From assembly GCA_001606155.1 (NCBI GenBank), contig LODT01000037.1, forward strand, positions 1,798,001 through 1,862,000: DNA of 64,000 nucleotides. Reading direction: 5' to 3'. Made by a program: the position numbers and the translations under genes. The notes under the pieces were generated by a model. That model was not told where the DNA came from. It saw only the letters and a list, made by a program, of their open reading frames with translations, and did no database searches. How positions within the stretch are numbered: the first letter of the stretch is position 1; each line of letters begins with the position of its first letter. Of the stretch, positions 1 to 64,000 are shown one piece after another. Source of the DNA: Tieghemostelium lacteum. Taxonomy: Eukaryota; Evosea; Eumycetozoa; Dictyosteliales; Raperosteliaceae.

Positions 1-89
1 AAGTTGGTTTGATAAATAAGAAAAAATATCTAGATATTTAAATATTTAATATTAATTTCTTTAAAAGAATTGTATCTTCCTATCCCAAA

Positions 90-770
90 ATGAAATTATA
101 TGTAATAGTATTACTTTTATGTAGTGTAATAGCTTTAGTAGTACAAGGAGATTATGTGAATAACTTTCATTACAATAGTGAAGATTCTAAATGTTCAGAA
201 CAATATGCTAGTGTGACTTCATATTTATCTGGGGCATGTTTAAACTTTCTTACTGTTACATGTCATTATTCAAATAATAGTATTTTATTTAGCTATTATT
301 CTGATGAAAATTGTAAGAGTTATTCATCATCCTTTTCAGTTTACTTTAATGAATGTGCAGCTTCAGATATCTATAATTGCTCAAAAGAATTTTATGCACC
401 ACCCATATCATATAGTGAACTGGAATTTTCAACCAACTGTGCTGAGAAAGTTCCTATAACTGTTTATACAACACCTCTGGATGTCTGTTATGGGTTAGGT
501 GTTCCGGAAGATGTTTGGTATTATTCAACATGTAATTCATCATACATTACAACCTATGGGTACAATGTAACTTCAAGTGAGATTCTTAATAATGACTATG
601 ACCAGTACACCGAATTTTATATAAATGATAATAACGATTATCATCCTACCAATGGAAAATATGATCCTCTCTGTAGAAATCAATATTATGGTAATACCCA
701 ATATATCCCAATTGCTGAAACAACACAATGCCAACCAAATGGAATACCACTTTTCATCTGTAATGAATAA
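90..770 (+). CDS. Secreted cysteine-rich protein, dictyostelid-type
   Basis: The 226-residue protein opens with a clear signal peptide (hydrophobic residues 3-19, small residues before the likely cut near GDYV) and has no later membrane segment, so it should be secreted or lysosomal. The mature part is rich in Cys, Tyr, Ser and Asn, with several N-glycosylation sequons (NNS, NCS, NVT). The many cysteines suggest disulfides. No enzyme motif is visible. The ATG follows an AAAA run, a normal dictyostelid start context. It converges on the methyltransferase-like gene 52 bp away. I recognise the style of large secreted dictyostelid families but cannot name the family. Function unknown. Confidence 0.75.
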   Translation: MKLYVIVLLLCSVIALVVQGDYVNNFHYNSEDSKCSEQYASVTSYLSGACLNFLTVTCHYSNNSILFSYYSDENCKSYSSSFSVYFNECAASDIYNCSKEFYAPPISYSELEFSTNCAEKVPITVYTTPLDVCYGLGVPEDVWYYSTCNSSYITTYGYNVTSSEILNNDYDQYTEFYINDNNDYHPTNGKYDPLCRNQYYGNTQYIPIAETTQCQPNGIPLFICNE

Positions 771-795
771 ATTGAACTACTATTTTGTTCAATTT
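769..795. repeat. Hairpin-forming inverted repeat between convergent genes
   Basis: AAATTGAAC (769-777) pairs perfectly with GTTCAATTT (787-795) around a 9-nt loop. It overlaps the stop codon of the secreted-protein gene and lies in the short spacer shared with the convergent downstream gene. It may act in 3'-end formation on either strand; this is inference only. Confidence 0.4.
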
Positions 796-822
796 CTTTT
801 CTGTATATTTTCAATTTATTTA

Positions 823-1800
823 CTATTCTTCTATATCATCCTCTTTATTTTCAATTTCTAATTTTTCAATTTCAATAGTATTATTGTTGTTATTGTTATT
901 GTTATTGTTATTATTATTGGTACTATTTACAGAATCATTTTGTTGTTGTTGTTGAATATCATTGTCTATATTGTTATCTTTTTTCCAAGAGAGTTTTGTA
1001 AAACTCAAGAAACTTTCTTCATCTATGTTTAGGTGAAAACTATTTCTACATTTTGAGATGGAAAGGTCAACACCAATTGAAGATATACCTAAAAGATTTG
1101 CAACTGCTAAAACTGAACCTTTTCCACAAAATGGATCTAAAACGGATAGCATGTTATTGAATATTATATAGTCAATTGCAACTTTACATGCATTTAGACC
1201 CATTGCTGCTGTATATATCATTTGTCCACGTGGTTGTACATCAGGAGTGACATCAACAAATTCTAAAAGTGATGGATCTTTAGATACACATATCATGTGA
1301 CTGAATGATGCTTTAGATCTCGACAGAATGAGTTTAGTGCATCCTAATGGTGCACAAGTACTAATCTTATGCCAAACTACTTTACAACCTGCTTCTTCAA
1401 CACCTCTATTGACTAGATATGATTTATCAAGATATTCTTCAACTCTAGTTGCACCTTTATTCTTTCTTCTAACATCAGTTTGATAGAAGATTGCCACATT
1501 TTGATTAGATAATTTCTGACAAATTAATTGAACTGTTGATATAAACCACTTCTTATACTGATCTAAATTCATTCCAGATACCTCTGTTATATCAGGTAGA
1601 GATGTAACAATTGCACAATCAGGTGCCAAATCATTCTTTTTTAGGTAATCTAATGCATCACAACAAAATAGTTCTCTGGAAACTACAACACTCTCTTTTT
1701 TCGATTTCCATTTTTTCCTCAAGATACTACTGTCCATGTACCTTTTAAAGTAATCATCTTTTACAATTTCCTTATCTTTATATTTATTCAAATCTGTCAT
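823..1800 (-). CDS. Putative permuted SAM-dependent methyltransferase
   Basis: 325 residues. A Rossmann methyltransferase core is visible in circularly permuted order, as in beta-class DNA amino-methyltransferases. The motif-IV position (TSLPD, residues 66-70, after a hydrophobic strand) comes first. A conserved stretch QPRGQM (190-195) follows, then the SAM-binding motif I DPFCGKGS (222-229) and GVD (243-245). The catalytic D/S/N-PP-Y tetrapeptide expected at motif IV is not present, so base specificity and even activity are open. The C-terminus is a poly-Asn/Gln low-complexity tail. Substrate could be RNA, DNA or protein; I cannot tell. Single exon, convergent with the upstream secreted-protein gene. 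Confidence 0.7.
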   Translation of the reverse strand: MTDLNKYKDKEIVKDDYFKRYMDSSILRKKWKSKKESVVVSRELFCCDALDYLKKNDLAPDCAIVTSLPDITEVSGMNLDQYKKWFISTVQLICQKLSNQNVAIFYQTDVRRKNKGATRVEEYLDKSYLVNRGVEEAGCKVVWHKISTCAPLGCTKLILSRSKASFSHMICVSKDPSLLEFVDVTPDVQPRGQMIYTAAMGLNACKVAIDYIIFNNMLSVLDPFCGKGSVLAVANLLGISSIGVDLSISKCRNSFHLNIDEESFLSFTKLSWKKDNNIDNDIQQQQQNDSVNSTNNNNNNNNNNNNNTIEIEKLEIENKEDDIEE

Positions 1801-1936
1801 TTCCGGATTCGATTAATTTTAAAAATCAAAGAATAAAAAAAAGAAAAAGTGGGGTCGACCAATGTTTATATGAATAAATAAATAAAATTGTTTTTTTTTT
1901 TTTATTATATTACAATAGATTGATTTTAAAAAATGA

Positions 1937-3442
1937 TTAATCAATTAATCTTTCTAATAAATTTTGATTGGTTTTTGGTGAGAAATGTTCAAGTACTTGA
2001 GCTTGTCTTCTAATTGTATAACGAACTAGGATAAATGTTGAAACGATAATGAATGCAATACCAACGCCAATACCTGCAAATGCACCTTTTGGAACACCAT
2101 AAATGTAGTCATATCTATAATTTGGAATAAAAGGATCAACAGTACAAAAATAGTTATTTTGAATTTCTGCAAGCATTTTCTGGTCACCATAAAAGTAACA
2201 GGATTGTGAGGTTTTACCTACAACACCACAATCTACACCTTGGTATCTTTGTATGTCTGTATTGGAGACTGTGTTTAAGTCCCAGTCATTATCAGTATCC
2301 AAAGTATAGGAAACAAATTCATCACAATACAGAGTAGCACCTAACACTTGAACAGTATTATTTCTCATATAATTACCACGTAGGTTATATTTACCAATAC
2401 GAGAATACATTACACCACCAGCTAAAACAGCATGATTGTATGTAAAATTATTATTTACAATATCACCATAGGTTCTATTTAAAAGCATTACACCACCAGC
2501 ATAATTTGAATAGTTTTCTTGGAATGTTGAATCCATAACAGTGAGTTTCTTTACATCATCAGTTGCAAAGGCACCACATACATCACCACGATTACCATTC
2601 ATTATGGTATTGGTTATAGTTACTATTGCTAGATTTGCATAAAATACACCACAATAGGTACCAATATTTCCAATAAAGGTGCAGTTGTCAATTGTTAATA
2701 TACCACCTAGTAACTCAAATGCACCGTGCCAAGCTGATGGATCGCCTGGATTAGTTAAACCATAGTTATTAGAGAATGTTGACTCTTTTACAACTAAATT
2801 AGTTGGTATAGTTGATCCTAGGATACCTGCACCATTGTTTCCATAGTTATTTTGAAAGTTGCAATTGTTCAATGTTACATTAACATCACCAAAGATATTG
2901 TCATCTGGTGACTGAATATCAATTACACCACTGCCATAAGTGGAATTTATAAACTTAACATAGACCTTGTTCATTTTAACTACCAAGTCGTCGTGACTAA
3001 AGAATTGTAGTACACTGGCATTAGTGTTAATTAGTGAGAACTCTACATTGATATCGGTAATGGTTATAGATGTAGATGTCTGTGTGGTAGTTGTGTTTCT
3101 AACAATGAATATAGGTTGAACTAAATGATTTATAATGACAGTATTGTCATTTGGTGTTGGTGAATTCGATGTTGTTGATTCTAATGTTACTGTATATCCC
3201 CAAACTAACAATCCAGAATTATCATCACTACTGTAGGTACCATCGGATAACACCAATCTCAATGTATCACCACTCTGATGAGAACTCAAAAATGAGCTCC
3301 AAGCAGCTGTTAAACTCTTACAAGTATCTAATGTAGTTGAACCACAAGTCAAATCAATAGTTCCACTTGTTGATACATATTTAACAATTTCATCTGATCT
3401 AACCAACTGTATAGTTAATAATAATAGTATTAAATATTTCAT
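1937..3442 (-). CDS. Cell-surface beta-helix (pectin-lyase-like) membrane protein
   Basis: I start at the ATG for MKYLILLLL (3442) rather than an upstream in-frame ATG at 3481, because it places a normal signal peptide at the N-terminus. The 501-residue protein has a long ectodomain with repeated N-N-x-G and F-x-x-N patterns (NCNFQNNYGNN, STFSNNYG, NTIMNGNRGD) typical of right-handed parallel beta-helices. One transmembrane segment (GIGVGIAFIIVSTFILV) and a short basic tail follow. This fits a type I surface protein of the kind common in dictyostelids. No catalytic residues can be assigned and the ligand is unknown. Many sequons suggest glycosylation. Confidence 0.75.
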   Translation of the reverse strand: MKYLILLLLTIQLVRSDEIVKYVSTSGTIDLTCGSTTLDTCKSLTAAWSSFLSSHQSGDTLRLVLSDGTYSSDDNSGLLVWGYTVTLESTTSNSPTPNDNTVIINHLVQPIFIVRNTTTTQTSTSITITDINVEFSLINTNASVLQFFSHDDLVVKMNKVYVKFINSTYGSGVIDIQSPDDNIFGDVNVTLNNCNFQNNYGNNGAGILGSTIPTNLVVKESTFSNNYGLTNPGDPSAWHGAFELLGGILTIDNCTFIGNIGTYCGVFYANLAIVTITNTIMNGNRGDVCGAFATDDVKKLTVMDSTFQENYSNYAGGVMLLNRTYGDIVNNNFTYNHAVLAGGVMYSRIGKYNLRGNYMRNNTVQVLGATLYCDEFVSYTLDTDNDWDLNTVSNTDIQRYQGVDCGVVGKTSQSCYFYGDQKMLAEIQNNYFCTVDPFIPNYRYDYIYGVPKGAFAGIGVGIAFIIVSTFILVRYTIRRQAQVLEHFSPKTNQNLLERLID

Positions 3443-3662
3443 TTTCTCTATAGTAATAATAATAATAATAACAAAGATCAAGAATCACCAAAACACTCTC
3501 TTCTCTGTTGTTATTTATAATATTTATAAAAATAAGTGTTGTGTGAAAAAAATTAAAAAATACATCAACTGATCTCAACAGTTTTTCAAATAAAAAAGTG
3601 AAAAAAGACCTGAAATAATGATATCGCGATATGTACAAATTTTAGATTATTATTATTTACAT

Positions 3663-4253
3663 TTAATCAAACATTGATTTTTTTGATTGATTATTATTAC
3701 TATAATTATTCAATTTTGGTTTTGATATTGAATTACTTTTACTTTCAGGTTCATTATAGGGATTATATCTATTACTACTATTATAGTTCTGACTAGACAC
3801 AAAATTCTTTTTCTTTGTTTGACCTTGTCCCAATATATCATGTATTGTAGTTATCTTAGGTTTCCCACTATTACTATTAGTATTAGCTTGTGAATTGTTT
3901 AGTTGTTTAGATTTTGGAGTTGAGGAGGGTTTAGGTTTGGTATCGGAGGTATCTAATGCAGTTAAAGGTGATGAATTTTTAGAAGGTATTGGATCTTTTA
4001 ATCCTGATGTATAGGATTTTGGTATATATTTATCTAAATTTGAATCTTTTTGTTTTGATTTATCATCATTATAAAGATCAATAGAATCATAGCTAGAAAG
4101 CCATGAATCTATCATTGATGATATAGAATCATTCTTTATTGAAATTCCAATAGATTCAGCAACTGTTGGTTTTTTAGAATTATTTGATTTCTTTTCTACA
4201 ATAGTTGCAGAGGTGTCAGATGAAGTTTTAGATTTTAATTCGTTTTTGTCCAT
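3663..4253 (-). CDS. Low-complexity Ser/Asn/Lys-rich protein, unknown
   Basis: The first true ATG is at 4253 (MDKNELKSK). The protein is about 196 residues and mostly disordered: Ser, Lys, Asn and Pro rich. It has a short conserved-looking patch near the middle (KITTIHDILGQGQ) and a basic C-terminus. I recognise no domain. It is head-to-head with the prolyl-tRNA synthetase gene 84 bp away, so the two probably share a promoter. Codon use matches its neighbours. A real gene is likely from the good start context and sustained reading frame, but function cannot be given. Confidence 0.6.
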   Translation of the reverse strand: MDKNELKSKTSSDTSATIVEKKSNNSKKPTVAESIGISIKNDSISSMIDSWLSSYDSIDLYNDDKSKQKDSNLDKYIPKSYTSGLKDPIPSKNSSPLTALDTSDTKPKPSSTPKSKQLNNSQANTNSNSGKPKITTIHDILGQGQTKKKNFVSSQNYNSSNRYNPYNEPESKSNSISKPKLNNYSNNNQSKKSMFD

Positions 4254-4336
4254 TCCCACAATCCTGGATATTTCAAAATGTATTTTATTTTTTTTTTTTT
4301 TTAATTATTGAGGATCTTATAAGAATCAAGAACATC

Positions 4337-6120
4337 ATGTTATTACTAAAAAGATGTTATTCAACATCAAATAGAATATATAGATCTAAACTCTTTATAC
4401 CAATACAGAAAGATCAAAAGTTACAGAGTGATCAGATAAAGAGTCAATTGTTAATGCAAAAAGGTGGAATGATTAGAAAAGCCTCTGTTGGTATATATAT
4501 GAATCTACCTTTTGGTTACAGAGTTTTAGAAAATATATCTAGAGTGATAGATCAAGAGATGCAAGCTATTGGCGGTCAAAAGCTATCAATGCCAGTACTC
4601 TTATCTAAACAACTTTGGGATAAAACAGGTAGATGGGAATCATCAGGTGATGATGTAAGTCTTATTGTCATTTTCAATTTTACAAGAGGTCTAATTTAGA
4701 GGTCTAATTTAGTTTTTGTAAATAATGTGTAAATGGGGGTCGGTTTAAATAGTTGATAAAATTAAAAGATAGAAAAGAAGATGAATATTGTTTAGCACCA
4801 ACACATGAAGAGATATTCACAGATTTGATAGCTCAAGAGACAATGGCAAATTCAATATTTCCATTAAAACTCTATCAGATTGGTGAAAAGTTTAGAGATG
4901 AGATTAGACCTAGATTTGGTTTGTTAAGAGGTAAAGAATTTCTAATGAAAGATATGTACAGTTTTGATTTGACAGTAGAAGATGCATCAAAGACCTATTA
5001 TCAAGTGAAAGATGCATATCATAGAATATTCAATAGATTGGAATTAAATTATGCCTGTGTTGAGGCTGATTCTGGAAATATAGGAGGTTCACTATCTCAC
5101 GAATTTCAAGTACTTTCTCAAGTTGGTGAAGACACTCTAATGAACTGCAATGCATGTGGATATCACTCTAATATAGAAAAAGCAAAATCTACATCACCTA
5201 GAGTCAGCACACAAGTCAAAGAAATTTATTCGACATTTTTCAAAATCACCACCAATGAAAACCACCAATTTCTTTTAATTGCTTTGGTGAATAAAAAAGA
5301 TGAAGTAAATCAATTTAGTTTCAAACAAGCTCTACCTGGAATTTCAATTAAAAGTTGTGACCAATTGACTAATATCAATAGTCTACCTATTATAAGTGGA
5401 GGTGACATCAAAGTCCTCAAAGACGACTCTATAAAAATCTCAAATGAAGATATACTCGATATATTAAATACCAAATACTCAACCATGATGAATAGTATAA
5501 AATCAACAGTACCTGTTTTAGAAGGTCTCATACGATGCAGTCAAGTTGGAGACTTTTGTCAACAAGAGACATGTAAAGGTCACCAACACCCCATCACATC
5601 AGGTAAAGGCATAGAAGTAGGTCACATTTTCTATTTAGGTACTAAATATAGTCAACCTCTAAATGCCAATATCAAGAATGAAAAAGGTGATTTAGTACCC
5701 TTGGAAATGGGCTGCTATGGAATAGGTGTCTCACGTCTTTTAGCAACAGTCATTGAAACTCTATCCGATGACCAAGGCTACAAATGGCCTAGGGAAATTG
5801 CACCTTACCAACTCATTATTCTACCAAAATACTACAATCAAGAGAGTCTACCAAACTTACAATTGGCAGAACAGATAAGTGATGAACTAGTGAAAGCTCA
5901 TCCAAATCTTGTAAATCAGATTGTAATAGATGACAGACAGATTAATTTAGGTCAAAAAATGAAGGAAGCCTCTTTTCTAGGATTTCCAATGACATTAATC
6001 ATTGGTGATGAGAAACCAAATAAAGCTAGATTTGAATTGGAATTTCGTTCTGATTCAAAGAAAAAACTGGAACTTAATCAAAACGACCTAATTAATTATT
6101 TCAAAAATCAAATAAAATAA
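4337..6120 (+). CDS. mproS: Prolyl-tRNA synthetase, bacterial type, mitochondrial
   Basis: Two exons: 4337-4654 and 4753-6120. The 98-bp phase-0 intron opens with GTAAGT and ends in TAG. The 561-residue product has class II synthetase features: the N-terminal GIYMNLPFGYRVLENI segment, motif 2 (RDEIRPRFGLLRGKEF, about residues 154-169) and motif 3 (GCYGIGVSRLLA, about 430-441), then a C-terminal anticodon-binding domain. Length and layout match bacterial ProRS, including a roughly 180-residue insertion between motifs 2 and 3 where bacteria carry the editing domain. That insertion looks diverged. The basic N-terminus (LLLKRCYSTSNR) looks like a mitochondrial presequence. It charges mitochondrial tRNA-Pro with proline. 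Confidence 0.93.
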
Positions 6121-6604
6121 ACACACTACTTTTTATAAAATTTATGTATAAAAACCTCCATGGGAGTTATTTTCAAATAAAATGGGCCAAAAGTGCCTTG
6201 CAGTTTTTTTGAAAATTTCAAATTAATTCAATTAAAATATTTTTTCTATTTTTTTTTTTTAGTTTAGCAAAGATTATTATTCACCAAACTTATCTTATTT
6301 AATTGTAGTTATATTATTATTTCTCATTCATTAATGTAAGTGTGTAAAAATTTTATTATTAAAAAAAAAAATAGTAAATAGTAGTAGACAGGAGTGGAGA
6401 TATTCAACCAATTATTTCAATTAAAAAAAAAAAATGGGTGTTTTTCAAACCCAAAATTTTTTTATTTGTTATTTTCTTTTAATATTTTATAATTATCAGT
6501 AATATTATATTTATAAATTATATATTAAATCATCAAAATTTTTTAAAACTCTAGATATTTCATTTTTGTATTATTTTTCAAATATATCATAAAAAGCATT
6601 TAAA
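6121..6604. other. Intergenic, proS 3' flank and mlcR promoter
   Basis: 484 bp, very AT-rich. It contains several A/T homopolymers and a small hairpin at 6435-6453 (TGGGT...ACCCA arms). No open frame or RNA gene is visible. It must hold the promoter of the myosin light chain gene, but I see no unambiguous TATA or factor site. Confidence 0.5.
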
Positions 6605-7160
6605 ATGGCATCTGTAAAAAGAAGATTGACAAGAGAAGAATCCTCAGTTGTTTTGGGTGAAGACCAAGTAGCTGAATTAAAGGAAGCCTTTGAACTATTT
6701 GATAAAGAAAGAAAGGGTTCAATCTCAAAAGAGGCATTGAAAACCACTCTTAAACAATTTAGTGTTTTTGTAATGGAAGACCAATTGGACCAAATGTTTG
6801 CAGAAGCTAATACTACCAAGAGTGGTGGTATTGATTTCCCAGAATTCATGTCAATGATGTCTCGTCGTATGAAACAAGTAAGTATATTAATATACAATAC
6901 ATGTATGTTATATGTGACCATTAACTGACTCATTATTTAATTAATAGACCTCAAATGAACAAATTTTATTAAATGCTTTCAAAACTTTTGACCCAGAAGG
7001 TTTAGGTTATATCCCAACCAGAGATTTGTCAAAAGCTTTAACTACTTTGGGTGACAAACTAAGTGATGAAGAATTGAAGGAACTTTTATCAATCTCTGAA
7101 AATGATCAAAAGCAAATCAAATATGACCTCTTTGTTAACACCTTATTTGCCAAAAAATAA
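6605..7160 (+). CDS. mlcR: Myosin II regulatory light chain
   Basis: Exons 6605-6877 and 6948-7160 (70-bp phase-0 intron, GTAAGT..TAG) give 161 residues. They are nearly identical in length and sequence to the D. discoideum myosin regulatory light chain as I remember it (for example AELKEAFELFDK, FVMEDQLD, FMSMMSRRMKQTSNEQ, KYDLFVNTLF). The protein binds the second IQ motif of the myosin II heavy chain neck. The N-terminus keeps the KRRLTREESSVVLG phosphorylation site, where the second Ser (Ser13 without the initiator Met) is the MLCK target in D. discoideum. The first EF-hand loop (DKERKGSISKEA) ends in Ala, so calcium binding is doubtful, as expected for this subunit. Confidence 0.97.
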
Positions 7161-7720
7161 ACTTTTTAAAAAATAAACAAAACAGATAGGAATAATGATA
7201 TAATAATGAAAAGCAAATATTTATGACATTGAATCTATTATTATGAGTGTATAAACAAATCTTTACCTTGAGATTATTTTTCATCAATTTTTTGTGATTT
7301 TTTTTTGTTGGGTATTTTTAGAGCCTGAAAAATAAGACAGTGTTATTAAAATTAATGGGTAGAAGGGATGGTGTTGGGAAATAGATGACAATTAGATAAA
7401 GATATTAAAATTTATAGTTTACAAATAGATTTATTTAAATTTAATCTAACCCCCAAAAAAAAAAGTTAGAAAATTTAATTTTTAAATTCAGTCGAATTGA
7501 GTTGGTATTTTGAGTGATGTGTCCTTAAATATATCTTTATTGGGATATTGTCTCAAGAATAATTTTGTAAAAGACAGGTGATCATCTTAATTTAAATAGA
7601 TGTTGGGATACTTTGAATTCTAATTCATGAATTTAAAGTACTATAAAATGAGCACAATTTTTTAGTTTTAGATATTCAATTCAATATCTTTATTTAATTT
7701 AATAATTCTAAAAATCTAAA
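7161..7720. other. Intergenic, mlcR 3' flank and promoter of hssA-like gene
   Basis: 560 bp with no open frame. The distal part is plain AT-rich 3' flank. The proximal 250 bp hold two copies of TTGGGATA, a 12-bp palindrome AATTCATGAATT (7622-7633) and a TATAAAA box (7642-7648), all upstream of the small gene at 7721. Confidence 0.5.
7540..7648 (+). promoter_or_regulatory. Putative promoter: two TTGGGATA boxes, palindrome, TATA box
   Basis: TTGGGATA occurs at 7540-7547 and 7603-7610, 63 bp apart, in otherwise G-poor DNA. A perfect AATTCATGAATT palindrome is at 7622-7633 and TATAAAA at 7642-7648, about 73 bp before the ATG. The spacing fits a developmentally regulated dictyostelid promoter. 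The binding factor is not known. Confidence 0.4.
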
Positions 7721-8009
7721 ATGTCAATCTTTGGTAAGTTAATACATTATTGATATCCTTTTAACCTTCTTTAAATCTTAATATATAATTTACATTTAAT
7801 TAGCTTCCATCTCTGCTTTCGGTAACCCAACTAAAGGTATCAATAACTCTTCAGTTTCTGGTCAATCCTTAACTGGTAGTGTTCAATCATCCAACTCAAT
7901 TGCTGATATCTTAGCAACTGTTGATGCAAATGCCAAAATTATTGCATTGGTACCAGGTACTTTGACCACCAACATTGATGCTAAAGTCAATGCCAAAGCA
8001 CATCTATAA
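7721..8009 (+). CDS. Small Ser-rich dictyostelid protein, hssA-like
   Basis: A 13-nt first exon (7721-7733, MSIF plus one base) is followed by a 70-bp intron (GTAAGT..TAG) and exon 2 (7804-8009), giving 72 residues. The start MSIFASISAFGNPTKG and the stretch SVQSSNSIADI resemble the very large dictyostelid families of 60-90 residue proteins that begin M-[ST]-[IL]-[FL]-x-S-I-S-S (hssA/2C/7E and relatives). Those families characteristically have a tiny first exon of this kind. The Gly/Cys-rich tail of classical hssA is replaced by a hydrophobic, Thr/Ala-rich one. Family members in D. discoideum are mostly development-regulated and of unknown function. Confidence 0.75.
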
Positions 8010-8182
8010 ATCATTATGGGTTTATTTGCTTTCTAATCAATTGTATTCTAATAAATATTTATTTCAATATTTATATTTTTAATTTAATTTTATAAACCGT
8101 TGTTGTTTTTTTTTAATTTTTCATTTTACGATTTCTAGGACAAGACAATCTTAAGAGCAAACACCAAAGGAGGATTGTTGAA

Positions 8183-10243
8183 ATGTTAAATGCTATAAAA
8201 CATTTGAATTTTAAATCCAATCTATTCAATTCTGTTAAAAATGTAAAATCTTTATCAAAATATGAAACAATAAGTAGCATTAGTATTTCAAAATCAAAAC
8301 TATTCGAACCAATTACACTAGTTAAATCTGATGATCAAAAATTACAATTAAGCATTTTATATAATAGTTATAATATCAGTAGTGGTATTGGTAAATTTCA
8401 ACAATATAGACAATATTGTACAGAGACTACACCCGAAACTGTAAATACTAGTGAAACTACTGAAACTAAACCTAGAACAAAATTTAATAAAAAGTCTGAA
8501 AAAGAATTTAAGGAATTTACAGATTTACCAATTAGAAAAGAGATTATGTGGGCAATTGAAGATATGGGTTGGAAGAAACCAACTGAAATTCAGAGTAATG
8601 TAATTCCACAAATTTTCAGTAGAAAGAGAAATATATTGTTTTCATCACAAACTGGTAGTGGAAAGACAGCTGCATATCTGCTACCTCTACTACAGATTGT
8701 ATCAAAGAGACCTGACTTTGATTGCTTGCTACCTATGGCACTAGTACTGGCACCCAGTAAAGAATTGGCAATTCAGATTGACAGAGAAGCCAGACAACTT
8801 TGCAGTTATATAAAAAAATTTAGAATTCAATTGATTATAGGAGGTGTAGGTGAACACACTCAAATTGAGGACCTTTCCAAAGGTTGTGATTTGGTGGTTG
8901 CCACACCTGGTAGATTACTAGAACTAATAAAGATGAAAAAAGTGAGTATGCATCATATCAAAATGGTTGTCATTGACGAATTTGATAAACTTTTCAATTT
9001 GGGATTCTTCCCTGACATGAAAGAACTTTTTAGGTTGATACCACACCTAAAAAACAAAACTAGAGAAAAAGGGGTTCAAACTGTACTTTTATCCGCAACT
9101 ATTATGCATGAAAAGTATGATGAATTAATTACAAGATTTGCACCATACCATTTGATGGTGAACCAAAATACCAAATTAACAGCACCAGAACAGATTAAAC
9201 AATACTTTTATGGTGTCAGTTATCGTCAAAAATCATCACTACTTTTGTATTTTCTAAGAAGAGGTGGAAAAACTTCACTTAAAAATATCAAAACTTTGGC
9301 ATTTGTTAGAACTCAACAGAGAGCTGAAAAGTTGAGTGAATTTCTAAAGAAACATGGTATTGAAGCTGCCTATATTCATGCTGATATGTCATTGGCTAAA
9401 AGAAATGACTTGATAAAGAAATTCAGTGAACCAGATTCACCAATTAAATTGTTGGTTTCTACTGATGTTCTGGCTAGAGGTATACATATTGAGAATCTAG
9501 GTGCTGTTGTAAATGTTGATGTACCTCATGTTGCTGAAGACTATCTACATCGTATTGGTAGAGCTGGTAGATTGGATTCCGAAGGTTTCTCATTGACTTT
9601 TGTAAGCAACACAAAATTAATCTTCCAAATTGGTGAGAGAACTGTTGGACTTGATGAAGCACATCTTCTATCCAATATTAAATTCCATATTGGAGATAGT
9701 GAATATATACGTCTATATAAAATTCCAGGACCTTGGAAAGGTGAACAACAAATAGATGATAAAACTACAGTAACAATAGACGACTACGAAGATGGTAACG
9801 ATGCTCACATTGAATACAATGAAAATGATGAACGTTATAATAATAATAATAACAATCAAAAAACTAAAGAAAAATCAAATTTTGAAAAGAGAGAGAAAAA
9901 GGCAGTTGCAGATCTACTCATTAAAAAAAGAATTTTGGAGCCTGTTAAAGGACCAAAAACTAGAGATGGTCTACCAAGAGTGAAATTCAATCCTAATGCA
10001 AAAGTTCATTCTTCAAAAATGGCAAAAATCATTGTGGATAGAAAAGGTGAGATTCATGATCTACCTCCACTTACTGATTTCCAAGAGGGCCAATATGAGA
10101 ATGTTGTAAGTGAATTTGATAAGAATCGTGCAAGAAAGAGAGGTGTACACTTTGCACCACAAAAAAGAAACCCAATTCTACCATCAAAAGTTCAAACCAA
10201 AAGACAATTGAAATATAATTCCAACAATAGAAATTCAAATTAG
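8183..10243 (+). CDS. DEAD-box RNA helicase, probably mitochondrial (DEFD variant)
   Basis: 686 residues, single exon. RecA domain 1 shows the Q motif region (WKKPTEIQSNVIPQIF), motif I SQTGSGKT, Ia APSKELA, GG, TPGRLLE, motif II VIDEFD (D265-E-F-D268) and motif III SAT. Domain 2 shows FVRTQQRAEKL, STDVLARGIHI (motif V) and HRIGRAGR (motif VI). Motif II reads DEFD instead of DEAD. The N-terminal 100 residues are basic, Ser/Asn-rich and free of acidic residues at the start (MLNAIKHLNFKSNLF), like a mitochondrial presequence. The C-terminal 150 residues are basic and charged, suited to RNA binding. A role in mitochondrial ribosome or RNA processing is inferred. Confidence 0.88.
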   Translation: MLNAIKHLNFKSNLFNSVKNVKSLSKYETISSISISKSKLFEPITLVKSDDQKLQLSILYNSYNISSGIGKFQQYRQYCTETTPETVNTSETTETKPRTKFNKKSEKEFKEFTDLPIRKEIMWAIEDMGWKKPTEIQSNVIPQIFSRKRNILFSSQTGSGKTAAYLLPLLQIVSKRPDFDCLLPMALVLAPSKELAIQIDREARQLCSYIKKFRIQLIIGGVGEHTQIEDLSKGCDLVVATPGRLLELIKMKKVSMHHIKMVVIDEFDKLFNLGFFPDMKELFRLIPHLKNKTREKGVQTVLLSATIMHEKYDELITRFAPYHLMVNQNTKLTAPEQIKQYFYGVSYRQKSSLLLYFLRRGGKTSLKNIKTLAFVRTQQRAEKLSEFLKKHGIEAAYIHADMSLAKRNDLIKKFSEPDSPIKLLVSTDVLARGIHIENLGAVVNVDVPHVAEDYLHRIGRAGRLDSEGFSLTFVSNTKLIFQIGERTVGLDEAHLLSNIKFHIGDSEYIRLYKIPGPWKGEQQIDDKTTVTIDDYEDGNDAHIEYNENDERYNNNNNNQKTKEKSNFEKREKKAVADLLIKKRILEPVKGPKTRDGLPRVKFNPNAKVHSSKMAKIIVDRKGEIHDLPPLTDFQEGQYENVVSEFDKNRARKRGVHFAPQKRNPILPSKVQTKRQLKYNSNNRNSN

Positions 10244-10274
10244 GTCTGTGTCTGTATCATTGATGATGCTATAA

Positions 10275-10299
10275 CAATAAATATAATTATATTGTATTG
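10275..10299. repeat. Inverted repeat in convergent spacer
   Basis: AATATAA/TTATATT is a perfect 14-bp palindrome (10280-10293). It is extended by CAATA (10275-10279) pairing with TATTG (10295-10299), with one bulged base. It lies between the convergent helicase and coiled-coil genes, where it could act in 3'-end formation. Confidence 0.4.
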
Positions 10300-10454
10300 G
10301 TAGTTTCAACTATTTTTTATATCATGAATATATTTTAATTTAAAATAATTTATAATAATAGTTATTTTTGCAATTGGCATTGCATTTCTATACTGATTTT
10401 CATTATTATCTATCTGATAGTGGGTAGGCGTACATTATTATCTAATCTATAACT

Positions 10455-11239
10455 TTAACATTGAAGTGACCATTCAGTTTGTTCCAATTTCTCTTCTAAA
10501 ATTAAAATATCATCATTAAATTGTCTGATATTTTGTTGTGCACTCTATATATACAGCGTTAAGTAAATATGAGTAAAAATGTAATCGTTTATCTTCAAAA
10601 TACCCCACTTAAACATACTTTTATAATATCAATAGAAAATGACAGATAACTGTTTATATTTGATAGTTCTTTTTGAATGCTAAAAAATAGAGAGTAGCTC
10701 TTATTACTAAAACTCTTTCTAAGTGATTCATTTAATTCTTTTAATCTACCCTCTCCGATGCTTTTTGCTATTCTAATTGGTTGCGGTTGCTGTATTATTT
10801 GTACGGTAGGATTTGATCTATTTAAATTATTAGTGTTGTTGTTTAAATTTATTTTCTGTTGATTCTGTGGTGCTGTATTGTTTGTTGATGTTGTCGTTAT
10901 TGGTAATTGCTGCTGTTGTTGTGATATATGTGTAAATGAAAATGGATGTGCCATTGAGAATGGTGTATTTGTAATTGGAGATGTTGTATTTGAAGATATA
11001 GAAGATACAGATGATGTTAAAGTATTACTTATAGAGGTGTTTGATGAATTTAAAGATGAGGCAACACTGTTTGATGATATATTACTATTGAGTTCTGAAT
11101 TTGAATTGCTATTTTTGAGTGTTTCCTCTTTATCTTTAGAGTTTAGATCATTTGTATTATCTGAAATATAATCAGATTGTTCATCAACATAATCATCTTC
11201 CTCATCTTCTTCACCCTCTATAATTTTCTTATTTTTCAT
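10455..11239 (-). CDS. Ser/Asn-rich protein with C-terminal coiled coil
   Basis: Exon 1 is 11239-10619, starting at MKNKKIIEGEEDEED. A 74-bp phase-0 intron (GTATGT..TAG) separates it from exon 2 (10544-10455), for 236 residues. The N-terminus is acidic. The middle is a long Ser/Asn/Thr/Gln low-complexity region. The last 75 residues form a conserved-looking amphipathic helical segment (IGEGRLKELNESLRKSF through ILILEEKLEQTEWSL) that crosses the splice junction in frame, which supports the intron. The architecture (disordered N-terminus, short helical C-terminus) recalls small trafficking-complex subunits such as BLOC-1 members, but I cannot assign one. Function unknown. Confidence 0.65.
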
Positions 11240-11775
11240 TATGTTATGCTGTATTGTTTGGTTTGTGATAAAAATAAAAAAAAAAAGCAAATATGTTGTC
11301 AAAAAACCAACTTGCAAAAACTAGTCAATTAAGTTTGTTCTAAAAGTACTACTTTTAAGAATAATCTCCCATCTTAATTTATTATGTGTTTAGAATCGGT
11401 TCAATGATCTTTAAAATATAATTACATAACCGGAGAATTCTTTCATAATTCTAAAACCAATCAAGTTATAACGATTCCAAAATACAAACTCCTGCAACAA
11501 TGATTCTACAGATTAGATAAACCTGCCTCTATAATGATAAAGGAGTCATTGTATCCACAATTTAAGAGAACCTATAAAATAACATTTTTACTGTTGTCTT
11601 CTGTCTCAATAGTTTAGAAATACTAAATTTAATAACCTAAATATGTGATGAATGTCTACTAAAATGCTAATAGTAATAGTTTATCGATACAATGGCTATT
11701 ATTTCATTATAAAAGTGTTTTGTGTTTTTGTTAATATATCAAATTTTAAGGTTATATATAACTAAATCTATTTAT
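11240..11775. other. Intergenic, with possible structured RNA segment
   Basis: 536 bp between two minus-strand genes. The base composition at 11380-11680 is less AT-skewed and less homopolymeric than other spacers, but no frame stays open. CAATGATTCT (11498-11507) can pair with GGAGTCATTG (11542-11551), including two G-T wobbles, around a 34-nt loop. Otherwise nothing recognisable. Confidence 0.35.
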
Positions 11776-12169
11776 TTATGCATCAGCTTTCTTGGATCTA
11801 TTAATTATTGTGGTTAATATCGAAGAATTATAATAATAAGATGATTACATGATAAATAACATACTTTTGATATTTAATAGCAATGAATGGTACTGAAAAG
11901 AAAATGGCAACAGCGGTTGCTTTTACAGAGAAAGATAACCATTTGTGGAAAGATGGGGATAAGTTGTATTCACTGGTGTACAATTCAAAGTGGTGGTGAC
12001 CATGATCATCGTCGTGATCGTGGTGATCATGATCGTGATCGTGGTGTTCGCCATGTTTAGCATGGTGGTGAGCAGCACCAGCACCAGCGCCACCTCTAGT
12101 ATATAATACCATTCTGGTATTTTGAACAAAGAGTGAGCTCTTTCTTGCTAAACTTAAATATCTTGACAT
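11776..12169 (-). CDS. Small His-rich single-pass membrane protein, likely mitochondrial
   Basis: Exon 1 is 12169-11865, then a 67-bp phase-2 intron (GTATGT..TAG), then a 22-nt last exon (11797-11776) encoding KSKKADA, for 108 residues. The N-terminus MSRYLSLARKSSLFVQNTRM looks like a mitochondrial targeting peptide. A His/Asp repeat block follows (about residues 35-60). Then FELYTSEYNLSPSFHKWLSF leads to one transmembrane helix (KATAVAIFFSVPFIAIKY) and a basic tail. Size and topology resemble small accessory subunits of inner-membrane complexes such as cytochrome oxidase or complex I, but I cannot name the subunit. The His/Asp block could bind metal. Confidence 0.65.
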
Positions 12170-12365
12170 TTTATGATTATTACTGCAAAAAATAAATAAT
12201 AAAAATAAAAAAAAAAAAAAAAAATCAAAAAAAATTATTTCGAAAATTGCCAAAAAGAAGTTCGGTGGTAGGGAATTATACTTCCAGAAATAAACAATAC
12301 TTTTTATAATATCTTTATTAGATTGTAAATTTCAGTGATTGCTAACTAATAAACCTAAATTTGGT

Positions 12366-13277
12366 TTATTTTTTCATTTTCTTTGAACCATTTTGTTGTG
12401 GTTGTTGATCTTTACCTGGTAATTCTCTTTTGTTATCTTTTTTACCATTTTGTTGTTCTTTCTTTGGTTGTTGTTTTTCTTTCTTTGGTTGTTGTTCTTG
12501 TTTCTTTGGTTGTTCTTGTTTATTTGGTTGCTCTTTCTTTTCTTGTTGTTTATTATTTTGTTTTGGTTTTTGGTCTTGTTTCTTTGGTTGTTGTTCTTGT
12601 TTCTTTGGTTGTTGTTTTTCTTGTTTTACTTGTGGATTCTCTTTTGGTTTTTGTTCTTGTTTCTTTTGTGGTTGTTTCTTGGATTCAGATTGTTTTGAAG
12701 ATGTATCAGGGGTGATTGGTTCATCTGGAATCTCTGTAATTTTAGCACCTTGTTTCTTAATTGGAACGAGGTCTGGGATTTCTTCATCATCAGAGTCTTC
12801 ATCAAAATCCATGACATCATCATCATCATAGCTATCAGTGAACTCTTCCTCTTCAGAGTCACCATGATGGTGATCTAAACAGTTTTCATCTTCACACATT
12901 TCCTCATCAGATGGATCTTCAAATTCAACAGTACCACACATGGTAATAGAACATCCCTTTGCACCTTGAACACTAAAGAATATCTCTTGATCTGCTGAAA
13001 ACTTCAAATTGACATTAGATTGATTTTTAACACCATCTTCTAAACAACAGATTGCAACATTATCCCATTTAGATAAATCAATTTCTTCCTCTTCTTCTTC
13101 TTCTTTTTCTTCTTCTTCTTCATCTTCAATATTCTTTTGAGAGACCATCAAGTATACTTTTCCTTTAACATTTGCAGTTGGTGGTAAAATTACTCTAGTC
13201 AAATGGAAGTAACAATGCTCTTCCAATTCCAAAGGTAATGGTGAATCATCTTTAATTGTAATTCCAAAAAATGACAT
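12366..13277 (-). CDS. Nucleoplasmin-like (HD2/FKBP39-type) nuclear protein
   Basis: The start is MSFFGITIKDDSPLPLEL at 13277, 303 residues. Residues 1-115 have the nucleoplasmin-like fold seen in plant HD2 proteins and insect FKBP39: FFGITIK at the start, HLTRVILPP, then ISF-like strands ending in the Gly-rich CSITMCGTVEF. Acidic tracts follow (E-rich at about 58-70, D/E-rich at 118-170), then a 110-residue Lys/Gln repeat tail ending in KKMKK. Family members are pentameric histone chaperones of nucleus and nucleolus. No FKBP domain or zinc finger is attached. Divergently placed from RalGAP with a shared 553-bp promoter region. Confidence 0.8.
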   Translation of the reverse strand: MSFFGITIKDDSPLPLELEEHCYFHLTRVILPPTANVKGKVYLMVSQKNIEDEEEEEKEEEEEEEIDLSKWDNVAICCLEDGVKNQSNVNLKFSADQEIFFSVQGAKGCSITMCGTVEFEDPSDEEMCEDENCLDHHHGDSEEEEFTDSYDDDDVMDFDEDSDDEEIPDLVPIKKQGAKITEIPDEPITPDTSSKQSESKKQPQKKQEQKPKENPQVKQEKQQPKKQEQQPKKQDQKPKQNNKQQEKKEQPNKQEQPKKQEQQPKKEKQQPKKEQQNGKKDNKRELPGKDQQPQQNGSKKMKK

Positions 13278-13830
13278 TGTGTTATATATGTGTTTAGTGT
13301 TAAATATCGATCGAGTGCTCTGAAGACGAGAATCTAAAAAAATCAAAAAAAAAATTATTTTTTAATTAATATTTAAATTTGATAACGTTTTTCAGTTTAG
13401 TATTATTAAGTTTCAAAAACATCTTTAGGCAGAGTTATATAAATATTTAGAAACATAAAAAAGATAAATAAAAATTAAGATATTTATTGATTTTAGTTAA
13501 TAAAGGCAGGAAACAATTCCAAAGTTACAAGTGTTTCTTAAGATCTCAGATATTGATGAATTCATTGGGAAAACAGACAAACAGCACAATTGTGCTTTTA
13601 TAAAAAAAAAAAAAAAAAAATTATCTTTTTCCACCTCCACCTATCCTGACATTATAATCTGTTTTTTTTTTTCATTTCGCTCCTATCATCATTTATATAA
13701 TTAAAGTAAACCTTTATACACTCTTTTTTGTTTTTTCATCTATGATTATGATTTAAAATAATTTATAGACAAACTAGAGAAACGAAGGTTCAAAAAAATA
13801 AAAAAATAAAAAAAAATATCATATTACAAT
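13278..13830. other. Divergent promoter region (nucleoplasmin-like / RalGAP)
   Basis: 553 bp shared by two divergent genes. It contains a perfect 14-bp palindrome AGCACAATTGTGCT at 13583-13596, followed immediately by a long A-run, and a polypyrimidine patch near 13630. No open frame. Confidence 0.5.
13583..13596. promoter_or_regulatory. 14-bp perfect palindrome in divergent promoter
   Basis: AGCACAATTGTGCT is its own reverse complement and is GC-richer than its surroundings. It sits 306 bp upstream of the nucleoplasmin-like ATG and 235 bp upstream of the RalGAP ATG. A dimeric transcription factor site is the natural reading, but no factor is known. Confidence 0.35.
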
Positions 13831-16800
13831 ATGTCAACTGTACCAACAACAACATCAACAACCACACCCACAACAGTGGCGAACTCAAGTCCACTTACAA
13901 TTGGACAAAGTTCAACACTTAGTAGTAATATTAGTCTTGTAACAGGAGGAGCACCACAGGAAAAAATAAAGGAAAAAGAAAAAGAGAAAGCTAAAAAGAA
14001 ACTAGCAATCTTTTTTGACACTAACGCCGATGCATTTAAACGTTTTAAAGGTTTAATTTCTTTCATTGGTATGTAGAATTTTGAATATCTAGATATTATA
14101 GGAGATAGAGATATGCATACTAACTTCGTTCCTCTCTCTCAAATTGAGGAATATAGCAAATTCTGATGATAATGATATAGATAAAGTATTTAAAGAGAAT
14201 AGTTATCAAATCTATCAGACAATGTTAAGTACCTTTTCAGCATATGAATTGGGATCTTATAAAGGTAAACAACATTACGCCGAAAAAGAAGTTTTAAAAT
14301 TAATGCAAGTCCTCAAGAGAATACTTATTCATTTGGAGGGATTTGTCAAGAAGGGTTGGCAAGTTAAATCGATTATAAATATCTTAGAAAAGATGTTGGG
14401 CATTGAAAATATTCAGTCTATTAGAATGGCAGGTTTTTCAACACTTTTGGTATTTTTGGAGGTTATGGAAAAACCTGATAAATACAAATTGGATTTATTT
14501 AGTTCCACTATAGATTTTCAACCATTTACAGTGGATTACACTAGTAAGATTAGTTTTCAACGCAAAGTTTTCTCGGCAAATGCTGAGATGAAACGATTCA
14601 TTGTCATTCAGTCACCTAACCAACCCAGTAAAGATGATGCCACTAAACTTTTTGAGACAATTTGTCTGCACATGGATAAGAAGTTATCCAATTTTCACTT
14701 TTGGTTTGATTTATTGAAATCACACTATTTGACTGTACTCTATCCTACCATTTGTAAACAAAATGGTTTGTTACCTACCACTGACACCTCTGGGTTCGTC
14801 AGTCATTGCCCACATGAACTTCAATATGTTTTCATTAATTTTCTCTGTAATTGGATAACTTCAAATCCACAGATTAAAGATTACTTTTTATATAATATAA
14901 TCCCAGTAGTACCAACACCAACAACAGCTCAACCTAATAATAGTAATAATAATAATAATAATAGTAGTACACAGACTAGAGGATCAGTTTCAAGTTCTGG
15001 AAGTTCATTGAGTTTACCAAATGGAAATACAAATAATTTTTATAATCCAAATCAGACTCCTGGTCAGGGTAATATATCTATATTATTGGAGATTTTCAGA
15101 CAATCTTGTCGTTTACCATTAAAGTATCATGAAACCATCAAGAAATCTATTCAGACATTTAAGATATTGTTTTTGGATAATTGCAATGACCTGGAACTTG
15201 GTGATGAATTGTATGTCTATCAACAGTTTATTTTCAATGAGATGTTACATGTATTCGAATCTGAAAGTCAGTCATTTGAAAAGGAGAGAGAAACTATTGG
15301 TCAGTACATTATTGAAGTGTACAAGAGTATGATTGAAGTCTACCATCAACAAAGATCACCAATGAAAGAGATTATATTAAATGCAATGTTACAAGGTACT
15401 ATTGCACTGTTGAGAAAGTCCAATCCAAACAAAGCACTCTCACCAACTTTGGAACAGAATATAGTGTCTACTACACTTTTTGGGTGGATGAAATCTAAAG
15501 AACCTTCAAAAAAACTCTGGGATAATTTCCATAGTCAATTTGAAGAGATTTTCTATCGACCTGAAGTGATTAAACAAATTCGTTCTAAATTATTACAAAT
15601 GACTATGGTGCTGAAAGAACTCATTTATCCGCTGTCTGCGAGAAGATCTGCTAAAAAGTTAAAAGATATTAAATTCAATGCCAAAGGTGGTGAACCAAAG
15701 TCACTTGACTACCAAGAGATGCCACCGGATATTCCCATTGACCATGCTATAAAGAATATTGGTTGGGAGGTTGATGACGCTAAATGGATTTGGACATGTC
15801 TATTAGACCTTTTTAAGAATCTACAGAGGATAAAGGAACCTGCAATCTATGAGTTGGCAATCGCCATTCTCGTTGATATTGTTGATATCTATATTAGAAC
15901 TGAAGAGGAAGTTGAATTTCAAGATTACCTCGACAAGAACAAACCTACACATTTACCATTGTTTAATATCTTTGGACAGAGACTATTTGATACCTGCCAG
16001 TTGGATAGTAAATTTATAAAATCAAAGGTACTGGCCATTGGATGTCTTTGCAGATTGGTTTGTAGACATCATCCACAGTACAATAACAGCATCCTCTCTC
16101 ACTTTTTTGGTGTTATTAATAATGCAATGGTTGCACCACCTGTTAATGGAATTGATCTGTCATGGTCTATTATACTAAACAGTAGTAATCTATTCAATCT
16201 GGCAATTCCTGGTGCTAATATACTGTTGCCTGTATACCTTTACAAAATCAAGTGTATTCTCACACTGAAAAACGGTGATTTGAATCCAAGTAACGATGTG
16301 AGAAAGAAATGTATCATTATGATTTGTTCATTGATTTTCTATCCCAATCAGTATCCACAAATGGACATTTACAATCAACGTGAGGTCAAGGGTAAATTCC
16401 TTGGAAAAGATCTTTCCATGTCCGATTTGAAGAAGGATATCGTAGAGGTACTTCAAGTGACTCTAAAGACTGACAAGGTGGTAGAGAACAAGATTATTTG
16501 TATATGGGGTCTGTCTGTATTTTTAATGGAGGAATTTAATTGCACCTATAACCAAGATCTTATCAATGAGATTATTGATACACTTACGGGACACACATTG
16601 AATGTTGATCATATGGTTGCAAGAGCTGCTCTAGATGCACTGGCTTCTATTGCTTCGATATTCCCTAAACTCAACAAGACAACTATAAACAAGATACTTT
16701 TATCTCTCTGTCAGAGTATTTTAAAGACTCTACCTGATATGGAAAATGGAACATCTAGTATCTCTGAAACTACAATGTCAAATCACTACTATTGTCTACT

Positions 16801-18799
16801 GGAATGGATCTCTATTGACAATTCCATTTTTGATGATAGTACCTATTTGGAATTCCGATCCATACTATTCCATTGTATAGAAGAGGGTCTAGGTCAAAAA
16901 TCTGAGATATGGGGTAACAATCAAATTCAATTGGGTAAAGAACAAATACGTGAACTCATTGATGTCAAAGACATTAAAAACACCACAAAGAATATTACCA
17001 TCAGAAAGAATCTCTATTCAATGATTAGTAGTAAGTCCAATAATAGTGCTAATATTATTGCTCAATTGAGTGAGATGGAGCAGGAGGGTATACAAAGTTC
17101 AACAAAGTTGACTATTGTCAGAGATGCATGTGAGACTTTACTCTCACATTGTTTGAATTTTGTTCATAATTTCCCATCTAGAGAAGGTCCATCATTATTC
17201 TCTTCGAATATTGATGAGGATGATGATTTGGATTTCCAACCTAGCAGTAACGTCAGCGATGACAATGAAAAGTCAATGAGAAATTCAGGATCAAATAGTG
17301 GTGCTCAACAGCCTATATTCTTTGTACTAAATGATAATCTAATCATTTCAGTTATGGAGATTTCCAAACCCAATTCCAATAATGGAACTTTGGCACGTTT
17401 GTTTATCCGTGATGCCACTGGTAAATATGTTTGGAATTTTGATTGTGATTATGATGAAAACAAAATTCGTCTACTCAGTAACTCAACTGAAGGTGAAGGA
17501 CATCCACAGCACCAAACTACCAATCCTAAGGAACTCCTAGATCTCTATTTGAAGCAAACATCTGAACAGTCAGGTGGTCCTGTTATAGTTGACCAAAACC
17601 AAAATACATATCAATATATCAACCATGTCTCTAAAGATCTTCAAGTTAAACCAGTTGAAAAAGACGAGAAACTAAATAATCTCTTGGCAATGTTGTCTAA
17701 ACAGTATCCAGAATGTCTTCCAGCTACTGGTAGTCTATTAAATCAACCATTAAATAACCTAAAGTCTACATTATTGGCTGATTTCACAAAGAATCAGCAA
17801 GATGTTTTGGCATTTATAGATAAGGAAAACAAACAGTCATTGTCAGTCTACAGTTTACCACCTAGTGGCACTAAATGGTCTATACTCCCACCAGTGAATG
17901 AAAAGAAACCAATTGTGTCACAGTCATGTAGACTGTTACTTTCTTATTTGGGTCTATTAGATTTTGTCAATTTTACATCTATTAAACCTCTGGAATGTAA
18001 TCATAAACTATCAAGAGCAATGACACAATTGGATATCACACCTGGTAGAGAAATTCTAAAGATTGGGTTAATTTACAACGCACAGACTCAAGACGATCAA
18101 AAGGATATTCTAAAGAATGGTGAGGGTTCTGAATTGTATAGGGAATTTGTTAATGGTTTAGCATGGCCAGTTGATGTTACAACTCATCAGGGATATCTAG
18201 GTGGTTTGGATAGAAAGAAATCTACAGGTTCACACGCACCCTATTATGCCACTAGTACTATTGAGACTATTTTCCATGATATTACATTAATGCCAACCAA
18301 TCCATCAGATCCACAACAGATTCACAAGAAACGTCATGTTGGTAATGATATTGTAAATATTATCTGGTCAGAACATGTACGTGACTATTCACCAACTACC
18401 ATTACCTCTCAATTCAACGATGCCATTATCATCATTTATCCATTGGATAATGGGTTATTTAGAGTTCAGGTCTATAGAAAAGAGGCCAAAGTTCCAATGT
18501 TTGGTCCACTCATTCACGGTATGGTCATTAATAAGACTTTATTACCACTGTTGGTTCGTCAGACTGCAATCAATGCCTATCGTTATGTAAGATATAATAC
18601 ACCAAATTACTCTAAACCATATGTGCTGAGAAAACTCAGAATCAAAGAGATTGTCGATCGTTATACCTCTGATAGAAATTATGTAGATTTTGTACATTCT
18701 GTAACTGCTGGTTATAATTCCTCTGCAAATTCTTATTCAAGCATAACAAATAATACACCTTTATCTTCTTCCATTGATAATAGTAATATACAATCTTAA
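13831..18799 (+). CDS. Ral GTPase-activating protein, alpha-type subunit
   Basis: Exon 1 is 13831-14068. An 88-bp phase-1 intron carries a perfect TACTAAC branch site (about 14117-14123). Exon 2 is 14157-18799. The product is 1626 residues. After a Thr/Ser N-terminus, KKKLAIFFDTNADAFKRFKGL and the following helices resemble the RalGAP-alpha N-terminus. A long HEAT-like region with a poly-Asn insert follows. The C-terminal RapGAP/tuberin domain (about 1390-1600) has KRHVGNDIVNIIW, containing the asparagine thumb (about N1475) used in Rap1GAP-type catalysis, plus SQFNDAIIIIYP. The protein should stimulate GTP hydrolysis on a Ral- or Rap/Rheb-like GTPase, normally with a beta subunit. Confidence 0.87.
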
Positions 18800-18907
18800 C
18801 ACAACCAAATATATCACAAACTAATTATAATAAAACAAAAATCAGATATATATATTAAGTTTTAAAATTCAAACTCTTTATTGTATATAATTTGTTATAA
18901 AAAAATA

Positions 18908-20527
18908 TTAATCTTTTCTATTATTTAAAATGGATAGAACTTTTTCAATTGATTTTTGAGAGAATTCTAATATTTGATCTGCTTCGGTTTGAACAGTTTG
19001 GATAAATGTTTGATCTTTAATTTCAGTGAGATTGATCATAACATTACGATGAGCACCCCAAATACCAGTTTCTAATGATTTACAACCAACTTCTAAATCA
19101 GATTTTGAAGCCATGTTACAGTGTTCAGCTAATTTAAGGAGATGAACCCAACATGAACTGGCAACTTTCATTGTGCCCAATGGAACGTTAATAGCTTGTT
19201 TATATGCTTTTTCAACAGCTTGTTCTTTCTCTTGAACACCCTTGACTGAGAATGCTCTGATGACTTCATTAAAGGCATTGGTATCGGCATCAATGTATGG
19301 AATGAGATCTCTCATTGCTTTGTCAAGAGGTGGGATAAGTTCTCTCATTATTGGGTCTAGAGCTTCAAATTTCTTTTTACCATAGGTCATCCAACCTGTC
19401 ATTGCACCTAAACCTGCACCCATTGCAGCAACTAATGCAGCAGCACTACCACCACCTGGAGCTGGTGTTCTACTTCCTAAAACCTCAATAAAAGAACGAA
19501 CAGACATTGAAGCTAATGGTTGGGTTATAGTGAGGTCTTCTTGTACCATGTAATCGATAATTCTCTTTTTAGGGTCAAATTGTGAACATGATGATAAACC
19601 TAATCTATCAATTGCCAAACGAACTTTCAAAGCCTCGTCGATAATGAAAAGGCTCTCTTTTTTAATGTAATAATCAGCGGCCATTAAAAGTGCTTCTAAA
19701 GGTACCAAACCTACAATTTCAGAACCTGCAACAGCAAGGTTTAGTTCTCTTGCATCTTTAGAACACTCTTCAAAGACAATATGTGGTGGTGTGATCCTGT
19801 AGTTATCTAAATTCATTGAAACCTGAGCCATGTTGTATTCGTCTACATACCATCCAAGACCTTTAACAAACTTTAAACGACCAGGTTCTTTCTCACTTCT
19901 ACCAGCTTCACGAACATTCAAAGCAATTCTATGAGCTTGTTCTTTGGTACCTAGGATATTGACGTTATAGGCAATCAGGAAATAACGTGCACCAGTTACT
20001 GTACCACCATATGAAGGTACAAACTCAGTTGGGCCAAAATCAGGTTTCCATTGTGGATCTTTAAGTTTCTCTTTGAGACCTTCGTATTCACCTTGACGAA
20101 TCTGTCTCAATTGTTTACGATGTGGTTGTGTAGAAGCCTCTTCATAGAGGAATATTGGAACTTTAAGTTCATCTGCTACACGTCTTCCAAATTCTTTAGC
20201 ACAATTGACGCAATCTTCCATGGTTACATCACGTACTGGTACGAATGGACAGACATCCAATGCTCCCATTCTTGGATGCTCACCTTTATGTTGTGTCATA
20301 TCAATGAGTTTAAATGCAACACGAGCTGCATTAACAGCACCATCTACAACAGCTGATGGTTCACCAACAAATGTATAAACAGTTCTATTAGTTGATTTAC
20401 CTGGATCAACATCTAATAATGTACATCCTGGTGTATTTTTAATGGCTGTAGAAATTGCATCAATAATACTTTGATTTCTACCCTCTGAGAAATTTGGAAC
20501 ACATTCAACTAGTGGTTTTAATACCAT
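18908..20527 (-). CDS. ftcd: Formiminotransferase-cyclodeaminase
   Basis: 539 residues, full length (the vertebrate enzyme is about 541), single exon. The N-terminal transferase half begins LVECVPNFSEGR and carries the catalytic-site segment HKGEHPRMGALDVCPF. The C-terminal cyclodeaminase half has SRTPAPGGGSAAALVAAMGAGL, the Gly-rich signature, and the helical bundle that follows. It transfers the formimino group from formiminoglutamate (histidine breakdown) to tetrahydrofolate and then deaminates it to 5,10-methenyl-THF. The bifunctional fusion is intact. Convergent with RalGAP across a 108-bp spacer. Confidence 0.96.
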   Translation of the reverse strand: MVLKPLVECVPNFSEGRNQSIIDAISTAIKNTPGCTLLDVDPGKSTNRTVYTFVGEPSAVVDGAVNAARVAFKLIDMTQHKGEHPRMGALDVCPFVPVRDVTMEDCVNCAKEFGRRVADELKVPIFLYEEASTQPHRKQLRQIRQGEYEGLKEKLKDPQWKPDFGPTEFVPSYGGTVTGARYFLIAYNVNILGTKEQAHRIALNVREAGRSEKEPGRLKFVKGLGWYVDEYNMAQVSMNLDNYRITPPHIVFEECSKDARELNLAVAGSEIVGLVPLEALLMAADYYIKKESLFIIDEALKVRLAIDRLGLSSCSQFDPKKRIIDYMVQEDLTITQPLASMSVRSFIEVLGSRTPAPGGGSAAALVAAMGAGLGAMTGWMTYGKKKFEALDPIMRELIPPLDKAMRDLIPYIDADTNAFNEVIRAFSVKGVQEKEQAVEKAYKQAINVPLGTMKVASSCWVHLLKLAEHCNMASKSDLEVGCKSLETGIWGAHRNVMINLTEIKDQTFIQTVQTEADQILEFSQKSIEKVLSILNNRKD

Positions 20528-20801
20528 CTTAATTCTAAAGAAATAAAAAAAACTGATTAAAAAAAAAATATATTAAATTTCACCTTTTTACAAATTTCCT
20601 TTGAACATACATTTCAAAACTTCTATCATAAAATATTAAAATTTAATTAAATGATTGGTATTTAAAATTAATAGGCTTTTATAGCCTTGTGGAATAACAT
20701 GTTGTTTTTATTTTAAAATTTAGTTACATTGAATAGGAAATTGAAATTAAAAGGGTCATAGACCCAAAATGAATTCCATGTGAAGAGAAAGGAATTCAAA
20801 A

Positions 20802-20972
20802 TTATTTTCTATTTCCTCCGCCAAACTGGGAGTTATTGGGATTCAATTGGTTAGAATGATTATTTAAGTCATGATAAGTTCCAGTGCCTTGATAACCACC
20901 TTGGCTTCCTCCACTTTGGCTTCCACTAGAACTATTTGAAGGTCCGCTTCCACTTGATGAGCCTTTTGACAT
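20802..20972 (-). CDS. 56-residue Gly/Ser-rich protein
   Basis: A short open frame begins at an ATG preceded by AT-rich leader and encodes MSKGSSSGSGPSNSSSG, Gly/Gln/Ser repeats, then a polar block YHDLNNHSNQLNPNN and a basic Gly-rich end. Codon use is ordinary. The HDxxNHSNQxNPNN block recalls a motif I associate with small dictyostelid proteins, but I cannot name the family. No signal peptide or membrane segment. It sits between FTCD (274 bp downstream) and the zinc-finger gene, same strand. It is short enough to be missed by automatic gene callers. Confidence 0.6.
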   Translation of the reverse strand: MSKGSSSGSGPSNSSSGSQSGGSQGGYQGTGTYHDLNNHSNQLNPNNSQFGGGNRK

Positions 20973-21064
20973 TATGTAAATTTAACAATTAATAACTTTT
21001 TAATTTAAATTAAAGATATGATTTTTGTGAATTTAAAAAAAAAAAAAGAAAATTTAAATTAAAT

Positions 21065-21100
21065 AAAATCTTAAGATTTTAATAAAACTTAAGATTTTAA
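21065..21100. repeat. Palindrome AAAATCTTAAGATTTT with repeated half
   Basis: A perfect 16-bp palindrome (21065-21080) is followed by a second copy of TTAAGATTTTAA (21089-21100). A further TTAAAATCTAG fragment lies just downstream. It lies 93 bp upstream of the 56-residue protein gene and beyond the stop of the zinc-finger gene, so it could be promoter or 3'-end structure. Confidence 0.4.
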
Positions 21101-21205
21101 GAAGCTTATTAAAATCTAGAGTAAATTAGATCTTTAGAAAGTAAAAATTTTAAATAATTTCGACAAAGTTGGAAATCATAATAATAAATATATATATTGA
21201 TTTAT

Positions 21206-21604
21206 TTAGTGGTTTGAGGCAAAACACATCATTGAGCAATATGATAATTTTTCTTTTGGAGTTTCTTTTGTAAACATTGGTTGAGAAATTATGGTTTTAC
21301 AAGTGAAACAATTGTGAGTTGATAGATTCATATTCATTGAATTTGAAAATAGTGGTGAAGATGAAGATGATATATGAATTGAGTTTTGGTGGTGTTGATT
21401 CTTGTGAGATTGGTTAATTTTTTGAGTGGATGAGGAGGAGGAGCATTTTAATGTTTGTTTACTATTGTTTTTCTTCTTTTGTGGTGATGTTCCCATTGGT
21501 GAGGATGAATTGTACCCAGATGATGATGGTAGATGATTTTGGTTAATAGTACCTCCATTTATATTAATTGGTTTTGAAGTTAGATATCTAAGCTCTGAAG
21601 TCAT
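21206..21604 (-). CDS. FCS-like (FLZ-type) zinc finger protein
   Basis: 132 residues. The N-terminal 95 are low-complexity Ser/Asn/Gln/Lys. The C-terminus has one zinc finger: C99-x2-C102, 20 residues, then C123-x3-C127 in the context NCFTCKTIISQP...KLSYCSMMC. Spacing and the aromatic-C-S-x-x-C ending match the FCS-like finger known from plant FLZ adaptor proteins, which bind SnRK1 kinase subunits. Here it lies two genes from an AMPK-gamma-like CBS protein, which may be coincidence. The very long upstream spacer (1.4 kb) suggests complex regulation. The remainder is probably disordered. Confidence 0.65.
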   Translation of the reverse strand: MTSELRYLTSKPININGGTINQNHLPSSSGYNSSSPMGTSPQKKKNNSKQTLKCSSSSSTQKINQSHKNQHHQNSIHISSSSSPLFSNSMNMNLSTHNCFTCKTIISQPMFTKETPKEKLSYCSMMCFASNH

Positions 21605-22477
21605 TGTGAAGTTTGATAGTGGTGTTTTAATCTTTTTATATGAAGTTCACTCTCTATAATGTCTTTTGGAAGATTCTTTTAATTGTTCATGCAATCTCTG
21701 ACTCTCACACACTCTACTACTACTTTTAGATGTTACTACTAGTTATTTTATAATTTATGTTTTTGATATTTAATTTATCTTTTTTGAAGTATAATTGTTT
21801 GTTAATTGGATTTAAAACTTTTATAAAGAGTTTATGTTATCCAATTCCTTTGGGTGATTTATAACAATAAATTCCAGCAATAACTATCATGAAATTAAAG
21901 GCAATTAAATCCTACAAATTACGGAAATTCTATTTTAAAATTTAAATTAAAAATGTAATTAGTAACCAAAGATCAATGTCGAATTTATATAGATATGAAT
22001 ATCAACAAGTGTGTGTATATATTAATACTCTGTCTAGTAACTTTATTGTAATATTGTTGTTGCACAAAACTAATCAAAATAATTTAAAAAAAAATTATAA
22101 TTTTAATTAAAGAGGTAGATGAAAATATCTATACAACAACAAAGGAGATTTACCACAAATCAATAAGTGATACTATCCAATAATAATAATAGTAATTTTT
22201 GTTATTGTTATTGTTTATATAGAAAATACAATATACCAACCAATTAAAATTGGAAATCACTATCCAAACAAAAACAGTATTTAGTGAATTATTTGACAAT
22301 CGATAGAAAATAATAATTTGGATTTTTAAAAATGTTGAAATAAACAGATATATTTTGTTGTAACAACTATTGATATGTAATAATGAATATATATAAAATT
22401 AAAAATCTATAGAGAATTAGATAGATGAATCTATAGTGAATGAAAGATTTCTTGCAAAAACAAACCCCTAATCTTCT

Positions 22478-22635
22478 CCACACACCACCATCCAAACTCA
22501 CTCTCCATTTTTATATATATGTTTACAGAGCTCGAATTTTCAAAACAACCCACTAAACTTTGGAAAAACACACGAAAATTTAAATTGTATATATATGGAT
22601 TTTTTATGACATTGTGGTGTGGTGTGTGTAGGGTG
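22478..22635. promoter_or_regulatory. Putative G-box pair (GBF-type)
   Basis: A CCACACACCACC box (22478-22489) and an inverted GT-rich box at 22612-22635 (core GTGGTGTGTG at 22619-22628) share a 10-bp inverted match. GT-rich G-boxes bound by the G-box binding factor drive cAMP-induced post-aggregative genes in Dictyostelium. Assignment here rests on composition and position only. Confidence 0.35.
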
Positions 22636-22901
22636 AATAAATGTGTTTTTATCTCTGTGGGAAATGTACATTGAATTGTGAAATGTCACAGTGATATATA
22701 TTCCTCCGAGGTAGAAAAAATAAAGAATTATCATTGTGGAGTGATAATAATTTGTTTTTTGTACATAGGTGTCAACAATATATGTAAATGTTACATTTAT
22801 AGATCTATTGAATCATGCTTTAAATACCTTTTTGTTTGAGAATTCCTTTTTGTTGTCCAGAATGATGATGAGAATGAAAAAGAAAAAAAAAAAATATTTT
22901 T

Positions 22902-22938
22902 TTACCAATTGGTAACACTGGTTCAGGTGTCATGACAC
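22902..22938. repeat. Two adjacent perfect palindromes
   Basis: TTACCAATTGGTAA (22902-22915, 14 bp) and GTGTCATGACAC (22927-22938, 12 bp) lie 11 bp apart. A CTCGAG site follows shortly. They are 100 bp past the Nudix stop codon on the minus strand. Confidence 0.5.
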
Positions 22939-23037
22939 AACCGAAAAGACTCGAGACGAGATATTTTATTTTTGGTCAAAAAAAAAAGTTTGAATGTTTA
23001 ATAATACACATTTAGAGATATCTAGTATTACTTGTTG

Positions 23038-23631
23038 TTATTGCTTTGTTGGATATCGTTTCTCTAAAATTTCAAATAATTGATAGTAGACTGACTTTTC
23101 AAAAGAGGATTTTGAGCTATCAAATAGAGGGACAAAGGTAGGAGAAAGGTCTACAACCATTTGTAGAAGTTCATGATGGGGAATCAATTTTACATCGGAT
23201 ACTTCTTCTACTTGTAAAGTGAGTTTTGAGAGATCAAAAGGAAATGTATAGGTAATCAAATAGACATCTGCAATTTCATTGTCTAGGTATTTACCTGACC
23301 TTAATACATACTGTTTATTATAAGTAAACAAGAGCTCTAAATCATTAACAGAGTGAAGTATACCTAACTCCTCATTGAGTTCTCTAATTGCTGCATCTTT
23401 ACTTGTTTGACCTGCTTCTATATGACCTGCTGATGAATTATCCCAGTAACCAGGAAAGGATTCCTTGTTATTTGATCTTCTCTGTATTAGTAGTTTTCCA
23501 TCGCTGTCAACTATCCAAACATGTACAACTCTATGCCAAAGTCCTTTACTGTGTACCACACTTCTGGGTTCTGAGTATCCCAAAGAGTTACCATTTTCAT
23601 CAAGTACATCGATTCTCTCCTCTGTAGACAT
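23038..23631 (-). CDS. Nudix hydrolase (IPP isomerase/YfcD-like)
   Basis: 197 residues, single exon, starting MSTEERIDVLDENGNSLG. The N-terminus and LWHRVVHVWIVDSDGKLLIQRRS are typical of the YfcD/IPP-isomerase-like branch and of the N-terminal Nudix domain of plant NUDT3. The Nudix box is GHIEAGQTSKDAAIRELNEELGI (two halves G69-Q75 and R83-G90). REL-x-EE-x-G metal ligands are all present, but the first Glu of the consensus is Gln75. It probably hydrolyses a nucleoside or isoprenoid diphosphate; substrate unknown. No Cys/Glu isomerase pair typical of true IPP isomerase was found. Confidence 0.85.
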   Translation of the reverse strand: MSTEERIDVLDENGNSLGYSEPRSVVHSKGLWHRVVHVWIVDSDGKLLIQRRSNNKESFPGYWDNSSAGHIEAGQTSKDAAIRELNEELGILHSVNDLELLFTYNKQYVLRSGKYLDNEIADVYLITYTFPFDLSKLTLQVEEVSDVKLIPHHELLQMVVDLSPTFVPLFDSSKSSFEKSVYYQLFEILEKRYPTKQ

Positions 23632-24000
23632 TTTTTTCCTAAGCTTTATTATCTTATATAAATTGGAATTATGTAAAATGAATTGAAAGAATTACTATTT
23701 TAGTGGGTTTTGAATAATGCAAATTAAATTTTTTTAGTCTTAAAGTTGACACCGCATTTTTATATTAAAAAAATACAAATAAAACTAATTTTGACAAATT
23801 TAAATTAAAAGTCATATATTGACAAGTTTAATTTACGATTAATATCATGAAACACCAACCACAATACAAATTAAATTAAAGATAATACCTCTCAATATAT
23901 AAATGTAATAAAAATGTACCATGCTACTAGCCTATTGCTATTCACAGGCTACAAAAAAATTGACAAGTTAAATTTAAATTCTAAACTCTTTATTAAATGG
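23632..24000. other. Intergenic with TTGACAA repeats and a hairpin
   Basis: 369 bp. Three imperfect copies of TTGACAA-[AG]TT-(T)AAATT lie at 23791-23806, 23819-23834 and 23960-23980. CAAATTAAATT occurs at 23720-23730 and 23867-23877. TAGCCT/AGGCTA arms (23928-23933 and 23946-23951) form a hairpin just past the CBS gene stop. No coding frame. The repeats may be promoter elements of the Nudix gene. Confidence 0.4.
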
Positions 24001-25216
24001 TCAACAATTTAAAATTGTTGATAGAACGTCAGAAATGGTGATAACTGCGCATGGTTTATCATCATCATCATTTATATATACTCTATGTACTCTATGGTTA
24101 CACATAATATTAACAATATCAAATAATTTACTTTGAGAATTTACAATAATCAATTTTTTTGTCTGTTCAAATAAAATTAAAATAATAGAGAATTAGTAAT
24201 TCATTTAATTAGTATTTTTAAAGGAATTTAACATACCAAATTTGAATTTTTAATGTATTCTAAATACTTTGAGATTGGAAGTGAAATTAAATAAACTTCA
24301 GATTTTGATAGATATTTAAGATCACTGGTCGAGAGTGAATGAATAAGTTTTCCATTCTGTGGATCTACAATTGCAATTCCATTTACTCTGTTGGCGTGTA
24401 ACAGAAGGAATGCATCTTTAGAGAGTGTATTGGAAGGTATTGAAATGACAGGTTTCATAATTTTAAGTTCTTTAGGTGTCTTTTGAGAGTGGGGCGTTAG
24501 TTGATGAAGATTCTCTCTAGCTAAATTTAAAATGTCACTCTGTGAAAGTATGCCAATAATTTTATTGGTCTTGCTGTTGAAGACTGCCAAACGGTGTCCT
24601 CGAAAGGGAGATCCTGGCATAAGTAAAACTTCTAATGCCTGTAGTAGAGACATATTATCATAGATGGGTCTAGAGTCAAATAAAGACGAGAAATTAATTG
24701 CGCTTTTTAATGACTGGTTAAATATCTCTGTTATAGAATATTCAATTTCCTTATAGAATTTCTGTCTTTGAAATATATAGCTTATTAATACAAATATATC
24801 TAGAATATCAATGAATCCTTTAAATTCCTCAAGTGTTTGTTCTTCACCTATTACAGGTGCCGATATTATTGAATTTTCAGATAAAATCTAAATGTATAGG
24901 GTAATATTAATATAAATAATCTCCAAACTTTCTATATCAGGAAGGTTGCAATTTATATATTATATTCACCGAAACAAACTTTTAAACTTTCATCAAATGT
25001 GTTATCCGGATTTAGTGTAATCAATTGACTGGTTTTATTATATTTCTTCTCATAAAACTCTTGTTTGTATACCAAAAAACTCTGAACACTCCTAGAGTTT
25101 AAAAAGTTTGTCCATTTGGAACAAACAATAAATACGATGGGATTTGCAATTTTATCATGATCTATTTGGTTGAATACTGGTGATTCAATACCTGTCAGAA
25201 TTTCATCGATATTCAT
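24001..25216 (-). CDS. CBS-domain protein, AMPK gamma/SNF4-like
   Basis: Three exons: 25216-24980, 24887-24237 and 24162-24001. Both introns are phase 0 (GTTTGT and GTATGT donors, TAG and CAG acceptors). The product is 349 residues. Splicing restores CBS strands: FDESLK joins ILSENSIISAPVIG, and the last exon supplies KLFDIVNIMCNHRVHRVYINDDDKPCAVITISDVL. Four CBS-like motifs are visible (about 66-110, 150-200, 220-265, 295-345), the layout of the AMPK gamma subunit and plant PV42 proteins, which bind adenine nucleotides. It is shorter than animal gamma and may be a PV42-type regulator rather than the canonical subunit. Confidence 0.8.
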
Positions 25217-25414
25217 TTTTATTCATTTGGAGGTTGTTCTAGAAATACTGTTATAATGTATAAATTAATGAGATCAAAAAAGAAAAAAAATAAATTAATA
25301 AAAAAAATGTTGTTTTTCTTTTTTTTGGTGTTTGGCAAATTAAGAACAGTTTGAAAAAGGATAATCATACCTTTTCAAAAATTTAATTTTTTCATTTTCA
25401 AATAATCAAAACCA

Positions 25415-26048
25415 ATGAATTTGAGAAGTGTATTTTTAGAACTAAAAGAAATTTATAAAAATGAATACCTTAAATTAAAACAATGTGAATTTCAATCAAA
25501 GAATTTAAAATCACAATATCAATTGATTTTACAAGAGTATAATGATATTGAAATTGAGAGTCTTCAATTAGAAATAACTATTAAGTCTCTAAATTTAGAA
25601 ATTTTAAAATTACAGAGTAATTTAAAGTCTATAATGTTTTATATTTCTCAACAAAATCATGATATTATAAAATTAGAATTTGAATTGATAAATCAAAATA
25701 ATTTACTACCTTTTGAAATGTATCTATATTTCTTTTGATTTTAAATACGAAACTTATATTAATATTTAATTGTTTAGAGAAAGTTACAAAAAAGAGTACG
25801 AATATTGGGATAAAATTAAAAAAGAACAGGATGATATGATATCAAATAAATTATATCCAATGGAAATCAGTCAAAATAAAATTACAATAGATGAAAATGA
25901 TTCGAATAAACAAAATCAATTAAAAAATCAAATACTCCATTTTAAAAATCAATATGAAACAAAGTTGAAAAATAATAATAAATTAAAATTAGAGATACAA
26001 AAGTACAATGAACAGTTAGGAAAAAATCAAATAAAAGATCAGTTCTAA
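25415..26048 (+). CDS. Coiled-coil protein, unknown
   Basis: Exons 25415-25719 and 25778-26048 with a 58-bp phase-2 intron (GTATCT..TAG) give 191 residues. Nearly the whole protein is predicted coiled coil: heptad-like Leu/Ile spacing in LKSQYQLILQEYNDIEIESL, again in LEITIKSLNLEILKLQSNL, and near the C-terminus. It has no signal peptide or catalytic motif. The intron is short but restores a continuous heptad pattern (LLPFEIESYKKEYEYW). It is divergent from the CBS gene, 198 bp away. Size and make-up would suit a subunit of a kinetochore, centrosome or mRNA-export complex, but none can be assigned. Confidence 0.65.
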
Positions 26049-26325
26049 TATATTAATACGTTGATTGACTTTGATAGTTTTTTATTTTTTTTTTTTTTAA
26101 CTTTATATAGAGTGTGTGATAAAACCTCTAAAAGATTCTATTTTTAATTTTTTTTTTTTTCAAACTCTAGAAAATAGTTATCAATATCATCTATTTTGAA
26201 ATTATGTGTTTTAATCATTGTGATTAAATAGTATTTGTAGTTATAGATTTCATAAAAAAAAATAAACATACAAAAACTATTCAGTAAAAGAAGAAGATAT
26301 TGGTATTGATAGATCAGAAAATAGA

Positions 26326-27681
26326 ATGGGTACATCAGAAAGTAAAATTAAAGGACAGATTTTAGATTGTTTGAATTACAATCACAACGATAGGAAATTC
26401 AAAAAACTTCTAAGAAAGATACCAAAGAAGTTGGATATAAACAGTATAAGAGATCTCTCTGGCAACACACTTGTTAATCTAGCTTCACAAATGGACAGAA
26501 AGAATGTGGTACAAGAGTTGATTCATTTGGGTGTAAATATCAATTTGTGTAATGATGAAGGACTAACACCTATACATCAGTCTATAAATAACTCTAATGA
26601 AGAGATTACAAGTTTGTTACTCAAACATGGTGCAAATTTGAATACACTTTCGGAGATTCATCAAACACCTCTAATTACAGCTATTCAGAGATCTGATGAT
26701 AAACTTGTTGAGCTACTGTTAGGTACTCATCAGGACAGCAGTGGTAGTAGTTCAAAACAACAACAGCTGTCATCGTTAGATTGTGTTCCTACTAATGGAG
26801 GAGGATTTGTAATTAATACTACAATCGATATTAACTTTAGTGATAATAAGAAGATGACACCTCTCATGTGGGCTGCACAGGAAGGTAATGATGGACTAGT
26901 TCGGTTTCTACTAAATTGTGGGGCTGATATAAACAAGAGAGACAGTCAATTTAGAACTGCTATATACATTGCCAAATCACTCAATCATCATACTACTATA
27001 TCCATATTGAATGAACATTTTTGTAAAGTAAATAAAATCCAAAAACTCACTCAACAGCCATCTGCATCTACCATTGTAATTAATAATAACACCAATAATA
27101 TCAATAATAATCAAAATAACGCTCAAACATTTAAAACCAATAATAGTAATAGTAATAATAATAATAATAATCAAAATAATAATCAAACATTTTCACCACA
27201 CAATCAAACTACAACACATTACACTCAAAATGAAACAGGTTCATTGGCCTCTTCATGGTCATCTTCCGATTCACTACCTTTATCAAACCCTACCGATACC
27301 AATAATATACAACATCAACAACAACAACAGAATATTAATATTAATAATAATAATCAAATGATTAATGTACAATATCAAAAACCTACATCTTCATCCGCAT
27401 TGGATTTAGATCAGAATAACTATTTTAATGTGAATATAACAACTACAACAACAACCACAACTACACAAAAACATAAGAGAGAAAATTCTACATTACAAAG
27501 TACCATCAGTTCAAGTTCAAGAGATGAAAAGTATTGTAAAGTCTGTTGGGAAAGACCTGCTGATACTGTACTGTTGTGGTGTGGACACTATGCCATTTGT
27601 TTTTATTGTTCTCAATATTTAAATAATTGTCCGCTTTGTGTTCAACCAATTGAAAGGGTACAAAGAGTTTTTGTCTCCTAA
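26326..27681 (+). CDS. Ankyrin-repeat RING E3 ligase, predicted N-myristoylated
   Basis: 451 residues, one exon. The N-terminus MGTSESK fits the myristoylation pattern M-G-x-x-x-S-K. Residues 40-235 hold five or six ankyrin repeats (GNTLVNLASQMDRKNVVQELI, GLTPIHQSINNSNEEITSLLL, MTPLMWAAQEGNDGLVRFLL). A 150-residue Asn/Gln/Thr low-complexity linker follows. The C-terminus is a C3HC4 RING: C-x2-C-x11-C-x-H-x3-C-x2-C-x6-C-x2-C in CKVCWERPADTVLLWCGH...CPLC, of the short IAP/neuralized/MGRN1-like kind. Mode of action inferred: a membrane-tethered ubiquitin ligase with ankyrin-based substrate choice. Confidence 0.85.
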   Translation: MGTSESKIKGQILDCLNYNHNDRKFKKLLRKIPKKLDINSIRDLSGNTLVNLASQMDRKNVVQELIHLGVNINLCNDEGLTPIHQSINNSNEEITSLLLKHGANLNTLSEIHQTPLITAIQRSDDKLVELLLGTHQDSSGSSSKQQQLSSLDCVPTNGGGFVINTTIDINFSDNKKMTPLMWAAQEGNDGLVRFLLNCGADINKRDSQFRTAIYIAKSLNHHTTISILNEHFCKVNKIQKLTQQPSASTIVINNNTNNINNNQNNAQTFKTNNSNSNNNNNNQNNNQTFSPHNQTTTHYTQNETGSLASSWSSSDSLPLSNPTDTNNIQHQQQQQNININNNNQMINVQYQKPTSSSALDLDQNNYFNVNITTTTTTTTTQKHKRENSTLQSTISSSSRDEKYCKVCWERPADTVLLWCGHYAICFYCSQYLNNCPLCVQPIERVQRVFVS

Positions 27682-27755
27682 TACCAAATCAATACTACAA
27701 TCTATTATTAAAACAGTTTAATAAAAGAAATTCTATCCATATATATTATATTTCC

Positions 27756-27776
27756 TTCAAGAACACTTCTTTTGAA
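27756..27776. repeat. Hairpin in convergent spacer
   Basis: TTCAA-GAA (27756-27763) pairs with TTC (27767-27769) and TTGAA (27772-27776), with a two-base bulge. It lies between the convergent ankyrin-RING and acyltransferase genes, 75 bp past the RING gene stop. Confidence 0.3.
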
Positions 27777-27848
27777 AAATTATTATTATAATATTACAAA
27801 ATTAATATAGAATATTATATTTTATTGTTATTGTTATTACTACTATTA

Positions 27849-28886
27849 TTAGAATGAAAATAATTTTATAAATATTACTAACATTGAAATTACTAATAAT
27901 AACCAAACCACCAAATTCACATAATACTTTTGATAATTAAATGAAAGATCTAGTTTCCTGGAATTTGGGAAATAACCCTTTAATTTAAATTGTTTTAATA
28001 GTTGATCTTTACTTGTATAGAGATCATACAACCAGTCACCAATCTGAGTCTCATCAGTAGGTAATTCACAAATGGGAATCTTTTTAATATGAACATGAAC
28101 CTCTGTTGGATTATATCCCAAAAACAATGCAAAAAAGGAAGCAGGTCTCTTTTTATATGCTACAGTGAGATCATAGATGTAGTCTAGTTGTTCTCTCAAT
28201 GCAATGACAGATGATGTGAATCCTTTAACACGTGGCACTAGTACATTGTGTAAAAGTGGTAGTCCACGACTATTAGAGAATTCGTGACATTCAGTGAGAT
28301 TTGTTTCAGAGAGTCTACTTCCTTCTGGATGGGTAACAAACCAGAATGGTTCTTGTTCATCACGAAGATGTTGGTAGGCCTTGTTGATCTTTTTCTGATC
28401 ATTCTGCCATTTTCTACTGAGGAAAATGAACCCCATTGCCCAGATACCAGGGCCTGCTAAAGGTACGTATTTAATAGCATTTTTCATCGCAATCTTTATG
28501 TTTCCAATTCTACCGATTCTCTCACCAAATGAAAATGACAATAACCAGTCACAATGATAGGTGTGATTGAGAAGTACTAATGCATTACCTCTTTCATTGG
28601 GATCATGGTTATTGTGTATTGTTATATCATGATCACTTGTAAATATTATTCTATTTCTACCAATTCTTTCGAATGCAAATACTATAAGTGGCCAACCTTT
28701 TGTAGCAAGGAAATTGGTAATCTTTCTATATGTCTGTCTATTTACCAATATCAATGGCATTGTTACCATCATTATAATATCACATAATCCAATTGCTAAA
28801 AATACATATATAACATAAAATATAAAAAATATTAATCTTAATACATAGAATAGTGGTTGCATATTTGATTTAGATTCGACAATCAT
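27849..28886 (-). CDS. Lysophospholipid acyltransferase (LCLAT/AGPAT-like)
   Basis: 345 residues. An N-terminal membrane region (residues 9-50) is followed by the PlsC acyltransferase domain: block I NHTYHCD (H-x4-D catalytic pair), block II near SRKWQNDQKK, block III FVTHPEGSR (usual FPEGTR), and the proline-containing block IV at VLVPRVKGF. A C-terminal hydrophobic stretch (VNLVVWLLLVISMLVIFIKLF) follows. The order and the HPEGSR variant fit lysocardiolipin/lysophosphatidylinositol acyltransferases and AGPAT3-5. It re-acylates lysophospholipids in ER or mitochondria-associated membranes. Convergent with the ankyrin-RING gene. Confidence 0.88.
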   Translation of the reverse strand: MIVESKSNMQPLFYVLRLIFFIFYVIYVFLAIGLCDIIMMVTMPLILVNRQTYRKITNFLATKGWPLIVFAFERIGRNRIIFTSDHDITIHNNHDPNERGNALVLLNHTYHCDWLLSFSFGERIGRIGNIKIAMKNAIKYVPLAGPGIWAMGFIFLSRKWQNDQKKINKAYQHLRDEQEPFWFVTHPEGSRLSETNLTECHEFSNSRGLPLLHNVLVPRVKGFTSSVIALREQLDYIYDLTVAYKKRPASFFALFLGYNPTEVHVHIKKIPICELPTDETQIGDWLYDLYTSKDQLLKQFKLKGYFPNSRKLDLSFNYQKYYVNLVVWLLLVISMLVIFIKLFSF

Positions 28887-29120
28887 AAAAAAAAACTATT
28901 TGAAAATGTAAAATTTAAAAAACTATGAATCTAAGTAACCATGAAGTTCAAATTACCATTAATTATAAAATTTAATTAATTTAATATTGATAGTCATTTC
29001 CAATCTGTGCATTGAAATTCCAAGAAAACCAATTTAAACAATTTTTTTTAAATTAATTTTTTAACTGTCATTTTTCACAACTAAGTTCATGTGAAATTAA
29101 TAATAATATTTTAATTAACA

Positions 29121-31412
29121 ATGAGTTCAACAGTAATTGCATTTCAACCAGTTTTAAAGGTAAAATTGACATCAGATCCAATTAGACCTCATGCTGAATT
29201 CAAAATTAAAATGGGTAAAACTTCAGTTGGTAGAGCACCAAGTAATTCTATTTATTTAAAAGGTGAATCATCGGTATCCAGTTATCACGCTCAATTTGAA
29301 TTTGATGGTAAAAATATTGAATTAGAGGATCTGTCTAGTCTTAACAAGACTTTAATTCAATTCAAACAGGGTGATAAAGAAGTACAATGTAAACCCAATG
29401 AGAAATACAAGTTAATGTCTGGGTCAAAGATTAGTTTTGGTTCTGTAAGTTGTCAGATTCAGTTTATATCAATTATAGATTCTCCAAAACAATCTAGTGC
29501 ACCTCTACCTCTTCAAACTCATTTATCACCAACCTCAAATCCTCCCCTAGAACAGTCAGATGACCAACCAATCGATTCAAATAGCGACCCACAAATATCA
29601 ACAACTACAACCAATAATAATAACAATAAAATGGAAAGAGATGACGATGAAAATGAATTACCACAAATTGACGAATTAATAAACAACACACTAAACAAGA
29701 ATAAAAGAAAATTAGAAGATGATGACAAAGAACAAGATCAAGAGGAGGAAGAAGAACAAGAGATTAAAATAACTAAAAAGAAGTTAAAACTAGATACATT
29801 AGAAGACCAATATAGCCCTAGTCCTAAAAAGTCGCAAACAAAGTCACAACCCAAGTCACAGAAACATAGTATTGAAGAGGTGAATGAAGATGTAAATATG
29901 ATAAATGAACCAGTAGATGAAGATATTCAACCACCAATTGAAGATAAGAATACAAGTTTCAATAATAATAATAATACTGATTTTGAAATGAAATATTCAG
30001 ATAATGATAATGTAGTATTAAATACATCAAAAGATGATAATATAAGAAAATCAGTAGCATCTGATCAAGATATATTATTATCTATAAAATCCAATTCATC
30101 AATGGGTTCGATATCGGCTGCCCAACCAATTCAGTTATCTGAAGATATACATAATGTGCAGCCATCTATTAAACCTTCACTAGAACCAAATCTACAATCT
30201 CCACTTCGAAATCCTAAAAAGCATGAAAAAGAAGAGGATGATACACTACAGAAAGATGATGATGATGATGAAACACTACATAAAGAAGATGATGATGTTT
30301 TACAACCATTATCCTCTATTATTGGTAGAAACCTAAAGAAAACTCCAGCTAAAAATACCAAATCACCAAAATTAGATGATGAGTTACCTTCATCACCTCT
30401 TCCTTTATCTAATGACCAAAAAGAAGTTAATGATGAAGTAAAATCTACACCAAAAGAAAAAAGGTCACCAGTTCTCTTATCGCCTTCTGGAAAGGTTTTA
30501 GATAACAAAGGAGAGGAAATTGATAATGTAGTAGTTAAAATATCACAAAATGACGAAGTTGATAATAAAAGTAATAATAATAGTGTGATAAAACCAAAGA
30601 ATACAAAGAGAAAATCAACTGCAAAATCTAAAGATGCTGATAAGAGTACTGATAAAATACCTGAAAAACCTGTAGATAAACCACAAAAGAAATCAAGTAA
30701 ATCAAGAGCAAGAACAAAGAAAATAGAAGAGGAGGTAGAGGAAGAGGATGGTGAAGAATTAGATGATATATCTGTAGATGTAAGTCTACCTGGAGATAAC
30801 TCAAAACCTAGTATAATGTTTTCAATGATTGACGAAAAGACAAAGAAAGGGTTCAGTAAAGATATTGTAAATTTAGGTGGAAAGATTGTAGATAGCAGTA
30901 AGAAGGCAACCTATTTGATATGCGATGAAGTTAAACGTAGTAAAAAGATTATTGAATGTATATTGCTGGGAAAAAAGATTGTAACTACTCAGTGGTTGAG
31001 AGATTCCATTAGAGATAGTCAATGGAAGTTGGAAGAGGGTTATGAGGTTCATGATAAAATAGCTGAGAATGAATACACATTTTCACTTCAAAAGTCATTA
31101 GAGATTGCCAGAAACAATTGTAAGTCTAAACCATTGTTTCAAGGCCACTGTTTTTATATAACTGCTAATTGTACACCTCCAAAGGATTTTCTGTCGGATA
31201 TCATTCTTTTGGGTGGTGGACAAATAATTTCAGAGTTACCTATTGTACCAAGTACAAAGTATCATACTATTATATTAGCTTCTGATATTGATAGAAAGAC
31301 TTTAATTAAGAATTGGAGATCCACTGGTTTCACTAATATACACACTGGTGAACTCATTTTAATGGCTGTTTTGCAACAACATTTGAATTTGGAAAGTTGT
31401 TTGGTAAAGTAA
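29121..31412 (+). CDS. FHA and tandem BRCT protein, MDC1-like
   Basis: 763 residues, one exon. Residues 10-115 form an FHA domain (SVGRAPSNSIYL, SVSSYHAQFEF, LEDLSSLNKT), which binds phosphothreonine. A 430-residue charged, disordered Lys/Glu/Ser/Pro region follows, with several SQ/TQ and SP sites. The C-terminal 200 residues hold two BRCT repeats (PSIMFSMIDEKTKKGFSKDIVNLGGKI... TTQWLRDSI and the second ending GELILMAVLQQH). FHA at the N-terminus plus a C-terminal BRCT pair is the architecture of MDC1, the adaptor that reads phosphorylated H2A at DNA breaks. Orthology is inferred from architecture; a clear SDTD repeat block is absent. Confidence 0.82.
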   Translation: MSSTVIAFQPVLKVKLTSDPIRPHAEFKIKMGKTSVGRAPSNSIYLKGESSVSSYHAQFEFDGKNIELEDLSSLNKTLIQFKQGDKEVQCKPNEKYKLMSGSKISFGSVSCQIQFISIIDSPKQSSAPLPLQTHLSPTSNPPLEQSDDQPIDSNSDPQISTTTTNNNNNKMERDDDENELPQIDELINNTLNKNKRKLEDDDKEQDQEEEEEQEIKITKKKLKLDTLEDQYSPSPKKSQTKSQPKSQKHSIEEVNEDVNMINEPVDEDIQPPIEDKNTSFNNNNNTDFEMKYSDNDNVVLNTSKDDNIRKSVASDQDILLSIKSNSSMGSISAAQPIQLSEDIHNVQPSIKPSLEPNLQSPLRNPKKHEKEEDDTLQKDDDDDETLHKEDDDVLQPLSSIIGRNLKKTPAKNTKSPKLDDELPSSPLPLSNDQKEVNDEVKSTPKEKRSPVLLSPSGKVLDNKGEEIDNVVVKISQNDEVDNKSNNNSVIKPKNTKRKSTAKSKDADKSTDKIPEKPVDKPQKKSSKSRARTKKIEEEVEEEDGEELDDISVDVSLPGDNSKPSIMFSMIDEKTKKGFSKDIVNLGGKIVDSSKKATYLICDEVKRSKKIIECILLGKKIVTTQWLRDSIRDSQWKLEEGYEVHDKIAENEYTFSLQKSLEIARNNCKSKPLFQGHCFYITANCTPPKDFLSDIILLGGGQIISELPIVPSTKYHTIILASDIDRKTLIKNWRSTGFTNIHTGELILMAVLQQHLNLESCLVK

Positions 31413-32733
31413 AATAAAACTAGTTACAATCTCTTACTCTCCCTAATTTGTGTAAAATTTAATTTGTTTTTAGCCTCCATTTAACACACACTGTATCACA
31501 ATATTGCTCTAAAAATAATAGAATCTCGATAGGCATGGTTCAAATTTATTTTTTTTTATTTTTTTTTTAATTATAAAGTTGTAAAAACTGTCAAAATTTG
31601 AAGTTGGTTCAATTAGCACCATTATATTATCAATTGAAATATATTCATTGTTTTGTGCAGACAAGTTTATTTTTTATTATAAACTATTAATTCATTTGAA
31701 AAACCATTACCAATTAAATACATCTGTAATTGAATTCATTTCAAAAGATAGAAATTTAAGCCAACAAATAACACTTTATCAAGACATGTGTTAGAGGTGG
31801 TAATGAAACAAAAATCGAAAACTCTAAACAAATACATAAATCGAAAAACAAAATTTTAAAAAACCACAACCACATTCCATAAGTGTATTTAATTAAACTT
31901 AAAAGAACAAAAGTTTGTTATAAAAACTACTAGATATTTATTTTTATTTAACAATTGTTTTTAAAGTTGTGGTTTTTTTATTATCCATTATTGTATATAG
32001 TTTTTTTCTTATTCATATAGTTTGTGTAAATTATCTATTTTCATTTCGTGTTGTTGTTTATTATAATATAAAAAAAAAAAAAAAAAATAGGGAGAGGGGT
32101 TGAAAATTAATTTCCAAATACCACCACACTTGTTCAATATATATTGTATATCTGATTAAAGTTGGTAGTTATTTTAGGGGGCAGTAGTAACATCATTTTT
32201 CAGTATTTTAACATACTTTTTTATTTTTTTATTTGTTTTTTATTTCAAATTTATATATATCAATTGGTAATATTAGACTTTACATGTTTGTTTTCTCCTT
32301 TTCACACACAATCATAATCTATTTATTAAACATTAATATACATTTTTTTTTGATTTTTTTTTGTAGTATCACTTTTGTATAATCATCAGTTTTTACTGTC
32401 ACCATCAATATCACTATATTAAAAATATTAATATTATAATTTCCCCTTCAATCGATTTATGTCCCATTTTATTTTTTATATTTAGTATTTCTTTTTCTTA
32501 TTTTTGATTTTCAAAATATATATTAATTTTTATACCAAATTATATTAATTCCTATTTTTGATATTTTCAAAAATCAAAAAAATAACCAATAATTAAATAA
32601 TATTAATTAATTTCATTATTTCAGCTTAAATTCAACTTCAAGTTAATTTAATTTATTTGGAAAATAGACAGGATAATTTAAAAAAAAAAACAGGAAATAG
32701 TTTGATATTATATATAAACTAGATAGTATAGAG
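31413..32733. other. 1.3-kb intergenic region upstream of the BTB gene
   Basis: No convincing gene. The first 350 bp are the FHA-gene 3' flank, with a few GC-richer patches. A 13-bp perfect inverted repeat AAAAAACCACAAC (31858-31870) / GTTGTGGTTTTTT (31966-31978) encloses 95 bp. The remainder is long T and A runs, probably 5' UTR and promoter of the ARM-BTB gene. Confidence 0.45.
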
Positions 32734-34744
32734 ATGATGGCAGAAACAAACGAACCAGAAACAGATCCAATTTCAGAAGCAGTTGGGTAAGATCATTATT
32801 TAATATTTCAAGAATTAAAAAATTTCAGTAATATTAATAATAAACCTAAATTTGGAAAAAAATTAATATTAATTTTATATAGTTTTATTGAAAATATATT
32901 ATCAAATAATTCAGATCAACAATATCAAGGTTTAAAAGGGTTAATGTTATGTTCAACTTCACATGTAGTTGAATTATTCAAAAATCCATCATTTTATTAT
33001 CATATAAAAAGACATCCAAATCATAAATTTACACATTTGTCTACATCTTCCAATTCTCAGCAGCAACAGAGTGGAATAGGTGTAACATCTCCAACCTCAA
33101 GCTCAACTACAGATAGCTCATCAGATTCGTCACCATCAACATCACCAAAATCCTCACCACCTAATAATAGTTGTTCGTCACCATCTTCAAATCACAGTTC
33201 ATCTCCAACTAGTTCACCACCAAAATACTCTGAAATTGATTTAGGTAGACTAAAGAAAAAGAAAAGATCTCATATAAAGAATCTCATTGACCTATGTCTA
33301 TCAGAGACTAAAAAAGTACAATCTGCAGCTTTAAGACTGCTTTGGCATCTTTCAGCTCAAGGTATGTTTTAAACGAAAATTTTGGTGGGGGTTTTAAATT
33401 TAAAAATTCAAATAATACTAATTTCAATTAATTTACAAAATTTAACTGTTTTTTAACGTCTGTTTAAAACACCAATATATAGCCGATCTAAAAGTACTAT
33501 TATTTGAAGAAGGAGTTTTAGACAAGTTGAAAATGTTAATGGTTAATGATGAAAAATATAATTTTGAATTAGACAGTAGACAAAATGGCGTACACAGATC
33601 AGAAGTTCAATTGGCAAGCTCAGCAATTTTACAGAATATAACAGAATATAAATTTGAAAGAGGTGAAATCAATCCGAATCAAGTAAAGATTGTAAATGAA
33701 GGTATTGTAGAATTGATTCTACTACCAAGATCAAAGAGTCAAGATAAAAGAGTACAATTCCTCACTACACTAACTATTGCCAATTTATCAATGAATGAAG
33801 AGAATCATCAAGTTCTAGACCGATGCCAGGCATTTGATTTTGTTGAGCAATTTGTAACCACCAATAGTTTACATATGGATTTGGTGTGTCATTGGATAAC
33901 ACTACAACCTCATATTCCTCTACTACACAGTAAATATCCTCAAGTCCAGTTATTTGCACTCTATTGTCTCTACAATCTTATGAGAAACGATCAGTATAAA
34001 GTTGAAGTTTGGAAAGGTCTTTCCGTAAACAATGGTGTTCAATCCATTTTCCTATTACTTCATTCCTCTCATCCTAAAGTTGTTGAACTTGCTAGAAAGA
34101 TTGCCGATCAGTTGCAGATTGAAGAACCATCTGTAACTGTAAATACCACAAAAATTGGAACTGATTTAAAGAAACTGTTTAATAATTCTGAATTCTCAGA
34201 TGTCTGCTTTGTCTGTGATGATAAGAAATTGTATGCACATAAGGCAATTTGTGCAAGTCGTTGTGAACAGATGCGAGCAATGTTCACTTGGGGTAGAGAA
34301 TCTAAAGAACAAGAAATCACTCTACCACATATTCCATACCAAGCGATGTATGGAGTTTTAGAATATATATATTGTGGTTTGGCTACTATAAACTGGGAGA
34401 ATGCATGTGATCTCCTACAATGGGCTGACTTCTTTTCATTAGCTGGTCTAAAGAGCTCTTGTGAGTTCTATCTATGGCATTATATTGATTTAGAGAATGC
34501 ACCAATTATTCTAAGTGTTGCTGATCGTTATCGTTGTATTCAACTTAGAAATGTTTGCGCAAATTTTGTTATTAGAAATTGGGATAAGATTAAAGATACT
34601 GAAAATTGGATAAACCAGGTCTCTCCAGATATCAAAGATTTTATTCTTGACAAAATCTACTCCTTAATTACCTGTTCTTGTGGATGTGTTTGTAATTGTA
34701 TAGATGATTCTACAAATCCCAAACCACTAGATGCAGAATCTTAA
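32734..34744 (+). CDS. ARM-like and BTB/BACK-domain protein
   Basis: Exons 32734-32786, 32883-33361 and 33483-34744 (introns GTAAGA..TAG and GTATGT..TAG, phases 2 and 1) give 597 residues. The first 390 residues are helical repeats resembling armadillo/HEAT units (KGLMLCSTSHVVELF, VQSAALRLLWHLSAQ, VQLFALYCLYNLMRN), interrupted by a Ser/Pro low-complexity loop. A BTB domain (FSDVCFVCDDKKLYAHKAIC, about 410-510) and a BACK-like segment (NAPIILSVADRYRCIQLRNVC) follow. ARM-BTB proteins such as plant ARIA commonly serve as CUL3 adaptors; that role is inferred. Two Met codons start the frame. Confidence 0.82.
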
Positions 34745-35058
34745 ATATCCAAAAGTGATAAAAAAACTAATTAACAATTAATATTAAATAATATTATCTC
34801 CAAATTTCAAATAAAACTTCATTTTTTTTGATTTGTAAATAACCACACATATTAAAAGAATTATATCCTCTTTATATTAATAAGTAAATTATTCAAAGAA
34901 ATAAAGTAAATATTTAAACATTTGAATTTGAATTGTTAATTAAATTGTTTTGTTAAATATAACAAATTAAATTTAATGTAAATTTGTTATTTTTATTAAA
35001 TAAATAATATAATAAATAAATTAAATAAATATTTTTAAATAAATAAGTTAGATTGGTT
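34745..35058. other. Convergent spacer with hairpin
   Basis: 314 bp between the convergent ARM-BTB and CAP-papain genes; no open frame. ATAACAAATT (34959-34968) pairs perfectly with AATTTGTTAT (34981-34990) around a 12-nt loop. The rest is AT-rich 3' UTR sequence with probable AATAAA-type signals on both strands. Confidence 0.5.
34959..34990. repeat. 10-bp stem inverted repeat in convergent spacer
   Basis: ATAACAAATT and AATTTGTTAT are perfect complements with a 12-nt loop. The repeat lies 69 bp past the CAP-papain stop codon and 215 bp past the BTB gene stop. Confidence 0.4.
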
Positions 35059-36321
35059 TTAGAATGTTGGATAAATACCACCATACATGAGAACATTGAG
35101 GTTATCGTTGGAAGCAGAAAGTCTAATGTAACCAGCTTCACCCCACCATGTACCCCAAGAGTTCTTAATAATCCAATAGTCACCAGCAGCATTGTAACCA
35201 ATAAGAGTAACAGCATGGTTAATACCTGATAATTTAGTTGGTGGAACATAGACACCTGATTTATAAGATTGGAATGCACCATCAGCCAACAAACAAACAA
35301 CCATTGGTCCATTCTTTAGCTCATTTATAATAGCTTGTTTACTATTAGAAGCAGTTTGACCTGAACCAACAAATTTAAATCTAGCAGCTGTTGAAGTCTG
35401 TACACAAGTACCTACAGCAGCTTGATATGGCTCCTGAGCTTCAAAAGCGATACCATTAGACTTAAATCCAGAATTTGTATAGACATTCATTGGCCAGCCA
35501 CCATTACAACCATTGGAGATACATGATAATGGGTTTTGTTCGGCAACATCTAGAGTACTCTTTTGACCCAACCCATTTTTAATTAAATATCTTGATTCCA
35601 AAGCAGCAACAGCACCAAAAGCCCAACATGAACCACATGAACCTTGGTTACGAACTGGAGTAGCATAGTTTGTCCAATCGATTGTATTTGGATTTGGTGG
35701 ACTTGTTGTAACAGGTGGAGCTGTAGTTGGTGGTGGGGTTTGAGTTTGAGTTTGAGTTGGTGTTGGAGTTTGAGTTTGAGTTTGAGTTGGTGTTGGAGTT
35801 GGGTTTGGATACTTCAATGTGTATGGTTGTCTATTGGAATAGGTAACTAAGTTATAGTCACAATAGAAATAGGCAACATTGCTACAATTGACCTTAGCAC
35901 AACCGTATTTAGTAGTTCTGATATTCATTACATATACCCATGACCAACATGACTTTCCGGTAGCACAATAGGTTTGAGTCCAGTTATAGTTTGGATAGAG
36001 GTTTTGGATGTTATTGAGGATATAGGTAAGATTGAAATAGGCGTATGGTGACCAAGTCCACATGAATTCACTGTTAATTCCATAGTTGGCTTGTGCAGAA
36101 AAAGTTCTGTTACATGCATTGGCATGGGTTTGCAGAGTGGCAGCAATGGCATCATCATAGACTAAAGGTGGAAGACTTCCTCCACTGTAAGCTGGAATGG
36201 GATTAGCTCTCATCACATTATGCCAATTTTTAATTTGGTTAAGTTCAGCTGATGTGAATCCAGACTGAGCTTTACAATAGGTTACATATAATACTAATAC
36301 AATAAATAGTGATCTCATCAT
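35059..36321 (-). CDS. Secreted CAP/SCP-papain (C1A) fusion protease
   Basis: 420 residues from MMRSLFIVLVLYVTYCKAQ, a clear signal peptide; upstream in-frame Met codons would bury it. Residues 22-165 are a CAP/SCP domain (LNQIKNWHNVMRAN with His34; YGINSEFMW; NIRTTKYGCAKVNC). The usual second CAP His is not evident. Residues 172-212 are a Pro/Thr/Gln repeat linker. The rest is a papain-like C1A peptidase with all catalytic residues: Q226, C232 (QGSCGSCWAFG), H369 (INHAVTLIGY) and N387 (IIKNSWG). There is no I29 inhibitory prodomain between signal peptide and protease. Likely a secreted or lysosomal protease in which the CAP domain replaces the normal propeptide. Confidence 0.9.
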   Translation of the reverse strand: MMRSLFIVLVLYVTYCKAQSGFTSAELNQIKNWHNVMRANPIPAYSGGSLPPLVYDDAIAATLQTHANACNRTFSAQANYGINSEFMWTWSPYAYFNLTYILNNIQNLYPNYNWTQTYCATGKSCWSWVYVMNIRTTKYGCAKVNCSNVAYFYCDYNLVTYSNRQPYTLKYPNPTPTPTQTQTQTPTPTQTQTQTPPPTTAPPVTTSPPNPNTIDWTNYATPVRNQGSCGSCWAFGAVAALESRYLIKNGLGQKSTLDVAEQNPLSCISNGCNGGWPMNVYTNSGFKSNGIAFEAQEPYQAAVGTCVQTSTAARFKFVGSGQTASNSKQAIINELKNGPMVVCLLADGAFQSYKSGVYVPPTKLSGINHAVTLIGYNAAGDYWIIKNSWGTWWGEAGYIRLSASNDNLNVLMYGGIYPTF

Positions 36322-36904
36322 TGTGATACTAAACCAAGGTAGAGATTGGTATTTTAAAATATTTAAAATAAATGAATGGTAAAATAAAAAAAACAATTTA
36401 AAAATTAATCAGGATTCCTATCAAATCAAATATTATTAATTATTTCAATTTAAAAAAAAAACATTTGAAACCCAATTAGAGATATTAAAATAAATATCTT
36501 AAGGGAAATTGGGTATTATTTGGAAAGTCTATCAGATTTTGAAAAGATTTTCATGTAACTTAGTCATTAAACCTACATCAATAGCCTGAGATTGAAATTT
36601 TTTTTAATTAATTAAATGATGCGATCGACATTTTTACCGATTTCTATGATAAATTATAATTTTGAAAATGAAATATCTGTTGAAAATGGGTTTCAGAAAA
36701 ATAAAAAAAAACCTTTAACCACCAAATGATTTAAATTTGATTGGTAAAAGTCAAAAATATCCAGAGAAAGAAAAGAATTTACAAACCAATACTTTTAATT
36801 CTTTCATTTTTTTTAATTTTAATTATTTAATTGTAATCTCTATTTTCTAAATTGTCATCAACATTGTTTAAATACCATCTGTAAAACATTACATATATAA
36901 AATC
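36322..36904. other. Divergent promoter region with nested hairpin
   Basis: 583 bp shared by the CAP-papain gene and the I29-domain gene. ACCCAATT (36470-36477) pairs with AATTGGGT (36507-36514), and inside it GATATT (36481-36486) pairs with AATATC (36493-36498). No open frame. It could coordinate both genes. Confidence 0.45.
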
Positions 36905-37648
36905 ATGAAATATACTACCGTTTTAGTTTTATTGACACTGTGCTTAGTGTCTACCATTGTATCAAGTGCAGTACCTACTGAAGCTGAATTCCAAGCTGCA
37001 TTCAATAGTTGGAAAGAAGCCTTTGGAATCACTTATGACAGTAACGAAAATCAACAGAGATATCAAAATTGGAAAGTATGTTGTTGAACATTATTTCAAT
37101 AATTATAATTATAAAGCATATTAACCATATTTATATCAAAAAAATAGGAAAATATGTTGAAAATTGGTGAATTTAATGCTGCAAATGCTAGACCTGATGC
37201 CTCAGTTTCTGTACCAGATAGTAATTTAGTTGTAAGATCTGAAGATGGAGTTGAATATACATATGCTGCCGAACCAGTTGTTACCTATCCAGGTATAGAT
37301 TCACCACAATTGAGTGCCAATCAATATACTGGTATGACAAATGCTGAGTTTACTGCCCAATTCACTGGAGCTGATAGTTCAATGATTGCTTCAGCTGTTG
37401 CTGCTGCTGCTGTATTGTCTACTGGTGCTATTGTTGGTATTGCTGTCGGTGGTACTGCTGCTGTTGCTGGTGCTGTTGGTGGTACAGTTTATGCTGTTAA
37501 GAAGAGAAGAGCTAACAGATCTACCAAGACTGATGGTGTAGAAATTAAAGAAATCTCATCTCCACAAGCTGGTTCTGGTAAAACTAATATTTACAACTTT
37601 GACAAACCACATCACTCTATCACTGCAAGACTCTTTGGTGGAAAATAA
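36905..37648 (+). CDS. Membrane-anchored cathepsin-propeptide (I29) protein without protease domain
   Basis: Exons 36905-37075 and 37148-37648 (72-bp phase-0 intron, GTATGT..TAG) give 223 residues. A signal peptide (1-21) precedes an I29 prodomain with a perfect ERFNIN-type pattern: E48-x3-R52-x3-W56-x2-N59-x3-I63-x3-N67. The later propeptide motif appears as SANQYTGMTNAEF (compare NQFADMTNEEF), displaced by about a 35-residue insertion (68-112). No Cys/His/Asn catalytic domain follows. Instead there is one Ala/Gly-rich transmembrane helix (about 137-172), KKRR stop-transfer residues and a 45-residue cytosolic tail. Known free I29 proteins (for example CTLA-2) inhibit cathepsins. Neighbour: divergent prodomain-less CAP-papain protease. 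Confidence 0.85.
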
Positions 37649-37891
37649 TTCAATAGTTATTTGAATTAACCCTTATTTATTTAATTTATTTATTTATTTA
37701 AATCAAACAGTATAATACTTATTTATTTGAATTTTTATTATTTGAAATTATTACAATAATAAATATCAACAAAACTTCACTTACCCCCCTCATGTTGTAT
37801 GACATACTACCGATATATTGTACATCATTATTATAAATTTAAATTGATTTTATGAAAGAACAAATTAAATTTTTTTTATTATTATTTTTAG

Positions 37892-38956
37892 ATGTCTTTA
37901 TTGATAAAGAGATTTTATTCTACAGGTATAAAGAATAGAGCTATTGCAAATGGTATTTGTGATGCCATTGGAAATACACCATTAATTAGAATTGGATCAC
38001 TATCAGAACAGACAAAATGTAATATCTATGCAAAAGCTGAATTTATGAATGTTGGTGGATCTGTTAAAGACAGAGCTGCTTTGTATATCATTAGAAAAGC
38101 TGAGGAAGAAGGTAAATTGAAACCTGGTGGTACAATTGTTGAAGGTACTGCTGGTAATACTGGTATTGGTATGGCACATATTGCCAATGCATTAGGATAC
38201 AAATGTGTAATTTATATGCCCAATACACAATCAGCTGAGAAGGTGAATTTATTAAGATCACTAGGTGCTCAGGTTAAATTAGTTCCTGCTGTTCCTTTTG
38301 AGGATCCACAGAACTATAACCACCAGGCAAAGAGAGAAGCAGAGTCTCTACCAAATGCCATATGGGGTAACCAATTTGATAATGTTCATAATAGATTAGC
38401 TCATTTTGAGACTACTGGACCAGAGATATGGCAGCAGACTAATGGAAAAGTTGATGGTTGGACATGTTCAACAGGTACTGGTGGAACATTTGCAGGGGTT
38501 TCAATGTATCTCAAACAAAAGAATCCAAAGATCACATGTGCAGTTGCAGATCCACCAGGTAGTGTAATTTATAATTACTTTAAAAATCCAAGTCTACCTC
38601 TAAAAAGAGAAGGTTCTTCAATTACAGAAGGTATAGGTCAAGGAAGAATCACAGATAATCTTCAAGGTGCAGTTAGTTTAGTTGATGATTCACTATTTAT
38701 ACCCGATTCTGAAACTATTCAAATGCTCTACAGAATGCTTTATCAAGAAGGTTTATTCATTGGTGCATCTTCAGCACTCAATGTTGTCGCTGCTGTAAAA
38801 TTAGCTGAGAAACTTGGACCAGGACACAACATTGTCACTGTACTTGCAGATTCAGCAACACGTTATCAAACCAATCTATTCAGTAAGAATTGGTTAACTA
38901 ACAAAGGTTTATTACAATATCTACCAAATGAATATCAACAACAACTTAACCAATAA
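37892..38956 (+). CDS. Cysteine synthase (O-acetylserine sulfhydrylase), probably mitochondrial
   Basis: 354 residues, single coding exon. The PLP-dependent fold type II signatures are present: [12 protein letters not shown] with the PLP lysine, [20 protein letters not shown] (phosphate/substrate loop), [10 protein letters not shown], and GIGQGRI. The GTAGNTGIG variant, rather than TSGNTGIA, groups it with fungal mitochondrial cysteine synthases (yeast MCY1, Neurospora cys-12). The N-terminus [16 protein letters not shown] looks like a mitochondrial presequence. It makes cysteine from O-acetylserine and sulfide. An AG directly before the ATG could be the end of a 5' UTR intron. Confidence 0.92.
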
Positions 38957-39044
38957 ACACACACATCTCCTTGTAAGTAAAATATCTAAAATCTCTATAC
39001 CAAACCAAAATCCATCCTGTATACATAAGCAGAGGCTATATTAT

Positions 39045-39716
39045 TTATTTCTTTAAATCAAATGATATTTTACAACCACATGATTTGATAGTATTCGGAT
39101 TCGATGCCACACAAAAACTGCTTCTCATTAGAGATGTTTCATAATCAATAACTGAACCTTCCATCATATCCAATGACAGTTTATCAATAACAACCTTTTC
39201 ATTGTCTTTGATAAATAATCTACATATATTTGTTACAAATAAATTAGGAGAGAGAAGGGAAAAGGAGAGGAATTAGTAATCTGAAAATTACTATATTTGT
39301 ATGTACTACTACTATTATTATTATTAATATTAAATTGGAATATTGATAATTTACACATCTTCTTCAGTCATAGGTTCACTACTATCAACTATCTTTATAA
39401 TATATTGGTAACCTGAACAACCACCAGTGTCAACCATCACTCTTAGTTTTTTATCTTTACCATTTTCCATTTTATTGAGTTTATGTAATTCGTTTACGCA
39501 ATTATCTGTTATAGTTATTTGGTATTTTTCTAAATTACTCTTTGTATCACTGTTATTTTGGAAATTTGCAGAAGATAATTGTAATCTATTTCCATTACCA
39601 AAGTATCTAACACCACTGTTGCTATAGTTATATATATAATTTAAATAGGATTTTATCACTGTCTTATCATTATTTATAATTTTATTGATATTTCTAGAAA
39701 TTATTGAATTGAACAT
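39045..39716 (-). CDS. isca2: Iron-sulfur cluster assembly protein ISCA2
   Basis: Exons 39716-39355 and 39219-39045 with a 135-bp phase-2 intron (GTAAAT..TAG) give 178 residues. An 70-residue mitochondrial leader precedes the A-type scaffold domain: ITITDNCVNELHKL, LRVMVDTGGCSGYQY with the first conserved Cys, VVIDKLSLDMMEGSVIDY, and the C-terminal NPNTIKSCGCKISF carrying the second and third Cys. The MRSSFCVASNP context is typical of ISCA2 rather than ISCA1. It matures mitochondrial 4Fe-4S proteins with ISCA1 and IBA57. Convergent with cysteine synthase. Confidence 0.93.
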
Positions 39717-39982
39717 TAATTATGTGAATTCACTAAAAAGGTACCTGTTTTGCCCCAGTCGAGTGTTTCTCTTTTTTAATAATTTATAAAATATGCAAAA
39801 TTAAAAAAAAAAAACCAAACTAATCATTTGTTTTCAATAGATTCTATTAACTGATTCTTTTTAATTATTCATATCTTTGAAAATTATACCTTATTTATTC
39901 ATTTCATATCACTATTATTATTAAAAATATACAAAAATTTTAATTTCATAAAAATCGATCACGTTAAACGAATTTAAAGACA

Positions 39983-40723
39983 ATGGCAGAAAACAAAAAC
40001 AACCCCAATACATTTTATAATAAACATATTAGAAATTTCTTTGATTTTAGCGGTGCATTAAAAGATCCAGAATGGTTAGGAACAAAAGTTAGACCAATGC
40101 TCAGTATGAGGACAACTAGAGTACTCACAGGAATTTTAGGTACAGCAGCTGTGTATATATCATTAGTTTCAGAATACGATGACCAAGGTTCAACTAGAAT
40201 AAGTGTTACTACTGATGTATGTACATACCCTCTATTAACATCATTATGAGTAATTTAGACACTAATCTCATGTATACCCATGCAGCTAAGAAACTATCAT
40301 GACAGAATGTTTAAAGAGTATTTAGATATAGATATTAGAGAGAAAATTAGAAATTTTGAGAGAAAGTTTAGAAGTGGTTTTGTTACTTCATCATCTCCTG
40401 TGACAAAGATGTCTGAGGAGGAAATAAATAAATTAAGTGCAGAAGAACAGTTTTCAATTAGAAAGGAAATTGAAAGAAAAAAGAATCAAGAATTACAAGA
40501 ACAAGAACAAATCAGAAAAGATCAACAATATCAACAAAAAAAACCTGTATTTAAGGTATATTCAAGTGAAGAGGAGAGAATTGATAGTATTATAAAAAAG
40601 TCAACTAATGATACCAATTTATTAGCTGATGTTGTCAATAAGGAATTTGAAAGATTGAATCTACAGAATAATGATAAATCTAAAAATATCATCCATTCAA
40701 CATCAACTTCCAATTTAAAATAA
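39983..40723 (+). CDS. Predicted mitochondrial membrane protein, unknown
   Basis: Exons 39983-40216 and 40286-40723 (69-bp phase-0 intron, GTATGT..CAG) give 223 residues. The N-terminus is basic, with NFFDFSGALKDPEWLGTKVRPML, then one hydrophobic helix (VLTGILGTAAVYISLVSEY). Next is a charged helical region (YHDRMFKEYLDIDIREKIRNFERKF) and a long Lys/Glu/Gln coiled segment. I recognise no family. Size and topology would suit an organelle membrane-complex assembly or structural protein. It converges on another small single-pass protein across a spacer with a 20-bp palindrome. Confidence 0.65.
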
Positions 40724-40808
40724 ACACTCAAAAACCCAATTTAAATTGTAATTTTTGAAATGGTCTCTGAATTGGCGCTACAACATTATAATAATGATTA
40801 TAGATGGT

Positions 40809-40828
40809 TGGCATTTTATAAAATGCCA
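40809..40828. terminator. Perfect 20-bp palindrome between convergent genes
   Basis: TGGCATTTTA is followed directly by its reverse complement TAAAATGCCA. It lies 86 bp past one stop codon and 17 bp past the other, in the shared 3' region of two convergent genes. It could form a cruciform or a hairpin in both transcripts; a role in 3'-end formation is inferred. Confidence 0.45.
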
Positions 40829-40844
40829 GATACCCTTAAAATCA

Positions 40845-41274
40845 TTATTGATTATTATTATTATTATTATTATTATTTAAATTTGGATTACCTTTTACAA
40901 TGGTAACTCTTTCAGAAGCAGGTTTAGTATAATCAATTATTTTATATGTTCTTTCTGATTCATTTCTATTCAGAATCTTATTAAATGGATTATCCTTTGG
41001 ATCCATTTGATCAAAATATAAACCTGATGCTGATAAAAAGAAGATTCCCAAACTAATGTAAATTCTTTTTTTTGGATCAATTTGCTACATAATTAATACC
41101 AAATGTGGGGTGGAATAAAAAATTATTAATATTCTGTCAATTTTGGGCAAGAAATGTTGAGTAAAAAATAAAAAGATGAATAGATCTTGAATAGCTCTAG
41201 ATTTAGATGAAATTTACTTTATATCTTTCCCATAGGGATAGTTTGTGGGATGTTACACGTGAATCTGGACTCAT
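40845..41274 (-). CDS. Small single-pass membrane protein, unknown
   Basis: Exon 1 (41274-41218, MSPDSRVTSHKLSLWERYK) and exon 2 (41084-40845) flank a 133-bp phase-0 intron (GTAAAT..TAG). The 98-residue product has one transmembrane helix (RIYISLGIFFLSASGLYF). It is followed by a conserved-looking polar segment (DQMDPKDNPFNKIL, ERTYKIIDYTKPASERVTIVKG) and a poly-Asn end. The topology is that of small mitochondrial inner-membrane or ER proteins, but no family is recognised. The first exon is only 19 codons, so the start is less certain than the rest. Confidence 0.6.
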
Positions 41275-41515
41275 GTCTAAAAACTGCAACTAAAAAAAAA
41301 AAAAAAAATAATAATTTTGCTTTACTTGTTTGTTTCATGTAATTTATTTATTGAAACCAACTATTTATCATAATTTAAAAACATTAAGAGGAAGAATATT
41401 TTAGTAGTCTAGAGTAGTTTTTATCATAATTTAAATCAAAAACAAATATATTTAGCACACCACACAATACTCATTAGTGAAATTTCTAATTTGTTATTAT
41501 TTTATATACACTATT

Positions 41516-42964
41516 ATGGATAACATAATAGAGACATTTGACAGACTTAAACTATCAACAACTGAAGAACAAATAGAAGATATATGTTTTGAGATTAGAT
41601 CCTATCTCAGTAGGGACGCATCATTTGTACTCAAAAGCGAACTTATACCCTATATTGGATTGGGACTAGACATTAAGACACACAGTGAAGTAAACTACAC
41701 AACACTCCTCCAATTCAATGTCTTGGTACAAGAGAAGGCTACTGATGTTCTAAAATACCTCCTATCTACTGAATACATCTATAAACTAGTTGACCTTCTT
41801 GCCAGTCCCAATCTCAAGATTGCGGTGATGGTTATGGGTATTCTCAAGAAACTCTTACTTATACCCGTAGAAGGCGAGAAGTTCATGTTGTCCACTCAGT
41901 TTAGTAACTATTTTACAGAGTTTTATCAAAAACACAGTAAAGAGTCGACAGAAGTTCAATTTAGATGTTTTGATATAGCAGCTATCATACTATCTAAGGA
42001 TAACAAATCTTTGATACAAAAATACAATCCCTTCTTGATGATGATATCAGATACATTTGAAAAGACCTCAGATGAACTCATTCAGATGAATGTCATTGAG
42101 ATTATCAGTACGATATGTCTACAGACACAGGGGCTGTTGTTGGTTAAAAATATTGGAATTTTTGAGAATTTCAATAAGAGGTTATTAGAGACTATAAAGA
42201 TTGCAGAGGACACCCAAGTGGATATAAACACTCTACCTCTACCTTTACTCAACAAGATTATTAATTTTGTTGGGTCTGTATCATCCATCTCCAATGAAAA
42301 CACCCAGATTCTCTTTCAAAATGATTTTATGAAAGTTTTTGAATACCACTTGGAAAACCACCACCAAAACACACTGTCAAAATACTTTTTAAATTCTATA
42401 ATTACAGCACTTGGGAATATGGGTGTCAATAATAAAGGACTGGATATGATACTACAACAACCTCAGATTATGAAGGACTATATGGAACTGATTCTAAGTA
42501 ACGATCACCAGATATCTACTAGTGTGATGATCAGTTTCTCCATTATGCTACATAATAAAGATCCTTTGAATATCGTCTCTGAGAAACTGTACCAGATCTA
42601 CCAGACCATACCTAGTGAGCTACTATCACAGAGGTTATTAAAGAACTTGACCTCACCTCAAGAGGAGGTGAAAAAAGCAAATTTCTCACTATTGACATCA
42701 CTGTGTATACATAGTTGGGGTGTGGAAGATGTCATTAAAATTCCAGGGTTCTACGAATATCTGATTGGACACTTTAATGAGACCAATAAGATCTATAGAG
42801 AATGGAAATTCAAGATTATTCAAAATATTGTAGATAATCATCAGGAACTATTTAAAACCTCTCCTGAGAAGATTTCACAATTTCATCAGTTGACTAACTA
42901 TCTTCGTCGTGGTCCACATTACATTGAAACTGAATCTAGAGTTGACTATGCTACTGTACCATAA
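41516..42964 (+). CDS. psmD5: 26S proteasome assembly chaperone PSMD5/S5b-like
   Basis: The true ATG is at 41516 (MDNIIETFDRLKLS), giving 482 residues, single exon. The whole protein is alpha-helical HEAT/ARM-like repeats (KYLLSTEYIYKLVDLLASPNLKIAVMVMGILKKLL, MNVIEIISTICLQTQGLLLV, LPLPLLNKIINFVGS). It ends with a conserved C-terminus (YLRRGPHYIETESRVDYATVP). Length and repeat style match PSMD5, which binds the Rpt1-Rpt2 base module during 19S assembly. The assignment rests on overall resemblance, not on a unique motif, so a different HEAT protein remains possible. GC is slightly higher than in neighbours. Confidence 0.7.
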   Translation: MDNIIETFDRLKLSTTEEQIEDICFEIRSYLSRDASFVLKSELIPYIGLGLDIKTHSEVNYTTLLQFNVLVQEKATDVLKYLLSTEYIYKLVDLLASPNLKIAVMVMGILKKLLLIPVEGEKFMLSTQFSNYFTEFYQKHSKESTEVQFRCFDIAAIILSKDNKSLIQKYNPFLMMISDTFEKTSDELIQMNVIEIISTICLQTQGLLLVKNIGIFENFNKRLLETIKIAEDTQVDINTLPLPLLNKIINFVGSVSSISNENTQILFQNDFMKVFEYHLENHHQNTLSKYFLNSIITALGNMGVNNKGLDMILQQPQIMKDYMELILSNDHQISTSVMISFSIMLHNKDPLNIVSEKLYQIYQTIPSELLSQRLLKNLTSPQEEVKKANFSLLTSLCIHSWGVEDVIKIPGFYEYLIGHFNETNKIYREWKFKIIQNIVDNHQELFKTSPEKISQFHQLTNYLRRGPHYIETESRVDYATVP

Positions 42965-43377
42965 ATAAAAAAATATAAATATATATATACTTATTCAATG
43001 CCATCACCATCATGTCCCAAGAAAAACAATAAATTCTTTTACTATAAAATTATATAAATATACATTTATATATATATATAAAAATATAATAAACTCTCAC
43101 ACCAAAACACACACAATTACATTTCCCCACCCACACAAGTAGAATTATTTTATTTTAAAAATAATAACAATGTCTTTTTAACCTTGTTAACAATTTCTAA
43201 TTTATTTTTTTAGAAATTTCACTAAAGTAAAAATATTTATTACTATTAAAACTATTCTTATTATAACCAAGTCTATCTTTTTAATTATCTATTAATTTTC
43301 AATGTTTTATAAATCTCAATTTATTTAATTTTACATTATTTTTTTTTTTTTTTTTTTCTAAATTTCTTAATTTTAAA
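42965..43377. other. Intergenic, promoter of the BCAS3-like gene
   Basis: 413 bp with no open frame. It includes a CA-rich stretch with CCCCACCCACACAA (43125-43138), which reads as a GT-rich G-box-like element on the other strand, and a long T-run just before the ATG region. Confidence 0.45.
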
Positions 43378-46300
43378 ATGATGAACCTAAATGTAAATAG
43401 TAATAATATAACAGGTTCATCACCACAACAACAAATACAAACACCAATAATCTCTACTTCATATGGCGGTATGAATGCAGAGGAAAAATCGAGTTATCTA
43501 AACCAGTCTGTAATTAGTGGATACATTAAAGGCATTTCATCATATATTCCAACTAGTATAAAGTCATCTCTGAAAAAACAAATATCAAATTCACCAGTTC
43601 TAGATGGTAACGATAAAGATACTTTAGTTGGTACATTTTTTGATGAATGTGAAATACAATATGAAAAGTATGTGTTTTAGTGGATATATAAGTCAGACTT
43701 ATTTGTTTGAAAAAATTTTTTTTAAAGAATTCAATTAATAACACCTCTATTATTTGAAATTACAAATGTAGACATAAATTATTAATAAATTGTTATAATA
43801 ATGGGTTTCAAGTTTGGGATCTAAATCATGTTGAAGGTGTAAAAGAGATACTTAGTATCAGAGAGACAGGTTTAATTAAATTTTGTAAAGTTTTAGCAAA
43901 TCCATTAGAACAAGATGACCCATCTTCTAATTTCTATGGTAAAAGACCACTGTTGGCAGTGGTCTCTGGTGAGGATACCAAACATGTAAGCAAGAATATG
44001 GTTAGAATATTCTCACTTCAGACTACAGAGTTGGTAAATATATATAAATTTAGAACACCAATCTACAATGTACTCTCCAATAGACAACTGGTATTGGTAT
44101 GTCTCAAAGAGCGTATTGTTGGATTCAACCCATTGACTATGAGTAAGGAGATATCCTTACCTTGTTACCCTAGTTTAAATACCTTTGGTGTTGTAGCTTT
44201 GGGATCACGTTGGATTGCATTTGTAGACTATGAGACATCTCACCAAGGTGCTTATACAGTACCTTCATCCTCTTCTGGCTATCCACCAAATCAACAGATG
44301 AAATATCAGAATCAGACAAGTTATGACGCAGCTGTTGATGTTGCTACTGATCTTGCAAAAGAGACATTACAGAAACTCTATTATTTTGGTGACATGTCTA
44401 GAAAAAAGGTGTCTTCTTATCTCTATTCTAATGGAACTGAAGGAGGACAAGGAGGAGGTTCAGGGTCACTAGATAGTCATGATCATCTATCTATATCACC
44501 TAGTAACAATTCAGCTTTATCTTCATTTGTTCAGATGCAAACACCAGAGGTTGGGGGTGTTATTGTAGTCTATGATTTCATTAAACAGAAACCAGTTACA
44601 GTTATTAAACCACCACACAGCCAACCTATAAGCTATCTCTCATTTGACCAATCTGGAACATTATTATTCTCAACCTCTACAGAAGGTACCAAAGTGAATA
44701 TCTATCGAATCATTCCTTTCACTAATTCATTGGTAATATCATCACCCAATACCTTTGGGTCTAGTAATGTAGGCAATTCACATGGCGATTCAACATTTAG
44801 ACAAATTTATGTACTCAAAAGAGGTATTACCAATGCCTCTGTACAAGGTATCTCTGTTAATGAAACTAGTAAATGGGTCAGTTTGACTACAAGTCGTGGA
44901 ACAACACATATATTTGCAATTAACCCACTTGGTGGAGAAGTTGATATTCATACCCATATCACCAAATCACCATCTTCCAAAAGTATTCATCATCCAGTTG
45001 ACTACTATAGCAGTTCAGTTAGAAACCTCATTCCAAACCTCTTGACACTAAATGCAATGGATCGTATTAAACTTGGAAATGAACAATCTCAAGAAGACAG
45101 TACTGGAAAAATGGTAAATGTAAGTCAATTCTCAACTGCTGGAAATGCATGTTTTATTGAATCGGATCAACCAAATGTTGAAAAACTCTTTGTAGTCTCT
45201 CCAACTGGTCAGTTAATTCTCTTTGAAATTCGTCCACAAAAACCACCTCCCAATCAAGACCAAATCAATGAGAATGCATTATGTCTATCAATGTCTGCTG
45301 TATCGGAATGGGATGTATGTCGTAAGACTAGACATCCAGAATACAAGGCAATGAATACACCATTTACAAATGAAAATCTTCACAGAGTCAGTAACTATAA
45401 TCAACTAAAACAATTGGATGATGATGCTCGTTGGTTGTATAATGTGGAGATTGTAACTCACAGTCAAGATATTAAAGCAGTTTGGGGAATTCCACAATTT
45501 TCATTTAGATCCATTTCCTCATTTGACCCTAACCAATCAAGTCAAACTAAATCATTCTTTGATATTGATTATCCAGATGGTGAACCAATCAAATTGGAGA
45601 AGAAGAAATCAATCGTCTCCCCAAGACCTTCAGATCAGGTAAATGGTATCAATGGAGGTATTATGGATCACCATCATATCCCATCACAAAAGAATAATAG
45701 CAACTCATTGGATATCAACAGTCATAACAGTGGTATAGGTGCATTTACCAACATTAACAATGACGATGAAGATGATATGGAAATGATTTTGAAAATTAAT
45801 GAGGCTATGGAAACCTCAATCACTCAAATGAAACCAATGTCCCAGACATTTGAAGATTATAAACCTCAAATGGGAAATAATGTAAAACTATCTCCACCAA
45901 ATATCTCCAAAATCAACGAATTTTCACGTATGAATGATCATTTACCAATTCCACAACAACCATCTCAACAACAAAATAGTGGAATTGAAGATTCTGTATT
46001 TATGAAACCATCTCTATCCAATAATAATGAAAAATATAAAAAACAGCAACAACAACCTCCAATTCCTACAACACCCACATCATTGTTAGCAAATAATGAT
46101 GACAGTCAATATTTTAATTATCCATCACTTTCATCAATTCAATCTTCAAGTCCCACAACAGTGAACACCAATAATTCTACTGCTACCACAACCACCACCA
46201 CAACTAATTCAAGTAACTCAATACCAATCCCTATTCCAACTAAAAAACTACCACCAATTACCAAAGCATCATCAAATATAATGCCAGATTTGGATGATTT

Positions 46301-46430
46301 TGGTACCAACTTCTCACCACCATCGAATGCCAGTAATTCTTCAACATCTTCATCATCTTCAAGTCCAAGACTTCCATTTTCATCTCCACCAAAACAAGCA
46401 GCGAATTCTGGAAAAGGTAAAAGAAAGTAA
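43378..46430 (+). CDS. BCAS3-like WD40 protein
   Basis: Exons 43378-43667 and 43772-46430 (104-bp phase-2 intron, GTATGT..TAG) give 982 residues. The N-terminal half is a beta-propeller: LLINCYNNGFQVWDL at the splice junction, RPLLAVVSGED, VRIFSLQTTELVNIYKF, PISYLSFDQSGTLLFSTSTEGTKVNIYRI. The BCAS3 domain includes ISVNETSKWVSLTTSRGTTHIFAINPLGG. The C-terminal 350 residues are Ser/Asn/Pro/Gln low complexity ending in basic KGKRK. BCAS3 with PHAF1 binds phosphoinositides at the phagophore and also affects the cytoskeleton in animals; the same role here is inferred. Confidence 0.85.
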
Positions 46431-46852
46431 TAACTTCAAAATCTCATAAAATATATCATAATATAGTAAATTTATAAAAATATAGTAATAATATAATATA
46501 GTATAAAAAAAAAAAGAAATAACTTCAAAAAATATAGAATTCAAGAATATACTTCATTTTGTAAATAAACAATCATCTCTTTTTTTTTTTTTTTTGTGTA
46601 CATATAATAACTTATATTCCAAAGGTTTAATCTATTTTTTTATAATACAAATAAAATTATTTACTTTTTTTTTATTCTCTTTTTTTGTTATAAAGAAAAG
46701 AATTTGATGTTTTTGTTAACATATTGTTGTTGTTGTTGTTGTTGTTGTTTGTAAAGAAGGTTTTGATTTAAACTGATAATAAATATCTTGTAAGATGTTA
46801 AGTGTGAGGGGGTGTTATGGGATGTATGTTGATAAATAAATTATTATTATGT
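46431..46852. other. Convergent spacer with (TTG)8 microsatellite
   Basis: 422 bp between the convergent BCAS3-like and PH/coiled-coil genes. It contains eight TTG units at 46724-46747, many A/T runs and a G-rich patch (46801-46830). No coding frame; probably 3' UTRs. Confidence 0.5.
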
Positions 46853-47998
46853 CTATTTTTTGTTTGAGGATTGTTGACTATTGAGAGTTTGAGATCTTTT
46901 ATTAATTTCATTCAAAACCTCTAATCTCTTAGTTGCATATTTTTCCTGTATTAAATTTATTTCTTGTTCTCTCAGTTTGTTCAATTGGTTCTTTATCAAT
47001 TGAATCTCTTTTAATCTGTCAGCAGTTTGTTTCTCAACTTCATTTACAATTTGATGATTTAAAATTTCCAATAGTCTCTCAGTCTCCTCTTGAGACAGTA
47101 AATCTTTTTTTCTATTCAGTTCTGATGAAAATGTATTTAAATTGAATTTCTCTTTAAGTGCCATCATAGTTGGTGTTATATGAACTGTTCTTGATGGTTT
47201 CTCTAAAAATGATGATGGTGGGGTTGACCCTGTCGATGACTGGTCATCACCAATTGTATCAAATGATCTATTAATATCTACACTACCTGTTGAACTCTAT
47301 CATTGTTAAGTTTTAAGTATTAATATCCAATGAATAATTCAAAATCAATCTAATATTTGACCCTTACTTTTAATTGTCCACCTATATTATTAACACTATT
47401 CTTTAGATTGATTTGTTTTGGTTTTAAAAGTTTTGAAATGGATTGTACCCATTCATCTCTATCCTGACCATCGGTAGCACATATTCTATAATTTCTCTCA
47501 ACTGTAACAACTTTAAAACAATGTTTCTTTTTTGATTGTGGTTTATCATCTGTTTCCACTGACATTATTGAATCTATACTAATTGATCCTTTTTCTATAC
47601 TCTATTATATTGTCAACATATTTTCTGTTATATTAGATTATCTAAAGCTAAAATTTTAAAAAAAAAAAAAAAACTAGAAACATCAAGTTCACATACATTT
47701 TGTGATTTGTAATAATGAAGTCCTTCTTCATTTAAAATACACCATCTACGCTTCCACGTTTTTATCCTACCTCCTTGTTTATTAATCTGTTGATTCAACT
47801 CATATTAATATCCCCTATGCTAAAATAATGCTATGATGTATATTTCCCAAACTTACACTTCCTTCTTTTAATATTTTCTAATTAAAGTAGATAGAAATGA
47901 AAAATTAGTAATCAAACACTCCAAAACTTTGGAAAATCTAATGAAATATATACCTTTTGTAAATGTCCATTTGAATCTTTTAGAGTGTTATTTGTCAT
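46853..47998 (-). CDS. PH-domain protein with C-terminal coiled coil, five exons
   Basis: Five exons, all phase 0: 47998-47954, 47877-47857 (only 21 nt), 47786-47697, 47601-47368 and 47296-46853. The 277-residue product starts MTNNTLKDSNGHLQK. The PH domain is spread over the first four exons (HLQKILKEGSINKQGGRIKTWKRRW, CILNEEGLHYYKS, CFKVVTVERNYRICATDGQDRDEWVQSISKLL); its continuity strongly supports the splicing. A Ser/Pro linker and a Glu/Lys/Gln coiled coil (about 195-260) follow. PH domains bind phosphoinositides or proteins. No catalytic domain is present, so an adaptor role at membranes is likely. Confidence 0.82.
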
Positions 47999-48183
47999 TT
48001 TCACTCATTTGGTGTTTATCACTAGATTTCAAAAAAAAAAAAAACAAAAAAAATTAAAAAAAAAATATATCACTCCCTTGATTTTGATCTAGCCAATCCG
48101 ATATTGTCTAAACGAGAATTTAAAAAAAAAAAAAACAAAAATAAATCTTTAAATAAAAAATTCTATAAATAGAAATGTAAATT

Positions 48184-50424
48184 TTAATCAGTGCATGGTT
48201 CTTCATCATTATCAACAGTATTTGAAATTGTTGATGTAGAATCATTCTGTACAAAGGATGAAGACTGGGTGGTTATACTAATACTGTTATTATTTAGATT
48301 GTTAACAGATGAAGAATTGGAATTGTTATCTGATTGACTGTTGACCAGTATGTCTCTGGATTCTGAAAGACTTGACTCAGAACCTGAGGTTTTCTTCATT
48401 TTAATCGATGAACTTCTAGATGATTTTCTATTATTTGAAGATGAGGAAGATGACGATGATGAGGGTGTCTTACTACTAGATCTACTAGTAAGATTATTCA
48501 CAGTAGATGTTACCTTGTTAGCAACTGCTTTGGATACTCTAGAATTTCTCCATACATTAATCATATTTGGATCTATTCCATAGACCAAGAAAGCCATAAA
48601 TCCAATAGATGCTGTTGTAATAGTTCCAACATATCTAAATGCAAATCCAGGTAAATTCAATGGACATCTTTCATCATGCGACACAAGTGAATTTTGAGTT
48701 CTATACAAACAATCTACCCACTCTACTAATAATTCTTCATAAACACTTTCTTTTAGGTAGAATTTAAAAAAGCTATTATATGTAATTACAAATAATAAAT
48801 AAATCATTAAAAATACAATTTTCATCTGTGAGATTTTGAAAAAATGTAAAAGTTAGTATTCTGAAATTTGTAAAGTACTAATTCATATTAATTATAACAT
48901 ACATTATAGATTGCAACATTTCTATTTGGGTATTCTTTATACATTTTTGCAATGTTATAAACACCATAGCATGTAAATATAAATATGATTAATACCATTA
49001 TCCATGATGGTACATAGTATAATGTGTATTGCCAAGCATCAGTATGTGTTGGTGCGTAAATCCAACAACCATAGGATATTAGTGATGAATTATATGTTTT
49101 ACCCATTAATGGAATTAATCCAAAGAGTATTGTTAATGTCCATGCACCAATTCTAATAAATTTAAAATATATATTTTTTTCTAGATTGATAGTATATTAT
49201 ATTAGTAAATCAGTGGTGGTTTTCAAAATATTTTGATGAGGGTAGGTAGTATACAAACTTATTCTACTTGTAAGGAATACATCATAACAAGCTACACTCC
49301 ACCAAATAAATGTACCCATAGTTCCAAATTGGTAGAGGAAACCAGACCAACCACATCTCATATCACTTTCTTGTGATATAAATCTACCTGGATCATTATC
49401 AGCACAAACAAATTCTAGATCTGGTTTAGAGAATTCCAAGAAATAGGATATATCTACAATTATAGTTGCAGCGGTAAATGATAGAATGATTTCATATTTC
49501 TTTGAATACTTTCCAGCCATCACTACAAAACTTAGAATCAAAAAAATGGAGCCAAAAAAGGAGAGAAAGTATACAACAGCTTTAGTGTAGTAACTGACTT
49601 TCTCTTGATATTTAGTAAGAATATGGAATGGACAAGGTATTGCACATTGTCCAATTGCAAAATAATTTTTTTTAGTATCTAAATCCTCTTGACTGACTTT
49701 GATAAGTGGTGATGGACATGGTACATCAACTTCACCTGAATTTGCTGTGACACCATCTGCTGTACACTGTATAGTTTGATTTGAAGGTCCGCCTATAGAC
49801 GTCAAATCATATATTGTAGAATTATCTGGATATTGTGGTCCATCTACTGTCGTATAATTACATTTATATTCATTTGGAAATAATGATATATAATTACTGC
49901 ATTCATATTCATTTAAATCTGTATTTTTATCTAATATTAGTTTCATTTAACCGCCCCCTATTACAAGTTTTCTTTGAAAATCCAAAAATATCATACCACA
50001 AAATGATTGACACGGATAACTTGGTAATGAAATTGAATTGGTATTAAATGTAAATGTTTGGCATGGTTGATAATTCTATAATTTTAATACCAAATATGGA
50101 ATTAGTATAACCTATAGTTTTTAAAAATAAATTGATAAATACTTTTAAACAAACTAAACCTTTAAATGAAGCAATACAAGTTTGATTGCCTGTTAAAGAA
50201 GCTGCGCCAATTAAATATGATAAAATATCTTCTGTTTCTTGTTGAGTTTGATTTACAATTAAATATATATTATGATTTACAAGTGTATTGTAGCACTGTG
50301 ATGTCTCTAATAGAGTTTCGCATCTTCCATTAGTTTCAAATGATTCCACAAAAATATTGAAATTCAAGTAACTACCAAAGATATTTAATAGTAGCAAAAC
50401 TACAAAAAAATATCCACTTTTCAT
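48184..50424 (-). CDS. Frizzled/smoothened-like seven-pass receptor
   Basis: Five exons: 50424-50143, 50075-49997, 49930-49259, 49180-48903 and 48825-48184, all frame-checked, give 650 residues. A signal peptide (1-18) and a Cys-rich frizzled-like ectodomain (CETLLETSQCYNTL, CIASFKGLVC, NYQPCQTF, YPCQSFCDKNT) come first. Seven membrane helices follow from about residue 233 (YFLSFFGSIFLILSFVVMAG) to 521 (YVGTITTASIGFMAFLVYG). Then comes a 130-residue Ser/Asn cytosolic tail. This is the Fsl family, greatly expanded in dictyostelids. Downstream of helix 7 the frizzled KTxxxW motif is reduced to its Trp (NMINVWRNSR), so Dishevelled-type coupling is not expected. Confidence 0.88.
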
Positions 50425-51011
50425 TTCACAATATTGTTAATAATTAAATAAATAATAATCAATTATTATTATCTACTATCTAAAATATTAATTGATATAA
50501 TAATATTATTATTTTAAAAAAATTGTGATTAGTTAATGTTTTTTTAAAAAAAAAACTTGTGAATTTTTAGTCCTGTTTATCTGAATGATCCACCCTTTCC
50601 AATTTTTTTGTTCAACAATGAAATTTGTCCACACTTTTTTTAAAAATTATCAAGCAACAATTTCGTTTTTTTTTTGCCAATCGTCACCCCAATTTATTAA
50701 TTAATATCTATTTCTATGAAATATAAATTCACTTTAATACATTAACACTCAAATCTAAAAATTAAATTTCATTTTTTCATTTTACAAATTTCCTACTAAT
50801 AACATATAATCATTATATTTTTAAAATTCTGAATAAAATTTAAATATTCAATTTTTGGTGTATAGATTGCCATCAGTAATATATCGGGATTTAAAAATTT
50901 TAACGAAAATATCTTTTTACAAGATTTCTTTTTTTTTTCATGATTCCGTTTATTTTTATTATTTTTTTTTTTGCGAAACCCACCATCATTTCCATTCAAC
51001 CATTGCAATAA
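50425..51011. other. Divergent promoter region (Fsl receptor / PH protein)
   Basis: 587 bp between divergent genes, AT-rich with A and T runs. A short patch of higher GC lies near 50670-50690. Short frames on both strands near 50800-51000 are compositional and lack start context or domains. No other element recognised. Confidence 0.5.
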
Positions 51012-52770
51012 ATGGACGGACAGTTAAAGCAAGAAATTCAGGATCTTATCACCAAGGTCTTAACCATCTTCACCACTGAATATACTACCAATTACACATT
51101 GGGTATAGTTAATAAGGTTAAAGAAGACTCTAAAAAAGCACCATCACCATATAAACTTTTAACTAGACCAGTAATGTATTACCAATGTTAATAGATTGGA
51201 ATTTATAAAAGTACTTTTTTTGATATTAATTCTTATCTACCTCACCACTGTTTATTCAATTCAAATAAAATATGAAAAAAATCTAAAAAAAAAACCATTA
51301 TTCTATAAATAGGATGATGCAAAAGATAAAAGTGATATTTATAAAGGATATCTTACCAAAGAAGGTGGTTTTAGAAAAAGTTGGAAAAAGAGATATTTTG
51401 TAATCAGACATGACTATTCAATTGATTACTATGTAGATGAGAATGAGTGTAATAAAGCCAATAACTCAGGTAAAAAGAAAGGTACAATTAATCTTTGTGG
51501 ATATAAGGTCAATAAAGATCCAAATAAGTCAACATTGGAAAGACTTAGAAAAGTTTGTTCCAAAATGGGAATGGATCAGAACAATATGCCAAAAGGAAAA
51601 GAATACCCACCACACACTGTAGAATTATATCACCCAAATAGAAGAAGTTACTATATAACTGCTGGGTCATCGGAGGATTGTAAAGCATGGAGAAAGAAAT
51701 TCAAGAAGGCTTGTAGAAATGCCTATGGATTTAAAAATAGAGACCCAATTCATGTGGAGGCATTTGGAGTTGCTGTTAGAAATACTCGTTGGGCATTAGG
51801 AAGATGGGGTTGGTGGTCTTGGGGAGGTTCAGAGATTCAAGTACTTACTGATGTCATTACTGATGAATTGGAGTATGATCTTATTGGAAGAGTTTTGGGT
51901 AAACTTCCTTCAGCACCTTATGCCATTAGAGATTTCCTCAGAAGAAATGTAATGAAATCTATTGATGGAATTGTATCGAGTTCTGTAAGTCCTGCATGGA
52001 TGGGTATGGACAAGACAGTTACCTCAGTACGTCCTATTGCAGAGCCTAAAATCAAAGATTCTGTCGACCCCATTTTTAAAGTGGAAAATGAAATTAATCA
52101 AAAAATGCGTGAGGGGTTAATGTCAGTTGTCGAACCTGTCATTAAAGAACATGTAGTTCCACATGCACATAAAATCATTAAAATGGTTAGAAAACCAATT
52201 CAATCTGGGTTCCATAAGTCACATGAAATCTGGGAAGAATCAGCAAAGACCTATGATGGTAATGGTAGCACTCCATCATCATTCCATTTCTTGGACTATT
52301 TGATATGGGGACAGATGGCACCAGCCAGAAAGAAGATTGTAGAGTTACAAAAAGATCTTGACACACTTAGTGTTGTCTTCCCTGATATCTCTGGATTTTG
52401 GATTACCTATGATATCAAAGAGAAAATCACTAATGTTGCTCATGACGCTTCTTATACCTTCGAACATCTTTCATGTACTGACGAAGCACATGATGTAACT
52501 AAAGCTCGTGAAGAAACACTTCAAAGACACAGCTACGATATTGAAATACATTACATTGAACAAATTCAATACACTGTCAGAGCAGTCGTAAAAGAACCTT
52601 TACTCAAAATTGTAAATCCTCTATGTAGTGGTGTAATCTCATCCCTTGGATCTATCGTACCAGACCCTCTCAAAGACTTTGTCAACATTAACGAAATGTT
52701 TGATAAATTCATTGACGATATGATTAATGATGTTACAAAATCCGCAATGCATCAAGAAGAATCTGATTAA
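51012..52770 (+). CDS. PH-domain protein with helical C-terminal domain
   Basis: Exon 1 (51012-51170, MDGQLKQEIQDLITKVL) and exon 2 (51313-52770) flank a 142-bp phase-0 intron (GTAATG..TAG). The product is 538 residues. The PH domain covers about 65-180 (DIYKGYLTKEGGFRKSWKKRYFVI ... SRRSYYITAGSSEDCKAWRKKFKKAC) with a basic lipid-facing loop. The remaining 350 residues are a helical domain (WALGRWGWWSWGGSEIQVL, EPVIKEHVVPHAHKIIKMV, DPLKDFVNINEMFDKFIDDM). It is reminiscent of animal Niban/FAM129 proteins, which also begin with a PH domain, but the match is by impression only. Probably a membrane-associated adaptor. Confidence 0.78.
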
Positions 52771-53168
52771 ATTTGATCCAAATATAGAAATTTTTATATT
52801 AAATATTTGTTTAAACAAAAAAAAAAACAATTACACACAATCTCTTATTAAATAAAAATGTTCACTAATTCCCACTCCCCATCTTCGGATCTACATTTTC
52901 CCTTAATTTGTTTTATTATAATTTTGAAAAAGTCTGGGAAAATGAATAATTTTATAGAATAAAATTTGGAAGATATTTTTGGTATTCTATTTTGTCACAC
53001 CCGAGGTTAAGATGAAAAAATTAATTTGAATAAAAAATTAATCCCTGTTTTTTTTTTTTATTTTAACACACACGAATTTTTTTTTTCTTTTATATTAATA
53101 ATTAGTGTTTAGAAGTTATAAGTGTTATAATTTTGTTGTTGTTGTTTTTTTTTTTATTTCAAAGAAAT
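52771..53168. other. Intergenic upstream of the TMEM86-like gene
   Basis: 398 bp between tandem genes. A-runs near 52817 and T-runs near 53050-53150 frame a mixed stretch with TGTCACACCCGAGG (near 52993). No coding frame or RNA gene seen. Confidence 0.45.
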
Positions 53169-54086
53169 ATGTCAACAACAAATATTCATGAAATGATTAA
53201 TGACCATTCTATATTAGATCACCACAATGATTTAAGTGGTGAGGGATGGTCAAGAGATCACAAAGATCTGTGGTGGAAGTTATTGTATAGCATGACAGCT
53301 GTCACAGCAGCAGCCTATCTATTAGCACGTAGAAGAGACAATAAACTACTACACTGCATCAAACCATTCCCAGTTGTGATATTGGGATATGTTGTACTGT
53401 TATGGTGTTCAGTTCACTCTCATTCCCACTACCTTACATCGATCTTCCAATTACTAATACCACACAAACCCACAGACTATGCAATCTATATATCTGTAGG
53501 TCTATTCTTATCAGCACTAGGTGACTTCTTTCTGATATTCAAGAGATTCCTAGTCATTGGTGTACTGTTCTTCTTGGCAGCTCATTTATCATTTATACTA
53601 GCATTCACAGCTGACCATTCCAATCTCAGTAACTTCTTTACACCTGCTACTGTTCTGTGTTTGGTATCCTTCAATTTATTCTTTGTCTATCTATTCATTG
53701 CTAAAGTCATTCCAATATTCATTACAAACACACCAAAATCAATTATAGTTGCATTGATATTTTACACTTGTGTTATAGTAACCATGTGTACCACAGCAAC
53801 CATTAAATCTCTATCTACTATATTCTTATCCGACAAGGGACTTTTTAATTGGCCACAGTTTTCAGCCACTCTGGTATTCTATGCCAGTTGTGGTGCTATT
53901 GGTGCTGTATTGTTCTTTATCTCTGATATCATGATTTTGGTTAGAGCCACCAATGATATCAAAGGAGGTAAAAGTCAAATTTCAACTTTTAGAAAGTTTA
54001 TGGGTAATGGTGATATAGGTATGATAACCTATTGGTTAGGTCAATTCTGTATAGCTCTATCTGTGACCTCTGTGTTATCCAACTAA
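53169..54086 (+). CDS. TMEM86/YhhN-family membrane protein (lysoplasmalogenase-like)
   Basis: The true ATG is at 53169 (MSTTNIHEMINDHS), giving 305 residues with about eight transmembrane helices. YhhN features are visible: the small-residue helix GLFLSALGDFFLIF with its Asp, FFLAAHLSFILAF with a His, and GAVLFFISDIMILVRA with a second Asp in the membrane. These positions correspond to the polar active site of TMEM86B lysoplasmalogenase, which cleaves the vinyl-ether bond of lysoplasmalogens. The short hydrophilic N-terminus is rich in His and Asp. Substrate not proven. Single exon, convergent with a small membrane-protein gene. Confidence 0.83.
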   Translation: MSTTNIHEMINDHSILDHHNDLSGEGWSRDHKDLWWKLLYSMTAVTAAAYLLARRRDNKLLHCIKPFPVVILGYVVLLWCSVHSHSHYLTSIFQLLIPHKPTDYAIYISVGLFLSALGDFFLIFKRFLVIGVLFFLAAHLSFILAFTADHSNLSNFFTPATVLCLVSFNLFFVYLFIAKVIPIFITNTPKSIIVALIFYTCVIVTMCTTATIKSLSTIFLSDKGLFNWPQFSATLVFYASCGAIGAVLFFISDIMILVRATNDIKGGKSQISTFRKFMGNGDIGMITYWLGQFCIALSVTSVLSN

Positions 54087-54219
54087 AAACCCCTCCAAAA
54101 ACATAATAAAATCAATTATTTATATTTTCTTTTTTTTTTTGGGAGAAGGATAAGCGTATTCTAACCCATTATAAAAATACCCACATTAAGTCATGACATT
54201 GGTTTTCTCCTGTTTTTTT

Positions 54220-54515
54220 TTAATCCTTTTTCTCTTTTACTTCATTTTCTAATTTATTCATTTCAATTAATAGTTTTTTCCAAGAGTAAACTTTGAGAAT
54301 ATTTATTAATAAAAGTTTGAGAGTAATGACTATATTTAAAATGATTTTGTGATATACATACTTAGATATATGACTAAAATAAAAACTAAAGAAAATAATG
54401 AGCCAAATAGAATTGGATGTTCTAATATTACTAATATTACAGTTTGTGAAAATGGTACTTGTTGACATTGATAAAAGTTCTTATCTTTATTGTTATAATG
54501 ATTGCTCTTATCCAT
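54220..54515 (-). CDS. Small single-pass membrane protein, two exons
   Basis: Exon 1 (54515-54362) and exon 2 (54290-54220) flank a 71-bp phase-1 intron (GTATGT..AAG), giving 74 residues. The N-terminus MDKSNHYNNKDKNFYQCQQ is polar. A hydrophobic helix (SLFSLVFILVIYLIYS) crosses the splice junction, then a charged coil (KKLLIEMNKLENEVKEKKD) ends the protein. Splicing is supported by the uninterrupted helix, but the acceptor AAG is unusual compared with the neighbouring introns, so the gene is moderately certain. No family recognised. Confidence 0.5.
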
Positions 54516-54908
54516 CTGGTTGAAGCTCGAAAAATGTTTAAAAAAAAAAAAAAAAAAAAAAATGAAAATTATATAAATAGAAAGATATTTTAATAACTTT
54601 TAATTTTACCATTTTATTTTAAAAATTATTATATTAAATTAGAATTATAGTCTTTTTGTATAACTAGTAACTAAAATTTAACATTATTTTATTTAATATA
54701 ATAACAGTACTTTTTGGAGAAAAATGTTATATTGATTTAAAATTTAATTTATTGGTAATTAAAAATATTTTAAAACCAATATTTAAAAAAGAATCTAATT
54801 TATAATTATTCGATAATTCTTTAAAATTTTGATTTTTTGTTGTGGTATTGGAGGAGGAGGTATGGGAGGTGGGAGAGAGAGTTTTAGATCCAATTTTTAA
54901 TGAATAAT
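54516..54908. other. Intergenic between two minus-strand genes
   Basis: 393 bp, extremely AT-rich, with a 22-nt A-run near 54541-54562 and a GGAGGAGG purine patch near 54850-54880. No coding frame or RNA gene visible. Confidence 0.5.
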
Positions 54909-55358
54909 CTATGGCTCTACTAGTGGTAAAAAAGAAGCGAGTATTGATACAAATTTACTGACCACCAAAGGTTTTGGAATATGGTCATCCATTCCAGCAG
55001 ATAAACAAGAGTTGCGATCTATCGATGACAAACCAATAATTGGAATTCTCTTTAAATTTAAAAATTTTTCAACAAGTCTAATCTTTTGTGTACTTTCAAC
55101 TCCATTCATTATTGGCATTTGTACATCAGTGATAATTAATGATACTTTGATGTTGTTTTTCTTTACAGTGTTGAGCATTTCCAATCCATTTTGAGCCACA
55201 TATATATTTCTGAACCCTAATTTGGCTAGTATTTTGGATACTATTTTTCTATTGATTGGGTCGTCATCCACCACGAATATATTGGCTATAGACGATGATG
55301 ACATTCTATTAAAAGTTATAATAGTATTGTTAACTAGTAGGAACTCTTTCAAGTTCAT
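54909..55358 (-). CDS. Stand-alone two-component receiver (REC) protein
   Basis: 149 residues from the first ATG (MNLKEFLLVNN), or 131 if the second (MSSSSIANIF, at 55304) is used; context favours the first slightly. It is a complete REC domain: acidic pair in IFVVDDDPINRK, phosphoacceptor Asp in LIITDVQMPIMNG, the switch Ser in IIGLSS and the conserved Lys in HIPKPL. There is no output domain or histidine kinase. In dictyostelids phosphorelays run from hybrid kinases through the HPt protein RdeA to RegA, so a free REC could be a phosphate sink or a CheY-like signal carrier. Confidence 0.85.
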   Translation of the reverse strand: MNLKEFLLVNNTIITFNRMSSSSIANIFVVDDDPINRKIVSKILAKLGFRNIYVAQNGLEMLNTVKKNNIKVSLIITDVQMPIMNGVESTQKIRLVEKFLNLKRIPIIGLSSIDRNSCLSAGMDDHIPKPLVVSKFVSILASFLPLVEP

Positions 55359-55926
55359 TTATACTATTTGTAATATTATATATTAAATAAAAAAAAAAAA
55401 AAAAAATAATAAATTAAGAAAAAATTTTAATTAATATATCATACCTTTACCATTGCATTATCGAATAGACCCTCCCCATGATCTTCAGATATTTAAACTT
55501 ATATATCTTTTAATACTATCTAATCATTTATTTGGAAATTATCTTAAAAAAGATTTAATTTTTTTCTTAGAAAAGATTTTGAAATTTCATTCAAGGACCA
55601 CCCCGAAGAAATCCCAAGAGACATTATTAATTTTATAATAATTAAAATACCCTTTTGGTAATTAGCGGACAACATTCTGTTTCCTGCTCACGATAAACAA
55701 AGAAACGATCAAATTAAAGATTGACTTGTTGATTAAATTTAAAGTATTTTACTTTTGTAAAAGATACGGATAGTTCTAAATTATTTTAACTATCAACTTA
55801 CAAGTTTTTTTATTAAATTTAAATATATTACATAAAATGAATATATATTCTTTTAATAGTTTTAATATAAAATTTTTTTTCTTTTTTTATTTTTATTTCA
55901 AAAGATTTTCTCAATAGGCGAACGAA
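55359..55926. other. Intergenic with a stretch of possible coding character
   Basis: 568 bp upstream of the receiver gene (minus) and KTI12 (plus). A 61-codon plus-strand frame (55453-55638) and a shorter minus-strand stretch near 55446-55490 have less repetitive composition than normal spacer. Neither has a start context, domain or consistent splice sites. GTATTTTAC/GTAAAAGATAC arms near 55742-55767 can form a small hairpin. Confidence 0.35.
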
Positions 55927-56811
55927 ATGCCACTCATTGTTTTGTCTGGTATACCAGGATCTGGTAAAACACACAGATCTAAAGAATTATATGATCATTT
56001 TACTCAGATGGGTAAAAAAGTTGTCATTATAAATGAGGAGGGATTATTGATTAACAAAAACGAAGGATATAAAGATAGTGTTCAAGAAAAGATGACAAGA
56101 GGAGCTTTGAAAGCTGCTACTGAAAGAAATCTATCAAAAGATACTATAGTAATTTCCGATTCATTAAATTATATTAAAGGTTACAGATATGAGTTATATT
56201 GTATAGCAAGAGCTGCAGGTACACGTTTATTAATAGTCAGTATATTGAAATTTTAAGTATTTTAAGTGAAGATACTGACTATTGAAATTGATTTATAGTT
56301 ATATTGTAATACAGATAGAGATCAAGCTAGAAAATGGAATTTAGAAAGAGAACCCACACAGGCATTTAATGAAAAACTTTTTGAGGAGCTTTGTAATCGA
56401 TTTGAAACTCCAAATCCAAAGAATAGATGGGATTCACCATTGTTTACATTGGAACCACAGCATACTCTACCATTTGATTTATTATATAAAACTTTATTTG
56501 AAGTTAAAGAGTTGGCACCTAACTACTCAACACAATCACAACCTATAGCCTCTACCAACTTTGTACATGATCTTGAGACTAAGACTCAAGAGATCACCAC
56601 TGTCATTTTAGATGCACTACAATCGTCAATGGTTGGTGATCACATTCGTGTACCAGGTACTGACAAGAGAATTATAATCTCTGCTCGTTTAAATGCCAGT
56701 GAACTTAGAAATCAAAGAAGACAGTTTTTCAAATATGCTCAAATGCATCCTCCACCTTCAAATCAAATTGCTGATTCTTTTGTTGACTTTTTAAATTCTT
56801 TAATTTCTTAA
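55927..56811 (+). CDS. kti12: KTI12, Elongator-associated P-loop protein
   Basis: Exon 1 is 55927-56235, followed by a 63-bp phase-0 intron with the less common donor GTCAGT and TAG acceptor, then exon 2 (56299-56811), for 273 residues. The donor was chosen because it joins GTRLLI to LYCNTDRD, matching the KTI12 family exactly; the nearby GTATAT would cause a stop. The N-terminus MPLIVLSGIPGSGKTHRS is the Walker A loop, and SDSLNYIKGYRYELYCIARA is the family signature. KTI12 is a PSTK-like ATPase that binds tRNA and supports Elongator in wobble-uridine modification. The C-terminal RQFFKYAQMHPPP region is also conserved. Confidence 0.93.
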
Positions 56812-57032
56812 AATAAATTATATTTCAAAATTATAAAATTTAGATTTTTTTTTAAGATGATTTTTTTTTTCCCAAAAGTTCTGACGATAAGATTGGTTTG
56901 AAATTTCCTAACTACAAATTGATAAAAAAACCACACCCTTAAGATTTTTTTTTTTTTAAACATTTAATATCCCTTCTCTTTAAATTTACACAAGTTGATT
57001 TTTTGTTTTCTTTTATATATATTTATTTTAAA

Positions 57033-58892
57033 ATGATTAAATCAATACTACCCATTACTTATAAAAGTTTATATAGTAAATCAACATTTGGTAGTTTATA
57101 TAAAACACCTATTTCTCTTGATAAATATCATCAAATCAAAAAAAACAATTTAAACAACAAATTTACATTATCATCAATATCAAATATTTCACAATCTCAA
57201 TTCACAAGTAGTTTTAATAAACCCTATGTACATATCAATTCAACTAGTACACCTATTTCTAAACTTTTCTATACAACTTTAAATCAACAATTACCTAAAC
57301 CCACACCACAACAAGTTATACATGAACAGAATCAAAATAATAATAGTAATGGTAATGGTAAAAATAAGAAATCAAGCCATAAATTTAAGATATTAGGTAT
57401 AGTTGGTGTATTGTCAATTTCATATTATATTTCGGAACTTATTAGTACAATCAATGATGTAGATGAAGAAGAACTTAAAAGAATGTATTCTTCAAAGACT
57501 TCTGCAGAATTGATATTTAATTATATCATTCTAAAGTTATGTTCTTTTAGTTTTATTTCAGATAATAGTCAAGCATTATTAGAATTATCTGAAAAGTATG
57601 AATAATTGTGTTATGTTTTAATAATTATTTTTAAAAGAAAACACCGTGGGGAGTGGTAAACTAATATATATATATTACTATATAGGCTAGGATTAGAAAA
57701 AGTTAGTAGTTGGTTTATTAAGAAAACATTCTTTAAACAGTTTTGTGCTGGAGAGACACTTGAAGAAACATCATTGTTTAAGGATAAATTAAACCAACAG
57801 GGTATTGGAGCAATATTAGATTACAGTGTAGAAGACTCATCAGGTACAAATGAAGGTTTTGATAATGTTGCTGAACAAATTATAAAAACTATTCAAATTT
57901 CTTCAAACAACCCTAATCTCTCATTCTCATGTCTAAAAGTAACTGGGTTGGCAAATTCAGAGTTACTAGAGAAAATGAATCAATTTGTTAATGAGATTCT
58001 TTTGGTTACTGAAAGACTTCCTGTAGAGATACTAGAGAATCCAATGGACTTTTATGCAAATTTGAATAAATATATTCAGAGTGGTAAGAAAAAGTCTGTT
58101 GTTAGCAATGCAAATGTACAACCATTTACACCTGAACAACTAAGAGAGTTGTCATTGTTAATGAATAGATTAGACTCTATATTCAAGGAATGTCAAAGTA
58201 AGCAGGTTCCCATTTTGGTAGATGCTGAACAGAGTTACTATCAACAGGCTATACATCACTTGACTATGGCATTCTCTTTGAAGTATAATAAAGAGAGACC
58301 ATTGATCTATAATACATATCAGATGTATTTGGCAAATGGGTACAAGGTACTTACTAGTCATTTGGAGATTTCCAAAGCGAATCAATTTAAACTGGGTGCA
58401 AAGATTGTAAGAGGTGCTTATATGGTTAGTGAGAGAGAAAGGGCAGCTAGATTGAATTATCCTGATCCTATATTACCAAATATAACAGAAACACATCATA
58501 GTTACAACCAAGCAATTGAACTTCTACTCAGAGAGAACCCCACACAAAACAAAGTTGGTATCATGATTGCTTCACATAATGTAGAATCAGCCCTGTTTGC
58601 AATGAAATTGATTAAACAGTATAATCTACCTTCTAGTCATCCTAATATACAGTTTGGACAGTTATTTGGTATGGCTGATTTCCTTACCTATCAATTAGTA
58701 GCTCAAAATCAGAGAGTTTTTAAATATGTTCCCTATGGTCCTGTACATGAAGTTCTGCCTTATTTAGTCAGACGTATGCACGAGAACAAAGGTTTCATTG
58801 GAAGTAACAGTGAGAAGGAATTATCCTTCCTCAGAAAAGAATTAAAAAGAAGATTTAATTTTTTTAAAAATAATATTACCACCAGTAAATAA
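57033..58892 (+). CDS. prodh: Proline dehydrogenase, mitochondrial
   Basis: Exons 57033-57595 and 57686-58892 (90-bp phase-2 intron, GTATGA..TAG) give 589 residues. A long Ser/Asn/Lys-rich mitochondrial leader (about 1-115) and a hydrophobic segment precede the flavin barrel. Visible signatures are FCAGETLEE, GAILDYSVED, KLGAKIVRGAYMVSERERA (about residue 420-440), IASHNVESA, FGQLFGMADFL, and the C-terminal RRMHENKGFIGSN with the substrate-binding arginine pair. It oxidises proline to pyrroline-5-carboxylate and feeds electrons to ubiquinone in the inner membrane. Confidence 0.95.
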
Positions 58893-58965
58893 TCATTTAT
58901 ATACATAATAAACAAATCTTATTTCTTTTTTTTTACAAAATTAATTTAGAAATATAATTTATAAA

Positions 58966-58983
58966 AAGTGTAACAATACACTT
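58966..58983. repeat. 7-bp hairpin in convergent spacer
   Basis: AAGTGTA-ACAA-TACACTT is a tight perfect stem-loop 74 bp past the PRODH stop. The spacer is shared with the convergent acyl carrier protein gene. Confidence 0.4.
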
Positions 58984-58993
58984 ACTTCATTAA

Positions 58994-59100
58994 TCCCACA
59001 AACACATAATTTGTTTTTGGACAAAGGTTTTGTTGAAATAAAAAAAAAAAAGCAGTGGGCTATGAGAAGTGGTGTATAATCTTGAATTGTTTTTTTTTTT
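58994..59100 (+). ncRNA. Weak candidate pol III small RNA with DUSE-like element
   Basis: TCCCACAA (58994-59001) fits the dictyostelid upstream sequence element (A/T)CCCA(C/T)AA. About 50-60 bp downstream, a GC-richer segment starts at 59052 (GCAGTGGGCTATGAGAAG) and ends in an 11-T run (59090-59100), as a pol III transcript would. I could not fold it into a known class and it lacks the class I RNA motif. Very tentative. Confidence 0.2.
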
Positions 59101-59155
59101 GATTTTGATTTGTAGGAGTTTACATATATGATAAAGGAAGATTTTATAATACTAT

Positions 59156-59500
59156 TTATTTGGCAGTTGGTGTCTTTTTAATGAAATCTATAGTTTCTTT
59201 TAATGATGAAATTCTGTCGGCTTCTTCATCTGGAATTTCAATACCAAAATCCTCTTCTACAGCTACAAGGACATCAGCAGCATCTAAACTGTCAAGACCC
59301 AATTCTTTAAAAGTGGTAGATGGTGAAACTGTTTTTCCTAAAACTTTATCATAATTTGATACAATTTCAATTACACGATCAGTGATTTCCTTGTCGCCTA
59401 AACGAGCATCACTACCATAATTTCTATATAAATATCCGTTCATTGAGGTGGTTGGACGGAACATGTTACTGTTTAGTACTTTAGATAATGATCTGAGCAT
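59156..59500 (-). CDS. ndufab1: Mitochondrial acyl carrier protein (NDUFAB1)
   Basis: 114 residues. A basic mitochondrial leader (MLRSLSKVLNSNMFRPTTSM) precedes a canonical ACP: DRVIEIVSNYDKVLGKTVSPSTTFKELGLDSLDAADVLVAVEEDFGIEIPDEE, written here in family order. The DSL serine accepts 4'-phosphopantetheine. It carries acyl chains in mitochondrial fatty acid and lipoate synthesis and is a subunit of complex I and of LYR-protein complexes, including the iron-sulfur machinery served by ISCA2 elsewhere in this window. Single exon, convergent with PRODH. Confidence 0.96.
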   Translation of the reverse strand: MLRSLSKVLNSNMFRPTTSMNGYLYRNYGSDARLGDKEITDRVIEIVSNYDKVLGKTVSPSTTFKELGLDSLDAADVLVAVEEDFGIEIPDEEADRISSLKETIDFIKKTPTAK

Positions 59501-59712
59501 TTTAAAATCTATATTGTTATTGAAAGATTCTTTCTGTGTTTGAAAAAAACTATGAATGAATGAAAAAAAATTTAAAAAAAAAAAACCAACAAAATTTCAT
59601 GTCATCGATGTTCGTAAAATCATATCTCTAGACAGCAACACATTCTTTCTTCAATTTGCAATAAATTGTTTACTTTTCTTTATATAAATGTTATATACAC
59701 ATAAACCATAAC

Positions 59713-61719
59713 ATGAATAGAAATTATATAATATCTTCTATTAATAAGCATTATAATAGTGCTTCTAAACAAACCTTACCAATTCAAAAAGTTCAATTGA
59801 ATAGGATTTCAAATTCAGTTGGCGGAATGTCAAATGGTAGTGTAACAAATACACATGTTGCCTATCTACCTAACCTCATTCAAAAGGAGATTATAATGTA
59901 CTTGTTGGAAGCTGGATACTACATGTCTCTTAGACTGACTTGTAAACTGTGGAAAAGGATTTCCGATGAAAGAGTAAGAACTCTATCGATATATTTCTCA
60001 GATTTACATATGCAATCATCAGTTAAACTTGTTTCAGAGGTCTTTGTTAGAAATATCTATGAGAATTGCATGTCGTTAGAGGAAATTCAGTTTATTAATA
60101 ACAGTGGTTCAACTCTACTTTATGGTGAATACTATTTCAATAGTCTAATTCACCCGTTTATAGAGACTTTCTTACGATATAATAAATATGTAAAAAGAGT
60201 AGTTATAAAGAGTTTTCCAATATCCAAAATCAATAATATCTCAAGTCAGCAAATTTCACCAAAATATAAATTATATCATTCTTCTTCAAAGAATATAGGT
60301 ACTAGTAGTACCACTAGTAGTATCACGAGTAATAATTCACCAGGTGACTGTAAAAGCGCAAATAGTTCACCTCAAAATTCACCAACTAAATTGGTAACCA
60401 CGAATATCAATTATAATAGTCTAAGTATACAGAGAGAAAAGGAAAAAGAAGAGTCTGCAAATGCACATCAATTGTATTATTATCTGACGAATAATCAAGT
60501 TATTGAAGAACTGGTTTTAAAGAGTATTGGGTTGGACTCAAAATTGAAATTTGACTTTTTTTCTTCCCTTTCAGGTAATAAGACATTGAGATGTCTGACA
60601 TTATCGGATAATATAAGTGAAGAGGGAATACAGTTATTGTCCAATCTAATGAAGAATAAGTCACTTCAGAATCTGGAGACATTGAATCTTCAAAAGAATC
60701 TATTGACTTGTAAATCAGGACCATTTATAAGAGTGATTCTAGAGAGTACCTCAACGCTAAGGACTCTAGATTTATCCAATAACAAGATATCAGATAGCGG
60801 TCTGTATCTTATAATCTTGGGTTTGAAAAGTAATAAATCATTATATTCTCTAAACCTCGACCAAAACAAGTTCTCTAGTATTCAAGGTGATGTTGACTTT
60901 GGAACTACGATAAAGAACCTAAATCTCAGTAGAAATATGCTAAATTCTTCATTTATAAAGTCACTTGGTCACTATATACGAATGAATGAGTCTATGGAGT
61001 CATTGGATCTCAGTTACAATCAATCTACATTTAAAGGTACCAAATCCTTTGCCAATCTCATTAGTTTTAATCAAACATTGAGACATCTCAATTTATCATT
61101 TAATATGATTCCTAAGGTATCTTTAGAATATCTCATTGACTCATTGTCAAAATCTCGAGTGGAGTCATTGAATCTTCAAGGTAACAAATTGGATAATGAA
61201 TCTGCAATTCAAATATCCAAATTAATATTCTCCAGAAAAGAGTATCCAATTAGAAACATTAATCTCTCCAATAACAGTATTGGATTACTGGGTTTTAAAA
61301 AAATCACTTCCAATCATTCACAATTTAACAAATCTATAGTCACCTTTAGAGCCAATAATCAATTGAAATATAAAATGAATTTTAGTAATACTCCAACAAC
61401 AACAACAATAACAACATCTTCAACCACTAACACAACAAAGAAGAAAAAATCTTCAAAAAAAGAAACAACAATAGAGCAATCACCTTCTACACCACCAGAG
61501 CAACCAATCGATACTATGGAAGATAATCCAGACGACTATTATAATATTCTCTCTAAATATAACAATAATAACAGCAGTAAAGAGAATACATTAACTATAG
61601 ATTTGACATTTAACAAATTATCTCCAGAAAAAGTTATAGCTTCATTTCCAAGATATAGATATTTGGAAACTCCAATAACTTCAAATATTAACTATAATTT
61701 TATAAATTATCAAATTTAA
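59713..61719 (+). CDS. F-box-like and leucine-rich-repeat protein
   Basis: 668 residues, one exon. Residues 45-95 resemble an F-box (YLPNLIQKEIIMYLLEAG then LRLTCKLWKRISDERVR). From about 265 to 540 there are ribonuclease-inhibitor-type leucine-rich repeats (LRCLTLSDNISEEGIQLL, LRTLDLSNNKISDSGLYLI, LRHLNLSFNMIPKVSLEYLI, VESLNLQGNKL). Low-complexity inserts lie at 195-240 and 570-640, the latter with a KKKKSSKK basic patch. F-box/LRR proteins are usually substrate receptors of SCF ubiquitin ligases; that role is inferred from architecture. Divergent from ACP, 212 bp away. Confidence 0.8.
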   Translation: MNRNYIISSINKHYNSASKQTLPIQKVQLNRISNSVGGMSNGSVTNTHVAYLPNLIQKEIIMYLLEAGYYMSLRLTCKLWKRISDERVRTLSIYFSDLHMQSSVKLVSEVFVRNIYENCMSLEEIQFINNSGSTLLYGEYYFNSLIHPFIETFLRYNKYVKRVVIKSFPISKINNISSQQISPKYKLYHSSSKNIGTSSTTSSITSNNSPGDCKSANSSPQNSPTKLVTTNINYNSLSIQREKEKEESANAHQLYYYLTNNQVIEELVLKSIGLDSKLKFDFFSSLSGNKTLRCLTLSDNISEEGIQLLSNLMKNKSLQNLETLNLQKNLLTCKSGPFIRVILESTSTLRTLDLSNNKISDSGLYLIILGLKSNKSLYSLNLDQNKFSSIQGDVDFGTTIKNLNLSRNMLNSSFIKSLGHYIRMNESMESLDLSYNQSTFKGTKSFANLISFNQTLRHLNLSFNMIPKVSLEYLIDSLSKSRVESLNLQGNKLDNESAIQISKLIFSRKEYPIRNINLSNNSIGLLGFKKITSNHSQFNKSIVTFRANNQLKYKMNFSNTPTTTTITTSSTTNTTKKKKSSKKETTIEQSPSTPPEQPIDTMEDNPDDYYNILSKYNNNNSSKENTLTIDLTFNKLSPEKVIASFPRYRYLETPITSNINYNFINYQI

Positions 61720-61858
61720 ATTTTAATTAATAAAAAAATGGTCCTATACAATGTCAAATCTGTAAAAAAAAAATAGGTCACAAAAAGCTTTTTCAAACGA
61801 AAATTAAAAAATTTTTTTATTAGCTTTTCCTCTTCTTGATATTAAAAGAAACCAAAGT

Positions 61859-63662
61859 ATGAAATCAATAATTTCAAGTTTATATTTTGTTTTTGTATTG
61901 GTATTGGCTGTAAATGCCACATGTAAATGTGGAGATAGAATGTTATATCTCTACAGTAACCCAGGTAACCCACCTTCCAACACTGGTCAACTATATGCAT
62001 ACAATTTAACAACTGGTGAACAAACATCACTCTCTGAAATTCCAAGTGCTACAACTTTAACTGGTTTAGTATTTGCCAGTGATAACTCTGATAGAGCTAT
62101 ATTCACAGCTGATCATTTTGCAGGTGTATGTAATATCTCCTTTTTTAATTTAACTTTGAATTGATAATGCATTGGATTTCCTAATACACTCTAAATTAAT
62201 ACTATTACTAAAATATATAGGCATTAGATAAATATAATATCATTCAAGTGGATACTGAGAACGCAACTATATTGAAATTAGGTGAAGTCGATAAACCAAT
62301 TAATACTATTTGTTATAATGTTTATGACAAATCAAGTAATTTTGCATATTTTATCATTTTTGATAATACTCAAAATGAATATGGTTTGATTAAGAGTAAT
62401 TTAACTTCATCTTCATCGTAAATATCAATTAATATACCATTTTTGGAATTTACCCACCACACCCACATGCATTTTTTGAAATTATATTAATATAATACTT
62501 TAAAACCCACATTTTAAATAGCACTTATTCAACGATTGGAAATACACAACAATGTCCAATGGCAACAGTTTCTGAAGATTTTAAAACCTTTTATTTACTT
62601 GTAAATAGTAGTTTTCTAGTTACATTTGATAACACTGATGGACAATTAGCATCAGTAGAGACAATATTTGGATTATCAGATTTCATGTCATCAGGACAAT
62701 ATCAACAACAGGGTGGTATTGTAGAGTATAAATCCAATGTCTATGGTATCTCTGTGAATTCACAGAGTAACTTTACATTATGGCGTGTAGATTTTCAAAC
62801 ATTGACAGTAGACTATCCATTGCAAATCTCTGGAAATCCAAATATGGCATTTGCATTACCAAACTATCCAGCAGGTATGTTCTCACGTGATTCCAGTCAT
62901 TTGGTAATCCCAATGATGAATCAATCCGTCTTCCAATTCTGGATTCATGATTTGGAAACACTTTCCAATTTTGTATTGAAACCTCAGGATAGTCTTCCAA
63001 CTAGTGTACAGAGCTACTATCTAGTCTACAACCAAGTCATGGAGAATGTATATCCAGAGAAAGCAATTCTTGGTGTAACCTTTGGATACGGTGTAGTCGG
63101 AGTCATTGTCATTGCCGTTGTCCTTTTTATCATTTTTAGAAATGATTGGGGTAGTCTCATAGAAGCCGCAAAATCATGGCCTTTATCAAGACTATGCAAG
63201 ATTGCCAATATAATCTTCTTCTTCCTTGGCTGTATTAAATTAGTTGTAATCTATGCACTCAGTGCTCAAATTGATGTCCCAGGATTAGCATTAGTCTCTT
63301 CCTACATGGAAATCCACAAGGCATTATTTGGTATCTTTATGAGTGTCTTTTATCACTATCGTATGGTACCAGCTTACTACTTCCTCTCTGCACTCTCAGT
63401 ATTCTTTAACTTTGTCTCCTTCTGCACCTTATTCAAAAAGAATATCAAAATTATTGAAACTGATAAACCAGGTGTCTCCTTCATCAAATTTGATTCCATT
63501 TTCATTGCCATCTATTCAGCAGCATTCTTAGTATACTTTTTCCTTCGTGTTAGAAAATCATCTAAATCCTCTGACAATGATTTCAGTTATAAATCCTCCT
63601 CAGGTAGAGATTCACTTGCCTACAACCCAATTTTAAATAATGACTATGAAGATGATGAATAA
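61859..63662 (+). CDS. Multi-pass surface protein with secreted-type ectodomain
   Basis: Three exons, 61859-62125, 62221-62417 and 62522-63662 (introns 95 and 104 bp, phases 0 and 2), give 534 residues. A signal peptide (1-20) is followed by a roughly 320-residue ectodomain with repeated strand patterns (GQLYAYNLTTGEQTSLSEI, IIQVDTENATILKLGEV, NFTLWRVDFQTLTVDYPLQI) that look like beta-propeller blades. After that come about five transmembrane helices (GYGVVGVIVIAVVLFIIF; IANIIFFFLGCIKLVVIYAL; FIAIYSAAFLVYFFL) and a Ser/Asp cytosolic tail. No GPCR or channel motif is recognised. Probably a dictyostelid-specific surface protein. Confidence 0.72.
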
Positions 63663-63714
63663 ACAATCCAATCTATATTATAAAATCAATAACTAACCAT
63701 TTTTAAACTATTTT

Positions 63715-63751
63715 AATTATTTTTTTATTTTAATAATAAAAAAGAGTAATT
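63715..63751. repeat. Hairpin in convergent spacer
   Basis: Outer arms AATTA (63715-63719) and TAATT (63747-63751) enclose inner arms TTTTTTATT (63721-63729) and AATAAAAAA (63735-63743), an imperfect 14-bp stem. It lies 53 bp past the multi-pass protein stop, facing the convergent AT-hook gene. Confidence 0.35.
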
Positions 63752-63904
63752 TCTACTAAATTTTTATTTTATTTGAAAGAGATACAAATCGATTAAATAT
63801 TTCTTTTGTTATTGTTGTTATGTGTTAGGTTTAAGTAGTAAACTTGGAGTAGTTTAAAAAAAAGTATTAATTGATAATAAATATTAAAATGTGTAGTATT
63901 ATTA

Positions 63905-64000
63905 TTATTTCTTTTTAGGAGGTCTACCAGGACCTCTTTTAACAAACATTGGTTGGTCAGTAGTAGATGGTGTACTTTGTGGAACCATTATAGGAGGTAA
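63905..64000 (-). CDS. AT-hook protein, C-terminal fragment (cut by window edge)
   Basis: The last 31 residues of a minus-strand frame that continues past the right edge. It is Pro/Thr/Ser-rich and ends FVKRGPGRPPKKK and stop. The R-G-P-G-R-P core flanked by Lys is an AT-hook, which binds the minor groove of AT-rich DNA. Nothing upstream is visible, so the rest of the protein and its family are unknown. Confidence 0.6.
   Translation of the reverse strand, partial: LPPIMVPQSTPSTTDQPMFVKRGPGRPPKKK

What the first reader, a model, noticed from the sequence alone, without database searches (positions are those of the whole stretch)
35059..37648. Head-to-head pair: protease without propeptide next to propeptide without protease
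The two genes share a 583-bp divergent promoter, and each lacks exactly the part the other supplies. This suggests a split-zymogen or protease/tethered-inhibitor system, with the membrane protein acting in trans to fold, hold or localise the CAP-papain enzyme. It could also be chance adjacency.
Basis: inference. Interest (0 to 1): 0.8.

Follow-up and report, generated by a model that had tools for sequence, protein, structure and literature searches.

The report
Slime-mould protease with separate membrane-anchored propeptide
In a social amoeba, a papain-like enzyme that lacks its usual built-in folding and safety domain is repeatedly encoded back to back with a membrane protein that carries just that domain, so one zymogen seems to have become two partner proteins, related to a gene known from Dictyostelium gametes.

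Summary
The genome is Tieghemostelium lacteum. Gene A (35059-36321, minus) encodes signal peptide, CAP domain, linker and papain domain with an intact catalytic set and no I29 propeptide. Gene B (36905-37648, plus, one intron) encodes signal peptide, I29 domain, transmembrane segment and short tail. Chance adjacency is rejected: of 19 I29 hits in the genome, 15 lie in cis with a papain (C1) domain, and the other 4 are stand-alone genes head-to-head with the 4 CAP-C1 genes whose catalytic residues are intact (A2-A4 35-42% identical to A1). A fifth CAP-C1 gene, a pseudoenzyme, faces a probable degenerate B. In Polysphondylium violaceum the homologues have consecutive locus tags; in Heterostelium album and D. 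dimigraforme they lie on contigs of equal length. Several A homologues are named 'gamete and mating-type specific protein A'. B keeps an ERFNIN-type helix and an invariant Gly at the likely cleft-contact position, but continues into a membrane anchor with a conserved HxSITxR tail. Best reading: a membrane-anchored propeptide acting in trans. Binding, co-expression and function are untested. B was not found in several species that have A, including D. discoideum.

The parts
35059..36321 (-). gene A1: CAP-papain protein, 420 aa, single exon
   Evidence: identical to P0009
36265..36321 (-). likely signal peptide of A1 (about residues 1-19)
   Evidence: read from the sequence; no signal-peptide program was available, and the hydropathy scan gave no segment over its threshold in A1
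35854..36222 (-). CAP (PF00188) domain of A1
   Evidence: 27.9 bits; coordinates
35698..35808 (-). low-complexity P/T/Q linker of A1 (residues 172-208), directly before the papain domain, where a propeptide would normally lie
   Evidence: (pLDDT below 50 at 172-208)
35104..35691 (-). Peptidase_C1 (PF00112) domain of A1
   Evidence: 178.6 bits; papain fold
35626..35628 (-). catalytic Cys (C232); Q226 at 35644-35646, H369 at 35215-35217, N387 at 35161-35163
   Evidence: invariant in 17 of 17 aligned proteins; coordinates
36322..36904 (.). 583-bp divergent intergenic region between the two start codons
36905..37648 (+). gene B1: signal peptide + I29 + transmembrane + tail, 223 aa; exons 36905-37075 and 37148-37648
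   Evidence: identical to DLAC_09352
37076..37147 (+). intron of B1 (GT...AG, phase 0 after codon 57)
37001..37351 (+). I29 domain of B1 (residues 33-125, spans the intron; 93 residues for a 59-position profile)
   Evidence: coordinates
37046..37177 (+). ERFNIN-type helix of B1: E48, R52, W56, N59, I63, N67 (spans the intron)
   Evidence: motif name and spacing recalled
37367..37369 (+). Gly131, invariant in B, at the likely position of the cleft-contact Gly of propeptide-like inhibitors
   Evidence: role in relatives from PMC4089206
37376..37489 (+). hydrophobic Ala/Gly-rich stretch with the transmembrane segment (residues 134-171)
   Evidence: hydropathy
37610..37630 (+). conserved tail motif HHSITAR (residues 212-218), HxSITxR in 8 of 8 B proteins (B5 not counted)

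Best explanation
The pair is a split zymogen. B is a membrane-anchored propeptide that works in trans on the propeptide-less CAP-papain A. Both proteins enter the ER. The B I29 domain docks on the A papain domain as a cis propeptide does. It helps it fold, keeps it latent and carries it to a membrane site, sorted by the conserved B tail. Because B runs into a membrane anchor instead of into the mature enzyme, A can be freed only by dissociation (for example by pH) or by cutting B, not by self-cleavage in cis. As relatives of A are named GmsA, the setting may be the gamete or another cell-contact stage. Shown: domain content, intact catalytic residues, repeated head-to-head linkage, conserved motifs. 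Inferred: binding, folding aid, latency, sorting, stage.
For: 15 of 19 I29 hits are in cis with C1 and the other 4 all face a CAP-C1 gene. Gene models of five loci give the same head-to-head layout with gaps of 423-701 bp. To A1, A2-A5 are 35, 40, 42 and 24% identical; to B1, B2-B4 are 36, 28 and 33%. Flanking ORFs (111 of 60 aa or more) show no similarity between loci at E <= 1e-3, so the pair, not a large block, stays together. P. violaceum A and B carry tags CYY_004086 and CYY_004087, both on contigs of 47,264 bases; H. album and D. dimigraforme A and B also lie on contigs of equal length. All 17 aligned A proteins keep Q, C, H, N, and none lists I29 among its Pfam domains. B has Gly at the likely cleft-contact position in 8 of 8 (sections of PMC4089206). 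The fifth locus fits a loosened partnership: its enzyme lost the catalytic Cys and its partner's I29 is barely recognisable.
Against: No binding, expression or complex model. The B model was too poor to use (mean pLDDT 46.3; best fold match E 0.28, none at E <= 0.001). B was found in 4 proteins outside T. lacteum, while A was found without B in D. discoideum, D. firmibasis, D. citrinum, D. cf. discoideum, D. purpureum, A. subglobosum and C. fasciculata. The search needs shared 5-residue words, so this is not proof of loss, but it speaks against strict dependence. D. dimigraforme tags are 18 apart, so the genes may not be adjacent there. The Gly is not a general mark of working propeptides: it stands at that place in 1 of 9 in-cis I29 genes that could be measured. 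Correlated A-B distances are expected from co-duplication alone.
Confidence: 0.6

Rival explanations
1. B is only an inhibitor or guard. A folds alone (the CAP domain and linker replace the propeptide) and B holds stray or neighbouring-cell enzyme in check at the membrane.
For: Stand-alone I29 inhibitors exist: CTLA-2, crammer and BCPI (PMC4089206). B keeps a Gly at the likely cleft-contact position. Several species appear to have A without B.
Against: Of the 20 C1 genes here that are not cathepsin B- or X-like, 15 have I29 in cis and the 5 that lack it are the CAP-C1 genes beside B or B5 (B5). A pure guard does not explain why the propeptide is missing just there, nor the conserved cytoplasmic tail.
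Confidence: 0.2
2. A and B are a ligand-receptor pair for cell recognition. The papain domain is the ligand fold and catalysis is secondary; the B tail signals.
For: A homologues are named GmsA, and gmsA is gamete- and sex-specific in D. discoideum (PMC4910948 passage). Dictyostelids already have a diverging, single-promoter ligand-receptor pair, tgrB1/tgrC1 (passages of PMC12324515 and PMC6889452). Pair 5 keeps its layout although its enzyme has lost the catalytic Cys. HxSITxR tail conserved in 8 of 8.
Against: The catalytic residues are invariant in 17 of 17 aligned A proteins. [quoted passage not shown] No polymorphism data.
Confidence: 0.12
3. The linkage is a passive result of duplicating one ancestral A-B unit, with no functional tie.
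For: All five T. lacteum pairs could descend from one pair. Correlated A-B distances are expected from this.
Against: The duplicates look old: 24-42% identity of A2-A5 to A1, and A3 groups with D. purpureum and two unnamed species (100/99) apart from the group of A1 and D. discoideum. Flanking genes are not shared, yet A and B are together at 5 of 5 loci, and the tags are consecutive in P. violaceum.
Confidence: 0.07
4. Chance adjacency of unrelated genes.
For: None found.
Against: 4 of 4 stand-alone I29 genes face a CAP-C1 gene.
Confidence: 0.01

Closest known systems
Propeptide-like I29 inhibitors (CTLA-2alpha, crammer, BCPI)
   Same: Stand-alone I29 domain without protease; signal sequence reported for CTLA-2alpha; a Gly near the end of the domain matters for crammer (PMC4089206, abstract and two sections).
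   Different: Nothing in the parts read ties them to a membrane anchor or to a neighbouring propeptide-less enzyme gene. B has a long insert, a membrane anchor, a conserved tail and a divergent partner gene.
[quoted passage not shown]
   Same: Several A homologues carry this name; CAP + C1 architecture.
   Different: An I29 membrane partner was in none of the listings and passages seen here; T. lacteum has five CAP-C1 genes. That DDB_G0286015 is the gmsA of the mating papers is inferred from a name cut short.
CAP:C1A proteins noted in amoebozoan slime moulds (PMC10084794, passages)
   Same: Same domain order, reported for Planoprotostelium, D. purpureum and P. pallidum.
   Different: The passages seen do not mention the missing propeptide or an I29 partner; the word propeptide has 0 occurrences in that main text.
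tgrB1/tgrC1 allorecognition pair
   Same: Paired diverging genes sharing one promoter (PMC12324515 passage) whose membrane products bind each other (PMC6889452 passage).
   Different: Tiger (IPT, Ig-like) proteins (PMC3188802 passage), no protease or propeptide. Only an analogy.
Lipase-specific foldase (Lif) of bacteria (recalled, no call)
   Same: Membrane-anchored chaperone encoded next to the enzyme it folds.
   Different: Unrelated proteins; bacterial operon.

Membership tests
Papain family C1A (gene A) | Peptidase_C1 profile above cut-off | tested here: met
   178.6 bits against 20.7; papain fold
Papain family C1A (gene A) | Gln, Cys, His, Asn catalytic set | tested here: met
   Q226, C232, H369, N387
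Papain family C1A (gene A) | N-terminal I29 propeptide (cathepsin L/papain subgroup) | tested here: not met
   No I29 in A1, in A2, A3, A5 or in A4 and 8 homologues scanned; absent from the Pfam lists of all 17 aligned A proteins
CAP superfamily (gene A) | PF00188 above cut-off (21.1 bits) | tested here: met
   A1 27.9; A2 59.2, A3 38.1, A5 24.8; 8 of 8 homologues scanned 27.7-53. A4 is just under: 20.3 over the full profile. No CAP structure is among the 50 rows shown of the fold search
I29 inhibitor family (gene B) | Inhibitor_I29 profile above cut-off (24.4 bits) | tested here: met
   B1 44; B3, B4 and 4 outside B proteins 25.6-45.3; B2 35.4
I29 inhibitor family (gene B) | ERFNIN and GNFD-type motifs | tested here: inconclusive
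   ERFNIN complete in B1 with F to W; relaxed pattern matched in 5 of 8; GNFD region altered in B1; relaxed pattern matched in 8 of 8
I29 inhibitor family (gene B) | Inhibits a C1A protease | not testable with these tools
   needs protein
GmsA orthology (gene A) | closer to the D. discoideum DDB_G0286015 group than to other CAP-C1 groups | tested here: inconclusive
   A1 falls in the 12-row group with it, support 92/89, with unresolved branching inside; A4 falls there too
GmsA orthology (gene A) | gamete- and mating-type-specific expression | not tested
   no expression data for T. lacteum at hand
B5 as a member of family B | sequence similarity to the other B proteins | tested here: inconclusive
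   14.3 bits, 0 of 1000 region shuffles reach it; ectodomain alone 3 of 1000; tail alone 252 of 1000; BLASTP to B1 alone E 1.9e-4; no Pfam I29 hit; whole-genome search with B5 finds only itself

The most novel reading that the evidence does not exclude
Dictyostelids turned a zymogen into a two-gene recognition system: a secreted CAP-papain (GmsA type) and a membrane I29 receptor that binds it as a propeptide, releases it on a cue such as pH or contact, and signals or sorts through its HxSITxR tail. Duplicated pairs would be separate specificities used in sexual or cell-contact recognition, one of which has become a non-catalytic ligand-receptor pair.
Probability: 0.15. Interest if true: 0.88.

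Novelty: new variant of a known kind. Interest (0 to 1): 0.72.

Why it matters
Papain-type enzymes normally carry their folding and safety domain in the same chain. A family in which that domain has become a separate, membrane-anchored partner, kept next to the enzyme gene through repeated duplication, would be a natural trans-zymogen and a clean model for how propeptides fold and restrain proteases. It would also give GmsA-type proteins, known so far as gamete-specific, a testable partner.

Tried and rejected
Chance adjacency: rejected. Cathepsin B- or X-like explanation for the missing I29: the other five I29-less C1 genes (C2, C33, C40; C24:451538, C9:620488) look cathepsin B-like or X/Z-like by eye and have no upstream CAP hit and no divergent I29. 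In one search the loci of A4 and A5 also show no upstream CAP hit; their CAP domains were seen only on the joined gene models (A5 24.8 bits; A4 20.3 bits, just under cut-off). Shared promoter motif: 0 shared k-mers in each of five settings, but the null means were 0 to 0.07, so the test had little power. Structure of B: model too poor. Search by the CAP region alone gave only the window protein. A scan of 15 in-cis I29 loci matched my junction pattern in 9; there 23-40 residues separate the contact position from the mature enzyme, and Gly stands there in 1 of 9. Complex modelling of A with B was not attempted: by its description the folding tool takes no joined sequences.

Literature: ten searches. 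No listing seen names a membrane I29 partner of GmsA or CAP-C1 proteins; several listings showed only part of the papers found, and only open-licence papers are held. Seen as passages: PMC4910948, PMC10084794, PMC3188802, PMC6889452, PMC12324515, PMC8129030. PMC4089206: abstract and two sections. PMC12821622: term search, no occurrence. Muramoto 2003 and 2005: citations only.

Full report
What is there. The window lies in a 23.3-Mb genome at C31:1798001-1862000; gene B is identical to DLAC_09352 of Tieghemostelium lacteum. Gene A, 36321..35059 minus, encodes a likely signal peptide, CAP domain, P/T/Q-rich linker and Peptidase_C1. Gene B, 36905-37075 plus 37148-37648, encodes a signal peptide, I29 domain, a hydrophobic Ala/Gly-rich stretch and a basic tail. 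The start codons are 583 bp apart.

Is it more than chance. Whole-genome searches gave 36 C1 matches (25 genes after merging), 19 I29 matches and 18 CAP matches. Of the 19 I29 matches, 15 lie just upstream of a C1 domain on the same strand and 4 lie on the opposite strand, facing a C1 gene; none is left over. The four are the window pair and C31:1470304 with 1472162, C42:841818 with 839797, C42:775227 with 773357. Reading those loci gave complete gene models: A2 (558 aa, two CAP stretches) and B2; A3 and B3; A4 and B4. A2, A3, B1, B3 and B4 are identical to named database proteins, and A1 to P0009, which the search lists without source because the window encodes it. B2 is not among the 7 hits, and A4 is not among the 120 rows listed of 706, so those two models rest on my splicing alone. 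The CAP domain of A4 scores 20.3 bits, just under the cut-off of 21.1, over the whole profile; I count it as CAP from its alignment with A1 (42% identity).

A fifth pair. C31:1416370 is a CAP-C1 gene (24.8 and 128.8 bits) in which the catalytic Cys is Gly and the Gln is replaced. Facing it, 701 bp away, is B5, a signal-peptide single-pass protein with a weak I29-like ectodomain: 14.3 bits against the B profile, reached by 0 of 1000 region-preserving shuffles, 3 of 1000 for the ectodomain alone, 252 of 1000 for the tail; BLASTP to B1 alone E 1.9e-4; no Pfam I29, and a genome search with B5 finds only itself. I count it as probable. It suggests that enzyme and propeptide loosened together.

Age and independence. 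To A1, A2-A5 are 35, 40, 42 and 24% identical; to B1, B2-B4 are 36, 28 and 33% (A2 cut at its N-terminus). In the tree of 18 A proteins, A3 groups with D. purpureum and two unnamed species (100/99), apart from the 12-row group that holds A1, A4 and D. discoideum DDB_G0286015 (92/89). This suggests that the A1/A3 split predates the split of these species. The tree has no outgroup; the A2 and A5 branches are long and their place is unsure; the B tree is poorly resolved (no starred branch). Of 111 flanking ORFs from the five loci, none is similar to one of another locus at E <= 1e-3, with self-matches found as a check. Intron positions differ between B1 (codon 57, phase 0) and B2-B4 (codons 108-112, phase 1).

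Other species. P. violaceum has A = CYY_004086 and B = CYY_004087, both on contigs of 47,264 bases. H. album has both on contigs of 1,052,162 bases; D. dimigraforme on contigs of 1,458,294 bases, with tags 011953 and 011971. That these are the same contigs is inferred from the equal lengths; orientation was not seen. Under assumed genome sizes of 32-34 Mb (not from a call) the three coincidences together have a chance of about 2e-6. The fourth outside B protein (P0006) is of an unnamed EukProt species and could not be placed. Against this, A without B was found in D. discoideum (two A types), D. firmibasis, D. citrinum, D. cf. discoideum, D. purpureum, A. subglobosum and C. fasciculata. The B search scored only 7,995 candidates that share words with T. 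lacteum sequences, so absence is not proved; but D. dimigraforme B was found with E 5e-45, and a similar D. discoideum B would be expected to show.

What B looks like. B1 has a complete ERFNIN-type pattern (E48, R52, W56, N59, I63, N67; a relaxed pattern matches 5 of 8 B proteins), then an insert (its I29 match covers 93 residues for a 59-position profile), a GNFD-like stretch and [E/D][F/Y/K]xxxxxG in 8 of 8 proteins. The Gly (G131) is invariant. [quoted passage not shown] they also report that the matching Gly of CTLA-2alpha is dispensable. That B's Gly is the same position rests on its spacing after the E-F pair; the procathepsin L spacing is recalled. In 9 of 15 in-cis I29 loci that matched a pattern, 23-40 residues follow this site before the mature enzyme, and Gly stands there in 1 of 9. 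In B the chain instead enters the hydrophobic stretch within about ten residues. HxSITxR stands 3-7 residues from the C-terminus in 8 of 8, which points to a sorting or binding role of the tail (inference).

What A looks like. Q226, C232, H369 and N387 are invariant in 17 of 17 aligned A proteins (A4 and A5 were not in that set), and none of the 17 lists an I29 domain. The A1 model (mean pLDDT 77.4) shows a papain domain that matches solved plant enzymes and cathepsins; the linker has low confidence; no CAP structure is among the 50 rows shown. Several homologues are named gamete and mating-type specific protein A. [quoted passage not shown] A passage in PMC10084794 already notes CAP:C1A proteins in slime moulds.

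Mechanism. Most likely B supplies in trans what A lacks: docking on the papain domain for folding and latency, plus membrane anchoring and sorting. Shown are anatomy, recurrence, linkage and motif conservation. Docking, latency and release are inferred from the known role of I29 propeptides. Correlation of A and B identities over pairs (r 0.86, 0.73, 0.84; Mantel 15 of 5000, 78 of 5040, 17 of 720, for 8, 7 and 6 pairs) fits joint inheritance and does not by itself show interaction. Rivals are a pure inhibitor, a ligand-receptor pair on the model of tgrB1/tgrC1, or passive co-duplication.

Verdict. Real and recurrent; as a pair, not named in the listings of ten literature searches. A new variant of a known kind: stand-alone I29 proteins and CAP-C1 proteins are known; a membrane-anchored I29 protein genetically tied to a propeptide-less enzyme is the new part.

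Noticed in passing
L050:202-1701 and 2403-3188 (C31:1416001 onward): Fifth head-to-head pair in which the CAP-papain is a predicted pseudoenzyme (catalytic Cys and Gln replaced) and the facing membrane protein has a probable degenerate I29-like ectodomain.
   Followed up: yes
L046:4538-6291: A2 carries two CAP stretches before the papain domain.
   Followed up: partly
window 37076-37147: Intron position of B1 differs from the phase-1 intron of B2-B4, so introns were gained or lost after duplication.
   Followed up: partly
window 37424-37489: B transmembrane stretch is rich in Gly/Ala with GxxxG-like spacing, which may mean packing with another helix or itself.
   Followed up: no
L049:2212-6900 (C31:1410212 onward): Run of secreted or surface genes with EGF-like Cys-rich repeats, one with a CAP domain (C31:1411621), close to the fifth pair.
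   Followed up: no
C31 and C42 of G000: All five CAP-C1 pairs lie on two contigs only (three on C31, two on C42).
   Followed up: no
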